Part shown: piece after piece, positions 1 to 64,000 of the stretch
Layout: every line of letters starts with the position of its first letter
Numbering within the stretch: position 1 is the first letter of the stretch
DNA from: Kribbella sp. NBC_00382
GTDB taxonomy: Bacteria > Actinomycetota > Actinomycetes > Propionibacteriales > Kribbellaceae
Length of the DNA: 64,000 bases
Direction of reading: 5' to 3'
Assembly: GCF_036067295.1 (NCBI RefSeq)
Contig: NZ_CP107954.1
Location: forward strand, 1,798,001-1,862,000
Notes under the pieces: generated by a model
What the model saw: the letters and a program-made list of their open reading frames with translations, nothing else
What the model was told of the DNA's origin: nothing
Databases searched by the model: none
Program-made: the position numbers and the translations under genes

Positions 1-1
1 C

Positions 2-100
2 CTGGCCGGCGTCACCTTGTCCATCCTTCCGACCCTGGCCATCGTGATCTTCGGCCAGCGTTTCATCGTCCGCGGCCTGACCGCGGGCGCGATCCGTTGA
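2..100 (+). CDS. Sugar ABC transporter permease, C-terminal end (partial)
   Basis: Only the last 32 codons are inside the window. They read as a hydrophobic segment (ILPTLAIVIFGQRFIVRGL) followed by TAGAIR and a TGA stop. This ending, a last membrane helix and then a short basic tail with RGLTAGAIR, is typical of MalG/UgpE-type permeases of carbohydrate ABC importers. The stop overlaps the possible first ATG of the next gene, a solute-binding lipoprotein, by one base (TGATG), so the two belong to one operon. The 5' part lies outside the window, so the substrate cannot be told. Confidence 0.8.
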   Translation: MAGVTLSILPTLAIVIFGQRFIVRGLTAGAIR

Positions 101-117
101 TGAGAAAGGCTTTAACG

Positions 118-1527
118 ATGCGATCTGTTCGACAACGGCGTACGGCGGCCGCCCTCTCCCTGCTCGCCGTGCTCGCCCTGGTGGCGACCGGCTGCGGCGG
201 CTCTTCCGACAACGGCTCTTCGAGCAGCGGTGGCCAGGAGGCGCCGGGCGCTGACGCGCTGGACAAGGCCAGCGGGGTCACCAAGGTGACGTTCTGGCAC
301 GGCATGAAGGGCGCCAACGGTGAGGCCGTCGACAAGCTGGTGAAGGCGTTCAACGCGGCCAACTCCGGCAAGATCGAGGTCACCGCGGTGTACCAGGGCG
401 ACTACGACGAGACGATCACGAAGTACAAGACGTCCGTCCAGCAGGGCAGCACGCCCTCTGTGGTGCAGATCTACGACATCGGCTCGCGGTTCATGATCGA
501 CTCCAAGCAGACCGTGCCGACGCAGAGCTTCGCCGACAAGGACGGCTACTCGCTCAGTACGATCGAGCCGAACATCGCGAACTACTACTCGATCGACGGC
601 AAGCTCAACTCGATGCCGTTCAACACCTCGATGCCCTTGCTGTACATCAACAAGGAAGCCTTCGTGAAGGCCGGGCTCGACCCGCTGAAGCCGCCGACGA
701 ACCTCGACGAGATCATGGAAGCGGCCAAGAAGCTCACCATCAAGCAGGGTGGCAAGACCGTCCAGTACGGCTTCAACGCGGCGATCTACGGCTGGTTCGT
801 CGAGCAGCTGATCGCGCAGTCCGGGACCCAGTACTGCGACAACGACAACGGCCGCAAGGACCTCGCGACGCAGGTGAACTTCGCCGACGCCGAGGGCGTG
901 AAGGTCGCGACCTGGTACCAGCAGATGGTCAAGCAGGGCCTGATGCCGAACACCGGCAAGAAGACCGACGACGCCCAGGCGGTGTTCAAGTCCGGCACCT
1001 CGGCGATGCACCTGGAGTCGACCGGCTCGCTGCGCGGCTACCTGGACGCGGCCAAGGGCAAGTTCACCGTCTTGACGGCCCCGTTCCCGAAGCTCTCCGC
1101 CGACAGCACCGGCGGCCCGATCATCGGCGGCGCCTCTCTGTGGGTCGATGGCCCGGGTCACTCGGACGCCGAGAAGCGCGCGTCGTGGGAGTTCGTGAAG
1201 TTCGCTTCGTCGCCGGAGCAGCAGGCTGCCTGGCACACGGGTACCGGCTACTTCCCGATCAACTCCAAGGCCCTGGACCTGCCGGCCGACAAGGCGTGGG
1301 TGGCGCAGTACCCGCAGTTCACCACCGCCATCACCCAACTCCACGACACCAAGCCCTCGAACGCCTCCTCAGGCTGCATCCTCGGCGTCATGCCCCAGGC
1401 CCGCAAAGCGGCCGAAGACGGCCTGGAGAAGGCCGTCCTCGGCACCGACCCGGCCAAGGCCATGAAAGACGCCGCCGACTCCATCAAGCCCCAAATCGAC
1501 CAGTACAACAAAACAGTCAAGAAGTAG
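118..1527 (+). CDS. Extracellular solute-binding lipoprotein of a carbohydrate ABC importer (UgpB/MalE type)
   Basis: A secreted lipoprotein that should capture a sugar or glycerol-phosphate-like ligand and deliver it to the permease whose end lies just upstream. The N-terminus has basic residues, a hydrophobic stretch and a lipobox (ALVATGC), followed by a Gly/Ser-rich linker. The mature part starts KVTFWHGMKG, the usual first strand of family 1 binding proteins, and later has GGASLWVDG and the FVKFASSPEQQAAW block. I start it at ATG 118 because GAGAAAGG lies 8 bases upstream; ATG 100, overlapping the permease stop, would add six residues. It is the last gene of its operon and is followed by a strong hairpin. 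Confidence 0.88.
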   Translation: MRSVRQRRTAAALSLLAVLALVATGCGGSSDNGSSSSGGQEAPGADALDKASGVTKVTFWHGMKGANGEAVDKLVKAFNAANSGKIEVTAVYQGDYDETITKYKTSVQQGSTPSVVQIYDIGSRFMIDSKQTVPTQSFADKDGYSLSTIEPNIANYYSIDGKLNSMPFNTSMPLLYINKEAFVKAGLDPLKPPTNLDEIMEAAKKLTIKQGGKTVQYGFNAAIYGWFVEQLIAQSGTQYCDNDNGRKDLATQVNFADAEGVKVATWYQQMVKQGLMPNTGKKTDDAQAVFKSGTSAMHLESTGSLRGYLDAAKGKFTVLTAPFPKLSADSTGGPIIGGASLWVDGPGHSDAEKRASWEFVKFASSPEQQAAWHTGTGYFPINSKALDLPADKAWVAQYPQFTTAITQLHDTKPSNASSGCILGVMPQARKAAEDGLEKAVLGTDPAKAMKDAADSIKPQIDQYNKTVKK

Positions 1528-1534
1528 CTGTCAT

Positions 1535-1561
1535 CGAGCGGCCGGGTCCCCCGGCCGCTCG
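1535..1561 (+). terminator. Rho-independent-like hairpin after the solute-binding protein gene
   Basis: A perfect 12-bp stem (CGAGCGGCCGGG and its complement) with a 3-nt loop begins seven bases after the stop codon. There is no T-run, as is common in actinobacteria. Confidence 0.75.
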
Positions 1562-1642
1562 AGTACTCCCCACGCGCCCTCCACTTCCGCTCCTACGTCA
1601 CTCCAGCTCCGGGACGCTCCCACCCACCCGTCCTTGAGAGCC

Positions 1643-1715
1643 GCGCTGACGCGCGATCTCTGCGCTCCGCTGACGCGCGTCTCCGGCGCTGCCGCGCGTC
1701 GTGCGCTGCCGCGCG
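1643..1715. repeat. Four degenerate copies of a GCGCTGMCGCGCG motif
   Basis: Copies start near 1643, 1667, 1686 and 1703: two read GCTGACGCGCG and two read GCTGCCGCGCG, at 17-24 base intervals. They lie in the 368-base gap between the binding-protein gene and the HD-domain gene. I see no credible reading frame here. The function is unknown; it could be a regulator-binding array or a chromosomal repeat. Confidence 0.5.
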
Positions 1716-1771
1716 AATTCGGCGCAGTTGAGCGTCGCGGGCACGCGGCCCCTCGTCAGACAGGGTGCGTC

Positions 1772-1865
1772 CCGACCGACAGGACATAGTCCGTTGATCA
1801 GCCGGCTACTGCGCTCAACTGGTCGGCGCTCCCGACCTCGCGACCGACTATGTCCTGTCAGTCGG
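1772..1865. repeat. 20-bp inverted repeat with 54-nt spacer
   Basis: The left arm 1772-1791 (CCGACCGACAGGACATAGTC) and right arm 1846-1865 are reverse complements with one mismatch. The right arm ends 30 bases before the start of the HD-domain gene, so this could be a cruciform or operator pair controlling it, or the ends of a small mobile or repetitive element. The spacer contains no gene. Confidence 0.65.
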
Positions 1866-1895
1866 CACACACCTTCAGGCTTCTGCGGTGGACGG

Positions 1896-2420
1896 ATGGT
1901 GCATCGAGAATTGGCTGAGGAGTACCCGGCCGAGCAACTGCCGATCCGGTGGGCTCACGAGCGAGGGGTTGCTCAGCAGGCGGCTGCGTTGGGGGCGCGG
2001 CTTGGTGGGGATGGTGAGGTGTTGGTGGCGGCTGCCTGGTTGCATGACATCGGGTACTCACCGGAGCTGGTCGACACCAGGTTTCATCCTTTGGATGGGG
2101 CCAGGTTTCTTCGCAGGAAGGGGATCGACGAGCGGGTCGTCCGCTTGGTGGCGCACCACACGGCGGCGATGCTCGAGGCCGGGGAGCGGGGGCTCGCCGG
2201 CGTACTGATCGGTGAGTTCGAGCTTGAGGAGTCGCCGACGGCCGATCTGCTCTGGTACTGCGATCTGACGACTGGGCCGCGGGGACAGCGGCTCACTGTG
2301 GTTGAGCGGTTGGCTGAGATCAAGGCACGTTATGGGCCTGAGCATCCCGTCACCAGGTTCATCATGCGTGCTGAGCCGGAGCTACTCGCGGTCGCGGAGC
2401 GGGTTGAGGGTGGTCAGTAG
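1896..2420 (+). CDS. HD-domain phosphohydrolase-like protein
   Basis: A 174-residue protein of the HD superfamily, probably a metal-dependent phosphohydrolase acting on a nucleotide or a similar phosphate ester; the substrate is unknown. Visible metal-binding elements are RWAHERGV near residue 18, the HD pair in AAWLHDIGYS near residue 52 and VAHHTAA near residue 86. I chose ATG 1896 because all homology-like sequence begins with MVHRELAEEYP; the longer frame from 1701 would run through the inverted repeat. Codon use is strongly G- and T-rich compared with most neighbours. It overlaps the convergent secreted-protein gene by 7 bases. Confidence 0.72.
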   Translation: MVHRELAEEYPAEQLPIRWAHERGVAQQAAALGARLGGDGEVLVAAAWLHDIGYSPELVDTRFHPLDGARFLRRKGIDERVVRLVAHHTAAMLEAGERGLAGVLIGEFELEESPTADLLWYCDLTTGPRGQRLTVVERLAEIKARYGPEHPVTRFIMRAEPELLAVAERVEGGQ

Positions 2421-3148
2421 TGCCAGTAGTACCTGGCGTCTGCGTTCCAGGCGACAGGGACTGTTGTGTGGTTGGTGAAGGCTGGGCCTTTGCCTCTGGC
2501 TATCTCGAGGGTGCGGGAGAGCTGGAGGGAGTACGGGTGGTTGTTGTCGTCCCACCATTGTTCGGACTGGGTGATGCAGGTTTCGGTGGGGAAGTACTGG
2601 TTGGAGCAGGGGTGGGGCGGGCTCCACTTTTGGAGGTGGCGGAAGTTCACCGTGGTGGAGTTGTTGGGGGGCTTGATGGTGCCCACGGCATCCAGGCAGT
2701 AGCCGGTGGTGGGGATGTTCCACTTCACGTAGTGCTGGCGGCCAGAGGCTGACGGAAGGGGTTGCATACCGGTGCAGGTGGCGGAGCCGATCTTCTCCGA
2801 GGTAACTCGTTGGATCTGGGTCAGGGGGCGGCCGGCGCCGTCGTTGTAGCCGTCCAGGAGGACCCAGTCGCCGGAGAGGATGAAGTGTTCGGCGGATTTG
2901 GGGGGCCAGGTTTTGGGGTCGCCCCAGGAGATGTCGGAGGTGGTCGCGCTCAGCGGCGTCCAGGCCCACTGGCCGGCAGCGGCGCCGCCTGCCCAGTACT
3001 GGCCGGCGGACTTCTCGAACATGAGCGAGTACTGGCCGTAGTTCTCCCCAGCCACCGAAGCAGCGTCCGACGGGCGGGCGAGGGAGAGACCTGTTGCCGC
3101 GGCAACGATCGCCGCTGCGCCGAACAGGATCACGAGTTTCTTCCGCAT
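2414..3148 (-). CDS. Secreted protein of unknown function
   Basis: A 244-residue protein with a clear Sec signal peptide (MRKKLVILFGAAAIVAAATG..., cleavage after ARPSDAA). The exported part has four cysteines (SATCTG, GYCLDA, HPCSNQ, TETCIT) that could form two disulphides, and is rich in Trp and Tyr, ending ADARYYWHY. I do not recognise the family; the make-up would suit an extracellular enzyme or inhibitor. It is monocistronic and divergent from the alpha/beta hydrolase at 3223 with only 74 bases between them. Its 3' end lies in the same G-rich plus-strand island as the HD gene. Confidence 0.65.
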   Translation of the reverse strand: MRKKLVILFGAAAIVAAATGLSLARPSDAASVAGENYGQYSLMFEKSAGQYWAGGAAAGQWAWTPLSATTSDISWGDPKTWPPKSAEHFILSGDWVLLDGYNDGAGRPLTQIQRVTSEKIGSATCTGMQPLPSASGRQHYVKWNIPTTGYCLDAVGTIKPPNNSTTVNFRHLQKWSPPHPCSNQYFPTETCITQSEQWWDDNNHPYSLQLSRTLEIARGKGPAFTNHTTVPVAWNADARYYWHY

Positions 3149-3222
3149 GGGTCTCGACGCTAGCCGTGGAGGGGTGCAACGGGTCTAAGGTGCAGCCAAC
3201 GAGACCGACCTGAGGAGTTGTC

Positions 3223-4092
3223 ATGCCGGAACCCGTCACCCACACGCTCGCCGTACCGGGCGCGATTCTCACCTACGACGTCCGCGGCGACCTCGCCGAT
3301 CGCGAGCAGCCGGTACTGCTGATGGTCGGCTGTCCGATGGGCGCGGGCGGCTTCCCGACGCTGGCATCGCACTTCACCGACCGGACCGTGGTGACGTACG
3401 ACCCGCGCGGCGTCGAGCGCAGTACCCGGACCGACGGCTCCGGCGAGCTCTCCCCGAACGACCACGCCGGCGACCTCGCAGCCCTGATCGAGGCCCTCGA
3501 TGCCGGACCGGTCGACCTGTTCGCGAGCAGCGGCGGAGCGGTCAACTCGCTCGGCCTGCTGGCCCAGCGTCCCGACCTGGTCAACACGCTGGTCGCGCAC
3601 GAACCCCCGCTGGCCGCGGTCATCCCGGACAGCGAGGCGGCGCTCAAAGCCTGCGAGGACATCTCCGAGACCTACCAGCGCGACGGCATGGGGCCGGCGA
3701 TGGCGAAGTTCATCGCGATCGTCGGCTTCGAGGGCGAGATCCCGGCTGACTACACCGAGCAGCCCGCGCCCGACCCGGCGATGTTCGGGCTGCCGGCCGA
3801 GGACGACGGCTCCCGCGACGACGCGTTGCTCGGGCAGAACCTGCGCGGCTGTACGTCGTACCAGCCGGACTTCGACGCGCTCGGCGGCGCCACCGGCAAA
3901 CTGGTGGTCGGAATCGGCGAGGAGTCGGCCAACCAGCTCGCGGCACGCGGCGGGAAGGCGGTTGCCGAGCGGCTCGGACTGACCCCGGCGGTGTTCCCGA
4001 GCAACCACGGCGGCTTCCTCGGCGACGAGTACGGAATGCCCGGCAAACCGGCCGAGTTCGCGGCGCGGCTGCGCGAAGTACTGGCCCGCTGA
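3223..4092 (+). CDS. Alpha/beta hydrolase
   Basis: A 289-residue alpha/beta-hydrolase-fold protein without a signal peptide, so probably cytoplasmic. YDPRGVERS follows strand 4. The nucleophile elbow is LFASSGGAVNS near residue 100, with Ala in place of the usual first Gly, and the C-terminal catalytic His is probably in SNHGGFLGDE. This pattern occurs in many small-molecule esterases and C-C hydrolases; the substrate cannot be assigned. The start is supported by GAGGAG 6 bases upstream. The FKBP gene follows 35 bases downstream and could be co-transcribed. Confidence 0.8.
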   Translation: MPEPVTHTLAVPGAILTYDVRGDLADREQPVLLMVGCPMGAGGFPTLASHFTDRTVVTYDPRGVERSTRTDGSGELSPNDHAGDLAALIEALDAGPVDLFASSGGAVNSLGLLAQRPDLVNTLVAHEPPLAAVIPDSEAALKACEDISETYQRDGMGPAMAKFIAIVGFEGEIPADYTEQPAPDPAMFGLPAEDDGSRDDALLGQNLRGCTSYQPDFDALGGATGKLVVGIGEESANQLAARGGKAVAERLGLTPAVFPSNHGGFLGDEYGMPGKPAEFAARLREVLAR

Positions 4093-4127
4093 CCGATCCG
4101 TACCGACCGATCTGGTTAGCTGGAGAC

Positions 4128-4499
4128 ATGACTGACAAGCCTGAGATCGAATTTCCGGAGGGGCCGCCGCCGGCGGATCTGGAGATCACCGACATCACCG
4201 AGGGCGACGGCGACGAGGCCAAGGCCGGTTCCCGCGTCAACGTGCACTACGTGGGCGTGGCCCACTCCACCGGCGAGGAGTTCGACGCCTCCTACAACCG
4301 GGGCGCGCCGCTGGCCTTCCAGCTCGGTGTCGGCCAGGTCATCCAGGGCTGGGACACCGGCGTCCAGGGCATGAAGGTGGGCGGCCGGCGCAAGCTCGTC
4401 ATCCCGCCGCACCTGGGCTACGGCGACCGCGGTGCGGGCAGCGCGATCAAGCCCGGCGAGACCCTGATCTTCGTGGTCGACCTGATCAGCGTGAGCTGA
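4128..4499 (+). CDS. FKBP-type peptidyl-prolyl cis-trans isomerase
   Basis: A single-domain 123-residue FKBP, probably cytosolic, catalysing cis-trans isomerisation of Xaa-Pro bonds during protein folding. Core family residues are visible in order: VNVHYVGV, GEEFDASYNRG, FQLGVGQVIQGWDTGVQGMKVGGRR, IPPHLGYGDRG and LIFVVDLISV. The length is that of the minimal domain, with a short acidic N-terminal tail typical of actinobacterial FKBPs. A very strong hairpin terminator follows directly. Confidence 0.95.
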   Translation: MTDKPEIEFPEGPPPADLEITDITEGDGDEAKAGSRVNVHYVGVAHSTGEEFDASYNRGAPLAFQLGVGQVIQGWDTGVQGMKVGGRRKLVIPPHLGYGDRGAGSAIKPGETLIFVVDLISVS

Positions 4500-4523
4500 T
4501 CCATCCACCGCAGTAACCCACTG

Positions 4524-4560
4524 GCCCCCGATTGCGTCACAATGACGCGATCGGGGGCTT
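4524..4560 (+). terminator. Rho-independent terminator after the FKBP gene
   Basis: A 16-bp stem (GCCCCCGATTGCGTCA paired with 4543-4558, one G-U pair) with a 3-nt loop is followed by TTTC. It begins 25 bases after the stop codon. Confidence 0.88.
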
Positions 4561-4612
4561 TCAAGTAGTACTACGCATCCGCGCTGCCGCCCCGGCGAGT
4601 TGACTGGGAGGC

Positions 4613-5230
4613 ATGACGACGATGGTTGCCACCACTGCTCCAGCCCGGGCCAAGGCCGACTGGACGAAGTACGCCGCCCTTGTGGCCAAGGTCGCGCTGT
4701 TCGCGTTGTTGCTGACAGCAATCATCTGGCCGGACCTCAGCGGCATCAAGGGCAAGGCCTCCGGCGCCCGGCTGGTCGTCTACCCGCTCGGCGCGCTGGT
4801 GCTTCCGCTGTGGTGGTTCGCGTACGGACGAACGAAAAGCAAGCTGCACCAGGCATTCCCGTGGCACGCGGACCTGCTGATCACGCTGCCGTGGCTGGTT
4901 GACCTGCTCGGCAACCGGCTCAACCTGTTCGACACCATCAACTGGTGGGACGACGCGATGCACTTCATCCTGTGGGCGTTGCTCACGGCAGGAGTCCTCA
5001 TCGCCTTCGCCCCACCCGAACTCACCCGCGGCCTGACCACCTTCGTCGCCCTCGGCTTCGGCGCCACCGCCGCGGTGATCTGGGAGCTCGGCGAGTACGT
5101 CGCCTTCGTCCGCCACTCCCCCGAACTGCAAACCGCCTACACCGACACGCTCGGGGACCTGGCCCTCGGCACCCTAGGCGCCTTCCTGGCCGGCCTGATC
5201 GTCTTCCAGGTACGCCGCTCAGCCGCGTAA
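4613..5230 (+). CDS. Integral membrane protein, DUF2238/YjdF-like
   Basis: A 205-residue protein with about five membrane helices. The first begins near residue 22 (AALVAKVALFALLLTAIIW) and the last ends LGTLGAFLAGLIVFQVRR. Charged motifs lie between helices: INWWDDAMHF, IWELGEYVAF and DTLGDLALG. The pattern of DD..H, WELGEY and DTxGDL is what I remember from the DUF2238/YjdF family, whose function is not settled. It stands alone between the FKBP terminator and the convergent siderophore importer, and is supported by GGGAGG upstream of the ATG. Confidence 0.7.
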   Translation: MTTMVATTAPARAKADWTKYAALVAKVALFALLLTAIIWPDLSGIKGKASGARLVVYPLGALVLPLWWFAYGRTKSKLHQAFPWHADLLITLPWLVDLLGNRLNLFDTINWWDDAMHFILWALLTAGVLIAFAPPELTRGLTTFVALGFGATAAVIWELGEYVAFVRHSPELQTAYTDTLGDLALGTLGAFLAGLIVFQVRRSAA

Positions 5231-5267
5231 CCCGTCGCCGAGTTGACCGAGCTACCGGCGCCGGCGC

Positions 5268-6233
5268 CTAGCGGTTGGTCGGCCGGCAGATCCCGTTGGC
5301 GGCGGCGGAAGCGGCGAGCGCCTTGGCGGCCGGGTTCTCCGCGGCCGGGTTCTCCGCGGCCGCGACCTGCTCGTTGGCTGCGGGTTGATCGTTGACCGCG
5401 AGTTGATGGCCGGCCGAGGGTTGGTCGGTGCGCGTTGTGTGGCGGCCGATCGGGACGACCATCGGGGTGCCGGCGACCGGGTCAGGGATGACCTTGACGG
5501 CCAGGCCGAAGACGTCTTGGACGACCTGTTCAGTGATCACCTCGGCCGGGTTGCCTTCAGCAACGATTGCGCCGTCCTTCATCGCGATCAGGTGGTCGCC
5601 GAACCGGCAGGCCTGGTTGAGGTCGTGCAGGACGAGCACAATGGTCCGCTGGTCGCGCTTGTTCAGGTCGACGAGCAGATCCAGTACTTCGAACTGATGC
5701 GTCAGGTCGAGGAACGTGGTCGGCTCGTCGAGCAGCAGGATGTCGGTCTCCTGGGCGAGCGCCATCGCGATCCAGACTCGTTGCCGCTGGCCACCGGACA
5801 GTTCGTCGATCGGCCGGTCGGCGATCTCGAGGACGTCCGTCGAGGTCATCGCGGCGGCGATCGCCTCGTCGTCGCCCTTGGTCCACTGGCGAATCCAGCC
5901 CTGCCGGGGGTACCGGCCGCGGCCGACCAGGTCGGCGACGGTGATCCCCTCCGGCGCGGTCGGCGACTGCGGCAGCAACCCGAGCTTCAGCGCCACGGAC
6001 CGGGTCGGGATCGACTGGATGCTCTTGCCGTCCAGCAGCACGGTGCCGCGGCTCGGCTTGAGCAGCCGGGCCAGCGTCTTCAGCAGGGTCGACTTGCCAC
6101 ACGCGTTCGCGCCGACGATCACGCTGATCTTGCCGGTCGGGATCCGTACCGAGAGGTCGTGGATGATCTCCCGGTGGTCGTAGCCGACGGCAAGGTTCTC
6201 CGCGGACAGACTGTGCTCCACGTGTGTCTCCAT
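5268..6233 (-). CDS. Iron-siderophore ABC transporter ATP-binding protein (FecE/FepC type)
   Basis: The ATPase that should power the two FecCD-type permeases encoded upstream, importing ferric siderophore. Walker A is GANACGKST near residue 40, the signature is LSGGQRQR and Walker B is ILLLDEPTTFLDL, followed by the switch His in VLVLHDLNQ. I start at ATG 6233, one base after the permease stop, because GGTGG lies 5 bases upstream; GTG 6245 is an alternative. A C-terminal tail of about 60 residues, rich in Ala, Asn and Gln with repeats (AAENPAAENPAAK), goes beyond the usual family length. It is the last gene of the operon. Confidence 0.93.
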   Translation of the reverse strand: METHVEHSLSAENLAVGYDHREIIHDLSVRIPTGKISVIVGANACGKSTLLKTLARLLKPSRGTVLLDGKSIQSIPTRSVALKLGLLPQSPTAPEGITVADLVGRGRYPRQGWIRQWTKGDDEAIAAAMTSTDVLEIADRPIDELSGGQRQRVWIAMALAQETDILLLDEPTTFLDLTHQFEVLDLLVDLNKRDQRTIVLVLHDLNQACRFGDHLIAMKDGAIVAEGNPAEVITEQVVQDVFGLAVKVIPDPVAGTPMVVPIGRHTTRTDQPSAGHQLAVNDQPAANEQVAAAENPAAENPAAKALAASAAANGICRPTNR

Positions 6234-6234
6234 G

Positions 6235-7287
6235 TCAGCCACCACTTCCGATCCGGTTGGTCCGGGCCAAGAGGAACATCAGGTACGGCGCGCCGATCAC
6301 CCCGGTGACGACACCGACCGGCAACTGGGTGTTCCCCAGTGCGTGCTGCGCGACGAGGTCGGACAGCGCCACCACGAGCGCGCCGAGCAACGCTGACGCG
6401 ACCAGCGCCGGGCCCGGTGAACGGGTCAGCCAGCGAGCGATCGGCGGCGCGACGAAGGCGACGAAACCGATCGGTCCGGCCGCTGCCGTCGCGACCGCGG
6501 CCAGCAGGACAGCGACCACGATCAGCCCGAGCCGGGTGCGCTCGACCCGCAGCCCCAGCCCGTACGCCGTTTCGTCGCCGAGCTGGAGGATGCGCAGCCG
6601 GTGTACCAGGATCATCGTGATCGGCGCGGACAGTACGAGCATGATCGCCATCGTGCGGACGTGTGACCAGTCCCGCCCGTTCAGGCTGCCGGTCAGCCAG
6701 ATCAGCGCCTGCTGGGCGATCTCGACCCTGGCCTTGGTCAGCAGGTACGACGTGACGCTGGTCGCCATCGCGCCGATCCCGATCCCGACCAGGATCAGCC
6801 GGTAGCTCGACACCCCTCGCCGCCAGGCGAGCAGGTACATGGTGAACGAGGTGATCAGCGCGCCGCAGATCGCGAAGCCGGCCACCGCCCAGCCGGTCAG
6901 GCTGAGGGTGACGATCGCGAAGACGGCGAACGCGCTGGCACCGTACGTGACGCCGATGATGTCCGGGCTGGCCAGCGGGTTGCGAGCGATGCTCTGGAAG
7001 ATCGCGCCGGAGATGCCGAGCGCCGCCCCGACCAGGATCGCGGTCAGCGCGCGCGGCAGCCGGAGCCGGTTGACGATGAACTCGGTCGCCTTGTCGCCGC
7101 CGCCGAAGAGCGTCTTGACCACGTCGATGACGGGGATCTTGAAGTCGCCGAGCGACAGCGAGACGCAGAAGATGACGAACACGATGACGGCCAGCACGAC
7201 AACCACGGCCAGGTTGCGGGCCTGCCGGACTGCCCGCGCCCGGGCGATGACCTGGGCGGGTGAGTGGTCCGCGGTGACGCTGGCCAT
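6235..7287 (-). CDS. FecCD-family siderophore ABC permease, second subunit (FepG-like)
   Basis: A 350-residue polytopic permease of the BtuC/FecCD family, with roughly nine or ten membrane helices. Family motifs are LRLPRALTAILVGAALGISG near residue 75, NPLASPDIIGVTYGAS, WLTGSLNGRDW and AAAGPIGFVAFVAPPIARWL. It should pair with the neighbouring permease as a heterodimeric channel. Its start overlaps the upstream permease stop by one base and its stop abuts the ATPase start, so translation is coupled. Confidence 0.94.
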   Translation of the reverse strand: MASVTADHSPAQVIARARAVRQARNLAVVVVLAVIVFVIFCVSLSLGDFKIPVIDVVKTLFGGGDKATEFIVNRLRLPRALTAILVGAALGISGAIFQSIARNPLASPDIIGVTYGASAFAVFAIVTLSLTGWAVAGFAICGALITSFTMYLLAWRRGVSSYRLILVGIGIGAMATSVTSYLLTKARVEIAQQALIWLTGSLNGRDWSHVRTMAIMLVLSAPITMILVHRLRILQLGDETAYGLGLRVERTRLGLIVVAVLLAAVATAAAGPIGFVAFVAPPIARWLTRSPGPALVASALLGALVVALSDLVAQHALGNTQLPVGVVTGVIGAPYLMFLLARTNRIGSGG

Positions 7288-8375
7288 CAGAGGTCCGCCA
7301 GCTTGCGGCGGCGTACCAGGGCGATGAAGAAGGGAGCGCCGATCACGGCGGTGACGATGCCGACCTGGAGCTCGCCGGGCTGGGCGACGACCCGGCCGAT
7401 CACGTCCGAGCCGAGCAGCAGGATCGGGGCGAGCAGCATCGAGTACGGGAGGATCCAGCGGTAGTCCGGCCCGGTGACGAGGCGGGCCACGTGCGGGATG
7501 GTCAGGCCGATGAAACCGATCGGTCCCGCGGCGGCTGTTGCCGCGCCGCAGAGAAGTACGACGGTGATCGCGGTGAAGATCCGGGCCATGCCGACCCGCT
7601 GGCCGAGCGAGCGGGCCACGTCGTCGCCGAGCGAGAGGGCGTTCAGGACGCGGCCGGAGACCAGCGCCAGCACGATGCCGATCAGGATGAACGGCGCGAC
7701 CTGGCCGGCGATGTCCGAGCCGCGGCCGGCCAGCGAACCGACTGCCCAGAACCGGAACTGGTCGAAGGTGTCGACGTCGCCGATCAGCAGCGCGGTCGTG
7801 AGCGAGCCGAGCATCGCGGTCAATGCCGCGCCAGCCAGCGCCAGCTTCACCGGGGTCGCGCCTTCTCGCCCGAGGGAGCCGAGGAGATAGACCGCCACGG
7901 AGGCGGCGGCCGCGCCAGCGAAGGCGAGCCAGACGTACGAAGTCAGCGAGGTCAGCCCGAACCAGTAGATGCCGGCGACCACGAAGAGGGCCGCGCCGCC
8001 GTTGACGCCGAGGATGCCCGGGTCGGCGAGCGGGTTGCGGGTCACGCCCTGCATCAGCGCGCCGGACAGGCCGAGCGCCGCGCCGACCATCAGCCCGATC
8101 GCGGTCCTGGGCACCCGCAACGAGCGGATGATCACGTGGTCGGTGTTGCCAGCGTCGTAGTGGCGCAGGGCGTCGATCACGGTCGACAGCGGGATCTGCT
8201 TCGAGCCGACGGCGATGCTGAGCAGCGAGACCAGTACCAGCAGCGCGACGCAGACGATCAAACCGATGATCAACGTCGTACGCCGGGCGCGCGGGCGCCG
8301 CTGACCGTCAGTCACCACACGGCCGGCAGAGACCGTGGCGGGGACGACCGTGTCGTTTGCTGCGGGCGGGGGCAT
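7287..8375 (-). CDS. FecCD-family siderophore ABC permease, first subunit (FepD-like)
   Basis: A 362-residue permease with a Pro/Ala-rich N-terminal tail of about 30 residues, then the usual FecCD helices. Motifs: LRVPRTAIGLMVGAALGLSG, NPLADPGILGVNGGAA, WAVGSLAGRGSD and AAAGPIGFIGLTIPHVARLV. It is the first gene of the importer operon and is read away from an iron box 18 bases upstream. No substrate-binding protein gene is present in or near the operon, so the binding protein must be encoded elsewhere. Confidence 0.94.
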   Translation of the reverse strand: MPPPAANDTVVPATVSAGRVVTDGQRRPRARRTTLIIGLIVCVALLVLVSLLSIAVGSKQIPLSTVIDALRHYDAGNTDHVIIRSLRVPRTAIGLMVGAALGLSGALMQGVTRNPLADPGILGVNGGAALFVVAGIYWFGLTSLTSYVWLAFAGAAAASVAVYLLGSLGREGATPVKLALAGAALTAMLGSLTTALLIGDVDTFDQFRFWAVGSLAGRGSDIAGQVAPFILIGIVLALVSGRVLNALSLGDDVARSLGQRVGMARIFTAITVVLLCGAATAAAGPIGFIGLTIPHVARLVTGPDYRWILPYSMLLAPILLLGSDVIGRVVAQPGELQVGIVTAVIGAPFFIALVRRRKLADL

Positions 8376-8392
8376 TGGACTTTGGGATCCTC

Positions 8393-8411
8393 TTAGGTAA
8401 GGCTAACCTCT
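8393..8411. promoter_or_regulatory. DtxR/IdeR-type iron box between divergent siderophore genes
   Basis: The 19-mer TTAGGTAAGGCTAACCTCT matches the actinobacterial iron-box consensus TTAGGTTAGSCTAACCTAA at 16 of 19 positions. It lies between the importer operon on the minus strand and the siderophore-interacting protein gene on the plus strand, where iron-loaded DtxR/IdeR could repress both. Confidence 0.85.
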
Positions 8412-8495
8412 AGGTGCTTCACCATAACCCGGCTCGATCCCGGCCTGCACCTGAACCCCTGCTTTGTCACTACTTTCCCTGACGGAGACACTGGC

Positions 8496-9332
8496 ATGAC
8501 GACAGTGCTCGAGCGCCCGATCGACTTCAACGCGGTGCTGGCCACCGTGGCGGCTGTCGACGACCTCAGCCCGCACCTGCGCCGGGTGACCTTCGTGGCC
8601 CCGCGGATCGCCGACGTGGTCACGGCCGGCCCGGACCAGCGCATCAAGGTGCTGCTCTCCCCGCCCGACGGCGGCGAGCTGCGGCTGCCCGCCGGCGACA
8701 ACTGGTACGCCGAATGGTGTGCGGAGCCCGTCGAGGAACGATTCATCATGCGCACGTACACCGTGCGCGCGCTCCGTCCCGAGGTGGCTGAGGTCGACAT
8801 CGAGTTCGTGCTGCATGGGGTGAACGGGCCCGCGTCGGCTTGGGTCAGCTCGGCCTCCGTCGGCGCTGAGATCGGGCTGATCCTGCCGTTCGCTGTCGAC
8901 ACGACGAGCACCAAGGGCCTGCTGATGTCCGGCGTGGATTACGTGCCCCCGGCAACAAGCGTGAGTCGCGTCCTCGTCGCCGACGAAACCGCGTTGCCCG
9001 CCCTGGCCGGCATCCTCGAGCAGTTGCCCGCCGACGTACAGGCGACGGTCTTCGTCGAGGTCCCCGACATCCGCGATATCCGCCCGCTCCCGAGCCCCGG
9101 CCGCGTAGACATCACCTGGCTCCCCCACACCGGCGCCCCCGCCGACACCCTCAAGTCGTTGCCAGAGGCCCTGAAATCCGCCACCCTCCCCTTCGATGTC
9201 GACTACGCGTGGGTGGCCGGCGAATCCGCCATGATCAAACAAATCCGCCGCCACCTCGTCAACACCGTCGGCCTCCCCAAATCCGCCATCTCCTTCCAGG
9301 GCTACTGGAAACGCGGCGAACCGCAGATCTGA
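8496..9332 (+). CDS. Siderophore-interacting protein (FAD-dependent ferric-siderophore reductase)
   Basis: A 278-residue member of the SIP/ViuB family, which reduces ferric siderophores in the cytoplasm so that iron is released after import. The FAD-binding motif RTYTVR is near residue 88, followed by the family's FVLHGVNGPASAWV. The NAD(P)H-binding half contains LVADETALPALAGIL and VWVAGES-like AWVAGESAMIKQIRRHL, and the protein ends FQGYWKRGEPQI. It is divergent from the importer operon and shares the iron box at 8393. The last 70 codons switch to a C-rich, G-poor style. Confidence 0.95.
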   Translation: MTTVLERPIDFNAVLATVAAVDDLSPHLRRVTFVAPRIADVVTAGPDQRIKVLLSPPDGGELRLPAGDNWYAEWCAEPVEERFIMRTYTVRALRPEVAEVDIEFVLHGVNGPASAWVSSASVGAEIGLILPFAVDTTSTKGLLMSGVDYVPPATSVSRVLVADETALPALAGILEQLPADVQATVFVEVPDIRDIRPLPSPGRVDITWLPHTGAPADTLKSLPEALKSATLPFDVDYAWVAGESAMIKQIRRHLVNTVGLPKSAISFQGYWKRGEPQI

Positions 9333-9350
9333 CGCGCTCTCTCCCGCAAT

Positions 9351-9427
9351 GCGACCTTGAACACCAAACGGCGACCTCGGACAGGTAACAACTTGTCCGA
9401 GGTCGCCGCTGGGTGTTCGAGGTAGCT
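9351..9427. terminator. Large bidirectional terminator hairpin
   Basis: An inner 17-bp stem (9370-9386 with 9391-9407, one G-U pair, loop AACA) is flanked by outer arms 9351-9368 and 9409-9427 that also pair with a few mismatches. It lies between two convergent genes and can serve both. Confidence 0.85.
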
Positions 9428-9442
9428 ACTCCTGACGGTGGG

Positions 9443-10654
9443 TCAGCTCGGGTTCTCCGCGTGAGTGAGGGTTTCCCAGGCTACGAAGAGGTCGTTGGTG
9501 CCGGCTGGGCGGCGCGACTCGGTCAACGCCTGGGTGTTCGCCATCGCGATGCCCAGGCGGGTGTGCAGAGCGTTGTAGCCGACCTCGGTGATCGGGCCGA
9601 GGCCGCGGTTGACGCTGCCACCGCAGAGCCAGGACGGTACTGCCTCGAGGTTGCGCTCCCAGCGGGACTGGAAGCCGAGGGCCTGACGCAGCCGCTCACC
9701 GAACTCGGGGTACAGGTCGATGCCCTGGATCCGGGACGTCTCCAGCACGTGCCCGATCGCGGAGATGCCGTACCCGGTGTGGACGAAGTCGCGGCAGGTC
9801 TCCTGGGTCAGCCCGGTGACGAAGGTGCCCTGGCCTTGCCAGTAGGCGACGATCTGGGCGCGGGTGGTGAGGTTCTGGCTCGGCTTGGTCTTCGGCAGCG
9901 CGCCGTCGGACTCCAGGTACACGAAGGCAGGCACCCGGACCCGGTACAGCGAGATCGCCTTGTCGTAGACGGTCTTGTCCTCGAGGAACACGCCGATGCC
10001 CTGGATCGCCTCGGTCATGCTCAACTCCCAGTTGCCGTTGGAGTTCGAGCCGTTGATGATCTCGGGCAGGTAGACGTTGCGCAGCATGGTGCCGAACCGG
10101 GCCGAGTTCGGCCAGTTGCCGTAGACGTGCTTGATGATCTCGGCGGCCTTCGGCCACGACGACGCCGACCAGGCGGTCTGCAGCGGCGCGTTGCTGTTGG
10201 TGTGGTCCTTGATCGTCGCCGACCAGGCGTCCATCAGCTGGATCGACTTCTGGGCATAGCGATCGTCACGGGTGATGTACCAGATCAGGGCGTCCGTGTA
10301 CGCCGCGATCGCATCGCCGCGCTCGTCGCGGCAACCGATGTCGGGGTTGGAGTACGGTCCACACTCGACCACCGCGCGGGCCTTCGGCGCCCGGCTCAGC
10401 GAGCCGTAGGCGCTGTTCTTGGCCTGGTTGAACGCGTTCGTCCAGGGCTGCGCTCCGGCGTTCACCTTGGCGCGGACGAAATCGAGCTGGGCGGCGCTGA
10501 CGCCGACACCGGGATGCGTGAAGGTCGCAGGCGCGAGCGGCGCCTGAATCGTCGCCTCGGCCTTCGAAGCCGCGACGGCCGGGCTGGTCAACATGCCGGC
10601 GACCAAAGCTGCGCATGCAGCGGCAAGCGCTGGAATAGCTAGTTTCTTTCGCAT
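9443..10654 (-). CDS. Secreted alginate-lyase-family protein
   Basis: A 403-residue exported protein with a signal peptide (MRKKLAIPALAAACAALVAG..., cleavage near AVAASKA). Family-like motifs of the alginate lyase (PF05426) alpha/alpha-toroid fold are HPGVGVSAAQLDFVRAKV at the start of the domain, IGCRDERGDAIAAYTDAL, and NSNGNWELSMTEA with the Asn-Trp and Glu of the active-site region. Such enzymes cleave uronate-containing polysaccharides by beta-elimination. It is divergent from a GH88/GH105 hydrolase that would process the unsaturated products, so the two probably form a small polysaccharide-use unit. The exact polymer is unknown. Confidence 0.82.
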   Translation of the reverse strand: MRKKLAIPALAAACAALVAGMLTSPAVAASKAEATIQAPLAPATFTHPGVGVSAAQLDFVRAKVNAGAQPWTNAFNQAKNSAYGSLSRAPKARAVVECGPYSNPDIGCRDERGDAIAAYTDALIWYITRDDRYAQKSIQLMDAWSATIKDHTNSNAPLQTAWSASSWPKAAEIIKHVYGNWPNSARFGTMLRNVYLPEIINGSNSNGNWELSMTEAIQGIGVFLEDKTVYDKAISLYRVRVPAFVYLESDGALPKTKPSQNLTTRAQIVAYWQGQGTFVTGLTQETCRDFVHTGYGISAIGHVLETSRIQGIDLYPEFGERLRQALGFQSRWERNLEAVPSWLCGGSVNRGLGPITEVGYNALHTRLGIAMANTQALTESRRPAGTNDLFVAWETLTHAENPS

Positions 10655-10774
10655 GGGCGGGTCCTTGCTTGTGGGGGCGGTGCTCTGCGGCTCCCCCCAC
10701 TACCGCAGAGTCTTTTCGGAAGTTTGACGACAGAGGGTGAAGGCGTCAATATCCAAACCAGCACTAAGTTCACC

Positions 10775-10838
10775 CTGGAACAAAATTCTGATTTGTCCCA
10801 TGAAATCTGGAACAAAGTGAGGTCTTGTCCCATGAAAC
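10775..10838 (+). promoter_or_regulatory. 32-bp tandem duplication with two dyad half-site pairs over the hydrolase start
   Basis: Two adjacent 32-bp units (10775-10806 and 10807-10838) match at 25 of 32 positions. Each holds GGAACAAA and, 7 bases further on, its near-complement (TTTGTCCC or CTTGTCCC), then CATGAAA. The second unit contains the start codon of the GH88/GH105 gene. Paired dyads at a fixed 32-bp interval look like two operators for a repressor of the polysaccharide genes. Confidence 0.6.
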
Positions 10839-11953
10839 GACGCCACTTCCTGAGCCTCGGAACCGCCGTCATGGCCGCCCCGGCACTACCCTCCGTCACC
10901 GCAACCGCTGCTACCGCCGCACCACCTTCGGACATCCTTCCGAGCCGTGCGCAGATCATCACCCTGGTCCGCCGGGTCGCCGATCAATGGATCGCCACCC
11001 ACGCCGATTCCGGTGACAACGGCTGGGCCCGCGCGACCTTCTTCAGCGGCCTGATGGCCGCCTATCGGCTGACCAACGAGAAGCGCTATCTCGACTACAC
11101 CCGCAGCTGGGCCGAGAAGCATTCCTACGGAATCATGGGCGGAGTCACCACCCGGCACGCCGACAACCACACGGCCATCCAGCCGTACCTGGATCTCTAC
11201 GAAATAGAGCCCTCCGCCAACAAGTTGACCGCGGCAACGGACACCTTGAGCCGAATGGTTGCCAGCAGCAAGGTCGACGACTGGTGGTGGGACGACGCAC
11301 TGCACATGGCGATGCCGCCATTCGCCCGGATCGGCAAGCTGCGTGGCGATCCGGCGTACTGGGCGAAGCTCTACCAGCTCTATCAGGACACCAAGACCAG
11401 GCGAGGTCTGTACGTCCCCTCGAGCGGACTCTGGTACCGCGACGACCGATTCCTGCCCGGCAAGATCGTCTCGCCGAACGGCAAGCCGGTGCTCTGGTCG
11501 CGTGGCAACGGCTGGGTCGCCGCCGGGCACGTGAAGACGCTGAAGGCATTGCCCGCGACCCAGGGAAATGTCGCCGAGTACCGCAGCACGCTGACGCAAC
11601 TGGTGGGTGCGTTGAAGCCGATCCAGCGGACCGACGGATTCTGGAACGTCAATCTCGCCGACCCGCAACATCTGCCCGGCCCGGAGACCAGCGGCACGGC
11701 ATTCTTCACCTACGCGACCGCATATGCGATCAAAACCGGTTTGGTGACAGCCAGTGGCTATCAATCGACCGCGGCCCGCGCCTGGAACGGAATGGTCGCG
11801 ACCGCCGTCCATACCGACGGATTCCTCGGCTATGTCCAGAAGGTCGGCGACAGGCCGGAATCCAGCCAGCCGATCACCTACGACTCCACCGCCGACTTCG
11901 GCGTCGGCGGTTTCCTGCTCGCCGGCTCCGAACTAGCGGGCCTGGCTCGCTAG
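10832..11953 (+). CDS. Exported GH88/GH105-family unsaturated uronyl hydrolase
   Basis: A 373-residue protein of the unsaturated rhamnogalacturonyl/glucuronyl hydrolase family, which removes the unsaturated uronic acid that polysaccharide lyases leave at the non-reducing end. The N-terminus KRRHFLSLG resembles a Tat signal and is followed by an Ala-rich segment. Domain motifs are DDWWWDDALHMAMP near residue 150, with the catalytic-region Asp, LWSRGNGWVAAGH near 230, and ETSGTAFFTYA. I use ATG 10832 because the Tat motif begins there; the longer frame reads through the tandem repeat. It overlaps the convergent TetR gene by 21 bases. Confidence 0.87.
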   Translation: MKRRHFLSLGTAVMAAPALPSVTATAATAAPPSDILPSRAQIITLVRRVADQWIATHADSGDNGWARATFFSGLMAAYRLTNEKRYLDYTRSWAEKHSYGIMGGVTTRHADNHTAIQPYLDLYEIEPSANKLTAATDTLSRMVASSKVDDWWWDDALHMAMPPFARIGKLRGDPAYWAKLYQLYQDTKTRRGLYVPSSGLWYRDDRFLPGKIVSPNGKPVLWSRGNGWVAAGHVKTLKALPATQGNVAEYRSTLTQLVGALKPIQRTDGFWNVNLADPQHLPGPETSGTAFFTYATAYAIKTGLVTASGYQSTAARAWNGMVATAVHTDGFLGYVQKVGDRPESSQPITYDSTADFGVGGFLLAGSELAGLAR

Positions 11954-12523
11954 CTCCGGAGCCTTCACGCCGGCTGCATCGAGCAACGCGGCAGCCATCT
12001 TGATTCCGACGCCGTTGAGCGCCTGGGCCCGGACGACGGCCCGGGCGCTCGCGCCGTCGAAGGCCATCGTCAGCTGGACCGCCATCATCTCGGGGTCGTC
12101 GACTCCGGCGGCCACCAGCTCGCCGAGGAAGAAGTCGGTCAGCCGCTGCTTGAAGTGCCGCGCGACCACGCTGCCCGGATGCTCCGGGTTCTTCAACTCG
12201 ACCGCCGTACTGACGAACGGGCACCCGTAGAAGTCGCCGCTGCCGGTCTGCCGGTCCAGCTTCTCGAAGACCGCGAGGATCCGCTCGCGCGGGGTCGACC
12301 CGTCCTCGGCCCCCGGCTCCAGCGCGTGCTGGTATCCCGGCCCGACGCTGGCCAGGCTCTCGGCGATCAACTCGTCCTTCGAGCGGAACAGCTGGTACAT
12401 CGACTTCTTCGAGACGCCGGCCGCCTTGCAGAGCGCGTCCACGCCGATGTTGACGCCGTCTCGGTAGAAGAGTTCGCCCGCCGCGTCCAGCAGCCGCTCG
12501 CGGGGTGTCGCCTGGGTGTTCAT
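11933..12523 (-). CDS. TetR-family transcriptional repressor
   Basis: A 196-residue TetR regulator. The N-terminal helix-turn-helix is clear (RERLLDAAGELFYRDGVNIGVDALCKAAGVSKKSMYQLFRSKDELI); the C-terminal half resembles TetR_C domains with GCPFVSTAVEL. It is divergent from an SDR oxidoreductase gene, and a double palindrome lies in the 98-base gap, so it most likely represses that gene and itself until a small ligand binds. Confidence 0.92.
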   Translation of the reverse strand: MNTQATPRERLLDAAGELFYRDGVNIGVDALCKAAGVSKKSMYQLFRSKDELIAESLASVGPGYQHALEPGAEDGSTPRERILAVFEKLDRQTGSGDFYGCPFVSTAVELKNPEHPGSVVARHFKQRLTDFFLGELVAAGVDDPEMMAVQLTMAFDGASARAVVRAQALNGVGIKMAAALLDAAGVKAPELASQAR

Positions 12524-12556
12524 GAGATCGAGCGTACCGGCTGGATTTGCGTTTGG

Positions 12557-12595
12557 AAACCGATCGGTTTAGAGTGTGGAAACAGATCGGTTTCC
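12557..12595. promoter_or_regulatory. Double palindromic TetR operator
   Basis: AAACCGATCGGTTT (12557-12570) is a perfect 14-bp palindrome. GGAAACAGATCGGTTTCC (12578-12595) is an 18-bp palindrome with one mismatched pair. Both share GGAAAC-N-GATCGGTTT and are 22 bases apart, about two helix turns, between the TetR gene and its divergent SDR partner. Confidence 0.85.
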
Positions 12596-12621
12596 ATCCT
12601 TCTCTCCCCAGGAGTTCTGAC

Positions 12622-13323
12622 ATGACCACCCTCGAAGGCGCCGTCGTTCTCGTCACCGGCGGCCAGCGCGGTATCGGCAAGGCACTCGTCGACGACCTGC
12701 TCACCCGCGGCGTCAAGAAGGTCTACGCCACCGCCCGTACGCCGAAGCCGAGCACCGACCCGCGCGTCGTCCCGCTGCCGCTGGAGATCACCGACCAGGC
12801 CTCGATCGACGCCCTGCTGCCGCAGGTCCAGGACGTCACCGTGCTGATCAACAATGCCGGCGGCAGCTCACCGGACACCTACCTGGACGTGCCGTTCGAG
12901 GCGCTCCGGGAAATCTTCGAGATCAACTTCTTCGGCCCGCTGAACCTGACCCGCGCCCTCGTCCCGGTGATCGAGCGCAACGGCGGCGGCCACATCGTCA
13001 ACGCGCACTCGGCCCTGTCCTGGGTCGCGCGTCACGGCGCGTACTCCGCCACCAAGGCCGCCCTCTGGCTGGCGACCAACTCCCTGCGGCTCGAGGTGCT
13101 GAACCGCGGCATCAACGTGACCGGCCTGCACATGGGCTACACCGAGACCGACATGACGACCGCCGTGACCGACCCGAAGGGCAACCCGGCCGACGTCGCC
13201 AAGGCAGCCCTCGACGGCATCGAGACCGACGCGCACGAAGTACTGGCCGATGACACCGCCCGCTGGGCCAAGGCCGCAGTGGCCGGCGACCTCGCCGACG
13301 TCTACGCCGAGCTCAAGAAGTAG
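12622..13323 (+). CDS. SDR-family oxidoreductase
   Basis: A classical short-chain dehydrogenase/reductase of 233 residues. The cofactor motif is TGGQRGIG at residues 12-19, NNAG is at 77-80, and YSATK has Tyr141 and Lys145, with catalytic Ser near 130. An Arg after the cofactor motif suggests NADP(H). The start ATG 12622 is preceded by CAGGAG. It is probably the target of the divergent TetR repressor; the substrate, likely a toxic carbonyl or alcohol, is unknown. Confidence 0.92.
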   Translation: MTTLEGAVVLVTGGQRGIGKALVDDLLTRGVKKVYATARTPKPSTDPRVVPLPLEITDQASIDALLPQVQDVTVLINNAGGSSPDTYLDVPFEALREIFEINFFGPLNLTRALVPVIERNGGGHIVNAHSALSWVARHGAYSATKAALWLATNSLRLEVLNRGINVTGLHMGYTETDMTTAVTDPKGNPADVAKAALDGIETDAHEVLADDTARWAKAAVAGDLADVYAELKK

Positions 13324-13394
13324 CCGATCTCAGAGATGACCCAGTAAGAGCACTCGGCGACACGCGCTCGGCATCTTTTCGTAGCCTTCTTGCG

Positions 13395-13400
13395 TAAAAT
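13395..13400 (+). promoter_or_regulatory. -10 element giving a probably leaderless methyltransferase mRNA
   Basis: TAAAAT stands 8 bases before the ATG at 13409, so transcription would begin at or next to the start codon. No Shine-Dalgarno is visible. I see no good -35 element. Confidence 0.4.
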
Positions 13401-13408
13401 GGCTGGGG

Positions 13409-14542
13409 ATGATTGATGTCGTTGCGGTGACGCGTCCCGAGGACGTCGTGGTGGACTTCCTCTCCGTTCTCGATCCAGGCTCCGGCCGCGAGGTGCATCT
13501 GGTCATCGCCGACCGTGGCGCCTATCTGAAGCTGCCGGCGGGAGTCCCGCTCGCCGGCCGTCTGGCGCCACTGGCCGACCTGCTGCAGACGTCCGGCGAG
13601 GGCGCGAAGCCGTTCTCGCCGGGCAGCGCCGCCGACGCGATCGCACTCGAGACCGGCGACGTCGCGGCGACTGTCTGGACGCACTCCCCCGCCGACACCC
13701 GGTCAAGCCGTGGGCGGTGGGCGCTCGATCTGGCTTCCGCGGTACGGCGTGCGCCGGTGCGGCATGCGGTGGGCGACGGCCATTGGTTCCAGTGGAAGTC
13801 CGATCTCGACGTACGGCTCGAGCGGCCGCTCATCGACGCCAAGCTCGACTTCGTCAACACGCATTGCGCCGACCTGCTCCTCTTGGATGAGGCGGACGAG
13901 AACGCCTTGTTGACGCGTCGGATCCACGCGGTCGAGCGGTTCTTCGACGCGGACGCCGACGAGCGCGCCCGGTTGTTCGCGTTGATGGGCAGCATGAGTT
14001 CGGACGCGGCGATCGTGCCGGATCCGTGGGAGTTCGCGACTTCGGCGTACGAGCTCGAGCGACTGGACGCGACGGCCTCCTGGGTTCGCCAGCACCTCGA
14101 TCCCGCCGCCGGCCAGGTCATCGAGGTAGGCGCCTGCGAAGGCGCGCTGACGCGACGTCTCCTGGCCGACGGCTACTCCGTCGAGGCGACCGAGCCCAAC
14201 CCGATCTTCCTTGCCCGCCTGCACGAAAACGTCGAGGGCGACGTCCGCATCCACCCGCACAGCTTCGAGCAGCTGACGACAACGCGGCGGCTGACAGGTT
14301 CGGCGTACCTGCTGATCGAGATGCTGTACTACGGCCAGGACCTGACCCTGCTCGACCGCTTCCCCACCGACCGCCTGTTCGTATCGATGGACCCCGACGT
14401 CCTGGCCCAGCAGGTCTGGCCGCCCGCATGGTCAGTGGAACAAGAGCTCACCCTCGCGGCACCACGGGTCGAGACGGTCGTCAACGGACGCGCCTACCTC
14501 CGCAAACGAGGCAGCCGCGGAATCCTCTTACGCAGAAGGTGA
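13409..14542 (+). CDS. NodS-like SAM-dependent methyltransferase with unknown N-terminal half
   Basis: A 377-residue protein in two parts. The C-terminal half has a class I methyltransferase core: PWEFATSAYELERLDATASW, then the SAM-binding motif VIEVGACEGALTRRLLADG near residue 240 and the acidic strand end VEATEPNP. This layout resembles the NodS family. The N-terminal 190 residues do not match anything I can name; HSPADTRSSRG recalls, weakly, a decayed PIG-L deacetylase motif. It could modify a sugar or a small metabolite. It starts with a likely leaderless ATG and converges on the DJ-1/PfpI gene with a single base between stops. Confidence 0.75.
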   Translation: MIDVVAVTRPEDVVVDFLSVLDPGSGREVHLVIADRGAYLKLPAGVPLAGRLAPLADLLQTSGEGAKPFSPGSAADAIALETGDVAATVWTHSPADTRSSRGRWALDLASAVRRAPVRHAVGDGHWFQWKSDLDVRLERPLIDAKLDFVNTHCADLLLLDEADENALLTRRIHAVERFFDADADERARLFALMGSMSSDAAIVPDPWEFATSAYELERLDATASWVRQHLDPAAGQVIEVGACEGALTRRLLADGYSVEATEPNPIFLARLHENVEGDVRIHPHSFEQLTTTRRLTGSAYLLIEMLYYGQDLTLLDRFPTDRLFVSMDPDVLAQQVWPPAWSVEQELTLAAPRVETVVNGRAYLRKRGSRGILLRRR

Positions 14543-14543
14543 T

Positions 14544-15128
14544 TCAGCTCTTGTACACGTCCCGGACCCGGGCGTACTCCATCGTCGCCGCGATACCGTC
14601 GGCCACCTCGAGCGAGATTTCACGCTCGACGATGTGCAGGGCCAGGTCGATGCCGGCCGTGATGCCGCCGGCGGTGATGAGGTTGCCGTCGTCGACCACT
14701 CGGTCTTGTTTGACGTCGGCGCCGAAGGTTTCGAGTTCGTGCCAGGCGCCGCGGTTGGTGGTGGCGGGGCGGCCTTTTACCAGGCCGGCCTCGGCTAGGA
14801 GCATCGAGCCGGTACAGACGGAGGCGATCCACTGGGTGTGTGGCGCGACCTCGGCGATCCTTGGGGCCAGTACAGCGCGTTGGGCCCAGGAGCCGCGGTC
14901 GGCGCGGTTCATCCAGCCGCCGCCGGGAACGAAGAGGGCGTCGGGGGTGCCGAGTCCTTCTGGTGCCTTGAACTGCAGGCCGTGGAGGCCGGTGATCTCG
15001 GCGGGGCCGTCGAGGCCGACCAGTGCCAGCTCGAATTCGGGCCGGCGGGAGGCGTGGCTCCAGACCTCGAACGGGCCCATCACGTCCATCTCGTCCACAC
15101 CGTCGAAGACCAGGAGCTCGATTCGCAT
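14544..15128 (-). CDS. DJ-1/PfpI-family protein
   Basis: A 194-residue protein of the DJ-1/PfpI superfamily. The nucleophile elbow is ASVCTGSMLLAEAGL with Cys near residue 105, and FVPGGGWMN and TAGGITAGIDLALHIVE are typical of the branch related to AraC-type amidase domains. Members include glyoxalase III-like and isonitrile hydratase-like enzymes. No DNA-binding domain is attached. It is monocistronic, so the role is uncertain. Confidence 0.87.
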   Translation of the reverse strand: MRIELLVFDGVDEMDVMGPFEVWSHASRRPEFELALVGLDGPAEITGLHGLQFKAPEGLGTPDALFVPGGGWMNRADRGSWAQRAVLAPRIAEVAPHTQWIASVCTGSMLLAEAGLVKGRPATTNRGAWHELETFGADVKQDRVVDDGNLITAGGITAGIDLALHIVEREISLEVADGIAATMEYARVRDVYKS

Positions 15129-15238
15129 GGGACCACCTCATCGCGACCGCCACCCCGGCGGAAGTGGCTCGATAGACATCGTTCGCTAGATTCCAGCCAC
15201 CAGGTTCGAACGCCTCCGCACAGAAAGTGGTAGTCACA

Positions 15239-15273
15239 ACCGCTGGGCGCAGGGATCGGACCGCTGGGCGCAG
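15239..15273. repeat. 14-bp direct repeat upstream of the secreted esterase gene
   Basis: ACCGCTGGGCGCAG occurs at 15239-15252 and 15260-15273, a 21-base period that places both copies on the same face of the helix. It lies 69-103 bases before the start of the secreted SASA-domain gene and could be an activator site. The rest of the 213-base gap shows nothing else I can support. Confidence 0.5.
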
Positions 15274-15341
15274 AAAGCTCGCACGAAGGGTGATCGACCC
15301 GCTACCCATGGTGGAGACATCCCGCCCATGGAGGTCCGCCC

Positions 15342-17411
15342 ATGCCTCGACGCGTCAACGCCGGCTCGATCGTCACCATCGCCACCACCCTGATCGCCAC
15401 CACTGCCACCCTGCAGGCGGTGGTCGCACCGGCAGCCGCGACCTTCTCCGGGCAAGCGGCCGCAACCAGCTGCGACACCGCCGCGGTGGGGTTCACGCCG
15501 GTCCTGCAACTGGACATCCCACAGCAGGCCGGCTGGCTCAACGAGACCCCGCCGTACAGCCTCGACCGGACCGCCGAGATCGGCCCGAACTTCGACCGGG
15601 TCGGGTACTGCGTAGAGCTGAACGGGCCGGACGGACCGCAATGGGTATGGACGGCGATGGAGCCCTTCTCCACCGAGGCGCGACGGATCGGCCTGGCGAC
15701 GAGGCCTGGTGAACTCGTCCGGCAGCGGGTCAGCGACCTCGACGTCCAGTCCAACGTGCCGAGCGTGACGAGCGGGACCGGCCAGACCGGCTACCTGGAG
15801 ATGTGGCCGAACCAGTACCAGGAGAGCGCCAGCACACAGGTGTCGAACGCATCGCCGATCACCTTCGACGTCGATGACAACCCGACCTCGCCGCTCGGCT
15901 ACGGCTCGTTCCAGGTCGCGCAGATCGGCCCCACCCGGCCGTCGAACCTGGCTGCCAAGCAGGTCTTCGCGATCAACACGTTCACCGAGTCGGACAACAG
16001 CACGCTGTCCCTCGGCATCGGCACCAACGCTGCAGGCCAGCCGGACTGGACCTTCGCCAACAACGCGAACCGCTACTCCCAACGCAGGTTCACCGCCTAC
16101 GTCCGTACTGCGGTAGTCGCACTCAGCGAGTCGCCGCAGGACCGGCAGCTGATCCCCCGCGACGCCAAGGGCGGCTCGACGGTACCGGTAGCCGGGCGGG
16201 TCACCGACCCCCGAGTACGCCGGGTGCAGCTGCGGGTGAGCAGCAAGGGCCACACCGACACATATAGCTCGACTGGGAGCACCTTCCGCTTCACCCCGAG
16301 GATCAAGGCCGGCCTGCAGGAGTACAGCTTCGAGGTACGCGCCACTGGTCCAGGACTCGACCGGGTAGTGGCTCGCCGCGACAGCGTGGTGTCCGGCGAC
16401 GTCTACGTGGTGCAGGGGCAGTCGAACTCGGAGGCGGCGAAGTACAACGGCGCAGCCAACGTGGAGGAGTCGCCGTATTTGCGTAGCTACGGCTCACCGA
16501 CCTCGGACGCCAGCATCTCCGGGGCTGACCGGGTCTGGCACTACGCGACCGGCGACGTGACCAACCAGTCCGGCTCGATCGGGCAGTGGGCGATCCGGAT
16601 GGGCCGGCGCATCGTCGACACCTACAAGGTGCCGGTGGCGCTCATCAACGGAGCACACGGCGGCCAGCCGATCAGCTTCTTCCAGCGCAACGACGCGAAC
16701 CCCGATGACGTGAACACCAACTACGGGAGGCTTCGGCAGCGACTGACCGGCGCCGGCGTGATCGGCCAGGTCCGGGGTGTGCTCTGGTACCAGGGCGAGT
16801 CGGACAACGACAACGCTCCGGTGCATGTCGCTGGGTTCACCGCATTGCTGCAGGACTGGCGGTCCGACTTCGGGACGGCTGCTCGATACTACGTCTACCA
16901 AGTGCGCACCTCGCCTTGCGGCAACACGACTGCGATGAGTTTGCGTGAAGCTCAGCGGGAGCTTGGCGACACCGCCGGGGTCACAGTGCTCTCCACCAAT
17001 GGGTTGTCGGGGCATGACGGGTGCCACTACGCGTACCTGGGCGGGTATCGCGACATGGGCGACCACACGTTCGCAGTGCTGGCCAGGGATCTTTACGGTG
17101 GGCCGACTGTTGGGGTGGCACCGCCTAACCCTTCCCGCGTTAGTGCTAGCGGGTCGCAACTCGTAGTACAGCTTCGGTCGACTGATGCGCTGGCTGTTGA
17201 TGCTGGTGTGGCTGCTGACTTCCGGGTGGATGGTGCTGCGGTCAGCATCACTTCGGTCGCCTACGAGGCGGGCGGCAAGCTCGTGGTCACTCTGACCGGG
17301 CCGGCGGCGGGTGTGACCGCTCTGACTTACCAGGGGCACAACGGTGCGGGGCCCTGGATCACCAATGCCACTGGGACCGGGCTGCTCGCCTTCACGTTGC
17401 CGGTCACCTAG
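15342..17411 (+). CDS. Secreted sialate O-acetylesterase-like (SASA/SGNH) protein
   Basis: A 689-residue exported protein. After a signal peptide (cleavage near APAAATF) come about 250 residues with no family I can name. From about residue 350 follows a SASA-type SGNH hydrolase domain: VVQGQSNSEA holds the nucleophile Ser, WYQGESDND the next block, and NGLSGHDGCHYAYLGG the Asp/His pair. The C-terminal 90 residues look like a beta-sandwich. It probably removes acetyl groups from plant or microbial polysaccharides outside the cell. Confidence 0.8.
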   Translation: MPRRVNAGSIVTIATTLIATTATLQAVVAPAAATFSGQAAATSCDTAAVGFTPVLQLDIPQQAGWLNETPPYSLDRTAEIGPNFDRVGYCVELNGPDGPQWVWTAMEPFSTEARRIGLATRPGELVRQRVSDLDVQSNVPSVTSGTGQTGYLEMWPNQYQESASTQVSNASPITFDVDDNPTSPLGYGSFQVAQIGPTRPSNLAAKQVFAINTFTESDNSTLSLGIGTNAAGQPDWTFANNANRYSQRRFTAYVRTAVVALSESPQDRQLIPRDAKGGSTVPVAGRVTDPRVRRVQLRVSSKGHTDTYSSTGSTFRFTPRIKAGLQEYSFEVRATGPGLDRVVARRDSVVSGDVYVVQGQSNSEAAKYNGAANVEESPYLRSYGSPTSDASISGADRVWHYATGDVTNQSGSIGQWAIRMGRRIVDTYKVPVALINGAHGGQPISFFQRNDANPDDVNTNYGRLRQRLTGAGVIGQVRGVLWYQGESDNDNAPVHVAGFTALLQDWRSDFGTAARYYVYQVRTSPCGNTTAMSLREAQRELGDTAGVTVLSTNGLSGHDGCHYAYLGGYRDMGDHTFAVLARDLYGGPTVGVAPPNPSRVSASGSQLVVQLRSTDALAVDAGVAADFRVDGAAVSITSVAYEAGGKLVVTLTGPAAGVTALTYQGHNGAGPWITNATGTGLLAFTLPVT

Positions 17412-17417
17412 AAGCCG

Positions 17418-17458
17418 GGCGCGGTCGGTGCCCTCCGCCCCGAGGCATTGGCCGCGCC
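17418..17458. terminator. Bidirectional hairpin between convergent genes
   Basis: GGCGCGGTCGGTGCC (17418-17432) pairs with 17444-17458 over 15 bp with three G-U pairs and an 11-nt loop. It fits exactly between the stop codons of the secreted esterase and TetR genes. Confidence 0.7.
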
Positions 17459-17462
17459 AGTA

Positions 17463-18089
17463 CTACTTCGCCTTGTATGCCGCGAGGAACGCCTCGACGC
17501 CCGCCTCGGCGAAGTGGGCGAGCTCCTCGGGTGAGTTGGCATCCATCCGGCCGAAGAACATCACCCGGTTGCTCGGGATCCACAGCAGCAGACCGGCCAG
17601 GTGGTTGGCGGCGATCGTCGGGTCCTTGATGCTGAGCAGGCCGCGCTCAGCGAGCCTGGCCAGGCAGTCGGCAAGCGTCGGGAGCACGCGGCCGAAGCCA
17701 CGGTTCCAGTACTCCTCGCCGAGGTCGGGGAAGCGGACCGCCTCGGCGATCACCAGCCGGCGCATCTGCTGGACCGACTCGGTCATGATCCCGCCGACGA
17801 AGGCGTCCGCGAGCCGGCGTACGGCTTGGTCGATGTCGTCGGCCTCGGCGACCTCGCGGCCGATCTCGGCGAACGGGTCCTCGACCCGGTCGCTGATCGC
17901 GACGATCAGGGCCCGGAACAGGTGTTCCTTGTCGGCGAACTGCTTGTAGACGGTCTGCTTCGACACCGACGCGGTGGCCGCGACCTGGTCCATGCTCGCG
18001 CCGACGTAGCCGTTCTCCAGGAACGCCTCGAGCGCGGCGTCCAGGATCTGCTCACGCTTGAGCGCCGCGCGAGTGGTGAGTTCTGCCAT
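17463..18089 (-). CDS. TetR-family transcriptional repressor
   Basis: A 208-residue TetR/AcrR-type regulator with the helix-turn-helix KREQILDAALEAFLENGYVGASMDQVAATASVSKQTVYKQF split over residues 10-55, and a C-terminal domain like that of AcrR/RutR-type members (MRRLVIAEAVRFPDL). Start ATG 18089 has AAAGGAG 7 bases upstream; the longer frame to 18158 would cross the operator. It is divergent from the alpha/beta hydrolase at 18176, with an inverted repeat between them. Confidence 0.92.
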   Translation of the reverse strand: MAELTTRAALKREQILDAALEAFLENGYVGASMDQVAATASVSKQTVYKQFADKEHLFRALIVAISDRVEDPFAEIGREVAEADDIDQAVRRLADAFVGGIMTESVQQMRRLVIAEAVRFPDLGEEYWNRGFGRVLPTLADCLARLAERGLLSIKDPTIAANHLAGLLLWIPSNRVMFFGRMDANSPEELAHFAEAGVEAFLAAYKAK

Positions 18090-18119
18090 CGGTCGTCTCC
18101 TTTCGCCAGTACTAGACAG

Positions 18120-18143
18120 TACCGTACTCGTTTGGGTACGGTA
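18120..18143. promoter_or_regulatory. Inverted-repeat operator for the TetR/hydrolase pair
   Basis: TACCGTAC (18120-18127) and GTACGGTA (18136-18143) are exact inverted arms with 8 bases between them, in the 86-base gap of the divergent genes. Confidence 0.75.
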
Positions 18144-18175
18144 CGGTTCAGTACTCAAATCGTGAGGGGAATCCG

Positions 18176-18979
18176 ATGTCCACAGTTCGTTTGTCCGACG
18201 GCACCGAGCTCGGCTACTCGCAGGTGGGCTCCGGCCCGGCCGTGATCCTGGTCGACGGCGCCACCGCCTTCCGCGCCTTCAACCCGACCTCGGGCCAGAT
18301 CGCCGAGTTGCTGTCCGGCTCGTTCACCGTCTACACCTACGACCGCCGCGGCCGGGGCGAGAGCGGCTGGAACGACGCCTCGACCACGCCCGTCGACGAC
18401 GAGCTCGCCGATCTCGCCGCGATCATCGACGCGGCCGGCGGATCCGCCGCTGTCTGGGGCATCTCTTCGGGCGGGATCCTTGCCCTGGAGGCCGCCCGCG
18501 CCGGCCTGCCGATCACCAAGCTGGCCGTCTACGAGCCGCCGTTCATCGTCTCCGACGTCCGCCCGCCGCTGCCGGACGACTACGTCGCGCAGCTGCAGAC
18601 CGCGGTCGCCGAGGGCCGCCGGGACGACGCCGCGAAGATCTTCCTGACCAAGGCGGTCGGCATGCCCGAGGAGTACCTCGGCGGCATCACCGAGAGCCCG
18701 TTCTGGCCGACCATGCTGGAGATCGCGCACACCATCGCCAACGACGGCGCCATCGTCGGCAAGACGATGTCAGGCGACCCCTCCACGCTCGACCGGTACG
18801 CCGGGATCGCGGTGGAGACCTTGGTCGCGTACGGGGACGCCACCGACGCCTCCATCATCGAGGGCGACCAGTTGCTCGCCAAGGTGCTGCCGACCGCGAC
18901 TCTCGAAGTACTGCCCGGTCAGACCCACGACGTCGCCGCCGACGTGATCGCCCCCGTGCTGCAACGGTTCTTCAGCTGA
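18176..18979 (+). CDS. Alpha/beta hydrolase
   Basis: A 267-residue alpha/beta hydrolase: YDRRGRGES after strand 4, the nucleophile elbow VWGISSGGILALEAA near residue 95, an acidic residue near VAYGDATDAS and a C-terminal LPGQTHDVAADV with the catalytic His. It probably hydrolyses a small ester or lactone. It is most likely repressed by the divergent TetR protein and is followed by a hairpin. Confidence 0.9.
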   Translation: MSTVRLSDGTELGYSQVGSGPAVILVDGATAFRAFNPTSGQIAELLSGSFTVYTYDRRGRGESGWNDASTTPVDDELADLAAIIDAAGGSAAVWGISSGGILALEAARAGLPITKLAVYEPPFIVSDVRPPLPDDYVAQLQTAVAEGRRDDAAKIFLTKAVGMPEEYLGGITESPFWPTMLEIAHTIANDGAIVGKTMSGDPSTLDRYAGIAVETLVAYGDATDASIIEGDQLLAKVLPTATLEVLPGQTHDVAADVIAPVLQRFFS

Positions 18980-19000
18980 GTCGTTCGTTCGGAGGAGATT

Positions 19001-19043
19001 CGCCTTTGACGCAACCTGCTGGGGAACGACTGCGTCAAAGGCG
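19001..19043 (+). terminator. Hairpin after the alpha/beta hydrolase gene
   Basis: A perfect 13-bp stem (CGCCTTTGACGCA and its complement at 19031-19043) closes a 17-nt loop. It starts 22 bases after the stop; no T-run follows. Confidence 0.65.
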
Positions 19044-19103
19044 GGGAGAAGGGACTCCGTCGCGGGGCAGCGGTTGGGCTGATCCCGACGTACGGTGGAT
19101 GCC

Positions 19104-21164
<2,061 letters not shown>

Positions 21165-21224
21165 CCGGGCTCACACTTCACCGCCTGACAGCTCGCCGCG
21201 CAGCACGGAGTACAGGGCAAGCGA

Positions 21225-21253
21225 ACCCCAGCCGATCGACGACCGGCTGGGGT
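21225..21253. terminator. Bidirectional hairpin between kinase and purA
   Basis: ACCCCAGCCG (21225-21234) pairs perfectly with 21244-21253 around a 9-nt loop, just before the purA stop codon on the minus strand and 60 bases after the kinase stop. Confidence 0.6.
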
Positions 21254-21260
21254 CCACAGG

Positions 21261-22553
21261 TCAGAAGCGGTTGTCCAGGATGACCATCTGGGAGCGCTCC
21301 GGGCCGACGCCGACCGCGGAGATCGGGGCGCCGCTGAGCGCCTCGACCGCCTTCACGTAGGTCTGCGCGTTCTTCGGCAGGTCGTCGAAGGTCCGGCAGC
21401 CCGTGATGTCCTCGCTCCAGCCGTCGTACTCCTCGTAGACCGGGGTCGCGTGGTGGAAGTCGGTCTGCGTCATCGGCATCTCGTCGTACCGGACGCCGTT
21501 CACCTCGTACGCGACGCAGACCGGGATCTTCTCCCGGCCGGTCAACGTGTCCAGCTTGGTGAGGACGAAGTCGGTGACGCCGTTGATGCGCGCGGCGTAC
21601 CGGGCGATGACCGCGTCGTACCAGCCACAGCGCCGCGGCCGGCCGGTCGTGGTACCGAACTCGAAGCCTTGCTGCCGCAGCCACTCGCCATCGGCATCCA
21701 GCAGCTCGGTCGGGAACGGCCCCTCGCCGACGCGGGTCGTGTACGCCTTCACGACGGCCATCACGCGGTCGATCCGGGTCGGCGGGATGCCCGAGCCCGT
21801 GCAGGCGCCGGCCGAGATCGCGTTGGACGACGTGACGAACGGATAGGTGCCGTGGTCGACGTCGAGCAGGGTCGCCTGGCCGGCCTCCATCAGGACCGTC
21901 TTGCCCTCGTCGAGGGCGCGGCCGAGCAGCAGCGGAGTGTCCGCGACCATCGGGCGCAGGCGCTCGGCGTACCCGAGCAACTCGTCCATCACCTCGGCGA
22001 TCTCCACCGCGCGCCGGTTGTAGACCTTCACCAGCAGCTGGTTCTTCTGCTCCAGCGCGCCAGTGACCTTCTGCTCGAGGATCTTCTCGTCGTACAGGTC
22101 CTGGACCCGGATGCCGATCCGGTTCATCTTGTCGGCGTACGTCGGGCCGATGCCGCGCCCGGTGGTACCGATCTTCCGGCTGCCGAGGAAGCGCTCGGCG
22201 ACCTTGTCCAGGGTCCGGTTGTACGGCGGGATCAGGTGCGCGTTCGCGCTGATCAGCAGCCGGGAGGTGTCCACACCCCGGACCTGGAGCGCGTCGAGCT
22301 CCTCGAACAGCACGCTGAGGTCGACCACCACCCCGTTGCCGATCACCGGGGTCACACCCGGGGTCAGGATTCCGCTCGGGAGCAGGTGCAGGGCGTACTT
22401 CTCGTCCCCGATCACGACCGTGTGGCCGGCGTTGTTGCCGCCGTTGAACTTGACCACGTAGTCGATCTCCGCCCCGGTGTTGCCGAGCAGATCGGTTGCC
22501 TTGCCTTTGCCCTCATCGCCCCACTGGGCGCCGACGAGCACGATTGCGGGCAT
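21261..22553 (-). CDS. purA: Adenylosuccinate synthetase
   Basis: Catalyses GTP-dependent formation of adenylosuccinate from IMP and aspartate, the first committed step to AMP. The sequence is a full-length 430-residue Pur[18 protein letters not shown] at the N-terminus (GDEGKGK P-loop, catalytic Asp), NNAGHTV, GPTYADK, and the PurA-type [12 protein letters not shown] and [18 protein letters not shown] blocks. Start ATG 22553 is fixed by GAGGAGG 6 bases upstream. It is transcribed alone. Confidence 0.97.
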
Positions 22554-22771
22554 CTCAGCCCTCCTCTTCACGGCGGCGGTCCGGACGGCATCGTCGCCGT
22601 GCGGAGCCGGTCGCTAGAAACGGTGAAGCCCGGGCACGGTTCACCAAAGCTTCGCTCAGGTGACGCGTCCAGGCTCTTGCGACCCAACCCTACCGGAACT
22701 GCGCATTACCACGTAGTTGCTCGTCGGCGTGGGCAACACGTGACACCGAGCGCGCAATTCACCACGACGGG
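22554..22771. other. Gap upstream of purA without a gene
   Basis: I see no coding frame with actinobacterial third-position bias here. It holds the purA Shine-Dalgarno and presumably its promoter, but no convincing -10/-35 pair on the minus strand could be picked out. Confidence 0.4.
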
Positions 22772-22858
22772 TTGCCATTTTCCGTGATCACGTGCACACT
22801 CTTAGTCAGCGGCCCGCCGAAACTGCCGCAGGGGACGGTTCCGGCGGGCCGCTTTCTT
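22772..22858 (+). ncRNA. Possible orphan small transcript: promoter plus terminator-like hairpin
   Basis: TTGCCA (22772-22777) and CACACT (22795-22800) are spaced by 17 bases. A perfect 12-bp hairpin follows at once (AGCGGCCCGCCG 22808-22819 with 22842-22853), then TTTCTT. No plus-strand gene lies upstream of the hairpin that it could terminate. Alternatives are a terminator of unseen antisense RNA or a fortuitous palindrome. Confidence 0.35.
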
Positions 22859-23000
22859 CATGCCTGCAAGGGATTCCGGGTCATTCACAAGCGCTCAAGC
22901 TTGTTGCCCCAGGCCTCTGTACTCCGGACCGCCCGGCGGCTCACCGGCGTACCGGCTGGTTGCCCGCGGCGCCGAATCGGGGTGCACCGAGTCCCTGGGA
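22859..23000. other. Gap downstream of the VOC gene
   Basis: It has one weak 6-bp hairpin (ACAAGC 22887-22892 with GCTTGT 22899-22904) that could end the VOC transcript. Nothing else is evident. Confidence 0.3.
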
Positions 23001-23492
23001 TCAATCCGCGTCGAGGCCCTCCGGGTTGGACGCGAGCCACTCCTTGATCCGCCGGTCGGCCTCCTCCGGGGAGACGTCCTCGACCTTGGTCATGATCGCC
23101 CAGCGGTGCCCGAACGGATCGATCACCGTGCCGAACCGGTCCCCGGTCATGAACGTCTGGACCGCCTCCACCTGCCGCGCGCCGGCCTCGATCGCCTTCG
23201 TGAAGGTCGCGTCCACATCCGGCACGTAGTGCACCAGCGACGAGTGCACCCACTCGCCGGTGGGAGCCTGCAGCCCGATCTGCGGCATCTCGTTGCTCAG
23301 CTGCAGCATCGAGTCGCCGAACCTCAGCTCCGCCTGGCCGAGCCGCCCGTCGGGCAGGTCCTGCCGGCTGACCACCTCCGCCCCGAACACGTCCGTGTAG
23401 AACTCGATCGCCTTCGGCCCGTCGGACACGGCCAGGTACGGGGTGAGCGAGTGGTAGCCGGGCGGGACGGGGTTCACGTTGTTCGTCGTCAT
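23001..23492 (-). CDS. VOC-family (glyoxalase/bleomycin-resistance fold) protein
   Basis: A 163-residue VOC-fold protein of the PhnB-like type: HSLTPYLAVSDGPKAIEFYTDVFGAEVV, FGDSMLQLSNEMP, DPFGHRWAIMTKVEDV and a C-terminal tail. Such proteins bind a metal or small ligand in a beta-alpha-beta cup. Start ATG 23492 is chosen since MTTNNVNPVPPGYHSL fits the fold's usual start. It is divergent from an AraC-type regulator 85 bases away, which probably controls it. Confidence 0.88.
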   Translation of the reverse strand: MTTNNVNPVPPGYHSLTPYLAVSDGPKAIEFYTDVFGAEVVSRQDLPDGRLGQAELRFGDSMLQLSNEMPQIGLQAPTGEWVHSSLVHYVPDVDATFTKAIEAGARQVEAVQTFMTGDRFGTVIDPFGHRWAIMTKVEDVSPEEADRRIKEWLASNPEGLDAD

Positions 23493-23577
23493 ACCGATGA
23501 TTCTTCGTCGGCGGCGCGGGCCGGGTCTTGTAAGAACGCGACAGCTTTCTGTCGGTCCGCTGCCGTAGGTTTGGAGG

Positions 23578-24399
23578 GTGTCCAGGCAGCCGTACGACAG
23601 CGAGCGCGGCATCCTGCATCCCCGCGAACAGGCCCGGCACCGGAGCCTGAGCCGGCTGCTGCCCAGCCCCGGCATCGACCGGTTCGTGGAGTGGTACTGG
23701 ATCGTCGAGTGGGACCTTCCTGAGCCGTACGTGGCCGAGGTGCTGCCGTACCCCTGCGTCAACGTGACGTTCGAGGAGCCGGGTGGGGCCTTCGTCAACG
23801 GGGTCTGCACCCGCAAGTTCGAGCGCGAACTGGTTGGCCGGGGCCGTGCCTTCGGGGTGAAGTTCTGGGCCGGTGGGTTCGGCGCGATGACCGGGCTCGA
23901 TGTTGGCTCGTTCCGCGACGAGGTGCTGCCGTTGCGGGAGGTTTTCGACGACGCCGACCGGCTGGCCGACCTGGTCTTCGCGGAGTCGGACGACGTCCGC
24001 CGCCGGGCGGTCTTCGAGGCTTTCCTGACCGATCACCTGGTGGCGGCGGACGCGCAGTACGAGCTGGTCCGGCAGGTCATCGCGGCGATGAGCGAGGACC
24101 GCGACCTGACCCGGGTCGACCAGGTCACCGAACGCTTCGACCTCCCCATCCGCAAACTCCAACGCCTCTTCCGCCGGTACGTGGGTGTCGGCCCCAAGTG
24201 GGTCCTCCGCCGCTACCGCCTCCACGACGGCGCCGACCTCCTCTCCCGCGGCGAACTCACCGACCTGGCCACCCTCTCCACCGCCCTCGGCTACTTCGAC
24301 CAGGCCCACTTCTCCCACGAATTCAAAGAACAAATAGGCCTAACCCCAGCCGAGTACGCCACCCGAGCCGCCGCCGAATCCCAAATCAGCTACCGCTGA
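23578..24399 (+). CDS. AraC-family transcriptional regulator
   Basis: A 273-residue regulator with a DUF6597-like N-terminal half (IDRFVEWYWIVEWDLPEPYVAEVLPYPCVNVTFEE) and a C-terminal AraC double helix-turn-helix: VDQVTERFDLPIRKLQRLFRRYVGVGPKWVLRRYR split over the first motif, and LSTALGYFDQAHFSHEFKEQIGLTPAEY for the second. The start is GTG 23578; GGAGG touches it directly, so the mRNA may be leaderless. The last third uses C-rich, G-poor codons. It faces the VOC gene and overlaps the convergent MFS gene by 10 bases. Confidence 0.9.
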   Translation: MSRQPYDSERGILHPREQARHRSLSRLLPSPGIDRFVEWYWIVEWDLPEPYVAEVLPYPCVNVTFEEPGGAFVNGVCTRKFERELVGRGRAFGVKFWAGGFGAMTGLDVGSFRDEVLPLREVFDDADRLADLVFAESDDVRRRAVFEAFLTDHLVAADAQYELVRQVIAAMSEDRDLTRVDQVTERFDLPIRKLQRLFRRYVGVGPKWVLRRYRLHDGADLLSRGELTDLATLSTALGYFDQAHFSHEFKEQIGLTPAEYATRAAAESQISYR

Positions 24400-25634
24400 C
24401 GCACCACGACCGCCATCCCGGTGGCGACCAGCGTCGCGGCAATGGCCAGCCCGAATCCCAGTTGCGGGCCATGCACATCTACCGCCCGCCCAGCCACAGC
24501 AGCTCCCATGGCAATGCCGGCCGCACTACCAGAGTTCAACCAGGTAAAGGCTTGCGTCAGTACGGCGGGCTCGACCTCGGACTCGATCAGTACCGACGCC
24601 AGTACCTGGATCGGAGCCAGCGCCAAGCCGGGTAAGGCCAGCGCGAGGGCGAGTGCCAGCGGACTGTTGACCACGACCAGGGGCAGGCTGGTGACGAAGA
24701 GGATGGCGAAAGCGACGACGTACTGCCGGTGGGCCGGAGTGCGCCAACGCCTTGCTCCATAGGCGATTCCGGCGACCAGACTGATCAGGCTGGTGATGCT
24801 GTACAGCGGCCCGGCCAGTGAAGCCGAGTCGCGACTGACCGCGAAAGCCGTGACCGAGACCTGCATGCTTCCGAAGAACAAGCCGATGCCGATCGTGGCG
24901 CCGACCAGCGCGAGGAATCTCTTGTGCAGCAGGCGATCTGAGCCATGCTGACGAACCCGCATAGCAGGCGGCGGCGCAGTGCCGCGTTGTGCTGCCAGCG
25001 AGAACCCACCCCCGAGCAACAGAGTCGTCGCCAGCACCGAGCCGGCTACTGGGGACACCAAGGCGCTGATGGTTCCGACGAGCGCCGGCCCGACCAGGAA
25101 GGCCAGGCTGGTACCCAGAGACTCCAGTGCAAAAGCTGACGAGAGGACCGGGTTGCCGCGTAGGACGTGGGACCAGCGGGCTGCCGTCTGCGCGCCTATC
25201 TGTGGGAGAGAGCCACCTGCCAGGACGCCTGCGAGTACCAACATCCACAGGGGTGCTGCTGCGAGGGTCAGGGCAAGTAGTAGGGCCATGGCCGTCGCGT
25301 GCAGCAGCAGGGTGATTGGGAGCATGCGGGGTTGGCCGTAGCGGTCTATTAGGCGGGCTACCTGTGGGCCGCCTACCGCTTCGGCTACGGCGAAGCCGCC
25401 GGTGACTGCGCCTGCGACGGCGTACGAGTTGGTGGAGCTGTGGACCAGCCAGACGATGCCCAGGCCGGTCATGGCGATGCCGATTCGGGCCGGTGCGGCG
25501 GCCAGGTAGAACTTCAACGCTCCCGGGGTGCGCAGGGCGGCTCGGTAGCCGCTCGCTGGCTGCTGCGCGGTCTTCTGCGCCGTCTTCTGGGCAGGGTTTT
25601 GGGGCGTGCGGATCCGTCCGGTGAGTGCCGGCAC
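24390..25634 (-). CDS. Major facilitator superfamily transporter
   Basis: A 414-residue MFS protein with about twelve predicted membrane helices, for example FYLAAAPARIGIAMTGLGIVW and LLLHATAMALLLALTLAAAPLW. The cytoplasmic loop QVARLIDRYGQPRMLP matches the family's inter-helix basic motif. It is probably an efflux transporter; the substrate is unknown. The start is GTG 25634 with GGAAGG 7 bases upstream. The N-terminal tail has a short repeat (QKTAQKTAQQPA). The gene is alone on its strand. Confidence 0.87.
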   Translation of the reverse strand: MPALTGRIRTPQNPAQKTAQKTAQQPASGYRAALRTPGALKFYLAAAPARIGIAMTGLGIVWLVHSSTNSYAVAGAVTGGFAVAEAVGGPQVARLIDRYGQPRMLPITLLLHATAMALLLALTLAAAPLWMLVLAGVLAGGSLPQIGAQTAARWSHVLRGNPVLSSAFALESLGTSLAFLVGPALVGTISALVSPVAGSVLATTLLLGGGFSLAAQRGTAPPPAMRVRQHGSDRLLHKRFLALVGATIGIGLFFGSMQVSVTAFAVSRDSASLAGPLYSITSLISLVAGIAYGARRWRTPAHRQYVVAFAILFVTSLPLVVVNSPLALALALALPGLALAPIQVLASVLIESEVEPAVLTQAFTWLNSGSAAGIAMGAAVAGRAVDVHGPQLGFGLAIAATLVATGMAVVVRQR

Positions 25635-25759
25635 GGTAGTACCTTCCGCTGCCCGGCGGGGCGGTGATCTGACCGTGGGCGTCCTGCTGCGCCGGTCCGT
25701 CGTTGCCGCCTACAACCGTCCAAGTTCGGCAGGAAGCGGGGACGCACGCCGCCTGCCGG

Positions 25760-26539
25760 CTATGTCACCGGGCAGAACCTCGAGGGTTTTGATGACTCGC
25801 TGAGTCTACTACCTTGCAACACCGGCACGAGCCCGCTTATGTCCACCTCTGCCGCGATCGTCACATCCCCGGCGAATCCGTACGCCGTGAGCTCCCGCCC
25901 GCCGGCGCACTCATGCAGCAGCTCCGGCAGCTCTCCCGCCACCTCCCGGTACGCCGCAACGGCGGCTCGGGCCTCCGGCGACAACGGGCCGACTCCACGG
26001 TCGGCCAGCCCTGCCAGGAACCCACCAGCACCCCACAGGTCCTCCACCGCCGGGCGTAGCGAGCCGTCCTTCCACCTCTCACCGGCAGCGATCGCCACCA
26101 CGGTCAGCGAGGGGTCGTCGGCCAGCTTGCCCGCGGCCCAGTCCGCTGCGGCCTCGCGGTTGCGCAGGGAGACGGCCAGTACGGTCGAGCCGCTGTCGCT
26201 GAGCTGCTGGGAGATGGTGGAGCCGTTGGGCGATGGGAGCACCAGTCGCTGCACACCTCGGGCCTGGCGGATGGAGACCGGCGAGAGCGTGATGCCGGGT
26301 TGGGAGCGGCCTACGGCTAGTACGGCGTCGTGCTGTTCGGCGTACGCGACTGCTGTCTCGTCGCGCCAGCGGTACGGGTACACGTCGATGCCGAGGTCGA
26401 CAGCCACCGTGACGGCGGTGGTGAAGGACAGTACGTCCACCACCGCCACAATGCTGCCGGGAACAGCGGCCGCGCCGGCCGGTCCCCAGTCGAAGCCGAC
26501 GCGGAATCCCTGCTGTGCATAGGGGCTGGTCACCCCCAC
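25760..26539 (-). CDS. 2-phosphosulfolactate phosphatase family (ComB-like) protein
   Basis: A 259-residue protein resembling ComB, the Mg-dependent phosphatase that makes sulfolactate in coenzyme M biosynthesis. Key blocks: VAVVDVLSFTTAVTVAVDLG near residue 33, LPSPNGSTISQQL near 103 and IAAGERWKDGSLRPAVEDLWGAGGFL near 150. Many bacteria that do not make coenzyme M carry this family, so the real substrate here may be another phospho-ester. It starts seven bases after the DUF3151 stop and is probably co-transcribed with it. GTG 26539 is used; GTG 26533 is possible. Confidence 0.82.
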   Translation of the reverse strand: MGVTSPYAQQGFRVGFDWGPAGAAAVPGSIVAVVDVLSFTTAVTVAVDLGIDVYPYRWRDETAVAYAEQHDAVLAVGRSQPGITLSPVSIRQARGVQRLVLPSPNGSTISQQLSDSGSTVLAVSLRNREAAADWAAGKLADDPSLTVVAIAAGERWKDGSLRPAVEDLWGAGGFLAGLADRGVGPLSPEARAAVAAYREVAGELPELLHECAGGRELTAYGFAGDVTIAAEVDISGLVPVLQGSRLSESSKPSRFCPVT

Positions 26540-26546
26540 AACTTAC

Positions 26547-26954
26547 TTAAGCAAGCACCTCGGCCGCGGTGGCCGACGAGTCGCGCAGGAACGTCTTGCA
26601 GCGCTCGGCCTCGTCCTTCTCGTCGATGATCGCGGCAGCCTTGCCGAGAACCGCGAGGCAGCGGAGGAAGCCGCGGTTCGGCTCGTGCTCCCACGGGACC
26701 GGCCCGTGCCCCTTCCAGCCGTTGCGGCGGAGCGAGTCCAGACCGCGGTGGTACCCGGTCCGTGCATAGGCGTAGGCCTCGATCGTGTGACCCGCCGCGA
26801 GGGCCTCCTCGGCGAGCACCGACCAGGCCAGCGAAGAGGTCGGATACTTGGCCGCGAGGTCCACTGCGGCGGCCCCGGCGGCGAGTTCCGCAGCGGCGGG
26901 GTCGACGGGGAGTAATGTCTCGGGTGGGCCTGATAGCAGATTGTTCAATTCCAT
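26547..26954 (-). CDS. DUF3151-family protein
   Basis: A 135-residue soluble protein that I recognise as the actinobacterial DUF3151 family: NLLSGPPETLLPVDP at the start, YPTSSLAWSVLAEEAL, and AYAYARTGYHRGLDSLRRNGWKGHGPVPWEHEPN split over the middle. The repeated Ala-rich helices recall a TPR-like fold. The function is unknown. ATG 26954 is used; ATG 26963 would add three residues. It heads a two-gene unit with the ComB-like gene and is divergent from the HNH nuclease. Confidence 0.82.
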   Translation of the reverse strand: MELNNLLSGPPETLLPVDPAAAELAAGAAAVDLAAKYPTSSLAWSVLAEEALAAGHTIEAYAYARTGYHRGLDSLRRNGWKGHGPVPWEHEPNRGFLRCLAVLGKAAAIIDEKDEAERCKTFLRDSSATAAEVLA

Positions 26955-27100
26955 AAAGCACATCTTCGCCGATCACGCCGCCATCCCGGCACGTGACCGT
27001 CTGTCGAAATCCGTTGACCGTTCACCTGATGGCCACGGATGCTTGAGACCTTGCGTCGAGACCGCCGTGGTTCCCAGCTACGGCCGGAAGGAGGCACCGG

Positions 27101-27550
27101 ATGAGCGTCATCGTCCTGAACGCGTCATACGAGCCGCTGCACACCGTGTCGATCCAGCACGCCATCCGGATGCTGGTCCGCGAGGTCGCAGTGGTCGAAG
27201 AGGCGCATGGTGAACGGACCATCGGTCCCTTCCCGGTGCCACGGGTGCTCCGCTTGGTCCGCTACGTGGTGACGCACTGGCGGTATGCCGCCGGCCGGAT
27301 GAAGTACAGCAAGCACGGCGTACTGAGGCGGGACAAGTTCCATTGCGCCTACTGCGGTCTGGCCAACGCCGACACGATGGATCACGTCCAACCGAGATCC
27401 AGAGGCGGCCGGACGGAGTGGCTGAACGCGGTCGCCGCCCATGCCTCGTGCAACGAGCGCAAAGGCAATCGGACGCCGTCCGAGGCCAATATGCCGCTCC
27501 TGTGGCAACCCTGGGTACCAACTCGCGCCGAGCTCGTCATACAGACATGA
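27101..27550 (+). CDS. HNH endonuclease
   Basis: A 149-residue HNH nuclease of the type widespread and mostly uncharacterised in actinobacteria. It begins VLNASYEPLHTVS, has a zinc-finger pair CAYC at residues 82-85, the catalytic DHVQPRSRGG at 94-103, Asn109 and CNERKGNRTP. The second zinc-ligand pair is His114 and Cys117, where family members usually have CxxC. The start is fixed by GGAAGGAGG upstream. It could act in DNA repair or defence; there is no methylase partner nearby. Confidence 0.88.
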   Translation: MSVIVLNASYEPLHTVSIQHAIRMLVREVAVVEEAHGERTIGPFPVPRVLRLVRYVVTHWRYAAGRMKYSKHGVLRRDKFHCAYCGLANADTMDHVQPRSRGGRTEWLNAVAAHASCNERKGNRTPSEANMPLLWQPWVPTRAELVIQT

Positions 27551-27641
27551 CGGGCTATTTTTATGCCCTCGTCCGGGTTGACTATCCACAGCTTTGAAGT
27601 GAGTCGCGGTTCGGGCGGGTGTCCGGTGCACCTTCTTAGGT

Positions 27642-28748
27642 GTGAACCCACAACTCAGCGTGATGACGCACATCCGTGGCGGGGTGTTCACACGGGCCGA
27701 TGCGCGCGCGTGTGGCTACCCCGACCCTGACATCGACTCCTATCTGGACACCGGCGGCTGGCGCCGGATCCGGCCGGGCACCTATGCCCCGCACCAGACC
27801 CTCACCCTGGTCGACGACGTGGTGCTCCATCTCCGCCGCCTCTTCCAGGTACTACGTCGCGGCGAGCCCGGCCTCATCGCCAGCCACCAATCGGCGATAG
27901 CCCTGCACGCCCTCCCCCTCTGGGGCCTAGACCTCACCAACCTCCACCTCACCACCCGCACCGGCGATCCCGGCCTCACCCCCGACGGAATCCACCGCCA
28001 CCTCCGAGACCCCCTCGGCCCCGGCATCACCCTCTGGAACAAACTCCGCCTAGTAACCCCAGCCCGAGCCGTAGCCGAGGTAGCCGCCACCTCCCCCCTA
28101 GCCCCCGCAGTAGCCCTAACCGAAGCCACCTTGTACGCCGGCCTAGCCACCCCCACCACGCTAAAACGCGCCGCCAACCACCTCGTCAGCCAACCTGAGG
28201 ACCACCCCGGCCGCGGACCTGCCTCCGCCTCTCGCTCCAACGAGTTCACCGAGCGGGCTCACCAGGTGTTTTCTTTGGCCAGTACAGAGTCGGCGTCGGT
28301 GGCGGAGTCTCGGCTTCGGCTGATCTTGAGCGAGGCTGGACTGCCGGCGCCGTCGTCTTCGCCACCGCCGATGCCCGATGACTATCCGATCGATCTGGCC
28401 TGCGCTCTCTGGTTCCCGGACCAACGGACGGTGGTCGAGTTCGAGCCTCGTTTCCCCTTCTGGAGCGACGAATTCGACGACGGCTCCGGCCAGGCCGCCG
28501 ACCGCGCATTCGGCGCCACCCCCGCAACAGACCCCGACCCACCCGAGCCGTTGGAGTACTGCTTCATCTCCTGGCAAGACCTCGACTCCCCAACCACAGT
28601 CGCGGACCAACTCCGCTCAACCTTCGCCCGAGCCTCCCGCCGAACCGGCGTCCACCTCTTCGACCCCACCCGCTCCCGCCGAACCCCACCACTCATCCGC
28701 CGCCCCCACCTCTGCCTCCCCACCGTCCTCCCAGACCAACCCGGCTGA
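27642..28748 (+). CDS. AbiEi-like / DUF559-like protein (possible antitoxin- or nuclease-fold)
   Basis: A 368-residue protein. The N-terminal 60 residues (GGVFTRADARACGYPDPDIDSYLDTGGWRRIRPGTY) form a winged-helix segment like the AbiEi_4 antitoxin domain. The C-terminal part, from SVAESRLRLILSEAGLP on, resembles the DUF559/Vsr-type nuclease fold, with FEPRFPFW and CFISWQDL blocks. Such proteins are common in Nocardioidaceae without a partner toxin, and no AbiEii gene is adjacent. The start is GTG 27642. Codon style changes inside the gene: C-rich in 27850-28230 and 28490-28748, G/T-rich between. Confidence 0.68.
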   Translation: MNPQLSVMTHIRGGVFTRADARACGYPDPDIDSYLDTGGWRRIRPGTYAPHQTLTLVDDVVLHLRRLFQVLRRGEPGLIASHQSAIALHALPLWGLDLTNLHLTTRTGDPGLTPDGIHRHLRDPLGPGITLWNKLRLVTPARAVAEVAATSPLAPAVALTEATLYAGLATPTTLKRAANHLVSQPEDHPGRGPASASRSNEFTERAHQVFSLASTESASVAESRLRLILSEAGLPAPSSSPPPMPDDYPIDLACALWFPDQRTVVEFEPRFPFWSDEFDDGSGQAADRAFGATPATDPDPPEPLEYCFISWQDLDSPTTVADQLRSTFARASRRTGVHLFDPTRSRRTPPLIRRPHLCLPTVLPDQPG

Positions 28749-28773
28749 CCGGCCTGCCTGACCAACCCGGCTG
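28734..28773. repeat. 26-bp-period tandem duplication over a stop codon
   Basis: GACCAACCCGGCTG occurs at 28734-28747 and again at 28760-28773. The first copy contains the end of the AbiEi-like gene; the second lies after its stop. Confidence 0.75.
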
Positions 28774-28833
28774 CCTTTGGCCCTTTGAGGACAACACGCG
28801 TCCAGCCGCGGAGTCGCGCTCTACGTTGCCCAG

Positions 28834-29424
28834 GTGAGAGTTTCCTCGAGGGCAGTCGCCACGCTGACGATGTTCGTCGCAGTCCTCCCCGTCGTCGCCG
28901 GCTGCGGTTCCGGAGACGGCCAGAGTGCCCGGTCGCACCCATCAACCTCAGCAACTGCTCCGCCGACGCCGACCGCCTCTTCGCCTGCTACCTCATCGCC
29001 GGCCGGGCAACCATCAGCCGGGCAACCCTCGGCCGGGCAATCGTCGAAGGCCGGAGCGGCTTCGACGGCGTTGCCGGGTGAGATGAGCGACGAGCACAAG
29101 CAGACTCTGCTGGCCGAACTGGGGACTGCGGCGACAGTCCAGTTATGCGAACCAGCACCAGGGACGCGGGTCGAGTGCGGGCGAGTGTTCGCGGCGGCCA
29201 GCCGATTGGTGGCGCAGCTTCAGCTATCGCTCAAGGGCATGCCGAAGACCAAACCGTACGGCGACCTCGCCGGCCAGTTGAGCCTGTTCCAGAAGGCCTA
29301 TAGCACCTCGAAGAATCTCAGCTGTTTCGGCGCGAAGACACCGAAGAACCCCGACATCTGCCAATCCATCACCAGACTGGCCGCCCTGAGCTACCTGAAC
29401 ATGACCACGACGCTCCTGTACTGA
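28834..29424 (+). CDS. Lipoprotein of unknown function
   Basis: A 196-residue lipoprotein: signal peptide, lipobox VVAGC near residue 24, then a 50-residue Ser/Thr/Pro/Ala linker with three AGQPS-type repeats. The folded part carries four cysteines (VQLCEP, VECGR, LSCFGA, DICQS) in a mostly helical domain ending MTTTLLY. I do not recognise the family. The start is GTG 28834. It stands alone; its product should be anchored to the outer face of the membrane. Confidence 0.72.
   Translation: MRVSSRAVATLTMFVAVLPVVAGCGSGDGQSARSHPSTSATAPPTPTASSPATSSPAGQPSAGQPSAGQSSKAGAASTALPGEMSDEHKQTLLAELGTAATVQLCEPAPGTRVECGRVFAAASRLVAQLQLSLKGMPKTKPYGDLAGQLSLFQKAYSTSKNLSCFGAKTPKNPDICQSITRLAALSYLNMTTTLLY
29002..29046 (+). 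repeat. Three 15-bp in-frame repeats in the lipoprotein linker
   Basis: Three successive units beginning GCCGGGCAA (29002, 29017, 29032) encode the AGQPS/AGQSS repeats of the lipoprotein gene. Confidence 0.8.
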
Positions 29425-29482
29425 CGGCAGATACCGAATCGCGTGCCCAGCCGATAGCACCGGCTGGTCCGGCCGGCGACTC

Positions 29483-30295
29483 TCACCTGAAGGGGCCCTC
29501 GGCAACTATTGCTTCGACATCGGCGCGGGTGGCGCCGGGGTCGATGTCCGTTAGGAGCCAGGAGGCGCCGGCGGCGGCGTACGGTCGCGGGTCGGTGCCG
29601 ACTGCCAGTGAGACCGCGACGTCGTACGGTGCGGTGGGGTCGGTGCGGAATTCGTGGACGCCAGCGACGGCTTCGGCGAGTTCGTCGGAGGAGGTCAGGT
29701 TGACCGGGAAGAAGCCGTCGTAGCGTGCTGCGCGGCGGCGGGGACGCACGTTGCCGGGGAAGCCGGCGATCCAGATCGGGACGCCGTTGTCCTGGGCCGG
29801 CTTCGGCAGGAACTCGACATCGTCGACGGTGTAGTGCTCGCCATGATGCCGGACAGCCTCGCCCGACCAGGCCGCCCGCAGGATGTCGAGCGACTCATCC
29901 ATCATCGCCGCCCGGACCCGATCGTCGGTCTCATCACCGAACCGGCTGAACTCCTCACCGAACCGATCACTGCCCAGCCCCACGCCAAGGGTGAGCCGCC
30001 CACGACTCAACACGTCAAGGGACGCGGTCTGCCGGGCGAGCACGGCCGGGCGACGGCGGGCCAACGGCGTCACCATCGGCCCCAGTCGCAGCCTCTCGGT
30101 CACCATCGCGGCCGCGGTGAGTGCGACCCACGGGTCGCCAACCTCGCGTACCGGCGCGCGCCACCGCACGTGATCCCACACGAACAACCCGTCCCAGCCC
30201 GCTTCCTCTGCGCTCGCGGCCAGCTCGGCGACGACGCGGGCGTCGGCCAGTTCGTCGAACAACGGAAGCCAGATCGCGGATTTCAGTGGGTTCAT
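29483..30295 (-). CDS. LLM-class flavin- or F420-dependent oxidoreductase
   Basis: A 270-residue luciferase-like (LLM) TIM-barrel enzyme: AELAASAEEAGWDGLFVWDHV near residue 23, GPMVTPLARRRPAVLARQTASLDVLS, LTLGVGLGSD and PIWIAGFPGN. In actinobacteria these mostly use F420; FMN cannot be excluded. The substrate is unknown. It is a single gene, convergent with the lipoprotein, and no F420-biosynthesis gene is nearby. Confidence 0.87.
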   Translation of the reverse strand: MNPLKSAIWLPLFDELADARVVAELAASAEEAGWDGLFVWDHVRWRAPVREVGDPWVALTAAAMVTERLRLGPMVTPLARRRPAVLARQTASLDVLSRGRLTLGVGLGSDRFGEEFSRFGDETDDRVRAAMMDESLDILRAAWSGEAVRHHGEHYTVDDVEFLPKPAQDNGVPIWIAGFPGNVRPRRRAARYDGFFPVNLTSSDELAEAVAGVHEFRTDPTAPYDVAVSLAVGTDPRPYAAAGASWLLTDIDPGATRADVEAIVAEGPFR

Positions 30296-30530
30296 GCCCT
30301 CAACCGTAAGAAGGACAGGGGTCCATGAATAGCGATCATTCCTGATGGCGACGATCAGAATGGGCGATGACTGTCCCCACAGCTAGCCAGTCGCGGGCTT
30401 GGTCGGATGGGGTTTGTCGGTGGGTGGATTGTGGGGGACCCGGTAGGCGCCGGCCGTCCGGCTGCCCCCGGCGCGGTTGGGCGGCGACCGGGTCGAGGGT
30501 CACCCGAAGCAGCCCGCACCACCCAAAAAG
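30296..30530. other. Gap without a recognisable gene
   Basis: Between the start of the LLM gene and the aldolase terminator I see no frame with coding bias, only an open AT-poorer stretch and the LLM gene's presumed promoter region. Confidence 0.4.
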
Positions 30531-30564
30531 CCGGCAGGGCCCGCCTGACGGCGGGCCCTGCCGG
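30531..30564 (-). terminator. Rho-independent terminator of the aldolase transcript
   Basis: A perfect 15-bp stem (CCGGCAGGGCCCGCC with 30550-30564) and a 4-nt loop. On the minus strand it is followed by CTTTTT; on the plus strand by AAAAG. It lies about 155 bases after the aldolase stop. Confidence 0.88.
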
Positions 30565-30588
30565 AAAAGCAAGAAGCAAACACCCGAG

Positions 30589-30691
30589 GTGGGTGCACAG
30601 CACCCGGGGTGCGGGTGGTGCACAGCACCCGGAGAGCGGGTGGGTGCTCAGCACCCGGAGAGCGGGTGGGTGCTCAGCACCCGGAGAGCGC
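30589..30691. repeat. Four tandem 25-26-bp units, each with a GGGTGC/GCACCC palindrome
   Basis: Units at 30589-30614, 30615-30639, 30640-30665 and 30666-30691. The last two are nearly identical and each contains GGGTGCTCAGCACCC, able to fold into a 7-bp hairpin; the first two carry a CACAG variant. The array lies in the 3' untranslated part of the aldolase transcript, between stop and terminator. Confidence 0.85.
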
Positions 30692-30719
30692 GGTGCGGGC
30701 CCTCCGGGTGATGGTGGAG

Positions 30720-31745
30720 TTAGCCGAGCAGGGAAGTGCCCGTGGAGCGGAGGTTTTCGCAGGCTTCTGCTACGCGCTGGGCCATGCCGGCTTCGGCGGC
30801 CTTGCCCCAGGCGCGGGGGTCGTAGACCTTCTTGTTGCCGACCTCGCCGTCGATCTTCAGCACGCCGTCGTAGTTGGCGAGCATGTGACCGGCGACCGGG
30901 CGGGTGAACGCGTACTGCGTGTCCGTGTCGACGTTCATCTTGATGACGCCGTGGTCGACCGCCGCGCGGATCTCCTCGAGCGTGGAGCCCGAGCCGCCGT
31001 GGAAGACCAGGTCGAACGGGCGGTCCTTGCCCACCTTGGCGCCGACCGCGTCCTGGATGTCCTTCAGGATCTCCGGGCGCAGCTTGACCGAGCCGGGCTT
31101 GTAGACGCCGTGCACGTTGCCGAAGGTCAGCGCGGTCAGGTAGCGACCGTGCTCGCCGGTGCCGAGCGCCTCGACCGTGGCCAGGCCGTCCTCGACGGTG
31201 GTGTACAGCTTGTCGTTGATCTCGTTGGCGACGCCGTCCTCCTCACCGCCGACGACCCCCACCTCGATCTCCAGCACGATCTTCGCCGCCGCGGCCTTGG
31301 CCAGCAGCTCCTTGGCGATCTCCAGGTTCTCGTCCAGCGGGACCGCGGAACCGTCCCACATGTGCGACTGGAACAGCGGGTTCTCGCCGCGGGCGACCCG
31401 CTCGGCGGAGATCTCCAGCAGCGGCCGGACGAAGCCGTCCAGCTTGTCCTTGGGGCAGTGGTCGGTGTGCAGCGCGATGTTCACGTTGTAGTTCTTCGCG
31501 ACCTCGTGCGCGTACGCCGCCAGCGCGACCGACCCGGTGACCATGTTCTTGATGGTCGAGCCGGACAGGTACTCCGCGCCGCCGGTGGAGACCTGGACGA
31601 TGCCGTCCGAGCCCGCCTCGGCGAAACCACGGATCGCGGCGGTCAGCGTCTGCGACGAGCTGACGTTGATCGCCGGGTAGGCGAAGGCGTTCTGCTTCGC
31701 CTTGTCCAGCATCTCGGCGTAGACCTCAGGGGTGGCAATAGGCAT
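30720..31745 (-). CDS. fbaA: Class II fructose-bisphosphate aldolase
   Basis: Zinc-dependent aldolase of glycolysis and gluconeogenesis, splitting fructose 1,6-bisphosphate into DHAP and glyceraldehyde 3-phosphate. The 341-residue sequence is full length: ALHTDHC holds Asp95 and zinc ligand His96, then EIEVGVVGGEEDGV, FGNVHGVYKPG with a second His, and VFHGGSGS and NVDTDTQ for phosphate and substrate binding. A GAGGAG sits upstream of ATG 31745. It is monocistronic, with an unusual hairpin-repeat 3' region. Confidence 0.97.
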   Translation of the reverse strand: MPIATPEVYAEMLDKAKQNAFAYPAINVSSSQTLTAAIRGFAEAGSDGIVQVSTGGAEYLSGSTIKNMVTGSVALAAYAHEVAKNYNVNIALHTDHCPKDKLDGFVRPLLEISAERVARGENPLFQSHMWDGSAVPLDENLEIAKELLAKAAAAKIVLEIEVGVVGGEEDGVANEINDKLYTTVEDGLATVEALGTGEHGRYLTALTFGNVHGVYKPGSVKLRPEILKDIQDAVGAKVGKDRPFDLVFHGGSGSTLEEIRAAVDHGVIKMNVDTDTQYAFTRPVAGHMLANYDGVLKIDGEVGNKKVYDPRAWGKAAEAGMAQRVAEACENLRSTGTSLLG

Positions 31746-31839
31746 GTCTCGCGGTACTCCTCACAGCAAAGTTCCATGTGGGTTGAGCTCCAGTATCGCC
31801 ACCGCGCACCTCGTCGTGCACGGCGGCCCGCCTGCTGAG

Positions 31840-31855
31840 CCGGTCAGGTGACCGG
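31840..31855. other. Short palindrome downstream of the GntR gene
   Basis: CCGGTCAGGTGACCGG is a perfect palindrome with 7-bp arms around GG. It lies about 95 bases after the GntR stop and about 95 bases upstream of the aldolase start, so it could be an operator for the aldolase or a weak terminator. Confidence 0.35.
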
Positions 31856-31950
31856 GGAGCGAACAGCAGGAGAACAGACCAGTTGATGAACAGGACCGAT
31901 CCAGTTTGTTACGAGAAGCGGGATCAGGCAGCTGAGATGGGCCGGCTGCT

Positions 31951-32670
31951 TCAAGCCGACCCGGAGCGCGGCCCTCGCGGTGTCAGGGCCATGTGCAGGC
32001 GATAACGATCGGCCCGGTACGCCGACCAGGAAAGCTCGACCACCTTGCGGCCGGCGAACGTGGTGCGCTCGAGGACCAGCAGGGGTGCCCGCCGGGCCAC
32101 TCCGAGCACCCGGGCGACATGACCGTCGGCGTTGTCCGCCCGGACGGTCTGCTCACCCGAGGTGACGACGACGTCGTACTCGCTCGCGAAGACGTCGTAC
32201 AGGGTGCCGAGCTCGCGGCCGAGCAGACCGGGGAAGAGCGCGGACGGGTAGTAGCCGACCTCGTACGCCATCGGCGACGCGTCGGCCGTGCGGAGCCGCT
32301 CGACCCGGATCACCTTGGTGCCCTTGGGCACCCGCAGGCCCTTCGCGGTCTCGTCGGACGCCTCGATCTCGGTCGCCGACAAGACGACCGTGCCGGGCTC
32401 CAGACCACGGGCGCGCATCTCCCGCGAGAACGAGGTCAAGTGCAGCTGGGAGTCGACCTGGGGGCCAGTGACGAAGGTCCCCTTGCCATGGACACGCTCC
32501 AGCGCGCCCGACTCGACCAGGTCGCTGATCGCCTGCCGCACGGTCACCCGGGAGACGTTCAGCTTGTCCACCAGCGCCCGCTCGGAAGGGATCGGGTCAC
32601 CCGGGTGCAGCTCGACGTCGATCAGCCGTTCCAGTACCGATCGGACCTGGGCCCGTTTGGTCGCCACCAT
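31951..32670 (-). CDS. GntR-family regulator with UTRA domain (DasR/NagR type)
   Basis: A 239-residue HutC-subfamily regulator. The winged helix-turn-helix is PGDPIPSERALVDKLNVSRVTVRQAISDLVESGALERVHGKGTFV split over residues 20-70; the UTRA effector domain follows (VIRVERLRTADASPMAYEVGYY, VLERTTFAGRKVVELSWSAYRADRYRL). Such regulators sense sugar phosphates such as glucosamine 6-phosphate. I start at ATG 32670, with GGAGG 11 bases upstream. It is divergent from the SIS-domain isomerase, its likely target. Confidence 0.92.
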   Translation of the reverse strand: MVATKRAQVRSVLERLIDVELHPGDPIPSERALVDKLNVSRVTVRQAISDLVESGALERVHGKGTFVTGPQVDSQLHLTSFSREMRARGLEPGTVVLSATEIEASDETAKGLRVPKGTKVIRVERLRTADASPMAYEVGYYPSALFPGLLGRELGTLYDVFASEYDVVVTSGEQTVRADNADGHVARVLGVARRAPLLVLERTTFAGRKVVELSWSAYRADRYRLHMALTPRGPRSGSA

Positions 32671-32758
32671 CGAAACTCGATCCTCCAGACCTCGGCGGTT
32701 AACTCGGGGGGTGCCCCGATTCACCGCTCACTGCTATCGTGCGCAGCATACCTGTTAA

Positions 32759-32775
32759 GACCAGATAGGACCAGT
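32759..32775. promoter_or_regulatory. Candidate GntR operator at the isomerase start
   Basis: Two direct GACCA(G) half-sites, at 32759 and 32769, are 10 bases apart. The second, GACCAGT, overlaps GTG 32774. On the other strand they read ACTGGTC and TGGTC, like one arm of the DasR site ACTGGTCTAGACCACT; the second arm is not conserved, so this is only a candidate. Confidence 0.45.
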
Positions 32776-33838
32776 GATCGTCGTGGTGTCAACGCCCGTC
32801 CCCGTCCCAGCCACCCAGATGGCACGCGAGATCGCCGAGCAGCCAGCGGCGCTGGCCGCGACGTTCGAGCACGTACTGCCGCTGCGGCACGAGATCACCC
32901 GGCTGGCCGCGGGCCGCCGGCACGTGATCTTCGTAGCCCGGGGCTCGTCGGACAACGCCGGCGTGTACGGCCGCTACCTGACCGAGATCCACGCCGGCCG
33001 GCAGGCCTCGCTGGCCGCGCCGTCGGTGGCCACCCTGTACGGCGCCAATCTCGACCTGTCGAACTCGCTCGTCGTCGCGGTCAGCCAGTCCGGCGCGACC
33101 CAGGAGATCGTCGACACGGCCGAGTGGGCCAAGCGCAACGGCGCCGCGATCGTCGGCATCACCAACGACGGCGACAGCCCGCTGGTCTCGGTGGCCGACG
33201 TCGCGCTGATCACCCAGGCGGGCAAGGAGCTGGCCGTCCCGGCGACCAAGACCTACACCACCCAGCTCGCCGCGATCACCGTCGCGGTCGACGCGCTGGC
33301 GCAGAAGCCGGGCACGCTGGACGCCGACATCGCCCGCGTACCGGAGGCCGCCGCCAAGATGCTCGAAGGCTCGGTCGACGCCGCCGCCGAGCTGCTCGCC
33401 GGCGCCCACGATGTACTGTCCAGCGGCCGCGGCCTGACCTTCGGTACGACGCTCGAGGTCGCCCTCAAGCTCGAGGAGACCTGCCTCCAGCCGGTCCGCG
33501 GCCTCTCGTACGCCGACCTGAAGCACGGCCCGATCGCCGTCGTCGACTCCGACCTGGTCACCATCCTGGTCGCCGCCGGCGAAGGCCCCGCACTGCCGGG
33601 CATGACCGAGCTCGCCGCGATCGTCCGCGAGAAGGGCAGCAAGATCCTCGGCATCGGCGGCGACGCCCGATTCGCGTCCCTCTGCGACGTCAACCTGGCC
33701 GGCCCGGATCTGCCCGAGACCCTCGCCCCGCTGGCCCTGATCATCCCGGCCCAGCGCACGATCGAGGCACTGGCCCGCAAGCTCGGCCTCGACCCCGACG
33801 CCCCCCGCGGCCTCCGCAAGGTCACCCAGACCGACTGA
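32774..33838 (+). CDS. SIS-domain sugar isomerase/deaminase (GlmS C-terminal-like)
   Basis: A 354-residue protein with two SIS domains as in the isomerase half of GlmS, without the glutaminase half, so it probably deaminates or isomerises an amino-sugar phosphate. First SIS: FVARGSSDNAGVYGRYL near 53 and VAVSQSGATQEIVDTA near 100; second: SSGRGLTFGTTLEVALKLEETC near 215, then ADLKHGPIAVVD. GTG 32774 is used although no Shine-Dalgarno precedes it; ATG 32819 (MAREIAEQP) is a real alternative. It is divergent from its GntR regulator and followed by a strong terminator. Confidence 0.88.
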   Translation: MIVVVSTPVPVPATQMAREIAEQPAALAATFEHVLPLRHEITRLAAGRRHVIFVARGSSDNAGVYGRYLTEIHAGRQASLAAPSVATLYGANLDLSNSLVVAVSQSGATQEIVDTAEWAKRNGAAIVGITNDGDSPLVSVADVALITQAGKELAVPATKTYTTQLAAITVAVDALAQKPGTLDADIARVPEAAAKMLEGSVDAAAELLAGAHDVLSSGRGLTFGTTLEVALKLEETCLQPVRGLSYADLKHGPIAVVDSDLVTILVAAGEGPALPGMTELAAIVREKGSKILGIGGDARFASLCDVNLAGPDLPETLAPLALIIPAQRTIEALARKLGLDPDAPRGLRKVTQTD

Positions 33839-33851
33839 GCTTCGTACGCAG

Positions 33852-33884
33852 AACGCCCGCCACCCCACGAGGGTGGCGGGCGTT
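33852..33884. terminator. Bidirectional terminator between isomerase and HxlR genes
   Basis: A perfect 14-bp stem (AACGCCCGCCACCC with 33871-33884) and a 5-nt loop lie between the two convergent stop codons. Confidence 0.85.
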
Positions 33885-33890
33885 TGCCGT

Positions 33891-34271
33891 TCAGGCGCGG
33901 GACTTGTCGTAGGACTCCTGGGCATCGAGGATGCCGGGCATGCTGCTCGTCAGGTAGCCGATCAGGTCGAGGAGCTTGGCGGCCAGTACTTCACCAGTCG
34001 GCGTCAGGCTGTACTCCACCTTCAGCGGGAACGTCGACTGGACCTCGCGGTTCACCAGTCCGTCCCGCTCGAGCGCCTGCAGGGACTGCGCCAGCATCTT
34101 CTGGCTGACCCCCTCGACCCGCCGGCGCAGCTCGTTGAACCGCATCGGGCCGTCGGCGAGCGCGCCCATCGCGAGCGCGCCCCACCGCCCGGTCACGTCC
34201 TCGAGCACCGGCCGGGACGGGCAGGCGGCGCCGAACACGTCGTACTCCACCTCGTCCGCAGCCTTGTCCAC
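33891..34271 (-). CDS. HxlR-family transcriptional regulator
   Basis: A 126-residue MarR-like winged helix protein of the HxlR family: ACPSRPVLEDVTGRWGALAMGAL near residue 16, MRFNELRRRVEGVSQKMLAQSLQALERDGLVNR and VEYSLTPTGEVL. The single conserved Cys17 is where redox-sensing relatives such as YodB and HypR have theirs, so a thiol-stress sensor is possible. The start is GTG 34271. It is divergent from the exported SnoaL-like gene. Confidence 0.92.
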   Translation of the reverse strand: MDKAADEVEYDVFGAACPSRPVLEDVTGRWGALAMGALADGPMRFNELRRRVEGVSQKMLAQSLQALERDGLVNREVQSTFPLKVEYSLTPTGEVLAAKLLDLIGYLTSSMPGILDAQESYDKSRA

Positions 34272-34280
34272 AAAGACAGC

Positions 34281-34296
34281 GTACCTCTGCGGGTAC
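34281..34296. promoter_or_regulatory. GTACC/GGTAC inverted repeat upstream of HxlR
   Basis: GTACC (34281-34285) and GGTAC (34292-34296) form a short dyad with a 6-base spacer, 10 bases before the HxlR start. It could be an autoregulatory site. Confidence 0.4.
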
Positions 34297-34378
34297 CAGT
34301 TACTTGAAGGTTGTAGTACCTTCTGGAGAGCAGTATCTGAAAGTGACTCCAGTTGATCAACCGAAGGATGCGACCCAG

Positions 34379-34948
34379 ATGATCGACCGACGTTCTCTGA
34401 TCAGGAACAGCAGCGCGGCAGGCTTCGGTGCGCTGGCACTGACCGCGGTGAGCAGTGGTACCGAACTCGCCTATGGCTCCACCGGCCACCCCTCCGGCTT
34501 TCCAGAGGGCCTGTCGCGCGGAGAGCGCCGGCATCTGCAGATCTTCGACGAGCTCGACTTCGACGTCTTCACCCACCAGAAGTGGGACCGGCTCGGCGAG
34601 AGCCACGCCCGCAACATCCGGGTGCACTGGCCCGACGGGCACTTCACCGACGGCATCGACAAGCACATCGCCGACCTGGCCGCCCTGTTCGTCTGGGCGC
34701 CGGACACCCGGATCCGGGAGCACCCGTTCCGCCTCGCCAACGGCCAGCTGACCGCCGTCACCGGCTTCATGAAGGGCACCTTCACCAAGCCGATGCCCGA
34801 CGGCAAGGGCGGTTTCATCCAGCCGACCGGCAAGGCCTACTCGCTCCCGATGGCCACCGTCGGCATCTGGAACAAGCGCAACACGATGGACGAGGAGTAC
34901 CTGTTCTGGGACAACCAGACCTTCTACGCCCAGATCGGTCTCGGCTAA
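34379..34948 (+). CDS. Exported SnoaL-like ester cyclase family protein
   Basis: A 189-residue protein with a Tat-like signal (DRRSLIRNSSAAGFGALALTA) and a SnoaL-type alpha+beta barrel: LGESHARNIRVHWPDGHFTDGI, HIADLAALFVWAPDTRI and ATVGIWNKRNTMDEEYLFWDNQTF split over the core. SnoaL relatives act as cyclases or hydratases of polyketides or just bind small molecules; an exported form has no clear role. ATG 34379 is used; the longer frame from 34304 crosses the promoter. It is divergent from the HxlR regulator. Confidence 0.78.
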   Translation: MIDRRSLIRNSSAAGFGALALTAVSSGTELAYGSTGHPSGFPEGLSRGERRHLQIFDELDFDVFTHQKWDRLGESHARNIRVHWPDGHFTDGIDKHIADLAALFVWAPDTRIREHPFRLANGQLTAVTGFMKGTFTKPMPDGKGGFIQPTGKAYSLPMATVGIWNKRNTMDEEYLFWDNQTFYAQIGLG

Positions 34949-34958
34949 CTAGACAGGA

Positions 34959-35756
34959 CTAGATCCGCCCGCGCCGGCGCAGCGCAGTACCGATCTGGTC
35001 GGCGCAGTCGAGCAGCGGTTCCAGTACTTCGCATTGCAACGACGCGCGGGTGGAGCGGGATGCGTGGGCCGAGACGTTGAGAGCCGCAACGGCTCGGCCA
35101 CGCGAATCCCTGATCGGTACTGCGATCGACCGCAACCCCAGCTCCAACTCCTGGTCGACCAGCGCATAGCCGTCGACCCCCGCTTGCTTGATCAGCTCCC
35201 CCAGCTCATCCACCGACGTCACGGTGTGATCCGTCATCGCTTCCGGCTCCAGAGCTGCCAGGTACGCCGCCACCTCACCCGCGGGCGCATCAGCCAGCAG
35301 CACTCGACCCATGGAGGTCACGTACGCCGGTAGGCGCGCACCCACGCCGAGCGCAACCGTCATGATCCGCCTGGTGGGTACGCGGGCGACGTACACGATG
35401 TCCGGCAGGTCCAGCGTCGCGATCGAGCAGGACTCGCGGGTCTTGAGGCTGAGCTCCTCCATGAACGGGCCGGCGATATCGCCGAGGTCCAGCGAGGACA
35501 GGTAGGCCCAGCCGAGCGCCAGCACTCGCGGTGTCAGCGAGAAGCGCCGGTCGTCGCTCCGGACGTAGCCGAGCTCCTCCAGCGTGAGCAGGATCCGTCG
35601 TGCCGTCGCGGGCGTGATGCCGACCTCGCGGGCCACCTCGCTCAAGGTCAGCGTCGGCCGCTCGGCGTCGAACGCCCGGATCACGGCCAGCCCGCGCTCG
35701 AGCCCCTGGAGGAACGTGCCACCCGAGCCAGGGGTTGTAGACGCATCACCAACCAT
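34959..35756 (-). CDS. IclR-family regulator of the hydroxyquinol operon (PcaR/PcaU type)
   Basis: A 265-residue IclR protein: winged helix-turn-helix RPTLTLSEVAREVGITPATARRILLTLEELGYV split over residues 32-66, then the effector domain (VYVARVPTRRIMTVALGVGARLPAYVTSMGRVLLA, VDQELELGLRSIAVPI). The subgroup controls aromatic-acid pathways. It is divergent from the CoA-transferase genes of the hydroxyquinol operon with a double dyad between, so it most likely senses a pathway intermediate and controls both directions. Confidence 0.92.
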   Translation of the reverse strand: MVGDASTTPGSGGTFLQGLERGLAVIRAFDAERPTLTLSEVAREVGITPATARRILLTLEELGYVRSDDRRFSLTPRVLALGWAYLSSLDLGDIAGPFMEELSLKTRESCSIATLDLPDIVYVARVPTRRIMTVALGVGARLPAYVTSMGRVLLADAPAGEVAAYLAALEPEAMTDHTVTSVDELGELIKQAGVDGYALVDQELELGLRSIAVPIRDSRGRAVAALNVSAHASRSTRASLQCEVLEPLLDCADQIGTALRRRGRI

Positions 35757-35766
35757 GAGCTAGCCT

Positions 35767-35800
35767 TTTCGTTGAAAGAAGAATCTTTCGCTGAGCGAAA
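35767..35800. promoter_or_regulatory. Paired IclR operator half-sites
   Basis: TTTCGTTGAAA (35767-35777) and TTTCGCTGAGCGAAA (35786-35800, perfect 6-bp arms) lie with centres 21 bases apart, two helix turns, in the gap between the IclR gene and the catabolic operon. Confidence 0.75.
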
Positions 35801-35833
35801 TCCTAGCATCAAATATCCCCAGCGGAGTTGCTG

Positions 35834-36652
35834 ATGACAAGTCCAGTGCCCCTCGCCGAGGCGATCGCCGCGCACGTGCACGACGGGGACACGGTCGCGC
35901 TGGAGGGATTCACGCACCTGATCCCCTTCGCGGCTGCCCATGAGATCGCCCGCCAGGGCCGTCGCCACCTGACGCTGGTACGGATGACGCCTGACCTCAT
36001 CTACGACCAGCTGATCGGTCTGGGCTGTGCTGACGAGATCGTCTTCTCGTACGGCGGTAACCCGGGCGTGGGGTCCCTGCACCGGCTGCGCGATGCAGTG
36101 GAGAACCACTGGCCGCACCGACTCGTAGTACACGAGCACAGCCATGCAGGGCTCGCCAACGCCTACTCCGCTGGCGCTGCGCGGCTGCCGTTCGCAGTAC
36201 TGCGGGGCTACCGCGGTACTGACCTCGAGGAGCAGACAGACATCATCAGCCGGGTCACCTGCCCCTTCACCGGCGAGGAGTTGGCCGCGGTGAAGGCGGT
36301 GAACCCGGATGTGTCCGTGATTCACGCGCAGCTGGCTGATCGCGAGGGCAACGTGATGCTCTGGGGGATCACGGGAGTGCAGCGGGAGGCAGTGCTCGCT
36401 GCCAAGCGGGCCATCGTCACGGTGGAGGAAGTGGTCGACGAGTTCCCGGAGCGTACCGGCGCGGTGATCCTGCCGAACTGGGTGCTGTCGGCGGTGAGCG
36501 TCGTACCGAACGGTGCCTGGCCGTCGTACGCCGCTGGGTATTCCGTGCGCGACAACGACTTCTACCAGCAGTGGGACGCGATCTCGCGGGACCGCGACGC
36601 CTTCCTCGCCTGGGCTGCCGAGAACGATCTCAAGGAGACCAGCGATGTCTGA
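35834..36652 (+). CDS. pcaI: 3-oxoadipate CoA-transferase, alpha subunit
   Basis: First gene of the six-gene operon. With the next gene it should move CoA from succinyl-CoA to 3-oxoadipate. The 272-residue family I subunit starts SPVPLAEAIAAHVHDGDTVALEGF and has VFSYGGNPGVGSLHR, with the Gly loop, and LPFAVLRGYRGTDL. ATG 35834 is preceded by GCGGAG; TTG 35828 is a weak alternative. Members of this family also serve glutaconate and other acids; the assignment rests on the operon. It overlaps the beta subunit by 8 bases. Confidence 0.85.
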   Translation: MTSPVPLAEAIAAHVHDGDTVALEGFTHLIPFAAAHEIARQGRRHLTLVRMTPDLIYDQLIGLGCADEIVFSYGGNPGVGSLHRLRDAVENHWPHRLVVHEHSHAGLANAYSAGAARLPFAVLRGYRGTDLEEQTDIISRVTCPFTGEELAAVKAVNPDVSVIHAQLADREGNVMLWGITGVQREAVLAAKRAIVTVEEVVDEFPERTGAVILPNWVLSAVSVVPNGAWPSYAAGYSVRDNDFYQQWDAISRDRDAFLAWAAENDLKETSDV

Positions 36653-37397
36653 GTGGACCAGCGCGGACATGATGAACGTCGCCGCGGCGCGCGAGCTGCT
36701 CGACGGGGATGTGTGTCTGGTCGGTGTCGGGCCGCCGAACCTGGCGGCCAACCTGGCCCGGCGTACGCACGCGCCGAACTGCCGGCTGGTCTACGAATCG
36801 GGCGCGATCGACGCGAAGCCGAGGAAGCTGCCGCTGTCGATCGGTGATGACGACCTGGCCGCGACGGCGGTGTCGGTGGTGTCGGTACCGGAGATGTTCA
36901 ACTTCTGGGTCGGGGCCGGGCGGATCGATGTCGGGTTCCTGGGCGCGGCGCAGATCGACCGGTACGGCAACATCAACACGACCGTGATCGGCGACCACGC
37001 GAACCCGAAGACCCGGCTGCCGGGCGCGGGCGGGGCGCCGGAGATCGCGGCGGCGGCCGGCCGGGTGATCGTGATCGTGAAGCAGTCGCCGCGGACCTTC
37101 GTCGAGCGCGTCGACTTCATCTCGTCCGTCGGCTACGGCCCGACCGGCCGCGAACGGCAGGCGCCAGGTGCGGGACCAACGCTGGTGATCACCGACCACG
37201 GGGTGCTGCAGCCGGATCCGGCGACCAACGAGCTGACGATGACGCGCTTGCATCCTGGTGTGACTGTGGATCAGGCTGTCGCTGCTACGGGGTGGGCGTT
37301 GAAGGTTGCCGACAGCATCGAGGCTGTTGCTGAGCCGACCGAGGTCGAGCTGACCGCCCTCCGGAAGCTGCGAAACCGGGAGCTCTTCGATGAATGA
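36645..37397 (+). CDS. pcaJ: 3-oxoadipate CoA-transferase, beta subunit
   Basis: Partner of the upstream gene, carrying the catalytic glutamate of family I CoA-transferases: Glu51 in LVYESGAID. Further blocks are DVGFLGAAQIDRYGNINTT and LPGAGGAPEIAAAAGRVIVI, the latter typical of beta subunits. The length is 250 residues. It overlaps the preceding gene by 8 bases and the following gene by 8 bases, so translation is coupled along the operon. Confidence 0.85.
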   Translation: MSEWTSADMMNVAAARELLDGDVCLVGVGPPNLAANLARRTHAPNCRLVYESGAIDAKPRKLPLSIGDDDLAATAVSVVSVPEMFNFWVGAGRIDVGFLGAAQIDRYGNINTTVIGDHANPKTRLPGAGGAPEIAAAAGRVIVIVKQSPRTFVERVDFISSVGYGPTGRERQAPGAGPTLVITDHGVLQPDPATNELTMTRLHPGVTVDQAVAATGWALKVADSIEAVAEPTEVELTALRKLRNRELFDE

Positions 37398-38436
37398 GTC
37401 CTTCACCCACGTCGGACTGGCCAGCCGGGTCGTCCTGGGCGCCGGCTCGCTCGATCGAGTAGCCGACGAGATCGGCCTGCTCGGCATCGACCGAGTGTTG
37501 CTGATAGCAACCAAGTCCGCCCGCGACTGGGCCGACCTGGTGGAGCGCTCACTCGGCGACCGCTTCGCCGGCCGGATCGACGAGGTCAGGCAACACGTGC
37601 CGAAGGAGAAGGCGGACGCCGCCCGCGCCAAGGCGCTGGAGGTCGAAGCCACGGGCATCGTCGCCATCGGCGGCGGCTCCGCCATCGGCCTCGCCAAAGC
37701 CATCGCGCTGACCGCAGAGCTCTCCATCATCGCGGTACCGACCACGTACTCCGGATCGGAGATGACTCCCGTCTGGGGTCAGACCGAGGGCGGAGACAAG
37801 ACAACCGGTACCGATCTCAAAGTCCTCCCGAAGACCGTCGTCTACGACCCGGTCCTCAGCCACCAGTTGCCGTTGAAGGTGACGGCGGCGAGTGTTGCCA
37901 ATGCGCTGGCGCATTGTGTGGAAGCCACCTGGACCGAGAAGGCTGATCCGATCACCGATGTCATCGCGGTCGAGGCCGCGCGGGCACTTCGCGAAGGACT
38001 CCTGCAGGTGCTGGCGAATCGCACCGACCTAGATGCTAGAAGCAACCTCTTGTACGGCGCGTCGTTGGCCGGCTCGGCGATGGCCAGTGCGGGAACAGGT
38101 CTGCACCACAAGCTTTGTCACCTGCTCGGCGGCACCTACAACCTGCCCCACGCGGAAACCCACGCAGCCGTCCTCCCCCAGGTCACCCGGGTCAAGGCGG
38201 GCGACGTACCGCACGCGAAGGCAAGGCTCGAGGACGCGTTGGAGACGACCGACCTGGCTGCCGGGCTGTTCGACCTGTTCACCGCAGCCAAGGTGCCGAC
38301 CAGCCTGCGAGAGCTCGGACTGACCGAAGCCCAGTCGGTTGAAGCGGCAGAACGCTTCCAGGCAACGACCGGCACTGACGTAAGAGACATCTTCGCCCGC
38401 GCCTGGGCGGGCGAACGGCCTGAGGGAGCATCATGA
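37390..38436 (+). CDS. Maleylacetate reductase
   Basis: An iron-containing alcohol dehydrogenase family protein of 348 residues, assigned as the NAD(P)H-dependent reductase turning maleylacetate into 3-oxoadipate. The cofactor motif is GIVAIGGGSAIGLAKAIAL near residue 90, followed by IAVPTTYSGSEMTPVWG and the metal-region helix ANALAHCVEATW; the later HHKLCHLLGGTYNLPHAETHA holds further His residues. These blocks are those of TftE/TfdF/HxqD-type maleylacetate reductases. It overlaps both neighbours (8 and 4 bases). Confidence 0.92.
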   Translation: MNESFTHVGLASRVVLGAGSLDRVADEIGLLGIDRVLLIATKSARDWADLVERSLGDRFAGRIDEVRQHVPKEKADAARAKALEVEATGIVAIGGGSAIGLAKAIALTAELSIIAVPTTYSGSEMTPVWGQTEGGDKTTGTDLKVLPKTVVYDPVLSHQLPLKVTAASVANALAHCVEATWTEKADPITDVIAVEAARALREGLLQVLANRTDLDARSNLLYGASLAGSAMASAGTGLHHKLCHLLGGTYNLPHAETHAAVLPQVTRVKAGDVPHAKARLEDALETTDLAAGLFDLFTAAKVPTSLRELGLTEAQSVEAAERFQATTGTDVRDIFARAWAGERPEGAS

Positions 38437-39638
38437 GATCCGCCTTTCTGCTGGACGCGGTCCGCACGCCCGTGGGCAAGCTCGGCGGTGCGTTGGCGGG
38501 TGGGCGTCCGGATGACTTGGCCGCCGTGGCTCTGCGGGAGTTGCTGGTCAGGCATCCCGGCCTTGATCCCGCGTTGATCGAGGACGTCTTCCTCGGCAAT
38601 GCCAACGGTGCTGGTGAAGAGAACCGGGACGTAGCGCGGATGGCCGCTCTGCTTGCGGGCTATCCGACCAGTGTTCCCGGTACCACCGTCAACCGCCTCT
38701 GCGGATCCGGTCTGGAGGCCGCGATCCAAGCGGCCAGAGCGATCGAGACTGGAGACGCATCCCTCGTCGTGGCCGGTGGCGTCGAGTCCATGAGCCGCGC
38801 CCCGTGGGTACTTCCCAAACCAGACAAGGCTTACCCCCACGGCAGCGTGATGGCGGAGTCCACCTCGCTCGGCTGGCGACTCATCAACCCGCGGATGCCG
38901 AAGGAGTGGGCCGTCTCACTCGGCGAGGCCACCGAGCAGCTCGCCGACCGGTACCACGTCGGTCGCGAGGCGCAGGATCTCTTCGCCCTCGAGAGCCACG
39001 AGAAGGCCGGCAAGGCTTGGGCCGCTGGCAAGTTCGACGCCGAGATCGTCCCCTGGGAACACCTCGCGCCGATCCTCCCGAAGAAGACGACGCCGCTCTC
39101 CCGGGACGAGTCCATCCGCGACGGCGGAACCCCGGACATCATGGCGAAGCTCAAGCCCGCCTTCCGCGACGGCGGTACGGTCACCGCGGGCAACGCCTCC
39201 ACCCTCAACGACGGCGCGTCCGCAGTACTGATCGCCGACGAGGCAACGGCCCAAGGCCTAGGCATCACTCCCCTGGCGCGGATCGCCAGCCGGGCGGTGC
39301 ACGGGGTCGAACCCCAGTACTTCGGTATCGCCCCCGTCGAGGCCTCACGCAAGGCCCTCGCCAAGGCCGGAATCGGCTGGGACGACCTCACCCTGGTGGA
39401 ACTCAATGAGGCGTACGCAGCGCAAAGCCTTGCCTGCTTGGGCGAATGGCCCGAGCTGGACCGCGCCAAGGTGAACGTGAACGGCGGAGCGATCGCGCTC
39501 GGGCATCCGCTCGGCAGCTCCGGTACGCGCATTCTGACCACGCTGGCGCATGAGCTGCGCCGTCGTGGTGGTGGTTACGGCTTGGCGACCCTCTGCATCG
39601 GTGTCGGCCAAGGAATAGCGATGGTCATCGAGGCATGA
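38433..39638 (+). CDS. pcaF: 3-oxoadipyl-CoA thiolase
   Basis: Cleaves 3-oxoadipyl-CoA to succinyl-CoA and acetyl-CoA, the last step of the pathway. The 401-residue thiolase has the nucleophile Cys90 in TVNRLCGSGLEA, NEAYAAQSLA, the GGAIALGHPLGSSG block with the active His, and the second Cys388 in LCIGVGQG. Start and stop overlap the neighbouring genes by 4 bases (ATGA). Confidence 0.93.
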   Translation: MRSAFLLDAVRTPVGKLGGALAGGRPDDLAAVALRELLVRHPGLDPALIEDVFLGNANGAGEENRDVARMAALLAGYPTSVPGTTVNRLCGSGLEAAIQAARAIETGDASLVVAGGVESMSRAPWVLPKPDKAYPHGSVMAESTSLGWRLINPRMPKEWAVSLGEATEQLADRYHVGREAQDLFALESHEKAGKAWAAGKFDAEIVPWEHLAPILPKKTTPLSRDESIRDGGTPDIMAKLKPAFRDGGTVTAGNASTLNDGASAVLIADEATAQGLGITPLARIASRAVHGVEPQYFGIAPVEASRKALAKAGIGWDDLTLVELNEAYAAQSLACLGEWPELDRAKVNVNGGAIALGHPLGSSGTRILTTLAHELRRRGGGYGLATLCIGVGQGIAMVIEA

Positions 39639-39646
39639 GGAGCGAC

Positions 39647-40519
39647 ATGGATCTGGCTGGGGACGAGCTGACCGATGCGGTCGTGGCGAGTTTCGACGGG
39701 AGTACGGACGAGCGCACCAAGACGGTGCTGAGTGCGCTGGTCCGGCATCTGCATGCGTTCGCCCGGGAGGTCGAGCTGACCGAGGAGGAGTGGTTCACCG
39801 GGATCGACTTCCTCACCCGGACCGGCCACAAGTCGACCGGCACGCGACAGGAGTTCGTGTTGCTGTCCGACGTACTGGGGTTGTCCATGCTGACCGTTGG
39901 CCTGGGCAACAAGAAGCCGGCCGGCGCCACTCAGTCGACCGTGTTCGGGCCGTTCTTCGTCGAGGGTTCGCCGGAGATCAAGCTGGGTGACGACCTGTCC
40001 AACGGTGCGCCCGGCCAGCCCTGCCTCGTTTCGGGGCGCGTTCTGGACCTGCAGGGGAACCCCATCAGCAAAGCACTGGTGGAGACCTGGCAGGCGGACG
40101 AAGACGGTTTCTACGATGTACAGAAGGACACCGATGGTCCGCAGAATCGCGGGCACCTGACAACCGATGCTGAAGGCAACTACTCGTTCTGGGCGGTACG
40201 GCCGGTCGCCTACCCGATCCCGGACGACGGCCCGGTCGGCGAGCTGCTCCGGGCCGGCGGTCGCGGCCCGATGCGCCCGGCCCACATCCACTTCATGGTG
40301 ACAGCGCCCGGATTCTCCAGGCTGATCACGCATGTCTTCGCCGCCGGTGACGAGCATCTGCACGACGATGCCGTCTTCGGGGTCAAGGACTCGCTGATCG
40401 CCGAGTTCACCGAGCACCCGGCCGGTACGGCGCCTGACGGACGCGAACTCGACCAGCCCTACTCGACCGTCCAGTACGACCTGGTGCTCGCCACCATCGA
40501 GGAGACCCGATCATTGTGA
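39647..40519 (+). CDS. Hydroxyquinol 1,2-dioxygenase (intradiol)
   Basis: Fe(III) intradiol dioxygenase of 290 residues that should open hydroxyquinol (1,2,4-trihydroxybenzene) to maleylacetate. The N-terminal helical dimerisation domain is followed by the catalytic beta-sandwich; metal ligands are visible as Tyr156 (DEDGFYDVQ), Tyr189 (RPVAYPIPDDGPVG), His213 and His215 (RPAHIHFMV). The YPIPDDGPVG block is that of hydroxyquinol and chlorocatechol-type enzymes. ATG 39647 has GAGGAG 4 bases upstream; ATG 39635, overlapping the thiolase stop, is an alternative. The neighbouring maleylacetate reductase supports hydroxyquinol as substrate. Confidence 0.92.
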   Translation: MDLAGDELTDAVVASFDGSTDERTKTVLSALVRHLHAFAREVELTEEEWFTGIDFLTRTGHKSTGTRQEFVLLSDVLGLSMLTVGLGNKKPAGATQSTVFGPFFVEGSPEIKLGDDLSNGAPGQPCLVSGRVLDLQGNPISKALVETWQADEDGFYDVQKDTDGPQNRGHLTTDAEGNYSFWAVRPVAYPIPDDGPVGELLRAGGRGPMRPAHIHFMVTAPGFSRLITHVFAAGDEHLHDDAVFGVKDSLIAEFTEHPAGTAPDGRELDQPYSTVQYDLVLATIEETRSL

Positions 40520-42246
40520 TGGAAACCGATGTGCTCATCGTCGGCACCGGCCCAGCCGGTGGTGCCGCCTCCCTCTTCCTGTCCAGCTACGGGATCGACA
40601 ACGTAGTACTGACTCGCTACGGCTGGACCGCCAACACCCCGCGGGCCCACATCACCAATCAGCGCACGATCGAGCTGATGCGCGACATGGGTATCGAGGA
40701 CCAGATCACCGGCAAGGGCACCGAGCATGCGCTGATGGGCCAGACCGCCTTCTGCACAAGCCTTGCCGGCGAGGAGATCGGCCGGATCCGTACCTGGGGA
40801 ACGCATCCGCAGCGCCTGGCCGACTACACCGAGGCCAGCCCGACACTCCCCTGCGACCTTCCGCAGACGCTGTTCGAGCCGATCCTGGTCAGTACTGCGG
40901 CCAGCCGCGGAGCCCGCTTGCGGTTCGACACCGAGTACGTGTCGCTGGAGCAGGATGACGACGGCGTGACCGCGACCGTCCGGGACCGGCTGTCGGGCGA
41001 GACGTACCAGATCCGGGCGAAGTACCTGATCGGCGCGGACGGCGGCCGGAGCAAGGTGGCCCAGGACATCGGGCTGCCGATGGCCGGCTCGATGGACATC
41101 GAGGGCTCGATGAACATCGTCTTCGAGGCGGACCTGTCGAAGTACGTCGCGCACCGGCCGAGCGTGCTCTATTGGGTACTTCAGCCAGGCGCGCAGATCG
41201 GTGGCATCGGCGCCGGCCTGGTAAGGATGGTCCGGCCGTGGAACGAGTGGCTGATCGTCTGGGGCTACGACATCAACCAGCCCGCGCCGGTCGTCGACGA
41301 GGCGATGGCGACCGAGATCGTGCACAACCTGGTGGGTGACGACACGATCGACGTGAAGCTGAAGGGCACCTCGGTCTGGAGCGTCAACCACATGTACGCC
41401 GAGAAGGCATCGGTCGGCCGGGTGTTCTGCATGGGTGACGCGATCCACCGGCACCCGCCGTCGAACGGGCTCGGGTCGAACACCTCGATCCAGGACGCGT
41501 ACAACCTGGCCTGGAAGCTGGCGCTCGTCCTCAAGGGTCAGGCGTCGCCGAAGCTGCTCGACACGTACGACGAGGAGCGCACCCCGATCGCGAAGCAGAT
41601 CGTGGATCGCGCGAACAAGAGCCGCACGCAGTTCGGACAGATCTTCCATGCGCTGGGGATGACTCCGGACGCGCCGGCCGGTCGAACGATCGACTCGCGC
41701 AAGGACGACACTCCCGCGGGTGCCGCGCAACGCGAGGAGCTGCGCAAAGCGATCGAGCTCAAGGACTACGAGTTCAACGCCCATGGTGTGGAGCTAGGTC
41801 AGCGGTACACCTCGGGTGCGGTCGTTCCGGACGGTACCGACGAACCGGCGTACACCAGGGATCCGGAGCTCTACTACCACCCGACTACCTGGCCGGGCGC
41901 GCGGATCCCGCACTGCTGGCTGACCAGTGGCACCGAGACCGTCAGCACGCTGGACGTGGTCGGCAAGGGCCGGTTCACCCTGCTCACCGGGATCGGTGGC
42001 GAGGCGTGGGTCAAGGCGGCCCGGGCGATCGCGGAGCAGACCGGCGTGGAGGTGGAGGCGTTCGTGGTCGGCCCTGGCCGGGAGCTGGACGACCTGTACG
42101 GCGACTGGGCGCGGCTGCGCGAGATCACCGACAACGGGTGCCTACTGGTCCGGCCGGACGCTCACATCGCCTACCGCTCGCACGAGCTGCCTACCGACCC
42201 CACCGCTGCGCTGGGAGACGCGTTCCAGGCTCTGCTCAGCCGGTAG
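40519..42246 (+). CDS. FAD-dependent aromatic monooxygenase (resorcinol hydroxylase-like)
   Basis: A 575-residue class A flavoprotein monooxygenase, proposed to hydroxylate resorcinol (or a related phenol) to hydroxyquinol. FAD-binding motifs are VLIVGTGPAGGAASL near residue 5, LIGADGGRSKVAQDIGL near 170 and FCMGDAIHRHPPSNGLG near 305; a thioredoxin-like C-terminal domain follows (LDVVGKGRFTLLTGIGG). The layout is that of TfdB/phenol hydroxylase relatives, so chlorophenols are another possibility. ATG 40519 shares one base with the dioxygenase stop. It closes the operon and overlaps the convergent GH13 gene by 11 bases. Confidence 0.87.
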   Translation: METDVLIVGTGPAGGAASLFLSSYGIDNVVLTRYGWTANTPRAHITNQRTIELMRDMGIEDQITGKGTEHALMGQTAFCTSLAGEEIGRIRTWGTHPQRLADYTEASPTLPCDLPQTLFEPILVSTAASRGARLRFDTEYVSLEQDDDGVTATVRDRLSGETYQIRAKYLIGADGGRSKVAQDIGLPMAGSMDIEGSMNIVFEADLSKYVAHRPSVLYWVLQPGAQIGGIGAGLVRMVRPWNEWLIVWGYDINQPAPVVDEAMATEIVHNLVGDDTIDVKLKGTSVWSVNHMYAEKASVGRVFCMGDAIHRHPPSNGLGSNTSIQDAYNLAWKLALVLKGQASPKLLDTYDEERTPIAKQIVDRANKSRTQFGQIFHALGMTPDAPAGRTIDSRKDDTPAGAAQREELRKAIELKDYEFNAHGVELGQRYTSGAVVPDGTDEPAYTRDPELYYHPTTWPGARIPHCWLTSGTETVSTLDVVGKGRFTLLTGIGGEAWVKAARAIAEQTGVEVEAFVVGPGRELDDLYGDWARLREITDNGCLLVRPDAHIAYRSHELPTDPTAALGDAFQALLSR

Positions 42247-43510
42247 CCAGTACTAGCCAGCCATGCGCCGGTACCAGCAACGGATCCTCCGGTAGGTGAC
42301 CAGGATCCGACTGCGCTGCAATGACGAGGCCTGCCACTTCCACTGGGAAGCGGTAGGCCTCGTCTCCTACGTTGAGGAGCAGCAGTAGCTGGCCGCCCGC
42401 ATCGCCGGAGCGCAGCGCGAGGGCCTGGTTGGTCAGGTGGGCAACCTTGGTCCGCGACCGCGTCAACCACGCATTGCGACGCCGTACGCCGATGAGCCGC
42501 TGGTGCAGCCGGTACGTCTCCCAATGTGGGTCGACCAGATCGCTTGGCTTGTCGGGGAACTCAGGCCGGACGGCGTCATCCCCACCGACCCTGTCCTCCT
42601 TGACGCCCTGCATGGCCTGCTCGTCACCCGCATAGATGCTCGGTATGCCGGCCACTGCGAACAGCACCGCCAGCGCATGCCCAAGGTGCCGTGGATCCTC
42701 CAGCTTGCTGGCGATACGCGTCACGTCATGGTTGCCGACGAACGTCTGCGGCACGAGCGGATCGACGAGTTGCTGGTGCCGCTCCAGCGCATACGCCAGC
42801 TCGAAGAAGTTCCTGTCGTTGAGCGAACTCCAGATCGCCTTCCACAGCTCGTACTGCGTGATCGAGTCGAGCGTGCTCGTCGCGGCATAGCCGGCGTAGT
42901 CGCCGTGGATCAGCTCGCCGACGAACCAGGACTCCGGGAACCGCTCACGGACCTCCGACAACACCGCACGCCAGAACTCCGGCGGCACCGCGTACGCCGC
43001 GTCGAGCCGCCAGCCGTCGATGCCCCGCTCGAGCCAATAGCACATCACCTCGATGACGTACTCGCGAACCGCCGGCTCCTCGTGGTTGAGCACGATCAGG
43101 TGCTCGTGTCCCTCGAAGCTGGCGATCGAACCGTCGGGCAACTGCTTGAACCATTCGGGCGGCGCCGAGAAGCTCCTGGCCACGTGGTTGAAGACCCCGT
43201 CGAGCAGGATCCGCAGCCCGCGTTGCTTGGCGGCGGCAACCAGCGAGTCGAAGTCCTCGTAGTCGCCCAGTCGCGGGTCGATCCGGAAGTGGTCGACGGT
43301 GTCGTAGCCGTGCGTCTCCGACTCGAAGATCGGTCCCAGCAGCAGGCCGGAGCAGCCCAGCTCGATCACATAATCGAGCCAGTTCTCCAACCGCCCGAGC
43401 CGGGCCGTCCGGAAGCCCGACGGCAGCGCGGCCGGCTCAGCTCCCACGAACCCCAACGGATAGACGTGCCACCAGATCGCGTGATCGGCCCACGGCACCA
43501 TCTTCTGCAC
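42236..43510 (-). CDS. GH13 alpha-amylase-family glycosidase
   Basis: A 424-residue cytoplasmic GH13 (beta/alpha)8 enzyme. Conserved regions: LDGVFNHV, GWRLDAAYA with nucleophile Asp170, VGELIHGD with acid/base Glu199, and FVGNHDVTR with Asp262. The C-terminal beta domain is short. It has no signal peptide or starch-binding module, so it may act on oligosaccharides, trehalose or sucrose-like substrates in the cytosol. There are no sugar-transport genes adjacent. Confidence 0.9.
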   Translation of the reverse strand: MQKMVPWADHAIWWHVYPLGFVGAEPAALPSGFRTARLGRLENWLDYVIELGCSGLLLGPIFESETHGYDTVDHFRIDPRLGDYEDFDSLVAAAKQRGLRILLDGVFNHVARSFSAPPEWFKQLPDGSIASFEGHEHLIVLNHEEPAVREYVIEVMCYWLERGIDGWRLDAAYAVPPEFWRAVLSEVRERFPESWFVGELIHGDYAGYAATSTLDSITQYELWKAIWSSLNDRNFFELAYALERHQQLVDPLVPQTFVGNHDVTRIASKLEDPRHLGHALAVLFAVAGIPSIYAGDEQAMQGVKEDRVGGDDAVRPEFPDKPSDLVDPHWETYRLHQRLIGVRRRNAWLTRSRTKVAHLTNQALALRSGDAGGQLLLLLNVGDEAYRFPVEVAGLVIAAQSDPGHLPEDPLLVPAHGWLVLATG

Positions 43511-43541
43511 CTCCCAAAGCCTGGAGGACTCACAGTAGACG

Positions 43542-43823
43542 TCAACTCGCCGCGCTCACCTGCGGCGGGAGCTCGCGGCCGACTTCCTCCACCAACGCGA
43601 CCACCTCGGCGGTCTCGGCCTCGAGCAGTTTGAGCAGTGCCACTCGCGACTCGTCACTGCGCGCCTCCACGGCGGCGGTGGAGATCGCTTGCACCGTGGC
43701 GACCTCGTGGACGAGCGCGCCCCAGATCTCTTCCAGCTGCGCGAGATTCGCCGGTCGCGCGATCTCGACCTGCGCGATCTCGTCGAGCTCCACGGCCCGC
43801 CGGACATGCAAATTCGAACTCAT
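43542..43823 (-). CDS. Small helical protein of unknown function
   Basis: A 93-residue protein, almost all helix and rich in Glu, Ala and Val (LDEIAQVEIARPANLAQLEEIWG, LLKLLEAETAEVVALVEEVG split across it), able to form a coiled coil or four-helix bundle. I do not recognise the family. ATG 43823 has GGGGGAG 3 bases upstream, which decides the start against the longer frame. It follows the sigma-factor promoter region divergently. Confidence 0.55.
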   Translation of the reverse strand: MSSNLHVRRAVELDEIAQVEIARPANLAQLEEIWGALVHEVATVQAISTAAVEARSDESRVALLKLLEAETAEVVALVEEVGRELPPQVSAAS

Positions 43824-43951
43824 GAACTCCCCCACGGTCGTACCTGACCCCGAACCAACGCATGCTGAAGCAGGCGTCGTCCCCGCCCGAGTTGGGACTG
43901 ACAACACCTCCAACGCAGCTCGCCGGGCCGGGGTTACGGCCCCTGCGCAAA

Positions 43952-43971
43952 CAACTTTCCCGGCAACTTTC
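43952..43971 (+). promoter_or_regulatory. CAACTTTC direct repeat upstream of the sigma-factor gene
   Basis: CAACTTTCC (43952) and CAACTTTC (43964) occur 12 bases apart, about 75-90 bases before the sigma-factor start. GGCAACTTT resembles -35 elements reported for SigE-family autoregulated promoters, but the -10 is unclear. The rest of the 219-base gap shows no gene. Confidence 0.35.
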
Positions 43972-44042
43972 TCGCGCTCAACCGCAACAAGACCGGACCG
44001 CGGCCGCTCTTACTCCTTCGACAGGCTGTTACCGACGGAAGG

Positions 44043-44546
44043 GTGATCGTGAGTGCCGACCTCGAGGAGTTCAGCGAATTCGCCGCCGCGCGCGGCACCC
44101 AGCTGTTCCGGATGGCGTTCCTGCTGGCCGGCGACCGGCATGCGGCCGAGGACCTGACCCAGACGACGCTCGGCAAGCTCTACGCGTCCTGGTCGAAAGT
44201 CAGCCGGGCCGACAACCCGGTCGCGTACAGCAGGACCGTGATGGTCCGCACCTATGTCGACTCCCAGCGCCGGACCCGGCTGGAGCGCCCGACCTCCGAA
44301 GTACCGGACAACGGACGGTACGGCGAGGACACCGCGCTGCGGCTGACGCTGTTCGACGCGCTGGCCGAGTTGTCGGGGCGCGACCGGGCGATCGTCGTAC
44401 TCCGGTACTGGGAGGACCACAGCGTCGAGGACACCGCGGGCATCCTCGGCGTCAGCTCCGGCACCGTCCGGACCCGCAGCCAGCGCGCGCTGCTCAAGCT
44501 GCGCGCCCGGCTCGGCACCGATCTCAGCGAGTTGAGCGGGCGATGA
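44043..44546 (+). CDS. SigE-family ECF RNA polymerase sigma factor
   Basis: A 167-residue ECF sigma factor of the actinobacterial SigE/SigM-like group. Region 2 is FSEFAAARGTQLFRMAFLLAGDRHAAEDLTQTTLGKLYASW split over residues 8-50; region 4 is LSGRDRAIVVLRYWEDHSVEDTAGILGVSSGTVRTRSQRALLKLR in the C-terminal half. GTG 44043 is used; GTG 44049 is two codons on. The stop overlaps ATG 44543 of the next frame, linking it to a membrane protein that is probably its anti-sigma factor. Confidence 0.93.
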   Translation: MIVSADLEEFSEFAAARGTQLFRMAFLLAGDRHAAEDLTQTTLGKLYASWSKVSRADNPVAYSRTVMVRTYVDSQRRTRLERPTSEVPDNGRYGEDTALRLTLFDALAELSGRDRAIVVLRYWEDHSVEDTAGILGVSSGTVRTRSQRALLKLRARLGTDLSELSGR

Positions 44547-44569
44547 ACCCGGAACCGGAAGGACCCCTG

Positions 44570-45379
44570 ATGAGCTTCGAGACCGAACTCCGCGACCGGC
44601 TGCATGCCGGCGTCGACGACACACCGGCAGACCTCGACCTGCTGCTCACCGGAGGCGTTGCCCACGGCAACAAGTTGGTACGCCGCCGGCGGCTGACCCG
44701 GATCTTCGCCGGCGCGGCCACTGTCGCAGTACTGGGTGGAGCCTTCACCTACGCCGGCACGCTCGGCGGCCCCAACAGCATCACTCCCGCGGGGCAGAGC
44801 GGGAAGCCCGCTGTAGTACAGGGAAAACAGGGCGCGCTCACCCCACAGGCAGCACTCGGAATCCTGCTCGAACTGCTTCCCGACGCCGAGCTGGCCACCA
44901 ACCAGCGCGGCGGTTTCGACGGGATGGGCACGGTGCGTGGGGTCTACGCCACCTCCGACTACGACACCACGTCATTGCGGATCGAGGTTCTCAAGAACAA
45001 GATCGACGTCCCGCTGCAGTGCTTCGCCACCGACACCTACTGCAAGGTCAGCAAGCTGCCTGACGGCTCCCGGCTTCGACTGCTCGACGTGGGCTATCCC
45101 GGCCCGGCCGGGAAGGACGAATACCAACAGCTCCAGGCCAATCTGACCCGCCCGGACGGCCTCAACCTCAACCTGATCGCCGTGAACACCGACCCGGCCC
45201 ATCCGGTGCTCACCCTCGCGCAACTGAAGGCCATCGCCACCGACGCGCGCTGGCAGCTCAAGGTCGACCAGGCCTTCATCAACCGGAGCGCGAAGCTCTT
45301 CACGCCCCGCTTGGTCACCCAGCCGTCAGTACCCCAGCCCATCGGCACACCCCCGACTTCACCTGGAGCAAGCAAATGA
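44570..45379 (+). CDS. Single-pass membrane protein, probable anti-sigma factor
   Basis: A 269-residue protein: a cytoplasmic N-terminal helix region (SFETELRDRLHAGVDDTPADLDLLLTGG), RRRRLTR, one membrane segment (IFAGAATVAVLGGAFTYAGTL, about residues 48-67) and an extracytoplasmic domain with two cysteines (LQCFATDTYCK). The layout and place right after the sigma gene are typical of SigE-type partners; no ZAS zinc motif is visible. ATG 44570 has GGAAGGA 6 bases upstream; ATG 44543, overlapping the sigma stop, is the alternative. Confidence 0.72.
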   Translation: MSFETELRDRLHAGVDDTPADLDLLLTGGVAHGNKLVRRRRLTRIFAGAATVAVLGGAFTYAGTLGGPNSITPAGQSGKPAVVQGKQGALTPQAALGILLELLPDAELATNQRGGFDGMGTVRGVYATSDYDTTSLRIEVLKNKIDVPLQCFATDTYCKVSKLPDGSRLRLLDVGYPGPAGKDEYQQLQANLTRPDGLNLNLIAVNTDPAHPVLTLAQLKAIATDARWQLKVDQAFINRSAKLFTPRLVTQPSVPQPIGTPPTSPGASK

Positions 45380-46443
45380 GAGCAGCCCTCCTCGCCGGCC
45401 TGACCGCCACCACTCTGGTCCTCAGTACCGGGCCCGCGCTCGCGACGCCGTACGAGTGGCACGAGACCCCAACCGGCCTGAAGGGGTTCATCTCGTACGC
45501 GATGGACCCCGGCGGCACGTCGCTGTGGACCGTCGGCGCCCTCGACGACGGGCGGAATTTCACCCCGGCCGCGACCGTCTGGGACGGCAAGGCCTGGAAG
45601 GCGACACCTCAGCCGGTCACGCTGGGCCGGTTCCTCGACATCGATGCCGTCGGCCCGGGCGATGCCTGGGCCGTCGGGTCTCAGCAGACCCCCGACGACC
45701 CCACATTCCAGAGCAAACTGCTGGCTCAGCACTGGAACGGCAAGGCCTGGCAGGTGATTGCGTCACCCACCTTCCACGATGGCAACAGCCGGGAGTTCAC
45801 CTCGGTCGCGGCGCTCGGCAAGCAGGTCTGGGCGCTCGGCTACGACTCCGGCAGCGAGAGCCAGGCGGCCACCGCCTTCGTCTATCGGTACGACGGGAAG
45901 CGATGGACGGCTCTGAACGACGGGGTGATCGGGAACTCGGGCTACCCGTACGACCTGGAGGTGCTGTCCGCGAACAACCTCTGGGTAGCGGATTTCAACG
46001 GGATCAAGCATTACGACGGCACGCGCTGGACCCTGGCTAAGCTGCCCGGCCAGGACGCGAACCTGCACCTCACCGATGTGGAGGCCAACAGCCCCAAGGA
46101 CATCTGGGCGGTCGGGCACCGCGAGGACCCCGAGTTCCGGCGCCGTCCGGTCGCGTTCCACTTCGACGGCAGGAACTGGACCCAGGTGGCCACGCCGGCC
46201 GAAGGGGCCGAGCTCAACACGCTCAACCTGGTCAACGGGCAGCCGGTGGCGGTCGGCGAGACGCGGGCCTTCGGTCCGTACATCCTGAAGCTCACCAAGA
46301 GTGGCTTCGAGCGGCAGGCCGACCCGGCCGGCGCTGCCGGGCTGTGGGGTTCGACCGTTCTGGCCGGCAAGCTGTGGGTCTCCGGCGCAGGTGACGGATC
46401 GGGCTCGTCCGACAGCTACGTCGGGTTCACCCGCGCCAACTGA
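45376..46443 (+). CDS. Secreted beta-propeller-like protein
   Basis: A 355-residue exported protein with a signal peptide (cleavage near PALATPYEW) and repeated propeller-like blades: SLWTVGALDDG, DAWAVGSQQTPDD, QVWALGYDSG, NLWVADFNG, DIWAVGHRED and KLWVSGAGDG, each followed by a WDGKAWK/WNGKAWQ/FDGRNWT strand. Such propellers usually bind carbohydrates or proteins at the surface. The start overlaps the anti-sigma stop by 4 bases, so it is probably the extracellular output or sensor partner of the sigma operon. Confidence 0.8.
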   Translation: MRAALLAGLTATTLVLSTGPALATPYEWHETPTGLKGFISYAMDPGGTSLWTVGALDDGRNFTPAATVWDGKAWKATPQPVTLGRFLDIDAVGPGDAWAVGSQQTPDDPTFQSKLLAQHWNGKAWQVIASPTFHDGNSREFTSVAALGKQVWALGYDSGSESQAATAFVYRYDGKRWTALNDGVIGNSGYPYDLEVLSANNLWVADFNGIKHYDGTRWTLAKLPGQDANLHLTDVEANSPKDIWAVGHREDPEFRRRPVAFHFDGRNWTQVATPAEGAELNTLNLVNGQPVAVGETRAFGPYILKLTKSGFERQADPAGAAGLWGSTVLAGKLWVSGAGDGSGSSDSYVGFTRAN

Positions 46444-47099
46444 TCGAAGGTGTGGCGGCGGATCCAGGCGTGCATCGCGATGGCCGCCGCCGCGCTGGCG
46501 TTGATCGAGCGGGTGGAGCCGAACTGGGCGATCGACAGGACATCGGTGCAGATCTTGTGGGCTTCGTTGGTGAGGCCCGGGCCTTCCTGGCCGAACAGCA
46601 GGATGCAGTCGGTGGGTAGCTCGTACGTCTCCAGGGGCACGGAGCCGGGGAGATTGTCGATGCCGATGACGGCCAGCCCGTGCTCCTCGGCGTACGTGGC
46701 GAGGTCTGCCAGCTGCGGGTGGTGGCGGACGTGCTGGTAGCGGTCCGTGACCATCGCGCCGCGGCGGTTCCATTTGCGGTTGCCGACGATGTGCACCTCC
46801 CTGGCCAGGAAGGCGTTCGCAGTCCGGACGACCGAGCCGATGTTCAGATCGTGCTGCCAGTTCTCGATCGCGACGTGGAACGGGTTCCGCTGGGTGTCCA
46901 GGTCGGCGACGATCGCCTCCAGCCGCCAGTACCGGTACTTGTCCACCACGTTGCGCCGATCGCCGGCCGCGAGCAGCTCCGGGTCGTACCGGGAGTCGTC
47001 CGGCAGCTGGCCCTGCCACGGGCCGACGCCGACCTCCGCAGTACCGACCATGTCGGCCCCGATGAGGTCAGCGGCGTTGTCACGATTGGCTTCCTGCAT
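46416..47099 (-). CDS. SpoU/TrmH-family RNA methyltransferase
   Basis: A 227-residue SPOUT methyltransferase that should methylate 2'-O-ribose in tRNA or rRNA using SAM bound in a trefoil knot. The three family motifs are all present: NIGSVVRTANAF near residue 86, LLFGQEGPGL near 165 and QFGSTRSINASAAAAIAM near 190. The N-terminal 80 residues form an extension found in actinobacterial members. It overlaps the propeller gene by 28 bases at the 3' end. Confidence 0.93.
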   Translation of the reverse strand: MQEANRDNAADLIGADMVGTAEVGVGPWQGQLPDDSRYDPELLAAGDRRNVVDKYRYWRLEAIVADLDTQRNPFHVAIENWQHDLNIGSVVRTANAFLAREVHIVGNRKWNRRGAMVTDRYQHVRHHPQLADLATYAEEHGLAVIGIDNLPGSVPLETYELPTDCILLFGQEGPGLTNEAHKICTDVLSIAQFGSTRSINASAAAAIAMHAWIRRHTFDQLARVNPT

Positions 47100-47123
47100 G
47101 GGTGGGGACGCTACCCTGTCCGC

Positions 47124-47822
47124 GTGCTCCCAATGATCGCGATGCTGATGCCGAACTGGATGGACCCTGAGTACCTGCTGAACTGGCTGGGCGACTGGTC
47201 ACTCTGGGGCACCGCCGCGGTCGTCTTCATCGAGTGCGGGCTGCTGTTCCCGATCCTGCCGGGCGACTCGCTGCTGTTCGCGGTCGGCCTGTTCATCGCC
47301 CGGGGCAACATCGACGTCCCGCTCTGGCTGGCCTGCGTGATCCTCACCGTGGCCGCGTTCCTGGGCAACGTCTCCGGCTACTACATCGGCCGCGGGCTCG
47401 GTACGACGCTGTTCAAGAACCCGAACGCGCGGTTCCTGAAGCCGAAGTACATCGAGCAGACCCACGACTTCTTCGACCGGTACGGTCCGCGCGCGCTGGT
47501 CCTGGCCCGGTTCGTCCCGATCGTGCGCACCTTCATCACCGTCGTGGCCGGCGCCGGCCGGATGGACCCGAAGAAGTTCTTCCTCTGGACCGGGATCGGC
47601 GCCGTCCTCTGGGCCAGCGGCATCACCCTGCTCGGCCACGCGCTCGGCAAGGTCAAGGTCGTCCACGACCACCTCGAGTCGGCCCTGATCCTGCTGGTCC
47701 TGATCTCACTGGTCCCGATGCTGGTCGAGTTCATCCTGGCCAAGCGCCGCGGCCACGGCAAGCTCGCCGACGGCGTCGAGGCCCAGCTCGACCAGCCGGC
47801 CAGCCACCGCCGCAAGCACTGA
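47124..47822 (+). CDS. DedA-family membrane protein
   Basis: A 232-residue DedA/SNARE-associated (VTT-domain) protein, a class linked to phospholipid flipping and membrane homeostasis. Key family sequence: FIECGLLFPILPGDSLLFAVGLF near residue 45, SGYYIGRGLG, RYGPRALVLARFVPIVRTFITVVAGAGRM split over the amphipathic re-entrant region. GTG 47124 is used; ATG 47133 also fits, and transcription may be leaderless as only 24 bases separate it from the divergent RNA methylase gene. Confidence 0.92.
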   Translation: MLPMIAMLMPNWMDPEYLLNWLGDWSLWGTAAVVFIECGLLFPILPGDSLLFAVGLFIARGNIDVPLWLACVILTVAAFLGNVSGYYIGRGLGTTLFKNPNARFLKPKYIEQTHDFFDRYGPRALVLARFVPIVRTFITVVAGAGRMDPKKFFLWTGIGAVLWASGITLLGHALGKVKVVHDHLESALILLVLISLVPMLVEFILAKRRGHGKLADGVEAQLDQPASHRRKH

Positions 47823-47842
47823 AGCTCAATGCCCAAACGGGC

Positions 47843-48247
47843 TCAGTGACCAAAGGGAAAGTGCGGGTCTGACCAGACGTAGTCGCCGCTGAGTTCAGCG
47901 AGATCCGCGCGATCGACCTGACCGCGCGGCAACGGCCCGACCACCTGACCGGACCCGAGTGAACAAGCCACCCGGATCCGGTCGGCCGCCTGGTACCAGA
48001 CCAGCGCCCCCCGTGGCGCAGCCCCTTCGTGCAGTAGGGCGTGGTGGTCGAGCCATCGCAACGCGTCTTCCGGATCACGCCAACCGCTGTCCTGCGCGTA
48101 GCCGAACGCCATCCGCTGGAACTTCAGCGACCAGTCCTGCCAGGCCGCCGACCCCACCCGTTCCAGTTGCCAGCTCAGCGCGGCATCGGTGTCCCGCGGG
48201 TTCGCCGCAAATCCAGCATCGCGGCGCTCCACAACAATCTCCCCCAT
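47843..48247 (-). CDS. Protein of unknown function
   Basis: A 134-residue soluble protein rich in Trp and Asp (AWQDWSLKFQRMAFGYAQ, GWRDPEDALRWLDHHALLHEG, LVWYQAADRIRVACSLGSGQ). The C-terminal half could be a small beta domain. I do not recognise the family. ATG 48247 is set by GGGGAG 7 bases upstream; the 25 extra residues of the longer frame look non-coding. It is convergent with DedA and downstream of nothing on its own strand. Confidence 0.55.
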   Translation of the reverse strand: MGEIVVERRDAGFAANPRDTDAALSWQLERVGSAAWQDWSLKFQRMAFGYAQDSGWRDPEDALRWLDHHALLHEGAAPRGALVWYQAADRIRVACSLGSGQVVGPLPRGQVDRADLAELSGDYVWSDPHFPFGH

Positions 48248-48372
48248 GGCCGTGCTCCCCCATCCTCCGGCCTTTGCCGTGGTGGTTAGATCTTCACCCG
48301 GCCGCATACACCCGCCGTACATTCCTACGGCCGACTACCCACGGCAACGAAAATCGTTGCAGGGTTGAGGAA

Positions 48373-51354
48373 TCAGCCGGCCGCGAGATCGCTGGTCAGC
48401 TCGGCCAGCGCCGCGCGGGCCTGGCCGGCCTTGGTGTCGTTGGCAACGAGCTGCCAGACCCGGGCCGCGCGATCGAGGTACCGGCGAGCGAAGTCCACCT
48501 TGCCCGCGCTCGCGTAGAGCCGGCCCAGGTCGTACGCCGCCTGGCCCTCGACGCTGCGATCGCCCAGCCGGTGGCCGATCTCGATCGCGTCCAGCAGCAT
48601 CCGCCGGGCGGCCGCCTCGTCGCCGACACCGACCAGCGCCTGCCCCAGCTCCGCTCGCCCGTACGCCGCGCAGTGGTCGTCCCCCAGGCTGTTGAAGATC
48701 GCCAGGGATGCCTGCAACTGCCGTACCGCCTGGTCGTTGCGGCCCTGATGCATCCGCAGCGTCGCGATCCGCCGCCGTACCTTCGCCTCGCGGTGTGAGT
48801 CCCCGAGCCGTACCCCAAGCAGGAAGGCCTCGGCCAGGTACCGTCCGGCGATGACCGTGTCGTTGCGGCTCAGCCAGATCGACGCGGCCGCGCTGCGGGC
48901 CACCGCCTCCCCGTTCTTGTCGCCGACCTCGACCAGCGCCTCCACAGCACGCTCGTACTGCGCAAGGCTCTCGTCCGGCCGGCCCCGCTCGCGCAGCCAG
49001 GTCCCGAGCCCGACCGCGACGATGCCGGCGCCTTGCCGGTCCCCGATCTCCTCGAAGATCGCGGCTCCCTCGGCGAGGTGTTCCCAGGCCACGTCCCAGT
49101 CGTCCCGGTAGATCGCGAGCTGGGCCAGGTTGCGCCGCATGATCGCCTCGCCGCGCTGGTCACCGCAGGCGATCGCGCTGATCAGGCCTGGCTGGTGCGA
49201 CTCGTTCCAGTCGTCGTAGTACGCACGCATATCGAGGTACGGACCCCAGGCGGCCGCGATCCGCCAGGCGTAGTCGTGCAGCCCGTTCTGCGCCGCGGCC
49301 CGGATCGCCGGGGCGAAGGTGGATCGCTCGGCGTCGAACCAGGCGATCGCGTCCGACGGGGTGAACGGCTGCGGGTCCGGGGCGAGCAGTGGGCCGGTGT
49401 GCTCGAGCACACCGAAGTACCCGAAGGGGAGGGCGGCAGTGGCCCGGCGGACCTTGTGCAGCAGGGAGTCGAAGACAGTGCGCAGGTCCTTGATCGCCTG
49501 GGCCTTCTGCTCGTCGTCGCCGACTCCGATGGCGTGCAAGCGGAGCAGGTCGTGCACGCGGTAGCGCGCAGTACCGTTCGCGTCGACCGTGCTGATCTGG
49601 ACCAGGTTGACCTCGATCAGCCGGTCCATGCTGCGGCGCACCGAGGCAGGCGTGGCGATCGACTCCAGGATGCGGGCGGAGAACTCACCGACCGCGAAGT
49701 GCCCGATCAGCCGGTAGAGCCGGGCCTCCTCGGCGCTCAGCGCGTCGTAGCTCAGGTCGGCGCTGGTCCGGACGGCGAGCTCGCCGATGCTCAGCTCGTC
49801 CAGCCGGTGCGTCTCGTCGCGCAGCCTGCGGGCCAGCTCGGCCGGGCTGAGGTCGGGACGCTGGGCCAGACGGCTCGCGACGATCCGGATCGCCAGCGGC
49901 AGGTTCCCGCAGGCCTGGAGGATCTCGTTGACCGCCGCGGAGTTCGGGTCGACGCGCCCCACGCCCGCGACCCGGCGGAGCAGCTCGGCCGCTTCGCCGT
50001 CGTCGAAGGTGTCCAGCGGCGTGCTGTCCGCGCCGGCCAAGTCCATCAGGCGGTTCCGGCTGGTGATGACGACGGCCGACGCCCCAGTTCCCGGCATCAG
50101 GGGCACGATCTGGCTCGCCGCGGCCACGTCGTCGAGGATGATCAGCACCCGGCGGCTGGCGAGCTCCGAACGCAATGCAGCCGACCGCCGCTCAGGATCG
50201 GGCGGTACCGCCGAATCCGACATGTTGAGGCTCAGCAGCAGGTCGGTCAGCGCGGCCGCCGGATCGCGGGGCTCGGTTGCGCCCCGCATGTCCAGGTAGA
50301 TCTGCCCGTCAGGGAACGAATCTCGGACCAGGTGGCCGAGCCGGATGGCCAAGGATGTCTTGCCCGTGCCCGGAGCACCCGAGATCACGGCGATCGGCGG
50401 ACGAACCGGGTCGCGTCCACACACCAGGTCACGCAACTGCTCAAGGTGCTGCTCCCGTCCGCTGAAGTCGGACAGGTCGAGTGGGAGCTGGCTGGGCGGC
50501 CGGTGCGGCTCAGTGAGCACTGGCGACGCCATTGGGCCTGCCGGCTCGGGCACTGCACGTTCCGTAGTACGGGTTGCTGCTGGGATGCCTGGGTCTGGCC
50601 AGTTGGCCGAGCGGCCGTTCTCTGCTCGGGCGCCGGCGGCTTGGAGCTCTGGGCCGGGCTTGACGTCCAGCTCGTCGGCCAGGGTCTGCACGGCTTTCGT
50701 ATAGGCGGCTCTGGCCTCGCCGGTGCGCCCGGCGGCCAGTAGGGCGTCTACTAGTCGGCGCCACAGCTGCTCGTCGTACGGGTCTTCGGTGAGGCGGCCG
50801 CTGAGCAGGACGGCGGCTCCGCTGGCGTCGCCGTACTCGAGACGCAGGTCCAGCAGGGTGTCGACCAGTCCCCGGTACTGCGCGTCCAGGCGGGCGATGG
50901 AGCCTTCCCAGGCGGAGGGGATGGTCAGGTCCTCCAGCGGGTGCCCACGCCACAGCGAGTACGCGCGGGACAGTACGAGCATGGCCTCGCGCTTATCACC
51001 CGCATCGCGCAGGTGACCACCCTCTGCGAGCAGCGACTCGAACATGCTCGCGTCGAGTTCATCGACGCCGACCCCGATGCTGTAGCCGGCCGCGGAGGTG
51101 TCGATCGGGGCGACCAGCCCGGCATCGTGCAGTACTCCGCGCAAGGCCCGGACGTAGGTACGGATGTTGGCCGTCGCCGAGCGGGGCGGATTGCCCTCCC
51201 AGAGCGCGTCGGCGATCAGGTCGGTGGAGACGAACCGGTTGGGGTGCAGCAGGAGCGTCGCGAGCAGCTGGCGCGGCTTACTGGCGCGTAGCGGCTGGCC
51301 CGGGACGTGAGCGAGGCGTAGAGGTCCGAGGATCTCGTACCTCAGACTGTCCAC
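48373..51354 (-). CDS. AfsR/SARP-family regulator (BTAD, NB-ARC and TPR domains)
   Basis: A 993-residue signal-transduction ATPase. Residues 1-100 are an OmpR-like winged helix (LRASKPRQLLATLLLHPNRFVSTDLIADALW), followed by a BTAD all-helical domain to about 250. The NB-ARC module from about 295 has the P-loop ISGAPGTGKTSLAIRL and Walker B VLIILDDVAAAS. TPR-like helices fill the C-terminal 350 residues. AfsR-type proteins switch on secondary-metabolite or developmental genes. No biosynthetic cluster is adjacent. Upstream lies a triple direct repeat that could be its own site. The start is GTG 51354. Confidence 0.93.
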   Translation of the reverse strand: MDSLRYEILGPLRLAHVPGQPLRASKPRQLLATLLLHPNRFVSTDLIADALWEGNPPRSATANIRTYVRALRGVLHDAGLVAPIDTSAAGYSIGVGVDELDASMFESLLAEGGHLRDAGDKREAMLVLSRAYSLWRGHPLEDLTIPSAWEGSIARLDAQYRGLVDTLLDLRLEYGDASGAAVLLSGRLTEDPYDEQLWRRLVDALLAAGRTGEARAAYTKAVQTLADELDVKPGPELQAAGARAENGRSANWPDPGIPAATRTTERAVPEPAGPMASPVLTEPHRPPSQLPLDLSDFSGREQHLEQLRDLVCGRDPVRPPIAVISGAPGTGKTSLAIRLGHLVRDSFPDGQIYLDMRGATEPRDPAAALTDLLLSLNMSDSAVPPDPERRSAALRSELASRRVLIILDDVAAASQIVPLMPGTGASAVVITSRNRLMDLAGADSTPLDTFDDGEAAELLRRVAGVGRVDPNSAAVNEILQACGNLPLAIRIVASRLAQRPDLSPAELARRLRDETHRLDELSIGELAVRTSADLSYDALSAEEARLYRLIGHFAVGEFSARILESIATPASVRRSMDRLIEVNLVQISTVDANGTARYRVHDLLRLHAIGVGDDEQKAQAIKDLRTVFDSLLHKVRRATAALPFGYFGVLEHTGPLLAPDPQPFTPSDAIAWFDAERSTFAPAIRAAAQNGLHDYAWRIAAAWGPYLDMRAYYDDWNESHQPGLISAIACGDQRGEAIMRRNLAQLAIYRDDWDVAWEHLAEGAAIFEEIGDRQGAGIVAVGLGTWLRERGRPDESLAQYERAVEALVEVGDKNGEAVARSAAASIWLSRNDTVIAGRYLAEAFLLGVRLGDSHREAKVRRRIATLRMHQGRNDQAVRQLQASLAIFNSLGDDHCAAYGRAELGQALVGVGDEAAARRMLLDAIEIGHRLGDRSVEGQAAYDLGRLYASAGKVDFARRYLDRAARVWQLVANDTKAGQARAALAELTSDLAAG

Positions 51355-51427
51355 TTGCTCGCCCTCTCAACTGTTGGCCCGCCCCATGGTGTCATCCCGC
51401 CCGGCCCGCCGGGAAGGTTCGGCGAGT

Positions 51428-51458
51428 GCGATGTACGTCGCGATGTACGCGCGATGTA
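51428..51458 (-). promoter_or_regulatory. Triple direct repeat, SARP-type operator upstream of the AfsR gene
   Basis: GCGATGTA occurs at 51428, 51440 and 51451 (TACATCGC on the coding strand), spacings 12 and 11 bases, 74-105 bases upstream of the GTG. SARP proteins are known to bind direct repeats one helix turn apart, so this looks like an autoregulatory site. Confidence 0.6.
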
Positions 51459-51544
51459 TGTCGACCCGGCATCGTGGTGGGCGGTACCGGGGGGAGGGCA
51501 GGTCCGGGGGTGACGAACTGACCGTCGTCTCCCCCGGGCCTGAA

Positions 51545-51576
51545 TTTCCACAAGCTTTGATTTCCACAAGCTTTAG
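51545..51576. repeat. 16-bp tandem repeat containing AAGCTT
   Basis: TTTCCACAAGCTTTGA (51545-51560) is followed at once by a second copy with two end changes (51561-51576). It lies between the LemA terminator and the AfsR promoter region. Its purpose is unknown. Confidence 0.7.
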
Positions 51577-51631
51577 GGCACTGAGCGGTTGGCCGTGGGG
51601 GCACTGGCCAAGGGGGGAGGCTCAGTGCCCT
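51575..51631 (-). terminator. Terminator-like long hairpin after the LemA gene
   Basis: AGGGCACTGAGC (51575-51586) pairs perfectly with 51620-51631 over 12 bp. Inside the 33-nt loop TTGGCC (51589) and GGCCAA (51606) can form a second stem. It starts 20 bases after the LemA stop. Confidence 0.65.
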
Positions 51632-51650
51632 ATCGACCGCCGGTGGTCGG

Positions 51651-52463
51651 TTACTGACCGCCGGTGAAGGGCGGCTGACCGTCCTGCGGACCGGGGGTTC
51701 CCGCAGGCGGTCCGCCGACGGGGGGCTGACCGACCGGGGGCTGACCCTCGTACGGCGGCTGGCCGCCGGCCGGCGGGAACTGCGGCTGCTGGGGCTGGTA
51801 CTGGGGCTGACCGGGCATCTGCGGCTGGATCTGGCCCGAGGACTGCACGCCCGGCTGCATCTGCGGCTGCGCCTGCTCGCCCTCGACCGAGCCGATGGTG
51901 CCGAACGAGACCTGCGGGACCGCGCGGACCTGCTCGTCCTTGACCTCGAAGTAGCCGGCCTTCTCGAACTTGAACCGGCCCGCGATCACGTTCGACGGGA
52001 ACGACTCGACCCGGGTGTTGTAGTCGCCGACGTTGGCGTTGTAGAACCGCCGGCCGGCCGCGATCCGGTCCTCGGTGTCGGTCAGCTCGCGCTGCAGGTT
52101 GAGGAAGTTCTGGTTGGACTGGATCTGCGGGTACGCCTCCACCGAGATCATCATCTGCCGCAGCGCTCCGGACAGCTCGCCCTCCGCGGCCGCCCGCTGC
52201 TCCGGCGTGGCGCCCTGGACGTTGACCGCCTGGGTCCGCAGCCGGGCGACCTCCTCGAACACGTGCCGCTCGTGCGCGGCGAACGCCCGGACCGTCTCGA
52301 CCAAGTTCGGGATCAGGTCGTACCGCCGGTGCAGCTCGACATCGATCTGCCGCCAGGACTCCTGGATCAGGTTCCGCTGCTTGACGAAGCGGTTGTACGA
52401 GACCATCAGCACGATGGCCAGGATGACGACGATCGCGACGATGATGACGATGGCGACGACCAT
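51651..52463 (-). CDS. LemA-family protein with Pro/Gln-rich tail
   Basis: A 270-residue membrane-anchored LemA protein: N-terminal helix VVAIVIIVAIVVILAIVLMV, then the helical core YNRFVKQRNLIQESWRQIDVELHRRYDLIPNLVETV split over residues 23-58, and EGELSGALRQMMISVEAYPQI and NFLNLQRELTDTEDRIA. Residues after about 195 are a Pro/Gln/Gly tail (QPQYQPQQPQFPP, GQPPVGQPPVGG) that most LemA proteins lack. ATG 52463 has GGGAG 8 bases upstream. The function of LemA proteins is not settled. Confidence 0.92.
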   Translation of the reverse strand: MVVAIVIIVAIVVILAIVLMVSYNRFVKQRNLIQESWRQIDVELHRRYDLIPNLVETVRAFAAHERHVFEEVARLRTQAVNVQGATPEQRAAAEGELSGALRQMMISVEAYPQIQSNQNFLNLQRELTDTEDRIAAGRRFYNANVGDYNTRVESFPSNVIAGRFKFEKAGYFEVKDEQVRAVPQVSFGTIGSVEGEQAQPQMQPGVQSSGQIQPQMPGQPQYQPQQPQFPPAGGQPPYEGQPPVGQPPVGGPPAGTPGPQDGQPPFTGGQ

Positions 52464-52535
52464 GTTCACTGCTCCCGATGTGTTGGTGATGCCCGACAGC
52501 GACTCTAGCGCCGTGCCGGGTCGGTGTCCGGGACG

Positions 52536-53522
52536 CTACTTGAGGTGATCTGCCATCGTCAGGACCAGCCGTCCGGCGGCCGGCCCGTCCGCCTGACGTC
52601 GCCAGGCCGCGGCGGCGTCGTGCAGCGGCACGGTCTCGTACTCGACCACGATGCGCTGGTCGGCGATATGCCGCAGTACTTCGGTCAGCGCGCCCTGCCG
52701 CTGCTCGGGGGTCAGCGAGTTGTTGGTGTAGCCCAGGATCTCCGCGGATCGGCTGCGTAGTACTGCCGAGGAGAAGGTTGCCTCGTCACCCGAGGCTCCC
52801 CCGAGGTTCACCAGCCGGCCGCCGTTCGCCAGCAGCCGTGACGCGGCCGTGGCGGCCACTCCGTACACCGCGTCGACGACCACGTCGACCGAACCACCCG
52901 TCGCCTCGGCCAACCGGGCCGTCAGATCGTCGACATCCGGGCCCAGGGCAACTACCTCGGCGGCACCGGCCGCCAGCGCGCGCCGACGGGCTTCGGCGGA
53001 CCGGCAGACTGCGACGACCCGGCCGGCACCGAGCGCCGACGCGGCTCCGATGGCGGCCTGGCCGACCGCGCCGCCACCGCCGAGCACGAGCACCGTCTCG
53101 CCGGGTTGAAGCCGGGCGCGCCAGGTCAGCACCATCCAGGCAGCGACACCCGACAGACCGACGGCGGCCACCTCGGCATCCGGAACCGGCGAGTCCAAGG
53201 CAATCAGGTCGTTGTCCAGGACGGCACACCGCTCGGCGAAGCTGCCGTCACCGGGCGCCATTCCGGCCGACGTCGCGAAGAACACCCGCGTGCCTGGTGC
53301 CAGCACCGCCGACTGCTCGACCACTCCGACCCCCTGGACGCCGGGTACGTACGGCAGCGGCGGCGGACCGAAGTACGACGTACCGGACGCGCACAACAGG
53401 TCCAGCGGTACGACGGGTGCGGCGGCGACCCGGACGATGCTCCGGCCTTCGACCGGCTGTGGATCGGGGTGTTCGGCCGGTGACGGTGGTTCGCCATGGG
53501 CGCCCAGGACGGCGGCTCGCAT
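52536..53522 (-). CDS. MDR-family (quinone oxidoreductase-like) NAD(P)H oxidoreductase
   Basis: A 328-residue medium-chain reductase without catalytic zinc cysteines, as in quinone oxidoreductases and enoyl reductases. PYVPGVQGVGVVEQ near residue 60, GLSGVAAWMVL, the cofactor motif VLVLGGGGAVGQAAIGAA near 145 and VVVDAVYGVAA are visible. It starts 32 bases after the LigA stop and is probably the last gene of the five-gene operon. It could reduce a ring-cleavage product, in place of the LigC dehydrogenase or OMA-reducing step; that is inference. Confidence 0.82.
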   Translation of the reverse strand: MRAAVLGAHGEPPSPAEHPDPQPVEGRSIVRVAAAPVVPLDLLCASGTSYFGPPPLPYVPGVQGVGVVEQSAVLAPGTRVFFATSAGMAPGDGSFAERCAVLDNDLIALDSPVPDAEVAAVGLSGVAAWMVLTWRARLQPGETVLVLGGGGAVGQAAIGAASALGAGRVVAVCRSAEARRRALAAGAAEVVALGPDVDDLTARLAEATGGSVDVVVDAVYGVAATAASRLLANGGRLVNLGGASGDEATFSSAVLRSRSAEILGYTNNSLTPEQRQGALTEVLRHIADQRIVVEYETVPLHDAAAAWRRQADGPAAGRLVLTMADHLK

Positions 53523-53534
53523 ACAGATCTCCTT

Positions 53535-53562
53535 CGACTGTCAGGTGGCGACTGTCAGGTGG
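53535..53562. repeat. 14-bp tandem duplication over the LigA stop codon
   Basis: CGACTGTCAGGTGG occurs twice head to tail (53535-53548 and 53549-53562). The TGA of the ligA-like gene lies in the right-hand copy and a duplicate in the left one. Confidence 0.85.
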
Positions 53563-53914
53563 CGATGTCGGGGTACGGCAGGCGCAGGTGCTCCATCGCC
53601 TTCCCGTAGGCCTTCTGGTACTCCAGCGGCCCGTGGTCACGCTCGAACAGCGCGATGAACAGGGTCAGCGTGAGGAACGGGTGCGCGCCGAGCCCGAACA
53701 GCGCGACATGATCGCGCTCGCGCAGCGCCCGACGCTCCTCGTCGGTGAACGCGAGCCAGGTCGACCTCTCTGTCGTGGTGCAGTTGAGCAGCTTGTTCGC
53801 CAGCTCTTGCTCCCACCAGGCGACCAGGCCGGCCGGGTCCTCGCGGTACCGCTCGACCAGCTCCGCGTCCCGATCCACCGTGTAGAGAAACTTGTCCAGC
53901 AGGTACTTGCTCAT
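53555..53914 (-). CDS. Extradiol dioxygenase small subunit (LigA-like)
   Basis: A 119-residue all-helical protein like LigA, the alpha subunit of protocatechuate 4,5-dioxygenase, which closes the active site of the LigB subunit. It starts YLLDKFLYTVDRDAELVERYREDP and has WLAFTDEERRALRERDHVALFGLGAHPFLTL split over the middle, both typical of this family. The ATG overlaps the LigB stop (ATGA), so the two are made together. The related gallate enzymes fuse both subunits; here they are separate. Confidence 0.87.
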   Translation of the reverse strand: MSKYLLDKFLYTVDRDAELVERYREDPAGLVAWWEQELANKLLNCTTTERSTWLAFTDEERRALRERDHVALFGLGAHPFLTLTLFIALFERDHGPLEYQKAYGKAMEHLRLPYPDIAT

Positions 53915-54774
53915 GCCGGCGCTCCGTTCGGGTACCAGGTGAAGTACGCCTCCATGGTGTGGAAGAGGTCGAGCGAGTCGACGTGGTCGGCCTTCGCGCC
54001 GGCTCCGGCGACGCCCATCATCAGCATGAAGTCCATGAACCCGTGCGTCGCGTTGCCCGGCAGGTGCAGGCTGTCCAGGGTCACCTCGGCCAGGCAGCCT
54101 TCGATGTCGCCACTGGCGATCCAGTCGACCGCCTTGCGGTCGAAGGCCGGATCGGGTCCGTGCTCGCCGAACTGCCGCGGGCCGCCGAGCTCCAGGGACA
54201 GGTGGCCGGTACCGATGATCGCGACCCGCTTGTCGACCGGCCACGACTCGACCAGCTTCCGGATCGTCCGGCCCAGCTCGACGAACCGTCCCGGCCGGGG
54301 CAGCGGCGGCGCGAAGATGTTGGTGTAGATCGGCACGATCGGCAGGTCGGCCTCCGGGCGCAGCGTGATGATCGGGCAGGTGATGCTGTGGTCGATCCGC
54401 AGTTCGTTGCTGAAGGCAAGGTCGAAGCCGGCGTCCAGGCCGTCGCGCAGGATGTGCGCGGACAGGCCCTCCTCGCCCGGCAACGTCATCCTGGGCAGGC
54501 CGAACTCGCGTTCCTCGTTGGCGAAGTTGGCATCGAAGTACGGCGCCTTGCCGACCAGGAACTGGGGCATGTTGTCCAGCCACAGCTGGTGGAAGTGGTC
54601 GCTGCCCACCATCACCAGGATGTCCGGCCGGGCCTTCGTGAGGGTCTCCCGGAACGCCTCGATCTTGGCGACCCACTCGTCGGCGAACGGTGGTCGGTCG
54701 GCGCCGACCGACCGGCTGGCGCGGTAGTAGAACGGGTGATGAGTGGAGGCGATGACCGCGGCGACGGTAGCCAT
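53911..54774 (-). CDS. Extradiol ring-cleavage dioxygenase catalytic subunit (LigB-like)
   Basis: A 287-residue LigB-type (class III) Fe(II) extradiol dioxygenase. The metal ligands are His12 or His13 (IASTHHPF) and His60/His62 (MVGSDHFHQ), with a Glu in the C-terminal part; the general base region IIGTGHLSLELGGPR follows near residue 190. It should open a catechol-type ring, such as a protocatechuate, gallate or methylgallate relative, at the meta position. The substrate cannot be fixed from sequence alone. It sits between a citryl-CoA-lyase-like gene and ligA. Confidence 0.88.
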   Translation of the reverse strand: MATVAAVIASTHHPFYYRASRSVGADRPPFADEWVAKIEAFRETLTKARPDILVMVGSDHFHQLWLDNMPQFLVGKAPYFDANFANEEREFGLPRMTLPGEEGLSAHILRDGLDAGFDLAFSNELRIDHSITCPIITLRPEADLPIVPIYTNIFAPPLPRPGRFVELGRTIRKLVESWPVDKRVAIIGTGHLSLELGGPRQFGEHGPDPAFDRKAVDWIASGDIEGCLAEVTLDSLHLPGNATHGFMDFMLMMGVAGAGAKADHVDSLDLFHTMEAYFTWYPNGAPA

Positions 54775-54791
54775 GGGGTGCTCCTCTGCGT

Positions 54792-55580
54792 TCAGCTAGT
54801 GGGGTCGACGTAGACGGCGTTGCGGTCGATGGTCAGGTACGCGTCCATCCCGATCGGACGGCGATGCTCCTCGGCGAGCTGACCGAGCAGACCGGCCGCC
54901 CTGGCCAGCAGGGCGAACCCGCGCAGCAGCTCGATCGGGAGGCCGAGGTCGGCCAGGGCGGCACCACAGACACCGGCGCCGTTGAGTGGGAGCCGGCGAC
55001 CGAGGACCTGCTCGTGCACCCGGCCGATGGCCTCGAACAGGCGAAGATGCGGACCGCGCAGGCCCTCTTCCTCGGCGATGGCGATCAGCACCGGCGTCCT
55101 GGGATCCCGCACCTTGTGGACGGGATGGCCGAGGCCGGGTACGAACTGCTTGGCTTCCTTGGCCTGCGTCACCACGGTCAGCGCCAGCGCGTCCCAGCCC
55201 GCGTCGTCCACTGGCGGCTCGTGATCCTGCAATGCCTTGTGCAGAAAGGCTCCGCAGTCCTCGGTCACTCCCAGGAACCGCGAGCCACCACCCAGCAGGC
55301 CGGCGGCCAGCGCGCCCTGGAGCGAGTCCGGCGCCGACAAATAGGTCAGCCGGGCGGCGATCGCCGTCGGGGTGAACCCGTGATCGGCCAGGGCGACCAG
55401 GACGGCCTCGAACACCCTGGTCTCCTGCGGGGTCGGCCGCCGCATCGCGACCAGCCAGAACGCCAGCTCGCCGAACCCCACCTTGCCCATCAGGTCGGCG
55501 GTGAGGTCCTGGCCCAGCAACCGGATCTGATCCGCGGTCGAGGTTCCGAGCGAGGTGGGGAAGGCGAGGTCGTCGGTCAT
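54792..55580 (-). CDS. Citryl-CoA lyase / citrate-synthase-fold protein
   Basis: A 262-residue protein with the core of citrate synthase but far shorter than a synthase: VGFGELAFWLVAMRRPTPQETRVFEAVLVALADHG split at the start, then SAPDSLQGALAAGLLGGGSRFLG near 90 and FVPGLGHPVHKVRDPRTPVL near 145, with the active His in GHPVHK and Asp in DPR. Such short proteins are annotated as citryl-CoA lyase (CCL domain). Next to a CoA-transferase it would cleave an activated hydroxy-tricarboxylate to an acyl-CoA and an oxo acid. Its start overlaps the CoA-transferase stop by 4 bases. Confidence 0.83.
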   Translation of the reverse strand: MTDDLAFPTSLGTSTADQIRLLGQDLTADLMGKVGFGELAFWLVAMRRPTPQETRVFEAVLVALADHGFTPTAIAARLTYLSAPDSLQGALAAGLLGGGSRFLGVTEDCGAFLHKALQDHEPPVDDAGWDALALTVVTQAKEAKQFVPGLGHPVHKVRDPRTPVLIAIAEEEGLRGPHLRLFEAIGRVHEQVLGRRLPLNGAGVCGAALADLGLPIELLRGFALLARAAGLLGQLAEEHRRPIGMDAYLTIDRNAVYVDPTS

Positions 55581-56719
55581 TCGGTGGTCTCCTTGCCGGT
55601 CAGCCAGGCCCGTAGTTCGGCGCCGTGCTCGTCCAGCGACGGCGGCGGCAGCCGGTACTCCGCCTGCGTCGCGGAGAACGTGATCGGGTTGCGGACGGTC
55701 GGTGTCGAACCGACGGTGACCACCGGGTCGAGCCCGATCTCGGTGGCGAAGGCGACGCCGCCGTCGATGCTGTTGATCGGGCCGCAGGGCACTCCGGCGG
55801 CGATGATCTCGGGGAACCATTCCGCTGTGGTCCGGGTGCTCAGCCGCTCGACCAGCAGCGGACGCAGGACGGCACGGTTGGCGGTGCGTTTCTCGTTCCG
55901 GTCGAAGCGCGGGTCGTCGGCCAGGCCGGGGACACCGAGCACCTCGACGAGTTTGCGGAACTGGCCGTTGTTCCCGGCGGTGATGATCAGGTCGCCGTCC
56001 GAGCACGGCAGCGGCTCGTACGGGAACAGGCTCGGGTGGCTGTTGCCCATCCGGGTCGGGACCACTCCGCCCGCGACGTACGCGCTCGACTGGTTCACCA
56101 GCCCGGACAGCGCCGACGACAACAGGTTGACCTCGACGTGCTGTCCCAGGCCGGTCTCGTGCCGCGCGTTGAGCGCGGCCAGCACGCCGATGGTCGCGTG
56201 CATCCCGGCCATCACGTCGAAGACCGAGATGCCGGCCCGGAACGGCTCGCCGTCCGGACTGCCGGTCAGACTCATCAGCCCGGAGATCGCCTGCACGATC
56301 AGGTCGTACCCCGGCAGCGCCGCGCCCTTGGGCCCGCTCCCGAAACCGCTGATCGACGCGTAGATCAGCCCGGCATTGGCCGCCGCGAGGGTCGGGTAGT
56401 CCAGCCCGAAACGAGCGAGCCCACCCGGCCTGAAGTTCTCCACCAGGACGTCGGCGCGGTGCGCCAGCTCGCGGGCGACGGCCAGGTCGTCCGGATCCTT
56501 CAGATCAAGGGCGATCGAGCGCTTGTTGCGGTTGACCGCGAGGTAGTACGTCGAGATCCCGTCGCGCACCGGTGGTTGCCAGGACCGGGTGTCGTCGCCA
56601 CCCGGCGCCTCGACCTTGACCACCTCGGCGCCCAGGTCGGCCAGCAGCATCGTCGCGTACGGCCCGGCCAGGATCCGGGAGAAGTCGGCCACCAGCAGCC
56701 CGGACAGCGGTCCACTCAC
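55577..56719 (-). CDS. CaiB/BaiF (family III) CoA-transferase
   Basis: First gene of the five-gene operon. A 380-residue family III CoA-transferase: LLVADFSRILAGPYATMLLADLGAEVVKVE split at the start, then ENFRPGGLARFGLDYPTL and GAALPGYDLIVQAISGLM, in which Asp139 is the catalytic aspartate. RAGISVFDVMAGMHA and VEVNLLSSAL follow. The donor is usually succinyl-CoA; acceptors include carnitine, formate, mesaconate and citramalate. Here it should activate the ring-cleavage product or its hydrate for the lyase. The start is GTG 56719. Confidence 0.92.
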   Translation of the reverse strand: MSGPLSGLLVADFSRILAGPYATMLLADLGAEVVKVEAPGGDDTRSWQPPVRDGISTYYLAVNRNKRSIALDLKDPDDLAVARELAHRADVLVENFRPGGLARFGLDYPTLAAANAGLIYASISGFGSGPKGAALPGYDLIVQAISGLMSLTGSPDGEPFRAGISVFDVMAGMHATIGVLAALNARHETGLGQHVEVNLLSSALSGLVNQSSAYVAGGVVPTRMGNSHPSLFPYEPLPCSDGDLIITAGNNGQFRKLVEVLGVPGLADDPRFDRNEKRTANRAVLRPLLVERLSTRTTAEWFPEIIAAGVPCGPINSIDGGVAFATEIGLDPVVTVGSTPTVRNPITFSATQAEYRLPPPSLDEHGAELRAWLTGKETTE

Positions 56720-56745
56720 GCCAGGCTCTCCCGTCGTCGATCTAA

Positions 56746-56761
56746 GCGGACAACTGTCCGC
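56746..56761 (-). promoter_or_regulatory. Operator A downstream of the leftward promoter
   Basis: GCGGACAACTGTCCGC is a palindrome with 7-bp arms. It has the same GGAC-N4-GTCC core as operator B at 56869 and lies 27 bases upstream of the CoA-transferase GTG. Confidence 0.65.
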
Positions 56762-56798
56762 ATTGCGTCGTCGCCAGTTTCAGGCGTCGTGATCGCGA

Positions 56799-56852
56799 CT
56801 GTCAAGGGTGGCCGTGCGACCTCTTGACAGCCCTGGAGCAGGCTTCGATAGT
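56799..56852. promoter_or_regulatory. Divergent promoters with paired TTGACA elements
   Basis: CTGTCAAG (56799-56806) and CTTGACAG (56823-56830) are perfect inverted arms, giving a TTGACA -35 on each strand. Rightward, GATAGT (56847-56852) follows after 17 bases as a -10. The leftward -10 (TGAAAC) is poor. Confidence 0.6.
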
Positions 56853-56868
56853 GAGCGAAGACCGCCAT

Positions 56869-56884
56869 CCGGACAGTCGTCCGG
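56869..56884 (+). promoter_or_regulatory. Operator B downstream of the rightward promoter
   Basis: CCGGACAGTCGTCCGG has 6-bp arms and the GGAC-N4-GTCC core shared with operator A. It lies between the predicted transcription start and the amidohydrolase ATG, a position suited to repression. Confidence 0.65.
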
Positions 56885-56904
56885 TCATCTGCCTGGAGGA
56901 GCTC

Positions 56905-58377
56905 ATGTCCTTTGCACCCGGCCGGCCGATCGTCCTGCGGGGCGGCACCGTCCTGACCATGGACGACAGCCACACGGTCCTGACCGATGCCGACGTCCTG
57001 GTCGTCGACGACCGGATCGCGGCGGTCGGCGCCGCCCTGGACGTGCCCGACGGCACCGCCGAGATCGACGCGCGTGGCGGCATCGTGATGCCCGGGATGA
57101 TCGACACCCACCGGCACATGTGGCAGACCGCGATGCGTGCCTACGGCGCCGACTGGACACTGTCGCAGTACTTCGTCTGGTACTACCTCGAGCACGGCAA
57201 GACGTTCCGGCCCGAGGACATCCATGCCGGCAACCTGTTGTCGGCCTGGGAGTCGCTCGAGGCCGGCGTGACCACGACGGTCGACTGGTCCCACGGGCTG
57301 CAGACGGTCGACCACGCCGAGGCGGCGGTGGCTGCCCTGCAGGCGGTACCGGGCCGCTTTGTCCTTGCCTACGGCAACATTCAGGCCGGGCCCTGGGAGT
57401 GGACCGCGGATCCGGCGGTCCGGGCGTTCCTGGAGCGCCGGCCGACCGGGGCGAACGATCTGCTCGGCTACCAGCTCGCCTTCGACGTCACCGGCGATCC
57501 GGCCTTCCCGGAGCGGGCCGCCTTCGAGGTGGCCCGCGAGCTCGGACTGCCGGTGACGACACATGCCGGGGTCTGGGGCGCGACCAACGACAAGGGCATC
57601 CAGCTGATGTACGACAACGGGTTCATGACGCCGGACAGCATCTACGTGCACGCGGCGACGCTGACCACCGACTCGTACCAGCGGATCGCCGCCACCGGCG
57701 GGTCGGTCTCGGTGTCGACGGAGTCCGAGCAGAGCGCGGGTCAGGGCTATCCGCCCACCTGGCAGGTCCGCCGGTACGGCATCGACGTCTCGCTCTCGAT
57801 GGACACCAGTGTGTGGTGGAGCGGCGACCTGTTCTCGGCCATGCGGACGACGCTCGGCGCTGATCGCTCCCGCGAGCATCTCGAGGCGCACATGAAGGGC
57901 GAGACCGTCACCCAGGTCCATCTGCGGGCCGAGCAGGTCGTCGACTGGGCTACTCGCGGTGGCGCCAAAGCGCTCGGCCGGGACGACCTCGGCAGCCTCG
58001 AGCCAGGCAAGAAGGCCGACGTGGTGCTGATCAAGAACGACGACTCGCCGGTGTCCTTCCCGCTGCTGAACCCGTACGGCCAGGTCGCGTTCCAGGCCCA
58101 GCGCGGCGATGTCCACACCGTGCTGGTCGACGGCCGGGTGGTGAAGCACGAGCATCGACTGGTCGACGCCGACCTGCCCGCGGTACGCCGTACCGTCGAG
58201 GCGACCGTGGAACACCTCCGCTCCACCCTGGGCGAGGAGGCCTGGCTCGCGGGGATGCATCCAGAACTGCCGGATGAGGACGTCCTGGACAACCCGTACC
58301 AGTACACCGAGTACAAGTCCGACTCGAACCGGGAGGCCAGGGGCAGCATCTTCGGCGACCCTGGTTCGGAGAGCTGA
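56905..58377 (+). CDS. TRZ/ATZ-type amidohydrolase
   Basis: A 490-residue metal-dependent amidohydrolase. Metal-binding motif GMIDTHRHMW has His69 and His71; further ligands are His in VTTHAGVWG and IYVHAATLT and the Asp in LSMDTSVWWSG. The C-terminal beta-sandwich domain holds GSLEPGKKADVVLIKNDD and TVLVDGRVVK. This branch deaminates or dechlorinates N-heterocycles (triazines, guanine and 8-oxoguanine relatives). ATG 56905 has GGAGG 5 bases upstream. It is divergent from the dioxygenase operon and could feed it or act on the same nutrient. Confidence 0.9.
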   Translation: MSFAPGRPIVLRGGTVLTMDDSHTVLTDADVLVVDDRIAAVGAALDVPDGTAEIDARGGIVMPGMIDTHRHMWQTAMRAYGADWTLSQYFVWYYLEHGKTFRPEDIHAGNLLSAWESLEAGVTTTVDWSHGLQTVDHAEAAVAALQAVPGRFVLAYGNIQAGPWEWTADPAVRAFLERRPTGANDLLGYQLAFDVTGDPAFPERAAFEVARELGLPVTTHAGVWGATNDKGIQLMYDNGFMTPDSIYVHAATLTTDSYQRIAATGGSVSVSTESEQSAGQGYPPTWQVRRYGIDVSLSMDTSVWWSGDLFSAMRTTLGADRSREHLEAHMKGETVTQVHLRAEQVVDWATRGGAKALGRDDLGSLEPGKKADVVLIKNDDSPVSFPLLNPYGQVAFQAQRGDVHTVLVDGRVVKHEHRLVDADLPAVRRTVEATVEHLRSTLGEEAWLAGMHPELPDEDVLDNPYQYTEYKSDSNREARGSIFGDPGSES

Positions 58378-58462
58378 CGGTACGCCGCCGGGTGGGCACC
58401 CCTGGTTGCCGGGACACTAAGCTCGGCGGCGGCGGTCCGGCGTACGGCGAAGGAGGGAACTG

Positions 58463-59296
58463 ATGGCAGGACGAGGCGCAGGTCCCGATTTCGTGGAGTC
58501 GTTGGCCCGCGGGCTCGACGTGCTGGCCTGCTTCGACGCCGACCACCGCAGCATGTCCCTGTCCGAGGTCGCGACCGCTGCCGGACTGGCCAGGCCGACC
58601 GCGCGGCGGCTGCTGCTGACCCTGGAGGAGCTCGGCTTCGTCCGATCGACCGGTGGCGGCTTCCAACTGACGCCGAAGGTACTGACGCTCGGGATGGCGT
58701 ACGTCGGCGCGCTCGGCCTGTGGGACATCGCCCGGCCGCACCTGGAATCACTCGTGGCCCGGACCGGCGAGTCGTCCTCGATGGCGCAGCTCGACGGATC
58801 CGACATCGTCTACGTCGCCCGGGTCTCGGTCCCCAAGATCATCGCGCTACGGGTGGACATCGGCACCAGGTTCCCGGCCGCGCAGACCTCGCAGGGAAAG
58901 GTCCTGCTGGCCGGGCTCCCCGCCGACGAACTGGCCCGGACGCTGGCCCAGCCGAGCCGAGCGGGACTCCCGCCGTACATCGGCCGCTCGCCGGAGCAGC
59001 TCGACGCCGAGCTGACCGAGATCCGCGCCCGCGGCTGGGCTCTCGCCGACGAGGAGCTGGCGCCCGGCGTACGGTCCGTCGCCGCACCGGTGCGTGACGG
59101 CAGCGGGACGGTCCGGGCTGCCATGAACGTGACTGTTCACGCCGCGGAGACGTCCACCGACCAACTGCTGAAGGACTACCTGCCGCTGCTGCTGCGGACC
59201 GCCGGCGATGTCAGCGCCGAGTGGGCGCTGTGGCAGACCCGCCCGCACGTCGAGCTCGAGCCTGGTCAGCTCGCTCGCGGATCCACGCCTGCGTAG
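58463..59296 (+). CDS. IclR-family regulator of the amidohydrolase/dioxygenase block
   Basis: A 277-residue IclR regulator, close in style to the hydroxyquinol regulator at 34959: MSLSEVATAAGLARPTARRLLLTLEELGFV split over the winged helix, and IVYVARVSVPKIIALRVDIGTRFPAAQTSQGKVLLAG in the effector domain. It follows the amidohydrolase by 85 bases on the same strand and is the obvious candidate to bind operators A and B in the divergent promoter. Its 3' end overlaps the convergent membrane-protein gene by 31 bases. Confidence 0.92.
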   Translation: MAGRGAGPDFVESLARGLDVLACFDADHRSMSLSEVATAAGLARPTARRLLLTLEELGFVRSTGGGFQLTPKVLTLGMAYVGALGLWDIARPHLESLVARTGESSSMAQLDGSDIVYVARVSVPKIIALRVDIGTRFPAAQTSQGKVLLAGLPADELARTLAQPSRAGLPPYIGRSPEQLDAELTEIRARGWALADEELAPGVRSVAAPVRDGSGTVRAAMNVTVHAAETSTDQLLKDYLPLLLRTAGDVSAEWALWQTRPHVELEPGQLARGSTPA

Positions 59297-59961
59297 TCGC
59301 GCCAGACGTAGGGCGGGATGTTGTTGGTGACCAGTTGCAGCAGCTGGAGGCGGTTCATCACCTCGGCCGGCGAGTGCGGGCCGGCGTCCCAGCCGATCAG
59401 CGAGTCGCCCTCGATCCGCCAGCCGATCTCGCCATGGGAGAGCAGCAGCTCCATCATCTGCGGGTGGATCACCGCGTGCCCGAAGCGCTCGTCGTCGGCC
59501 AGCACGTGAAAGGAGCGATTGAACTGTTCGCTCTCGAAATGCAGGTCGCCGAAACCCAGCGCGTTGGCGACCGCGCCGCCGAACAGCCCTTCGCCGGTGA
59601 CCTCGAGCCGCGGCAGCGGACCCGGCAGCCGCATCACCACGACGCCGAACTTGTGGGTCGTGGTGGTCCGGCGGCCCTTCCCGTTCGACGAGTGGGTCTG
59701 GTAGCTGTAGTCGAAGGCAACGACCTGCCGGCCCTGGTACGCACCGGAGAGCGCGTTGCGGACGCGACGGTGATCGCCGGTCTGGAACGGCGTACCGGCC
59801 CACTGCCCGGCCAGTGCCGGGTTCTCCGGCAGATAGCTGAAGCCCTGTTGAGCGGCGAAGGCGGCGAACTCCTCTCGCCGCTTCTTCGCGTTCAGGTAGT
59901 TGACGTAGGCAATCCCGCAGCCGATCAACAGACTGACGACGAGCACCACCACGATCGTCAA
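59266..59961 (-). CDS. Membrane-anchored protein, DUF3137-like
   Basis: A 231-residue protein with one N-terminal membrane helix ([20 protein letters not shown]) and a soluble domain that resembles DUF3137-type proteins: FSYLPENPALAGQWAGTPF, YQGRQVVAFDYSYQT and FHVLADDERFGHAVIHPQMMELLL split across it. The function is unknown. It starts 4 bases inside pyrE, so the two are translationally coupled. Confidence 0.7.
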   Translation of the reverse strand: MTIVVVLVVSLLIGCGIAYVNYLNAKKRREEFAAFAAQQGFSYLPENPALAGQWAGTPFQTGDHRRVRNALSGAYQGRQVVAFDYSYQTHSSNGKGRRTTTTHKFGVVVMRLPGPLPRLEVTGEGLFGGAVANALGFGDLHFESEQFNRSFHVLADDERFGHAVIHPQMMELLLSHGEIGWRIEGDSLIGWDAGPHSPAEVMNRLQLLQLVTNNIPPYVWRDYAGVDPRAS

Positions 59962-60506
59962 GAGTCGAGACCCAACTCCTCCAGGCCGAAGACCGTGCGG
60001 TACTCCAGCCCTTCGGACTCGACCTTCTCCTGCGCGCCGGTCGCCCGGTCTACGATCACCGCGACCGCGACGACCTCGGCGCCGGCCTCACGCAGTGCCT
60101 CGACAGCGGTGAGGACCGACCCGCCGGTGGTGGAGGTGTCCTCGACCGCGAGCACCCGGCGGCCCTTCACGTCCGGGCCCTCGATCCGGCGCTGCAGACC
60201 GTGGGTCTTCTCGGCCTTCCGTACGACGAACGCGTCCAGCTTGCGGCCCTGCTGAGCGGCCGCGTGCAGCATCGACATCGCCACCGGGTCCGCGCCGAGC
60301 GTGAGCCCGCCGACTGCGTCGTACTCGAGATCAGCGGTCAGCTCCAGCAGGGCCGGCCCGATCAGCGGCGCCGCCTCGGCGTCCAGCGTGATCCGGCGCA
60401 GGTCGACGTAGTAGTCGGCCTCCTTGCCCGAGGCCAGCGTCACCTTCCCGTGCACGATCGCCTTGGTCTTGACCTGGTCCAGCAGCGCAGCGCGATCAAA
60501 GCTCAT
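59958..60506 (-). CDS. pyrE: Orotate phosphoribosyltransferase
   Basis: Transfers ribose phosphate from PRPP to orotate, giving OMP in pyrimidine synthesis. The 182-residue sequence is full length: [17 protein letters not shown] near residue 22, [15 protein letters not shown] and the PRPP-binding loop [23 protein letters not shown] split near 115-135, with EDTSTTG as signature. It is in a minus-strand unit sortase-pyrE-membrane protein with a 28-base gap to the sortase; other pyr genes are not in the window. Confidence 0.96.
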
Positions 60507-60534
60507 GAGGCCGCAGCTTACTTCTTGTCGCCTC

Positions 60535-61164
60535 TTACTTCTTGTGCGCTGTCACCAGGTGGCCGAAGGCAACCGAGCGGTCCGGGGAGTGGAAGAGGTC
60601 CTGGCAGGTGGTGAGGGTGATCATCGAGGTGGTCGGCGTCTCGCGGGGTTTGCCCGGGACGGGTTCGAGCACCCAGTTGTCGGTGGGTTCGACGGTCAGG
60701 TCGCGGGGCGAGCCGTCCAGTTCGTAGGTGTAGACGGTGTCGGCGGTCTCGACGATCACCTGGTCGCCCTTCTTCAGCTCCAGCAGCTTGCGGAACGGCG
60801 AGCCGTGGGTGACCCGGTGCCCGGCGACGGCGAAATTGCCCGGCTCACCCGGCATTTGAGTCTGCGGGTAGTGCCCGATCCCCTTGGTGAGGTCGCTCTT
60901 CTCGACCCCTTCCACGACAGGCTTCTCCCAGTCCTTGCCGAGCTTCGGGATCCGCAGCAGCACGATCGGCGTACCGGCGTCCGGCTTGTTCGGTGGCTTC
61001 TCGGCGCTCGGCTGCCAGTCGTCGTGCAGGTCGCGCTTGAGGCCGTCCATCGCGTTGTTCGAGGTGATCCCGGTCCCGAAGTACTGCCAGCCGACCCAGC
61101 CGAGCAACCCCAGCCCAGCCACCAGCAGGACGACTCCCAGACCACGTACGACGCCCCGACCCAT
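60535..61164 (-). CDS. Class E sortase
   Basis: A 209-residue membrane-anchored transpeptidase that should attach LAXTG-type proteins to the cell wall. N-terminal helix [19 protein letters not shown], then the sortase barrel with His116 ([11 protein letters not shown]), Cys187 (ITLTTCQDL) and Arg196 ([10 protein letters not shown]), the catalytic triad. ATG 61164 is used; the very long frame continuing upstream is antisense to tdh. No protein with a sorting signal is encoded in this window. Confidence 0.92.
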
Positions 61165-61221
61165 GGCGACAAGTATGCAGTTGAGCTGCAAAGGCTGTGT
61201 ACGTCGTGTCGATGGACGGGG

Positions 61222-61257
61222 GTGGTTGCCTGGTACGACGATGTGCGGAGCAACCAC
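61222..61257 (+). promoter_or_regulatory. Leader hairpin just before the tdh ribosome binding site
   Basis: GTGGTTGC (61222-61229) pairs perfectly with 61250-61257 around a 20-nt loop. It ends four bases before AGGAGG (61262-61267), so folding could limit ribosome access. Confidence 0.5.
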
Positions 61258-61272
61258 TTTCAGGAGGTACCG

Positions 61273-62315
61273 GTGAAGGCGCTGGTCAAGGCCGAGAGCA
61301 AGCCAGGGCTCTGGCTGCAGGACGTACCCGAGCCGCAGATCGAGGCGGACGAGGTACTGATCAAGGTCAAGCGGACCGGTCTGTGCGGGACCGATCTGCA
61401 CATCCAGAGCTGGGACTCCTGGGCGCAGAAGAACGTGCCGGTGCCGATGGTCACCGGGCACGAGTTCTGCGGCGAGGTGGTGGAGATCGGCGCGGGCGTC
61501 CGCGACGTCGCAGTCGGTGACCTGGTCAGCGGCGAGGGCCACCTCGTCTGCGGCCGTTGCCGCAACTGCCGGGCCGGCCGCCGGCACCTCTGCATCAAGA
61601 CGCGCGGCCTCGGCGTGCACGTGGCGGGTGCGTTCGCGGAGTACGTGAAGCTGCCGGCCACCAACGTCTGGGTGCACCGCGACCCGGTCGACCTCGACGT
61701 CGCCGCGATCTTCGACCCGTTCGGCAACGCGGTCCACACGGCGCTGTCGTTCCCGGTCGTCGGCGAGGACGTACTGATCACCGGCGCGGGTCCGATCGGC
61801 ATCATGGCCGCGGCCGTCGCCCTGCACGCCGGCGCGCGCAACGTGGTGATCACCGACCTGTCCGACTACCGGCTCGACCTGGCCCGCAAGATCGGCGTCA
61901 CCCAGGCGGTGAACGTCCGTGAGCGGAGCATCGCCGACGCCCAGCGCGAGCTCGGAATGCGTGAGGGCTTCGACGTCGGGATGGAGATGTCCGGCCAGCC
62001 GGCCGCGCTGCGCGACATGCTGGCGAACATGAACCACGGCGGCAAGATCGCGATGCTCGGGCTGCCCGCCGACGAGATCGCGATCGACTGGGGCACGGTG
62101 GTGCTCAACATGCTGACCATCAAGGGCATCTACGGCCGGGAGATGTTCGAGACCTGGTACTCGATGTCGGTGATGCTGGAGCGCGGGCTCGACCTCGCGC
62201 CGGTGATCACGCACCGGTTCTCCTACACCGACTTCGAGCAGGCCTTCGACGTCGCCCGCGAAGGCGACTGCGGCAAAGTGATCCTGGACTGGACCAACCT
62301 GGAGGAGAACCACTG

Positions 62316-62316
<1 letters not shown>
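61273..62316 (+). CDS. tdh: L-threonine 3-dehydrogenase
   Basis: NAD-dependent oxidation of L-threonine to 2-amino-3-oxobutyrate, the substrate of the next gene. The 347-residue zinc MDR enzyme has GLCGTDLHI with Cys38-type catalytic zinc ligand, [12 protein letters not shown], structural zinc cysteines in [17 protein letters not shown], the cofactor motif [14 protein letters not shown] and the Tdh-type [15 protein letters not shown] 61273 has AGGAGG 5 bases upstream. The stop overlaps the kbl start (TGATG). Confidence 0.95.
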
Positions 62317-63497
<1,181 letters not shown>

Positions 63498-63501
63498 CGC
63501 A

Positions 63502-64000
63502 GTGAACACCCTCAGCCCGCGGGCCATCAATCGCGCAACGCTCGCCCGACAGCTCCTGCTGGAGCGCAGTGACTTGTCCGTCGTGCAGGCGGTCGAGCGA
63601 CTCGCGGGGATGCAGGGGCAGGAGCCGAAGCATCCGTACGTCGGGCTGTGGTCGCGGATCGACGGTTTCACCGATGCGGATCTGACGGCTGCCGTCGAGG
63701 CTCGGGACGTGGTCCGCGCGACGCTCTACCGCGGCACCCTGCATCTGGTCAGCGCCGACGACTACCTGCATTTCCGTACGACGCTCAGCCCGGTGCTCGA
63801 GGCGGGGCTGAAGCTACTCGGGGACCGGGCCAAGGGGCTCGAACCCGACAAGGTGGCAGCCGCGGCACGCCAGCTCCTGGCGGTCGAACCGCTGACGTTC
63901 ACCGAGGTACGGGATGCCCTGCAGGCGAAGTTCCCGGACGTGAACGACCGGGCGCTCGGGTTCTGCACGCGGATGCTGGTGCCCTTGGTCATCGCGCCGT
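63502..64000 (+). CDS. Winged-helix DNA-binding protein, AlkZ/HTH_42 family (truncated by window end)
   Basis: The first 166 codons of a gene that runs off the window. It starts at GTG 63502, four bases after kbl: VNTLSPRAINRATLARQLLL. Then comes VERLAGMQGQEPKHPYVGLWSRI, with the Gln-Gly-Gln (QxQ) motif that marks AlkZ-type DNA glycosylases, and TLYRGTLHLVSADDY. AlkZ relatives unhook interstrand crosslinks; many members are uncharacterised. The catalytic C-terminal half is not visible, so the assignment is partial. Confidence 0.8.
   Translation, partial: MNTLSPRAINRATLARQLLLERSDLSVVQAVERLAGMQGQEPKHPYVGLWSRIDGFTDADLTAAVEARDVVRATLYRGTLHLVSADDYLHFRTTLSPVLEAGLKLLGDRAKGLEPDKVAAAARQLLAVEPLTFTEVRDALQAKFPDVNDRALGFCTRMLVPLVIAP

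Follow-up and report, generated by a model that had tools for sequence, protein, structure and literature searches.

Regulators of the IclR family have been described as dimers or tetramers (PMC8222616), and among their described operators the closest to the sites discussed here are those of PobR and its relatives. The PobR motif, TTGTCCGATSATCGGACAR, consists of TGTCCG-N5-CGGACA boxes (PMC8222616, Table 1), and three-box sites are known for PcaU, PobR, and HmgR, which combine a group 1 with a group 2 pair of boxes (PMC8222616). In A. tumefaciens, PobR serves as activator of pobA and as repressor of its own gene (PMC12285266).

Here, we describe a locus of Kribbella sp. NBC_00382 (GCF_036067295.1, contig NZ_CP107954.1) with candidate operators built of similar boxes. 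The genome is a single contig of 8.49 Mb, and the window, by which we mean the whole analysed stretch of 64,000 nucleotides, covers its positions 1798001-1862000. In the window, a divergent gap of 185 bp lies between a CoA-transferase gene on the minus strand and an amidohydrolase-IclR pair on the plus strand (Table 1). The two palindromes beside the promoters, which are kept across many soil bacteria, very probably serve to switch a small catabolic gene cluster. A search for the name of its pathway found no literature on the cluster by title. The frame that follows the LigB-type gene in the left arm (53555-53911) is possibly a divergent LigA subunit.

Table 1. Genes, predicted promoter elements, and candidate operators of the locus, in window positions.
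Feature	Position	Strand	Remarks
Small LigA-like gene (weak)	53555..53911	-	PF07746, E 0.0036, under the gathering cutoff; start picked by eye within a longer frame
LigB-type extradiol dioxygenase gene	53911..54774	-	PF02900, E 6.9e-24
Citryl-CoA lyase-like gene	54792..55568	-	NF004868, 283.7 bits (cutoff 193); PF00285; start picked by eye within a longer frame
CoA-transferase family III gene	55577..56719	-	First in left arm; PF02515, E 8.1e-115
Candidate operator A	56746..56761	.	Two-box palindrome GCGGAC-AACT-GTCCGC; about +8 to +23 of the predicted CoA-transferase transcript
CoA-transferase probable -10, GAAACT	56776..56781	-	18-bp spacer; by eye
CTGTCAAG	56799-56806		One arm of the inverted repeat; read directly
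CoA-transferase -35, TTGACA	56800..56805	-	Inside CTGTCAAG; exact in 70/76 divergent loci
CTTGACAG	56823-56830		Other arm of the inverted repeat; read directly
Amidohydrolase -35, TTGACA	56824..56829	+	Promoter scan; exact in 72/76 divergent loci
Amidohydrolase -10, GATAGT	56847..56852	+	17-bp spacer; promoter scan
Candidate operator B	56859..56884	+	Three-box: box 3 AGACCG (56859-56864), N5 before CGGAC, palindrome CCGGAC-AGTC-GTCCGG (56869-56884); about +1 to +25 of the predicted amidohydrolase transcript
Amidohydrolase gene	56905..58377	+	First in right arm; PF01979, E 1.7e-27; NF006056, 389.3 bits, narrowly short of the cutoff of 391; start taken as the ATG behind an AGGAG-like site, preferred to the longer listed frame
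IclR-family regulator gene	58463..59296	+	Second in right arm; PF09339 and PF01614 above cutoff

The divergent gap and its palindromes

The preliminary description had read the gap as a perfect inverted repeat of two TTGACA elements (56799-56830) with a palindrome beyond each promoter, placed after the predicted transcription start, and these claims held. CTGTCAAG and CTTGACAG form a perfect inverted repeat with 8-bp arms, a pattern that 0 of 100 shuffles gave, and the palindromes of A and B are both exact, with 6-bp arms. When the first base of each -35 is counted as position 1, A starts at 46 and B at 47 in the window, which places both palindromes about ten bases past the predicted starts, the starts of both arms being predicted from consensus. 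The -10 of the CoA-transferase promoter is the weaker of the two and falls under the threshold of the promoter scan; a GAGACT-like consensus stands at this place across the 76 aligned divergent loci described below.

GGACN4GTCC is not rare in itself, occurring four times in the window against 3.39 expected, three of the four within 181 bp, and CGGACN4GTCCG occurs twice against 0.58 expected, with 11 of 100 shuffles also reaching two, so that chance is not excluded by base composition and the sites are better judged by conservation. Genome-wide, there are 158 copies of GGACN4GTCC against 268 of the reversed control pattern, and six of CGGACRNNYGTCCG against one for its control. Two of these six are at this locus; among the four further sites, two are inside ORFs with high third-position GC and two have no clear setting. 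A third GGACN4GTCC near the gap, at 56702-56713, was considered as an operator and rejected: it lies inside the first codons of the CoA-transferase gene and is probably a coincidence of codons, since it is kept in only three of 22 relatives (L036, L038, L049).

Conservation of the sites and of the genes beside them

An orthologue of the IclR protein at 87% identity or more is present in 23 of 38 genomes of the genus, the window genome included, and all 22 relatives that have it share the five genes and their arrangement. The preliminary description had staked its reading on both palindromes being conserved between relatives, and they are, in 22 of the 22, with the arms intact and the central four bases variable; the sites recur in other families as well. 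TGTCAA is kept in 22 and TTGACA in 21 of the same 22 relatives. When the 38 genomes were scanned, the exact three-box pattern was found at the divergon in all 22 cluster-bearing relatives. The window genome has no exact three-box match, its box 3 having one mismatch. Matches away from the cluster occur in the cluster-bearing genomes G008, G017, G021, G022, G024, G026, and G030; among the 15 genomes that lack the cluster, the pattern turns up in one, G033. In six genomes of the genus (G017, G021, G022, G024, G026, G030), the match away from the cluster is an identical stretch of 25 bp.

Outside the genus, 26 further homologues came from 391 searched genomes of the order, and all 26 regions were taken in. 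A scan of named genomes contributed the best 80 of 584 confirmed relatives, in Nocardioides, Blastococcus, Modestobacter, Geodermatophilus, Streptomyces, Pseudonocardia, Nonomuraea, and others. Merging identical amidohydrolase DNA reduced 129 loci, these best 80 of 584 among them, to 116, six of which have no CoA-transferase gene in the retrieved stretch. In a sample of the class, 34 genomes matched and 26 were taken, with the own genus and family f3 omitted; three were already in the set, leaving 23 new loci and a total of 139 distinct loci (again including the best 80 of 584). Two oddly labelled loci were kept, one from a Proteobacteria MAG (L113) and one from an unverified Bacillus (L190).

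Across these loci, the conservation of the sites far exceeds chance, unlike their counts in the window or genome. Within 300 bp upstream of the amidohydrolase gene, CGGACN4GTCCG is found in 103 of 115 loci, where 29 permuted half-sites reach at most 2, and upstream of the CoA-transferase gene in 103 of 110, where they reach at most 7; both counts include the best 80 of 584 named relatives, and they are not independent, because one site in a divergent gap can count for both genes. The exact site is missing before the amidohydrolase gene in 12 of the 115 loci and before the CoA-transferase gene in seven of the 110. Over the same distance upstream of the IclR gene, it occurs in 18 of 114 loci, a count that is weak by itself because one permuted control reaches 11. 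The lyase (1/101) and LigB (0/77) genes hardly carry the site upstream, and a control reaches 10 for each.

The sites also go with particular genes. Among loci that have the IclR gene, the CoA-transferase gene, or both, 128 of 134 hold an exact CGGACN4GTCCG in the 350 bp ahead of the amidohydrolase, CoA-transferase, or IclR gene, and all 134 hold a site with at most one mismatch; L085, L086, L100, L105, L108, and L109 are the six with only a one-mismatch site anywhere tested. Five loci with the amidohydrolase gene only have no exact site and, in one case, a site at one mismatch or fewer. The association (128/134 vs 0/5) has a Fisher P of 1.1e-6 when relatedness is ignored. In the class sample taken separately, the site is present in 19 of 19 new loci with the CoA-transferase and/or IclR gene and in none of the four without them. 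The five amidohydrolase relatives without an exact operator and without a CoA-transferase or IclR gene in the retrieved stretch (L155, L242, L245, L248, L254) indicate that the amidohydrolase occurs outside this regulon too. As a separate observation, L247, with its amidohydrolase gene oriented on the plus strand, has two extra CGGACN4GTCCG sites 120 bp apart at 5139-5272, just beyond that gene, which may form a second divergent pair.

In most rearranged clusters, the sites remain before the CoA-transferase, amidohydrolase, or IclR gene. For example, in L103, L107, L161, L165, L167, L183, and L188, the IclR gene lies between the other two, each of which has a site. Among the exceptions are L105, L108, and L109, which have no exact site, and L110, L156, L177, and L186, which have none before the amidohydrolase gene. 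The site in the gap between the IclR and amidohydrolase genes of rearranged clusters suggests autoregulation of the IclR gene. GGACN4GTCC is missing from the retrieved stretches with paralogous IclR genes at 46-48% identity (L050-L053), apart from a single copy in L051.

The preliminary description spoke of matched operators on the two sides, and in this respect it did not stand. An alignment was made of the 76 divergent loci, out of 89, that have two sites and no more, loci from the best 80 of 584 named relatives included. At B, a third box YGWCCG is found at -10 to -5 (counting the first C of CGGAC as 1), exact in 57 of the 76 and within one mismatch in 64, and the box of the window itself, AGACCG, has one mismatch. 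The two corresponding places at A hold an exact third box in none and one of the 76 (within one mismatch, none and six), and the mirror place downstream of B holds it exactly in none and within one mismatch in one. B thus has the form of a three-box operator like those of PcaU, PobR, and HmgR, with alternating half-sites and an outer box that is a direct repeat of one arm, and A does not. In six class-level loci (L235, L237, L238, L239, L240, L246), a TGTCCG or CGTCCG box stands beside the CoA-transferase site, TGTCCG for instance in L235, L237, and L240, and from these the three-box operator may have switched sides in evolution.

The conservation, the 128/134 against 0/5 loci, and the way that sites stay with the genes in rearranged clusters give good support to the IclR assignment: A and B are very probably binding sites of the neighbouring IclR-family regulator. 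The protein encoded at 58463 belongs to the family by both of its domains (PF09339, 61.2 bits against a cutoff of 22; PF01614, 118.4 bits against 24). Of eight models that it matched, TIGR02431 (PcaR/PcaU/PobR) was the best with 266.8 bits, the next scoring 131.9, and as this is below the cutoff of 284.75 we class the protein as related to PcaR/PcaU/PobR and not as a member. The proposal that this regulator binds both sites, made in the preliminary description, therefore finds support in sequence comparison, from the site-gene association, this kinship, and the PobR-like boxes.

We consider it likely that the gap is a divergent sigma-70-type promoter pair under the regulator from 58463, which would switch both arms jointly. 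Its dimers would read CGGACR/YGTCCG half-sites, binding the two-box A just past the predicted CoA-transferase start and the three-box B (YGWCCG-N5-CGGACR-NN-YGTCCG) just past the predicted amidohydrolase start. Bound there, the regulator would block initiation or early elongation in both arms until a metabolite of the pathway released it, and the two arms would then be switched together with the IclR gene itself, which is second in the right arm. What the analysis itself shows is that the sites exist, that they are conserved, that they accompany the regulator and CoA-transferase genes, and that A and B differ in build; that the IclR protein is what binds them, that it represses and does not activate, that a pathway metabolite is the inducer, and that both arms switch jointly are inferences. 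Repression is favoured by the position of the sites past the predicted starts, which are themselves based on consensus, and by analogy with A. tumefaciens PobR activating pobA the sign of control could differ (PMC12285266).

Spacing of the two promoters

The distance between the two -35 hexamers falls into groups of 12-16, 22-25, 30-36, 43-46, 53-58, and 64-67 bp, with none of the 76 loci in between, the gaps between groups having been set after inspection of the data. Among phylogenetically independent contrasts in this distance, those of 6 bp or more (n=19) cluster at multiples of ~10.75 bp, with P 1e-4 against uniform sizes and P 0.0025 against pooled contrasts of control segments. With exact-hexamer loci only, the values are P 3.5e-4 and 1.3e-3, and on the IclR tree P 1.3e-3. 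L045 has two TGTCAA copies, of which the one at the usual distance was taken. The control segments, from operator to start codon, show no phasing (P 0.20, 0.40). Given steps of ~11 bp in the -35/-35 distance (P 1e-4 to 2.5e-3), the divergent promoters seem to be kept in helical register. Held-out loci comprised the 13 remaining divergent loci and 13 class loci, nine of the 26 being scorable, with both -35 hexamers exact at a usable distance. Seven of the nine are in phase (P 0.018 ignoring kinship, several being close kin of the training set), and L229 and L139 are off; L139 offered two distances, the smaller being the one scored, and both are off phase.

This register could stem from a repression loop that joins A and B. 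An IclR tetramer would bridge the two operators (~9-16 turns), trapping both promoters, and spacers would change by whole turns as a result. We think this less likely than not; it would extend the best explanation and is not exclusive of the IclR-operator model. The -35/-35 contrasts in whole turns, next to control segments without the pattern, are consistent with it, as is the phasing of the A-B distance on the IclR tree (P 2e-4); tetramers are on record in the family (PMC8222616), and the period is close to the helical repeats of 11.08 and 11.60 bp per turn fitted for LacR loops in vivo (PMC1762422). However, the A-B distance is less clearly phased on the concatenated tree (P 0.059; 0.106 and 0.019), the segments from each operator to its own -35 are weakly phased too (A side P 0.40, 0.033; B side 0.096, 0.071; two size limits), and phasing is stronger for the -35/-35 distance than for A-B (R 0.73 vs 0.50), the reverse of what a simple loop leads one to expect. 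In addition, the clade of L131, L134, and L150 (138-139 bp) lies about half a turn off the main groups, two of the nine held-out loci are off phase as noted, and rearranged loci have their sites ~1-3 kb apart with the IclR gene between. A segment-shuffling compensation test gave P 4e-4 to 8e-4 ignoring relatedness and is not counted as evidence of looping. Among the literature matches listed, no title or beginning of an abstract named a repression loop of an IclR-family protein.

The register might instead belong to the two polymerases or their -35 contacts and not to the operators: both promoters would stay on one face of the helix so that they can be coupled to each other or served by a common upstream activator. 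We place this reading on the unlikely side. It would agree with the -35/-35 distance being the best-phased segment and with the very well kept hexamers (Table 1). It fits less well with logos around both -35 elements that are only weakly conserved outside the hexamers, and with A-B being phased as well on one tree.

To return to the loop, its most specific version is speculative and rather improbable: a single IclR tetramer would join the two-box and three-box operators over a small promoter-holding loop, its phase kept by whole-turn indels in many actinomycete lineages. If true, the loci would be a natural-variation record of loop geometry. More generally, the 76 divergent loci with spacer steps of ~11 bp are a natural series on the helical register of divergent promoters, which also bears on whether IclR-family tetramers make repression loops, and we see the register as the part most deserving of experiment.

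The probable binding protein and its described relatives

The sites could in principle be bound by a regulator encoded elsewhere, with the IclR gene a mere passenger, and six loci do have a CoA-transferase gene and a site with no IclR gene within the retrieved stretch. We find this quite improbable, since rearranged loci place sites in the IclR/amidohydrolase gap or before the IclR gene and since the half-sites are identical to those of PobR (PMC8222616). That the palindromes work as RNA hairpins with a 4-base loop in both leaders, and not as DNA operators, is hardly credible even though both lie in predicted leaders, are able to fold, and vary in the loop bases: permuted arms are rare here, which argues against joint drift of the arms (exact-copy counts alone cannot show covariation), most near copies at places that lack the exact site deviate in a single arm, in 9 of 76 loci the predicted start would fall inside A as fits a DNA operator, the inner R and Y bases are constrained, the third box lies outside the hairpin, and 55500-59500 has no Rfam match.

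With A and B taken as DNA operators of the neighbouring regulator, an uncharacterised IclR protein gains a candidate operator, a small local regulon, and a testable asymmetry of two against three boxes. Compared with the motifs of Suvorova and Gelfand (2021), B would combine a group 1-like pair (box 3 and the left arm) with a group 2-like pair (the palindrome), and A would be a group 2-like pair (PMC8222616), a likeness judged from the arrangement of the boxes and not from scores on the models of that study. COG1804, COG0402, COG3384, and Kribbella are absent from its main text, and the group may stand in its supplementary tables (PMC8222616).

Overlapping divergent promoters combined with DNA looping have been described on plasmid pLS20 (PMC4207663). 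The layout here is similar, but the genes there are Bacillus plasmid conjugation genes, and looping at the present locus is hypothetical. The nearer comparison is with PobR and PcaU of Acinetobacter, with which this locus shares the half-sites TGTCCG/CGGACA, the N5 of the PobR motif, and a third half-site (PMC8222616). Unlike those systems, it has a second, two-box site for the opposite arm, its sites lie downstream of the predicted starts, its regulator scores under the TIGR02431 cutoff, and the neighbouring genes are different. Judged by its sequences, the locus would thus add a well-supported case to an already known type of switch.
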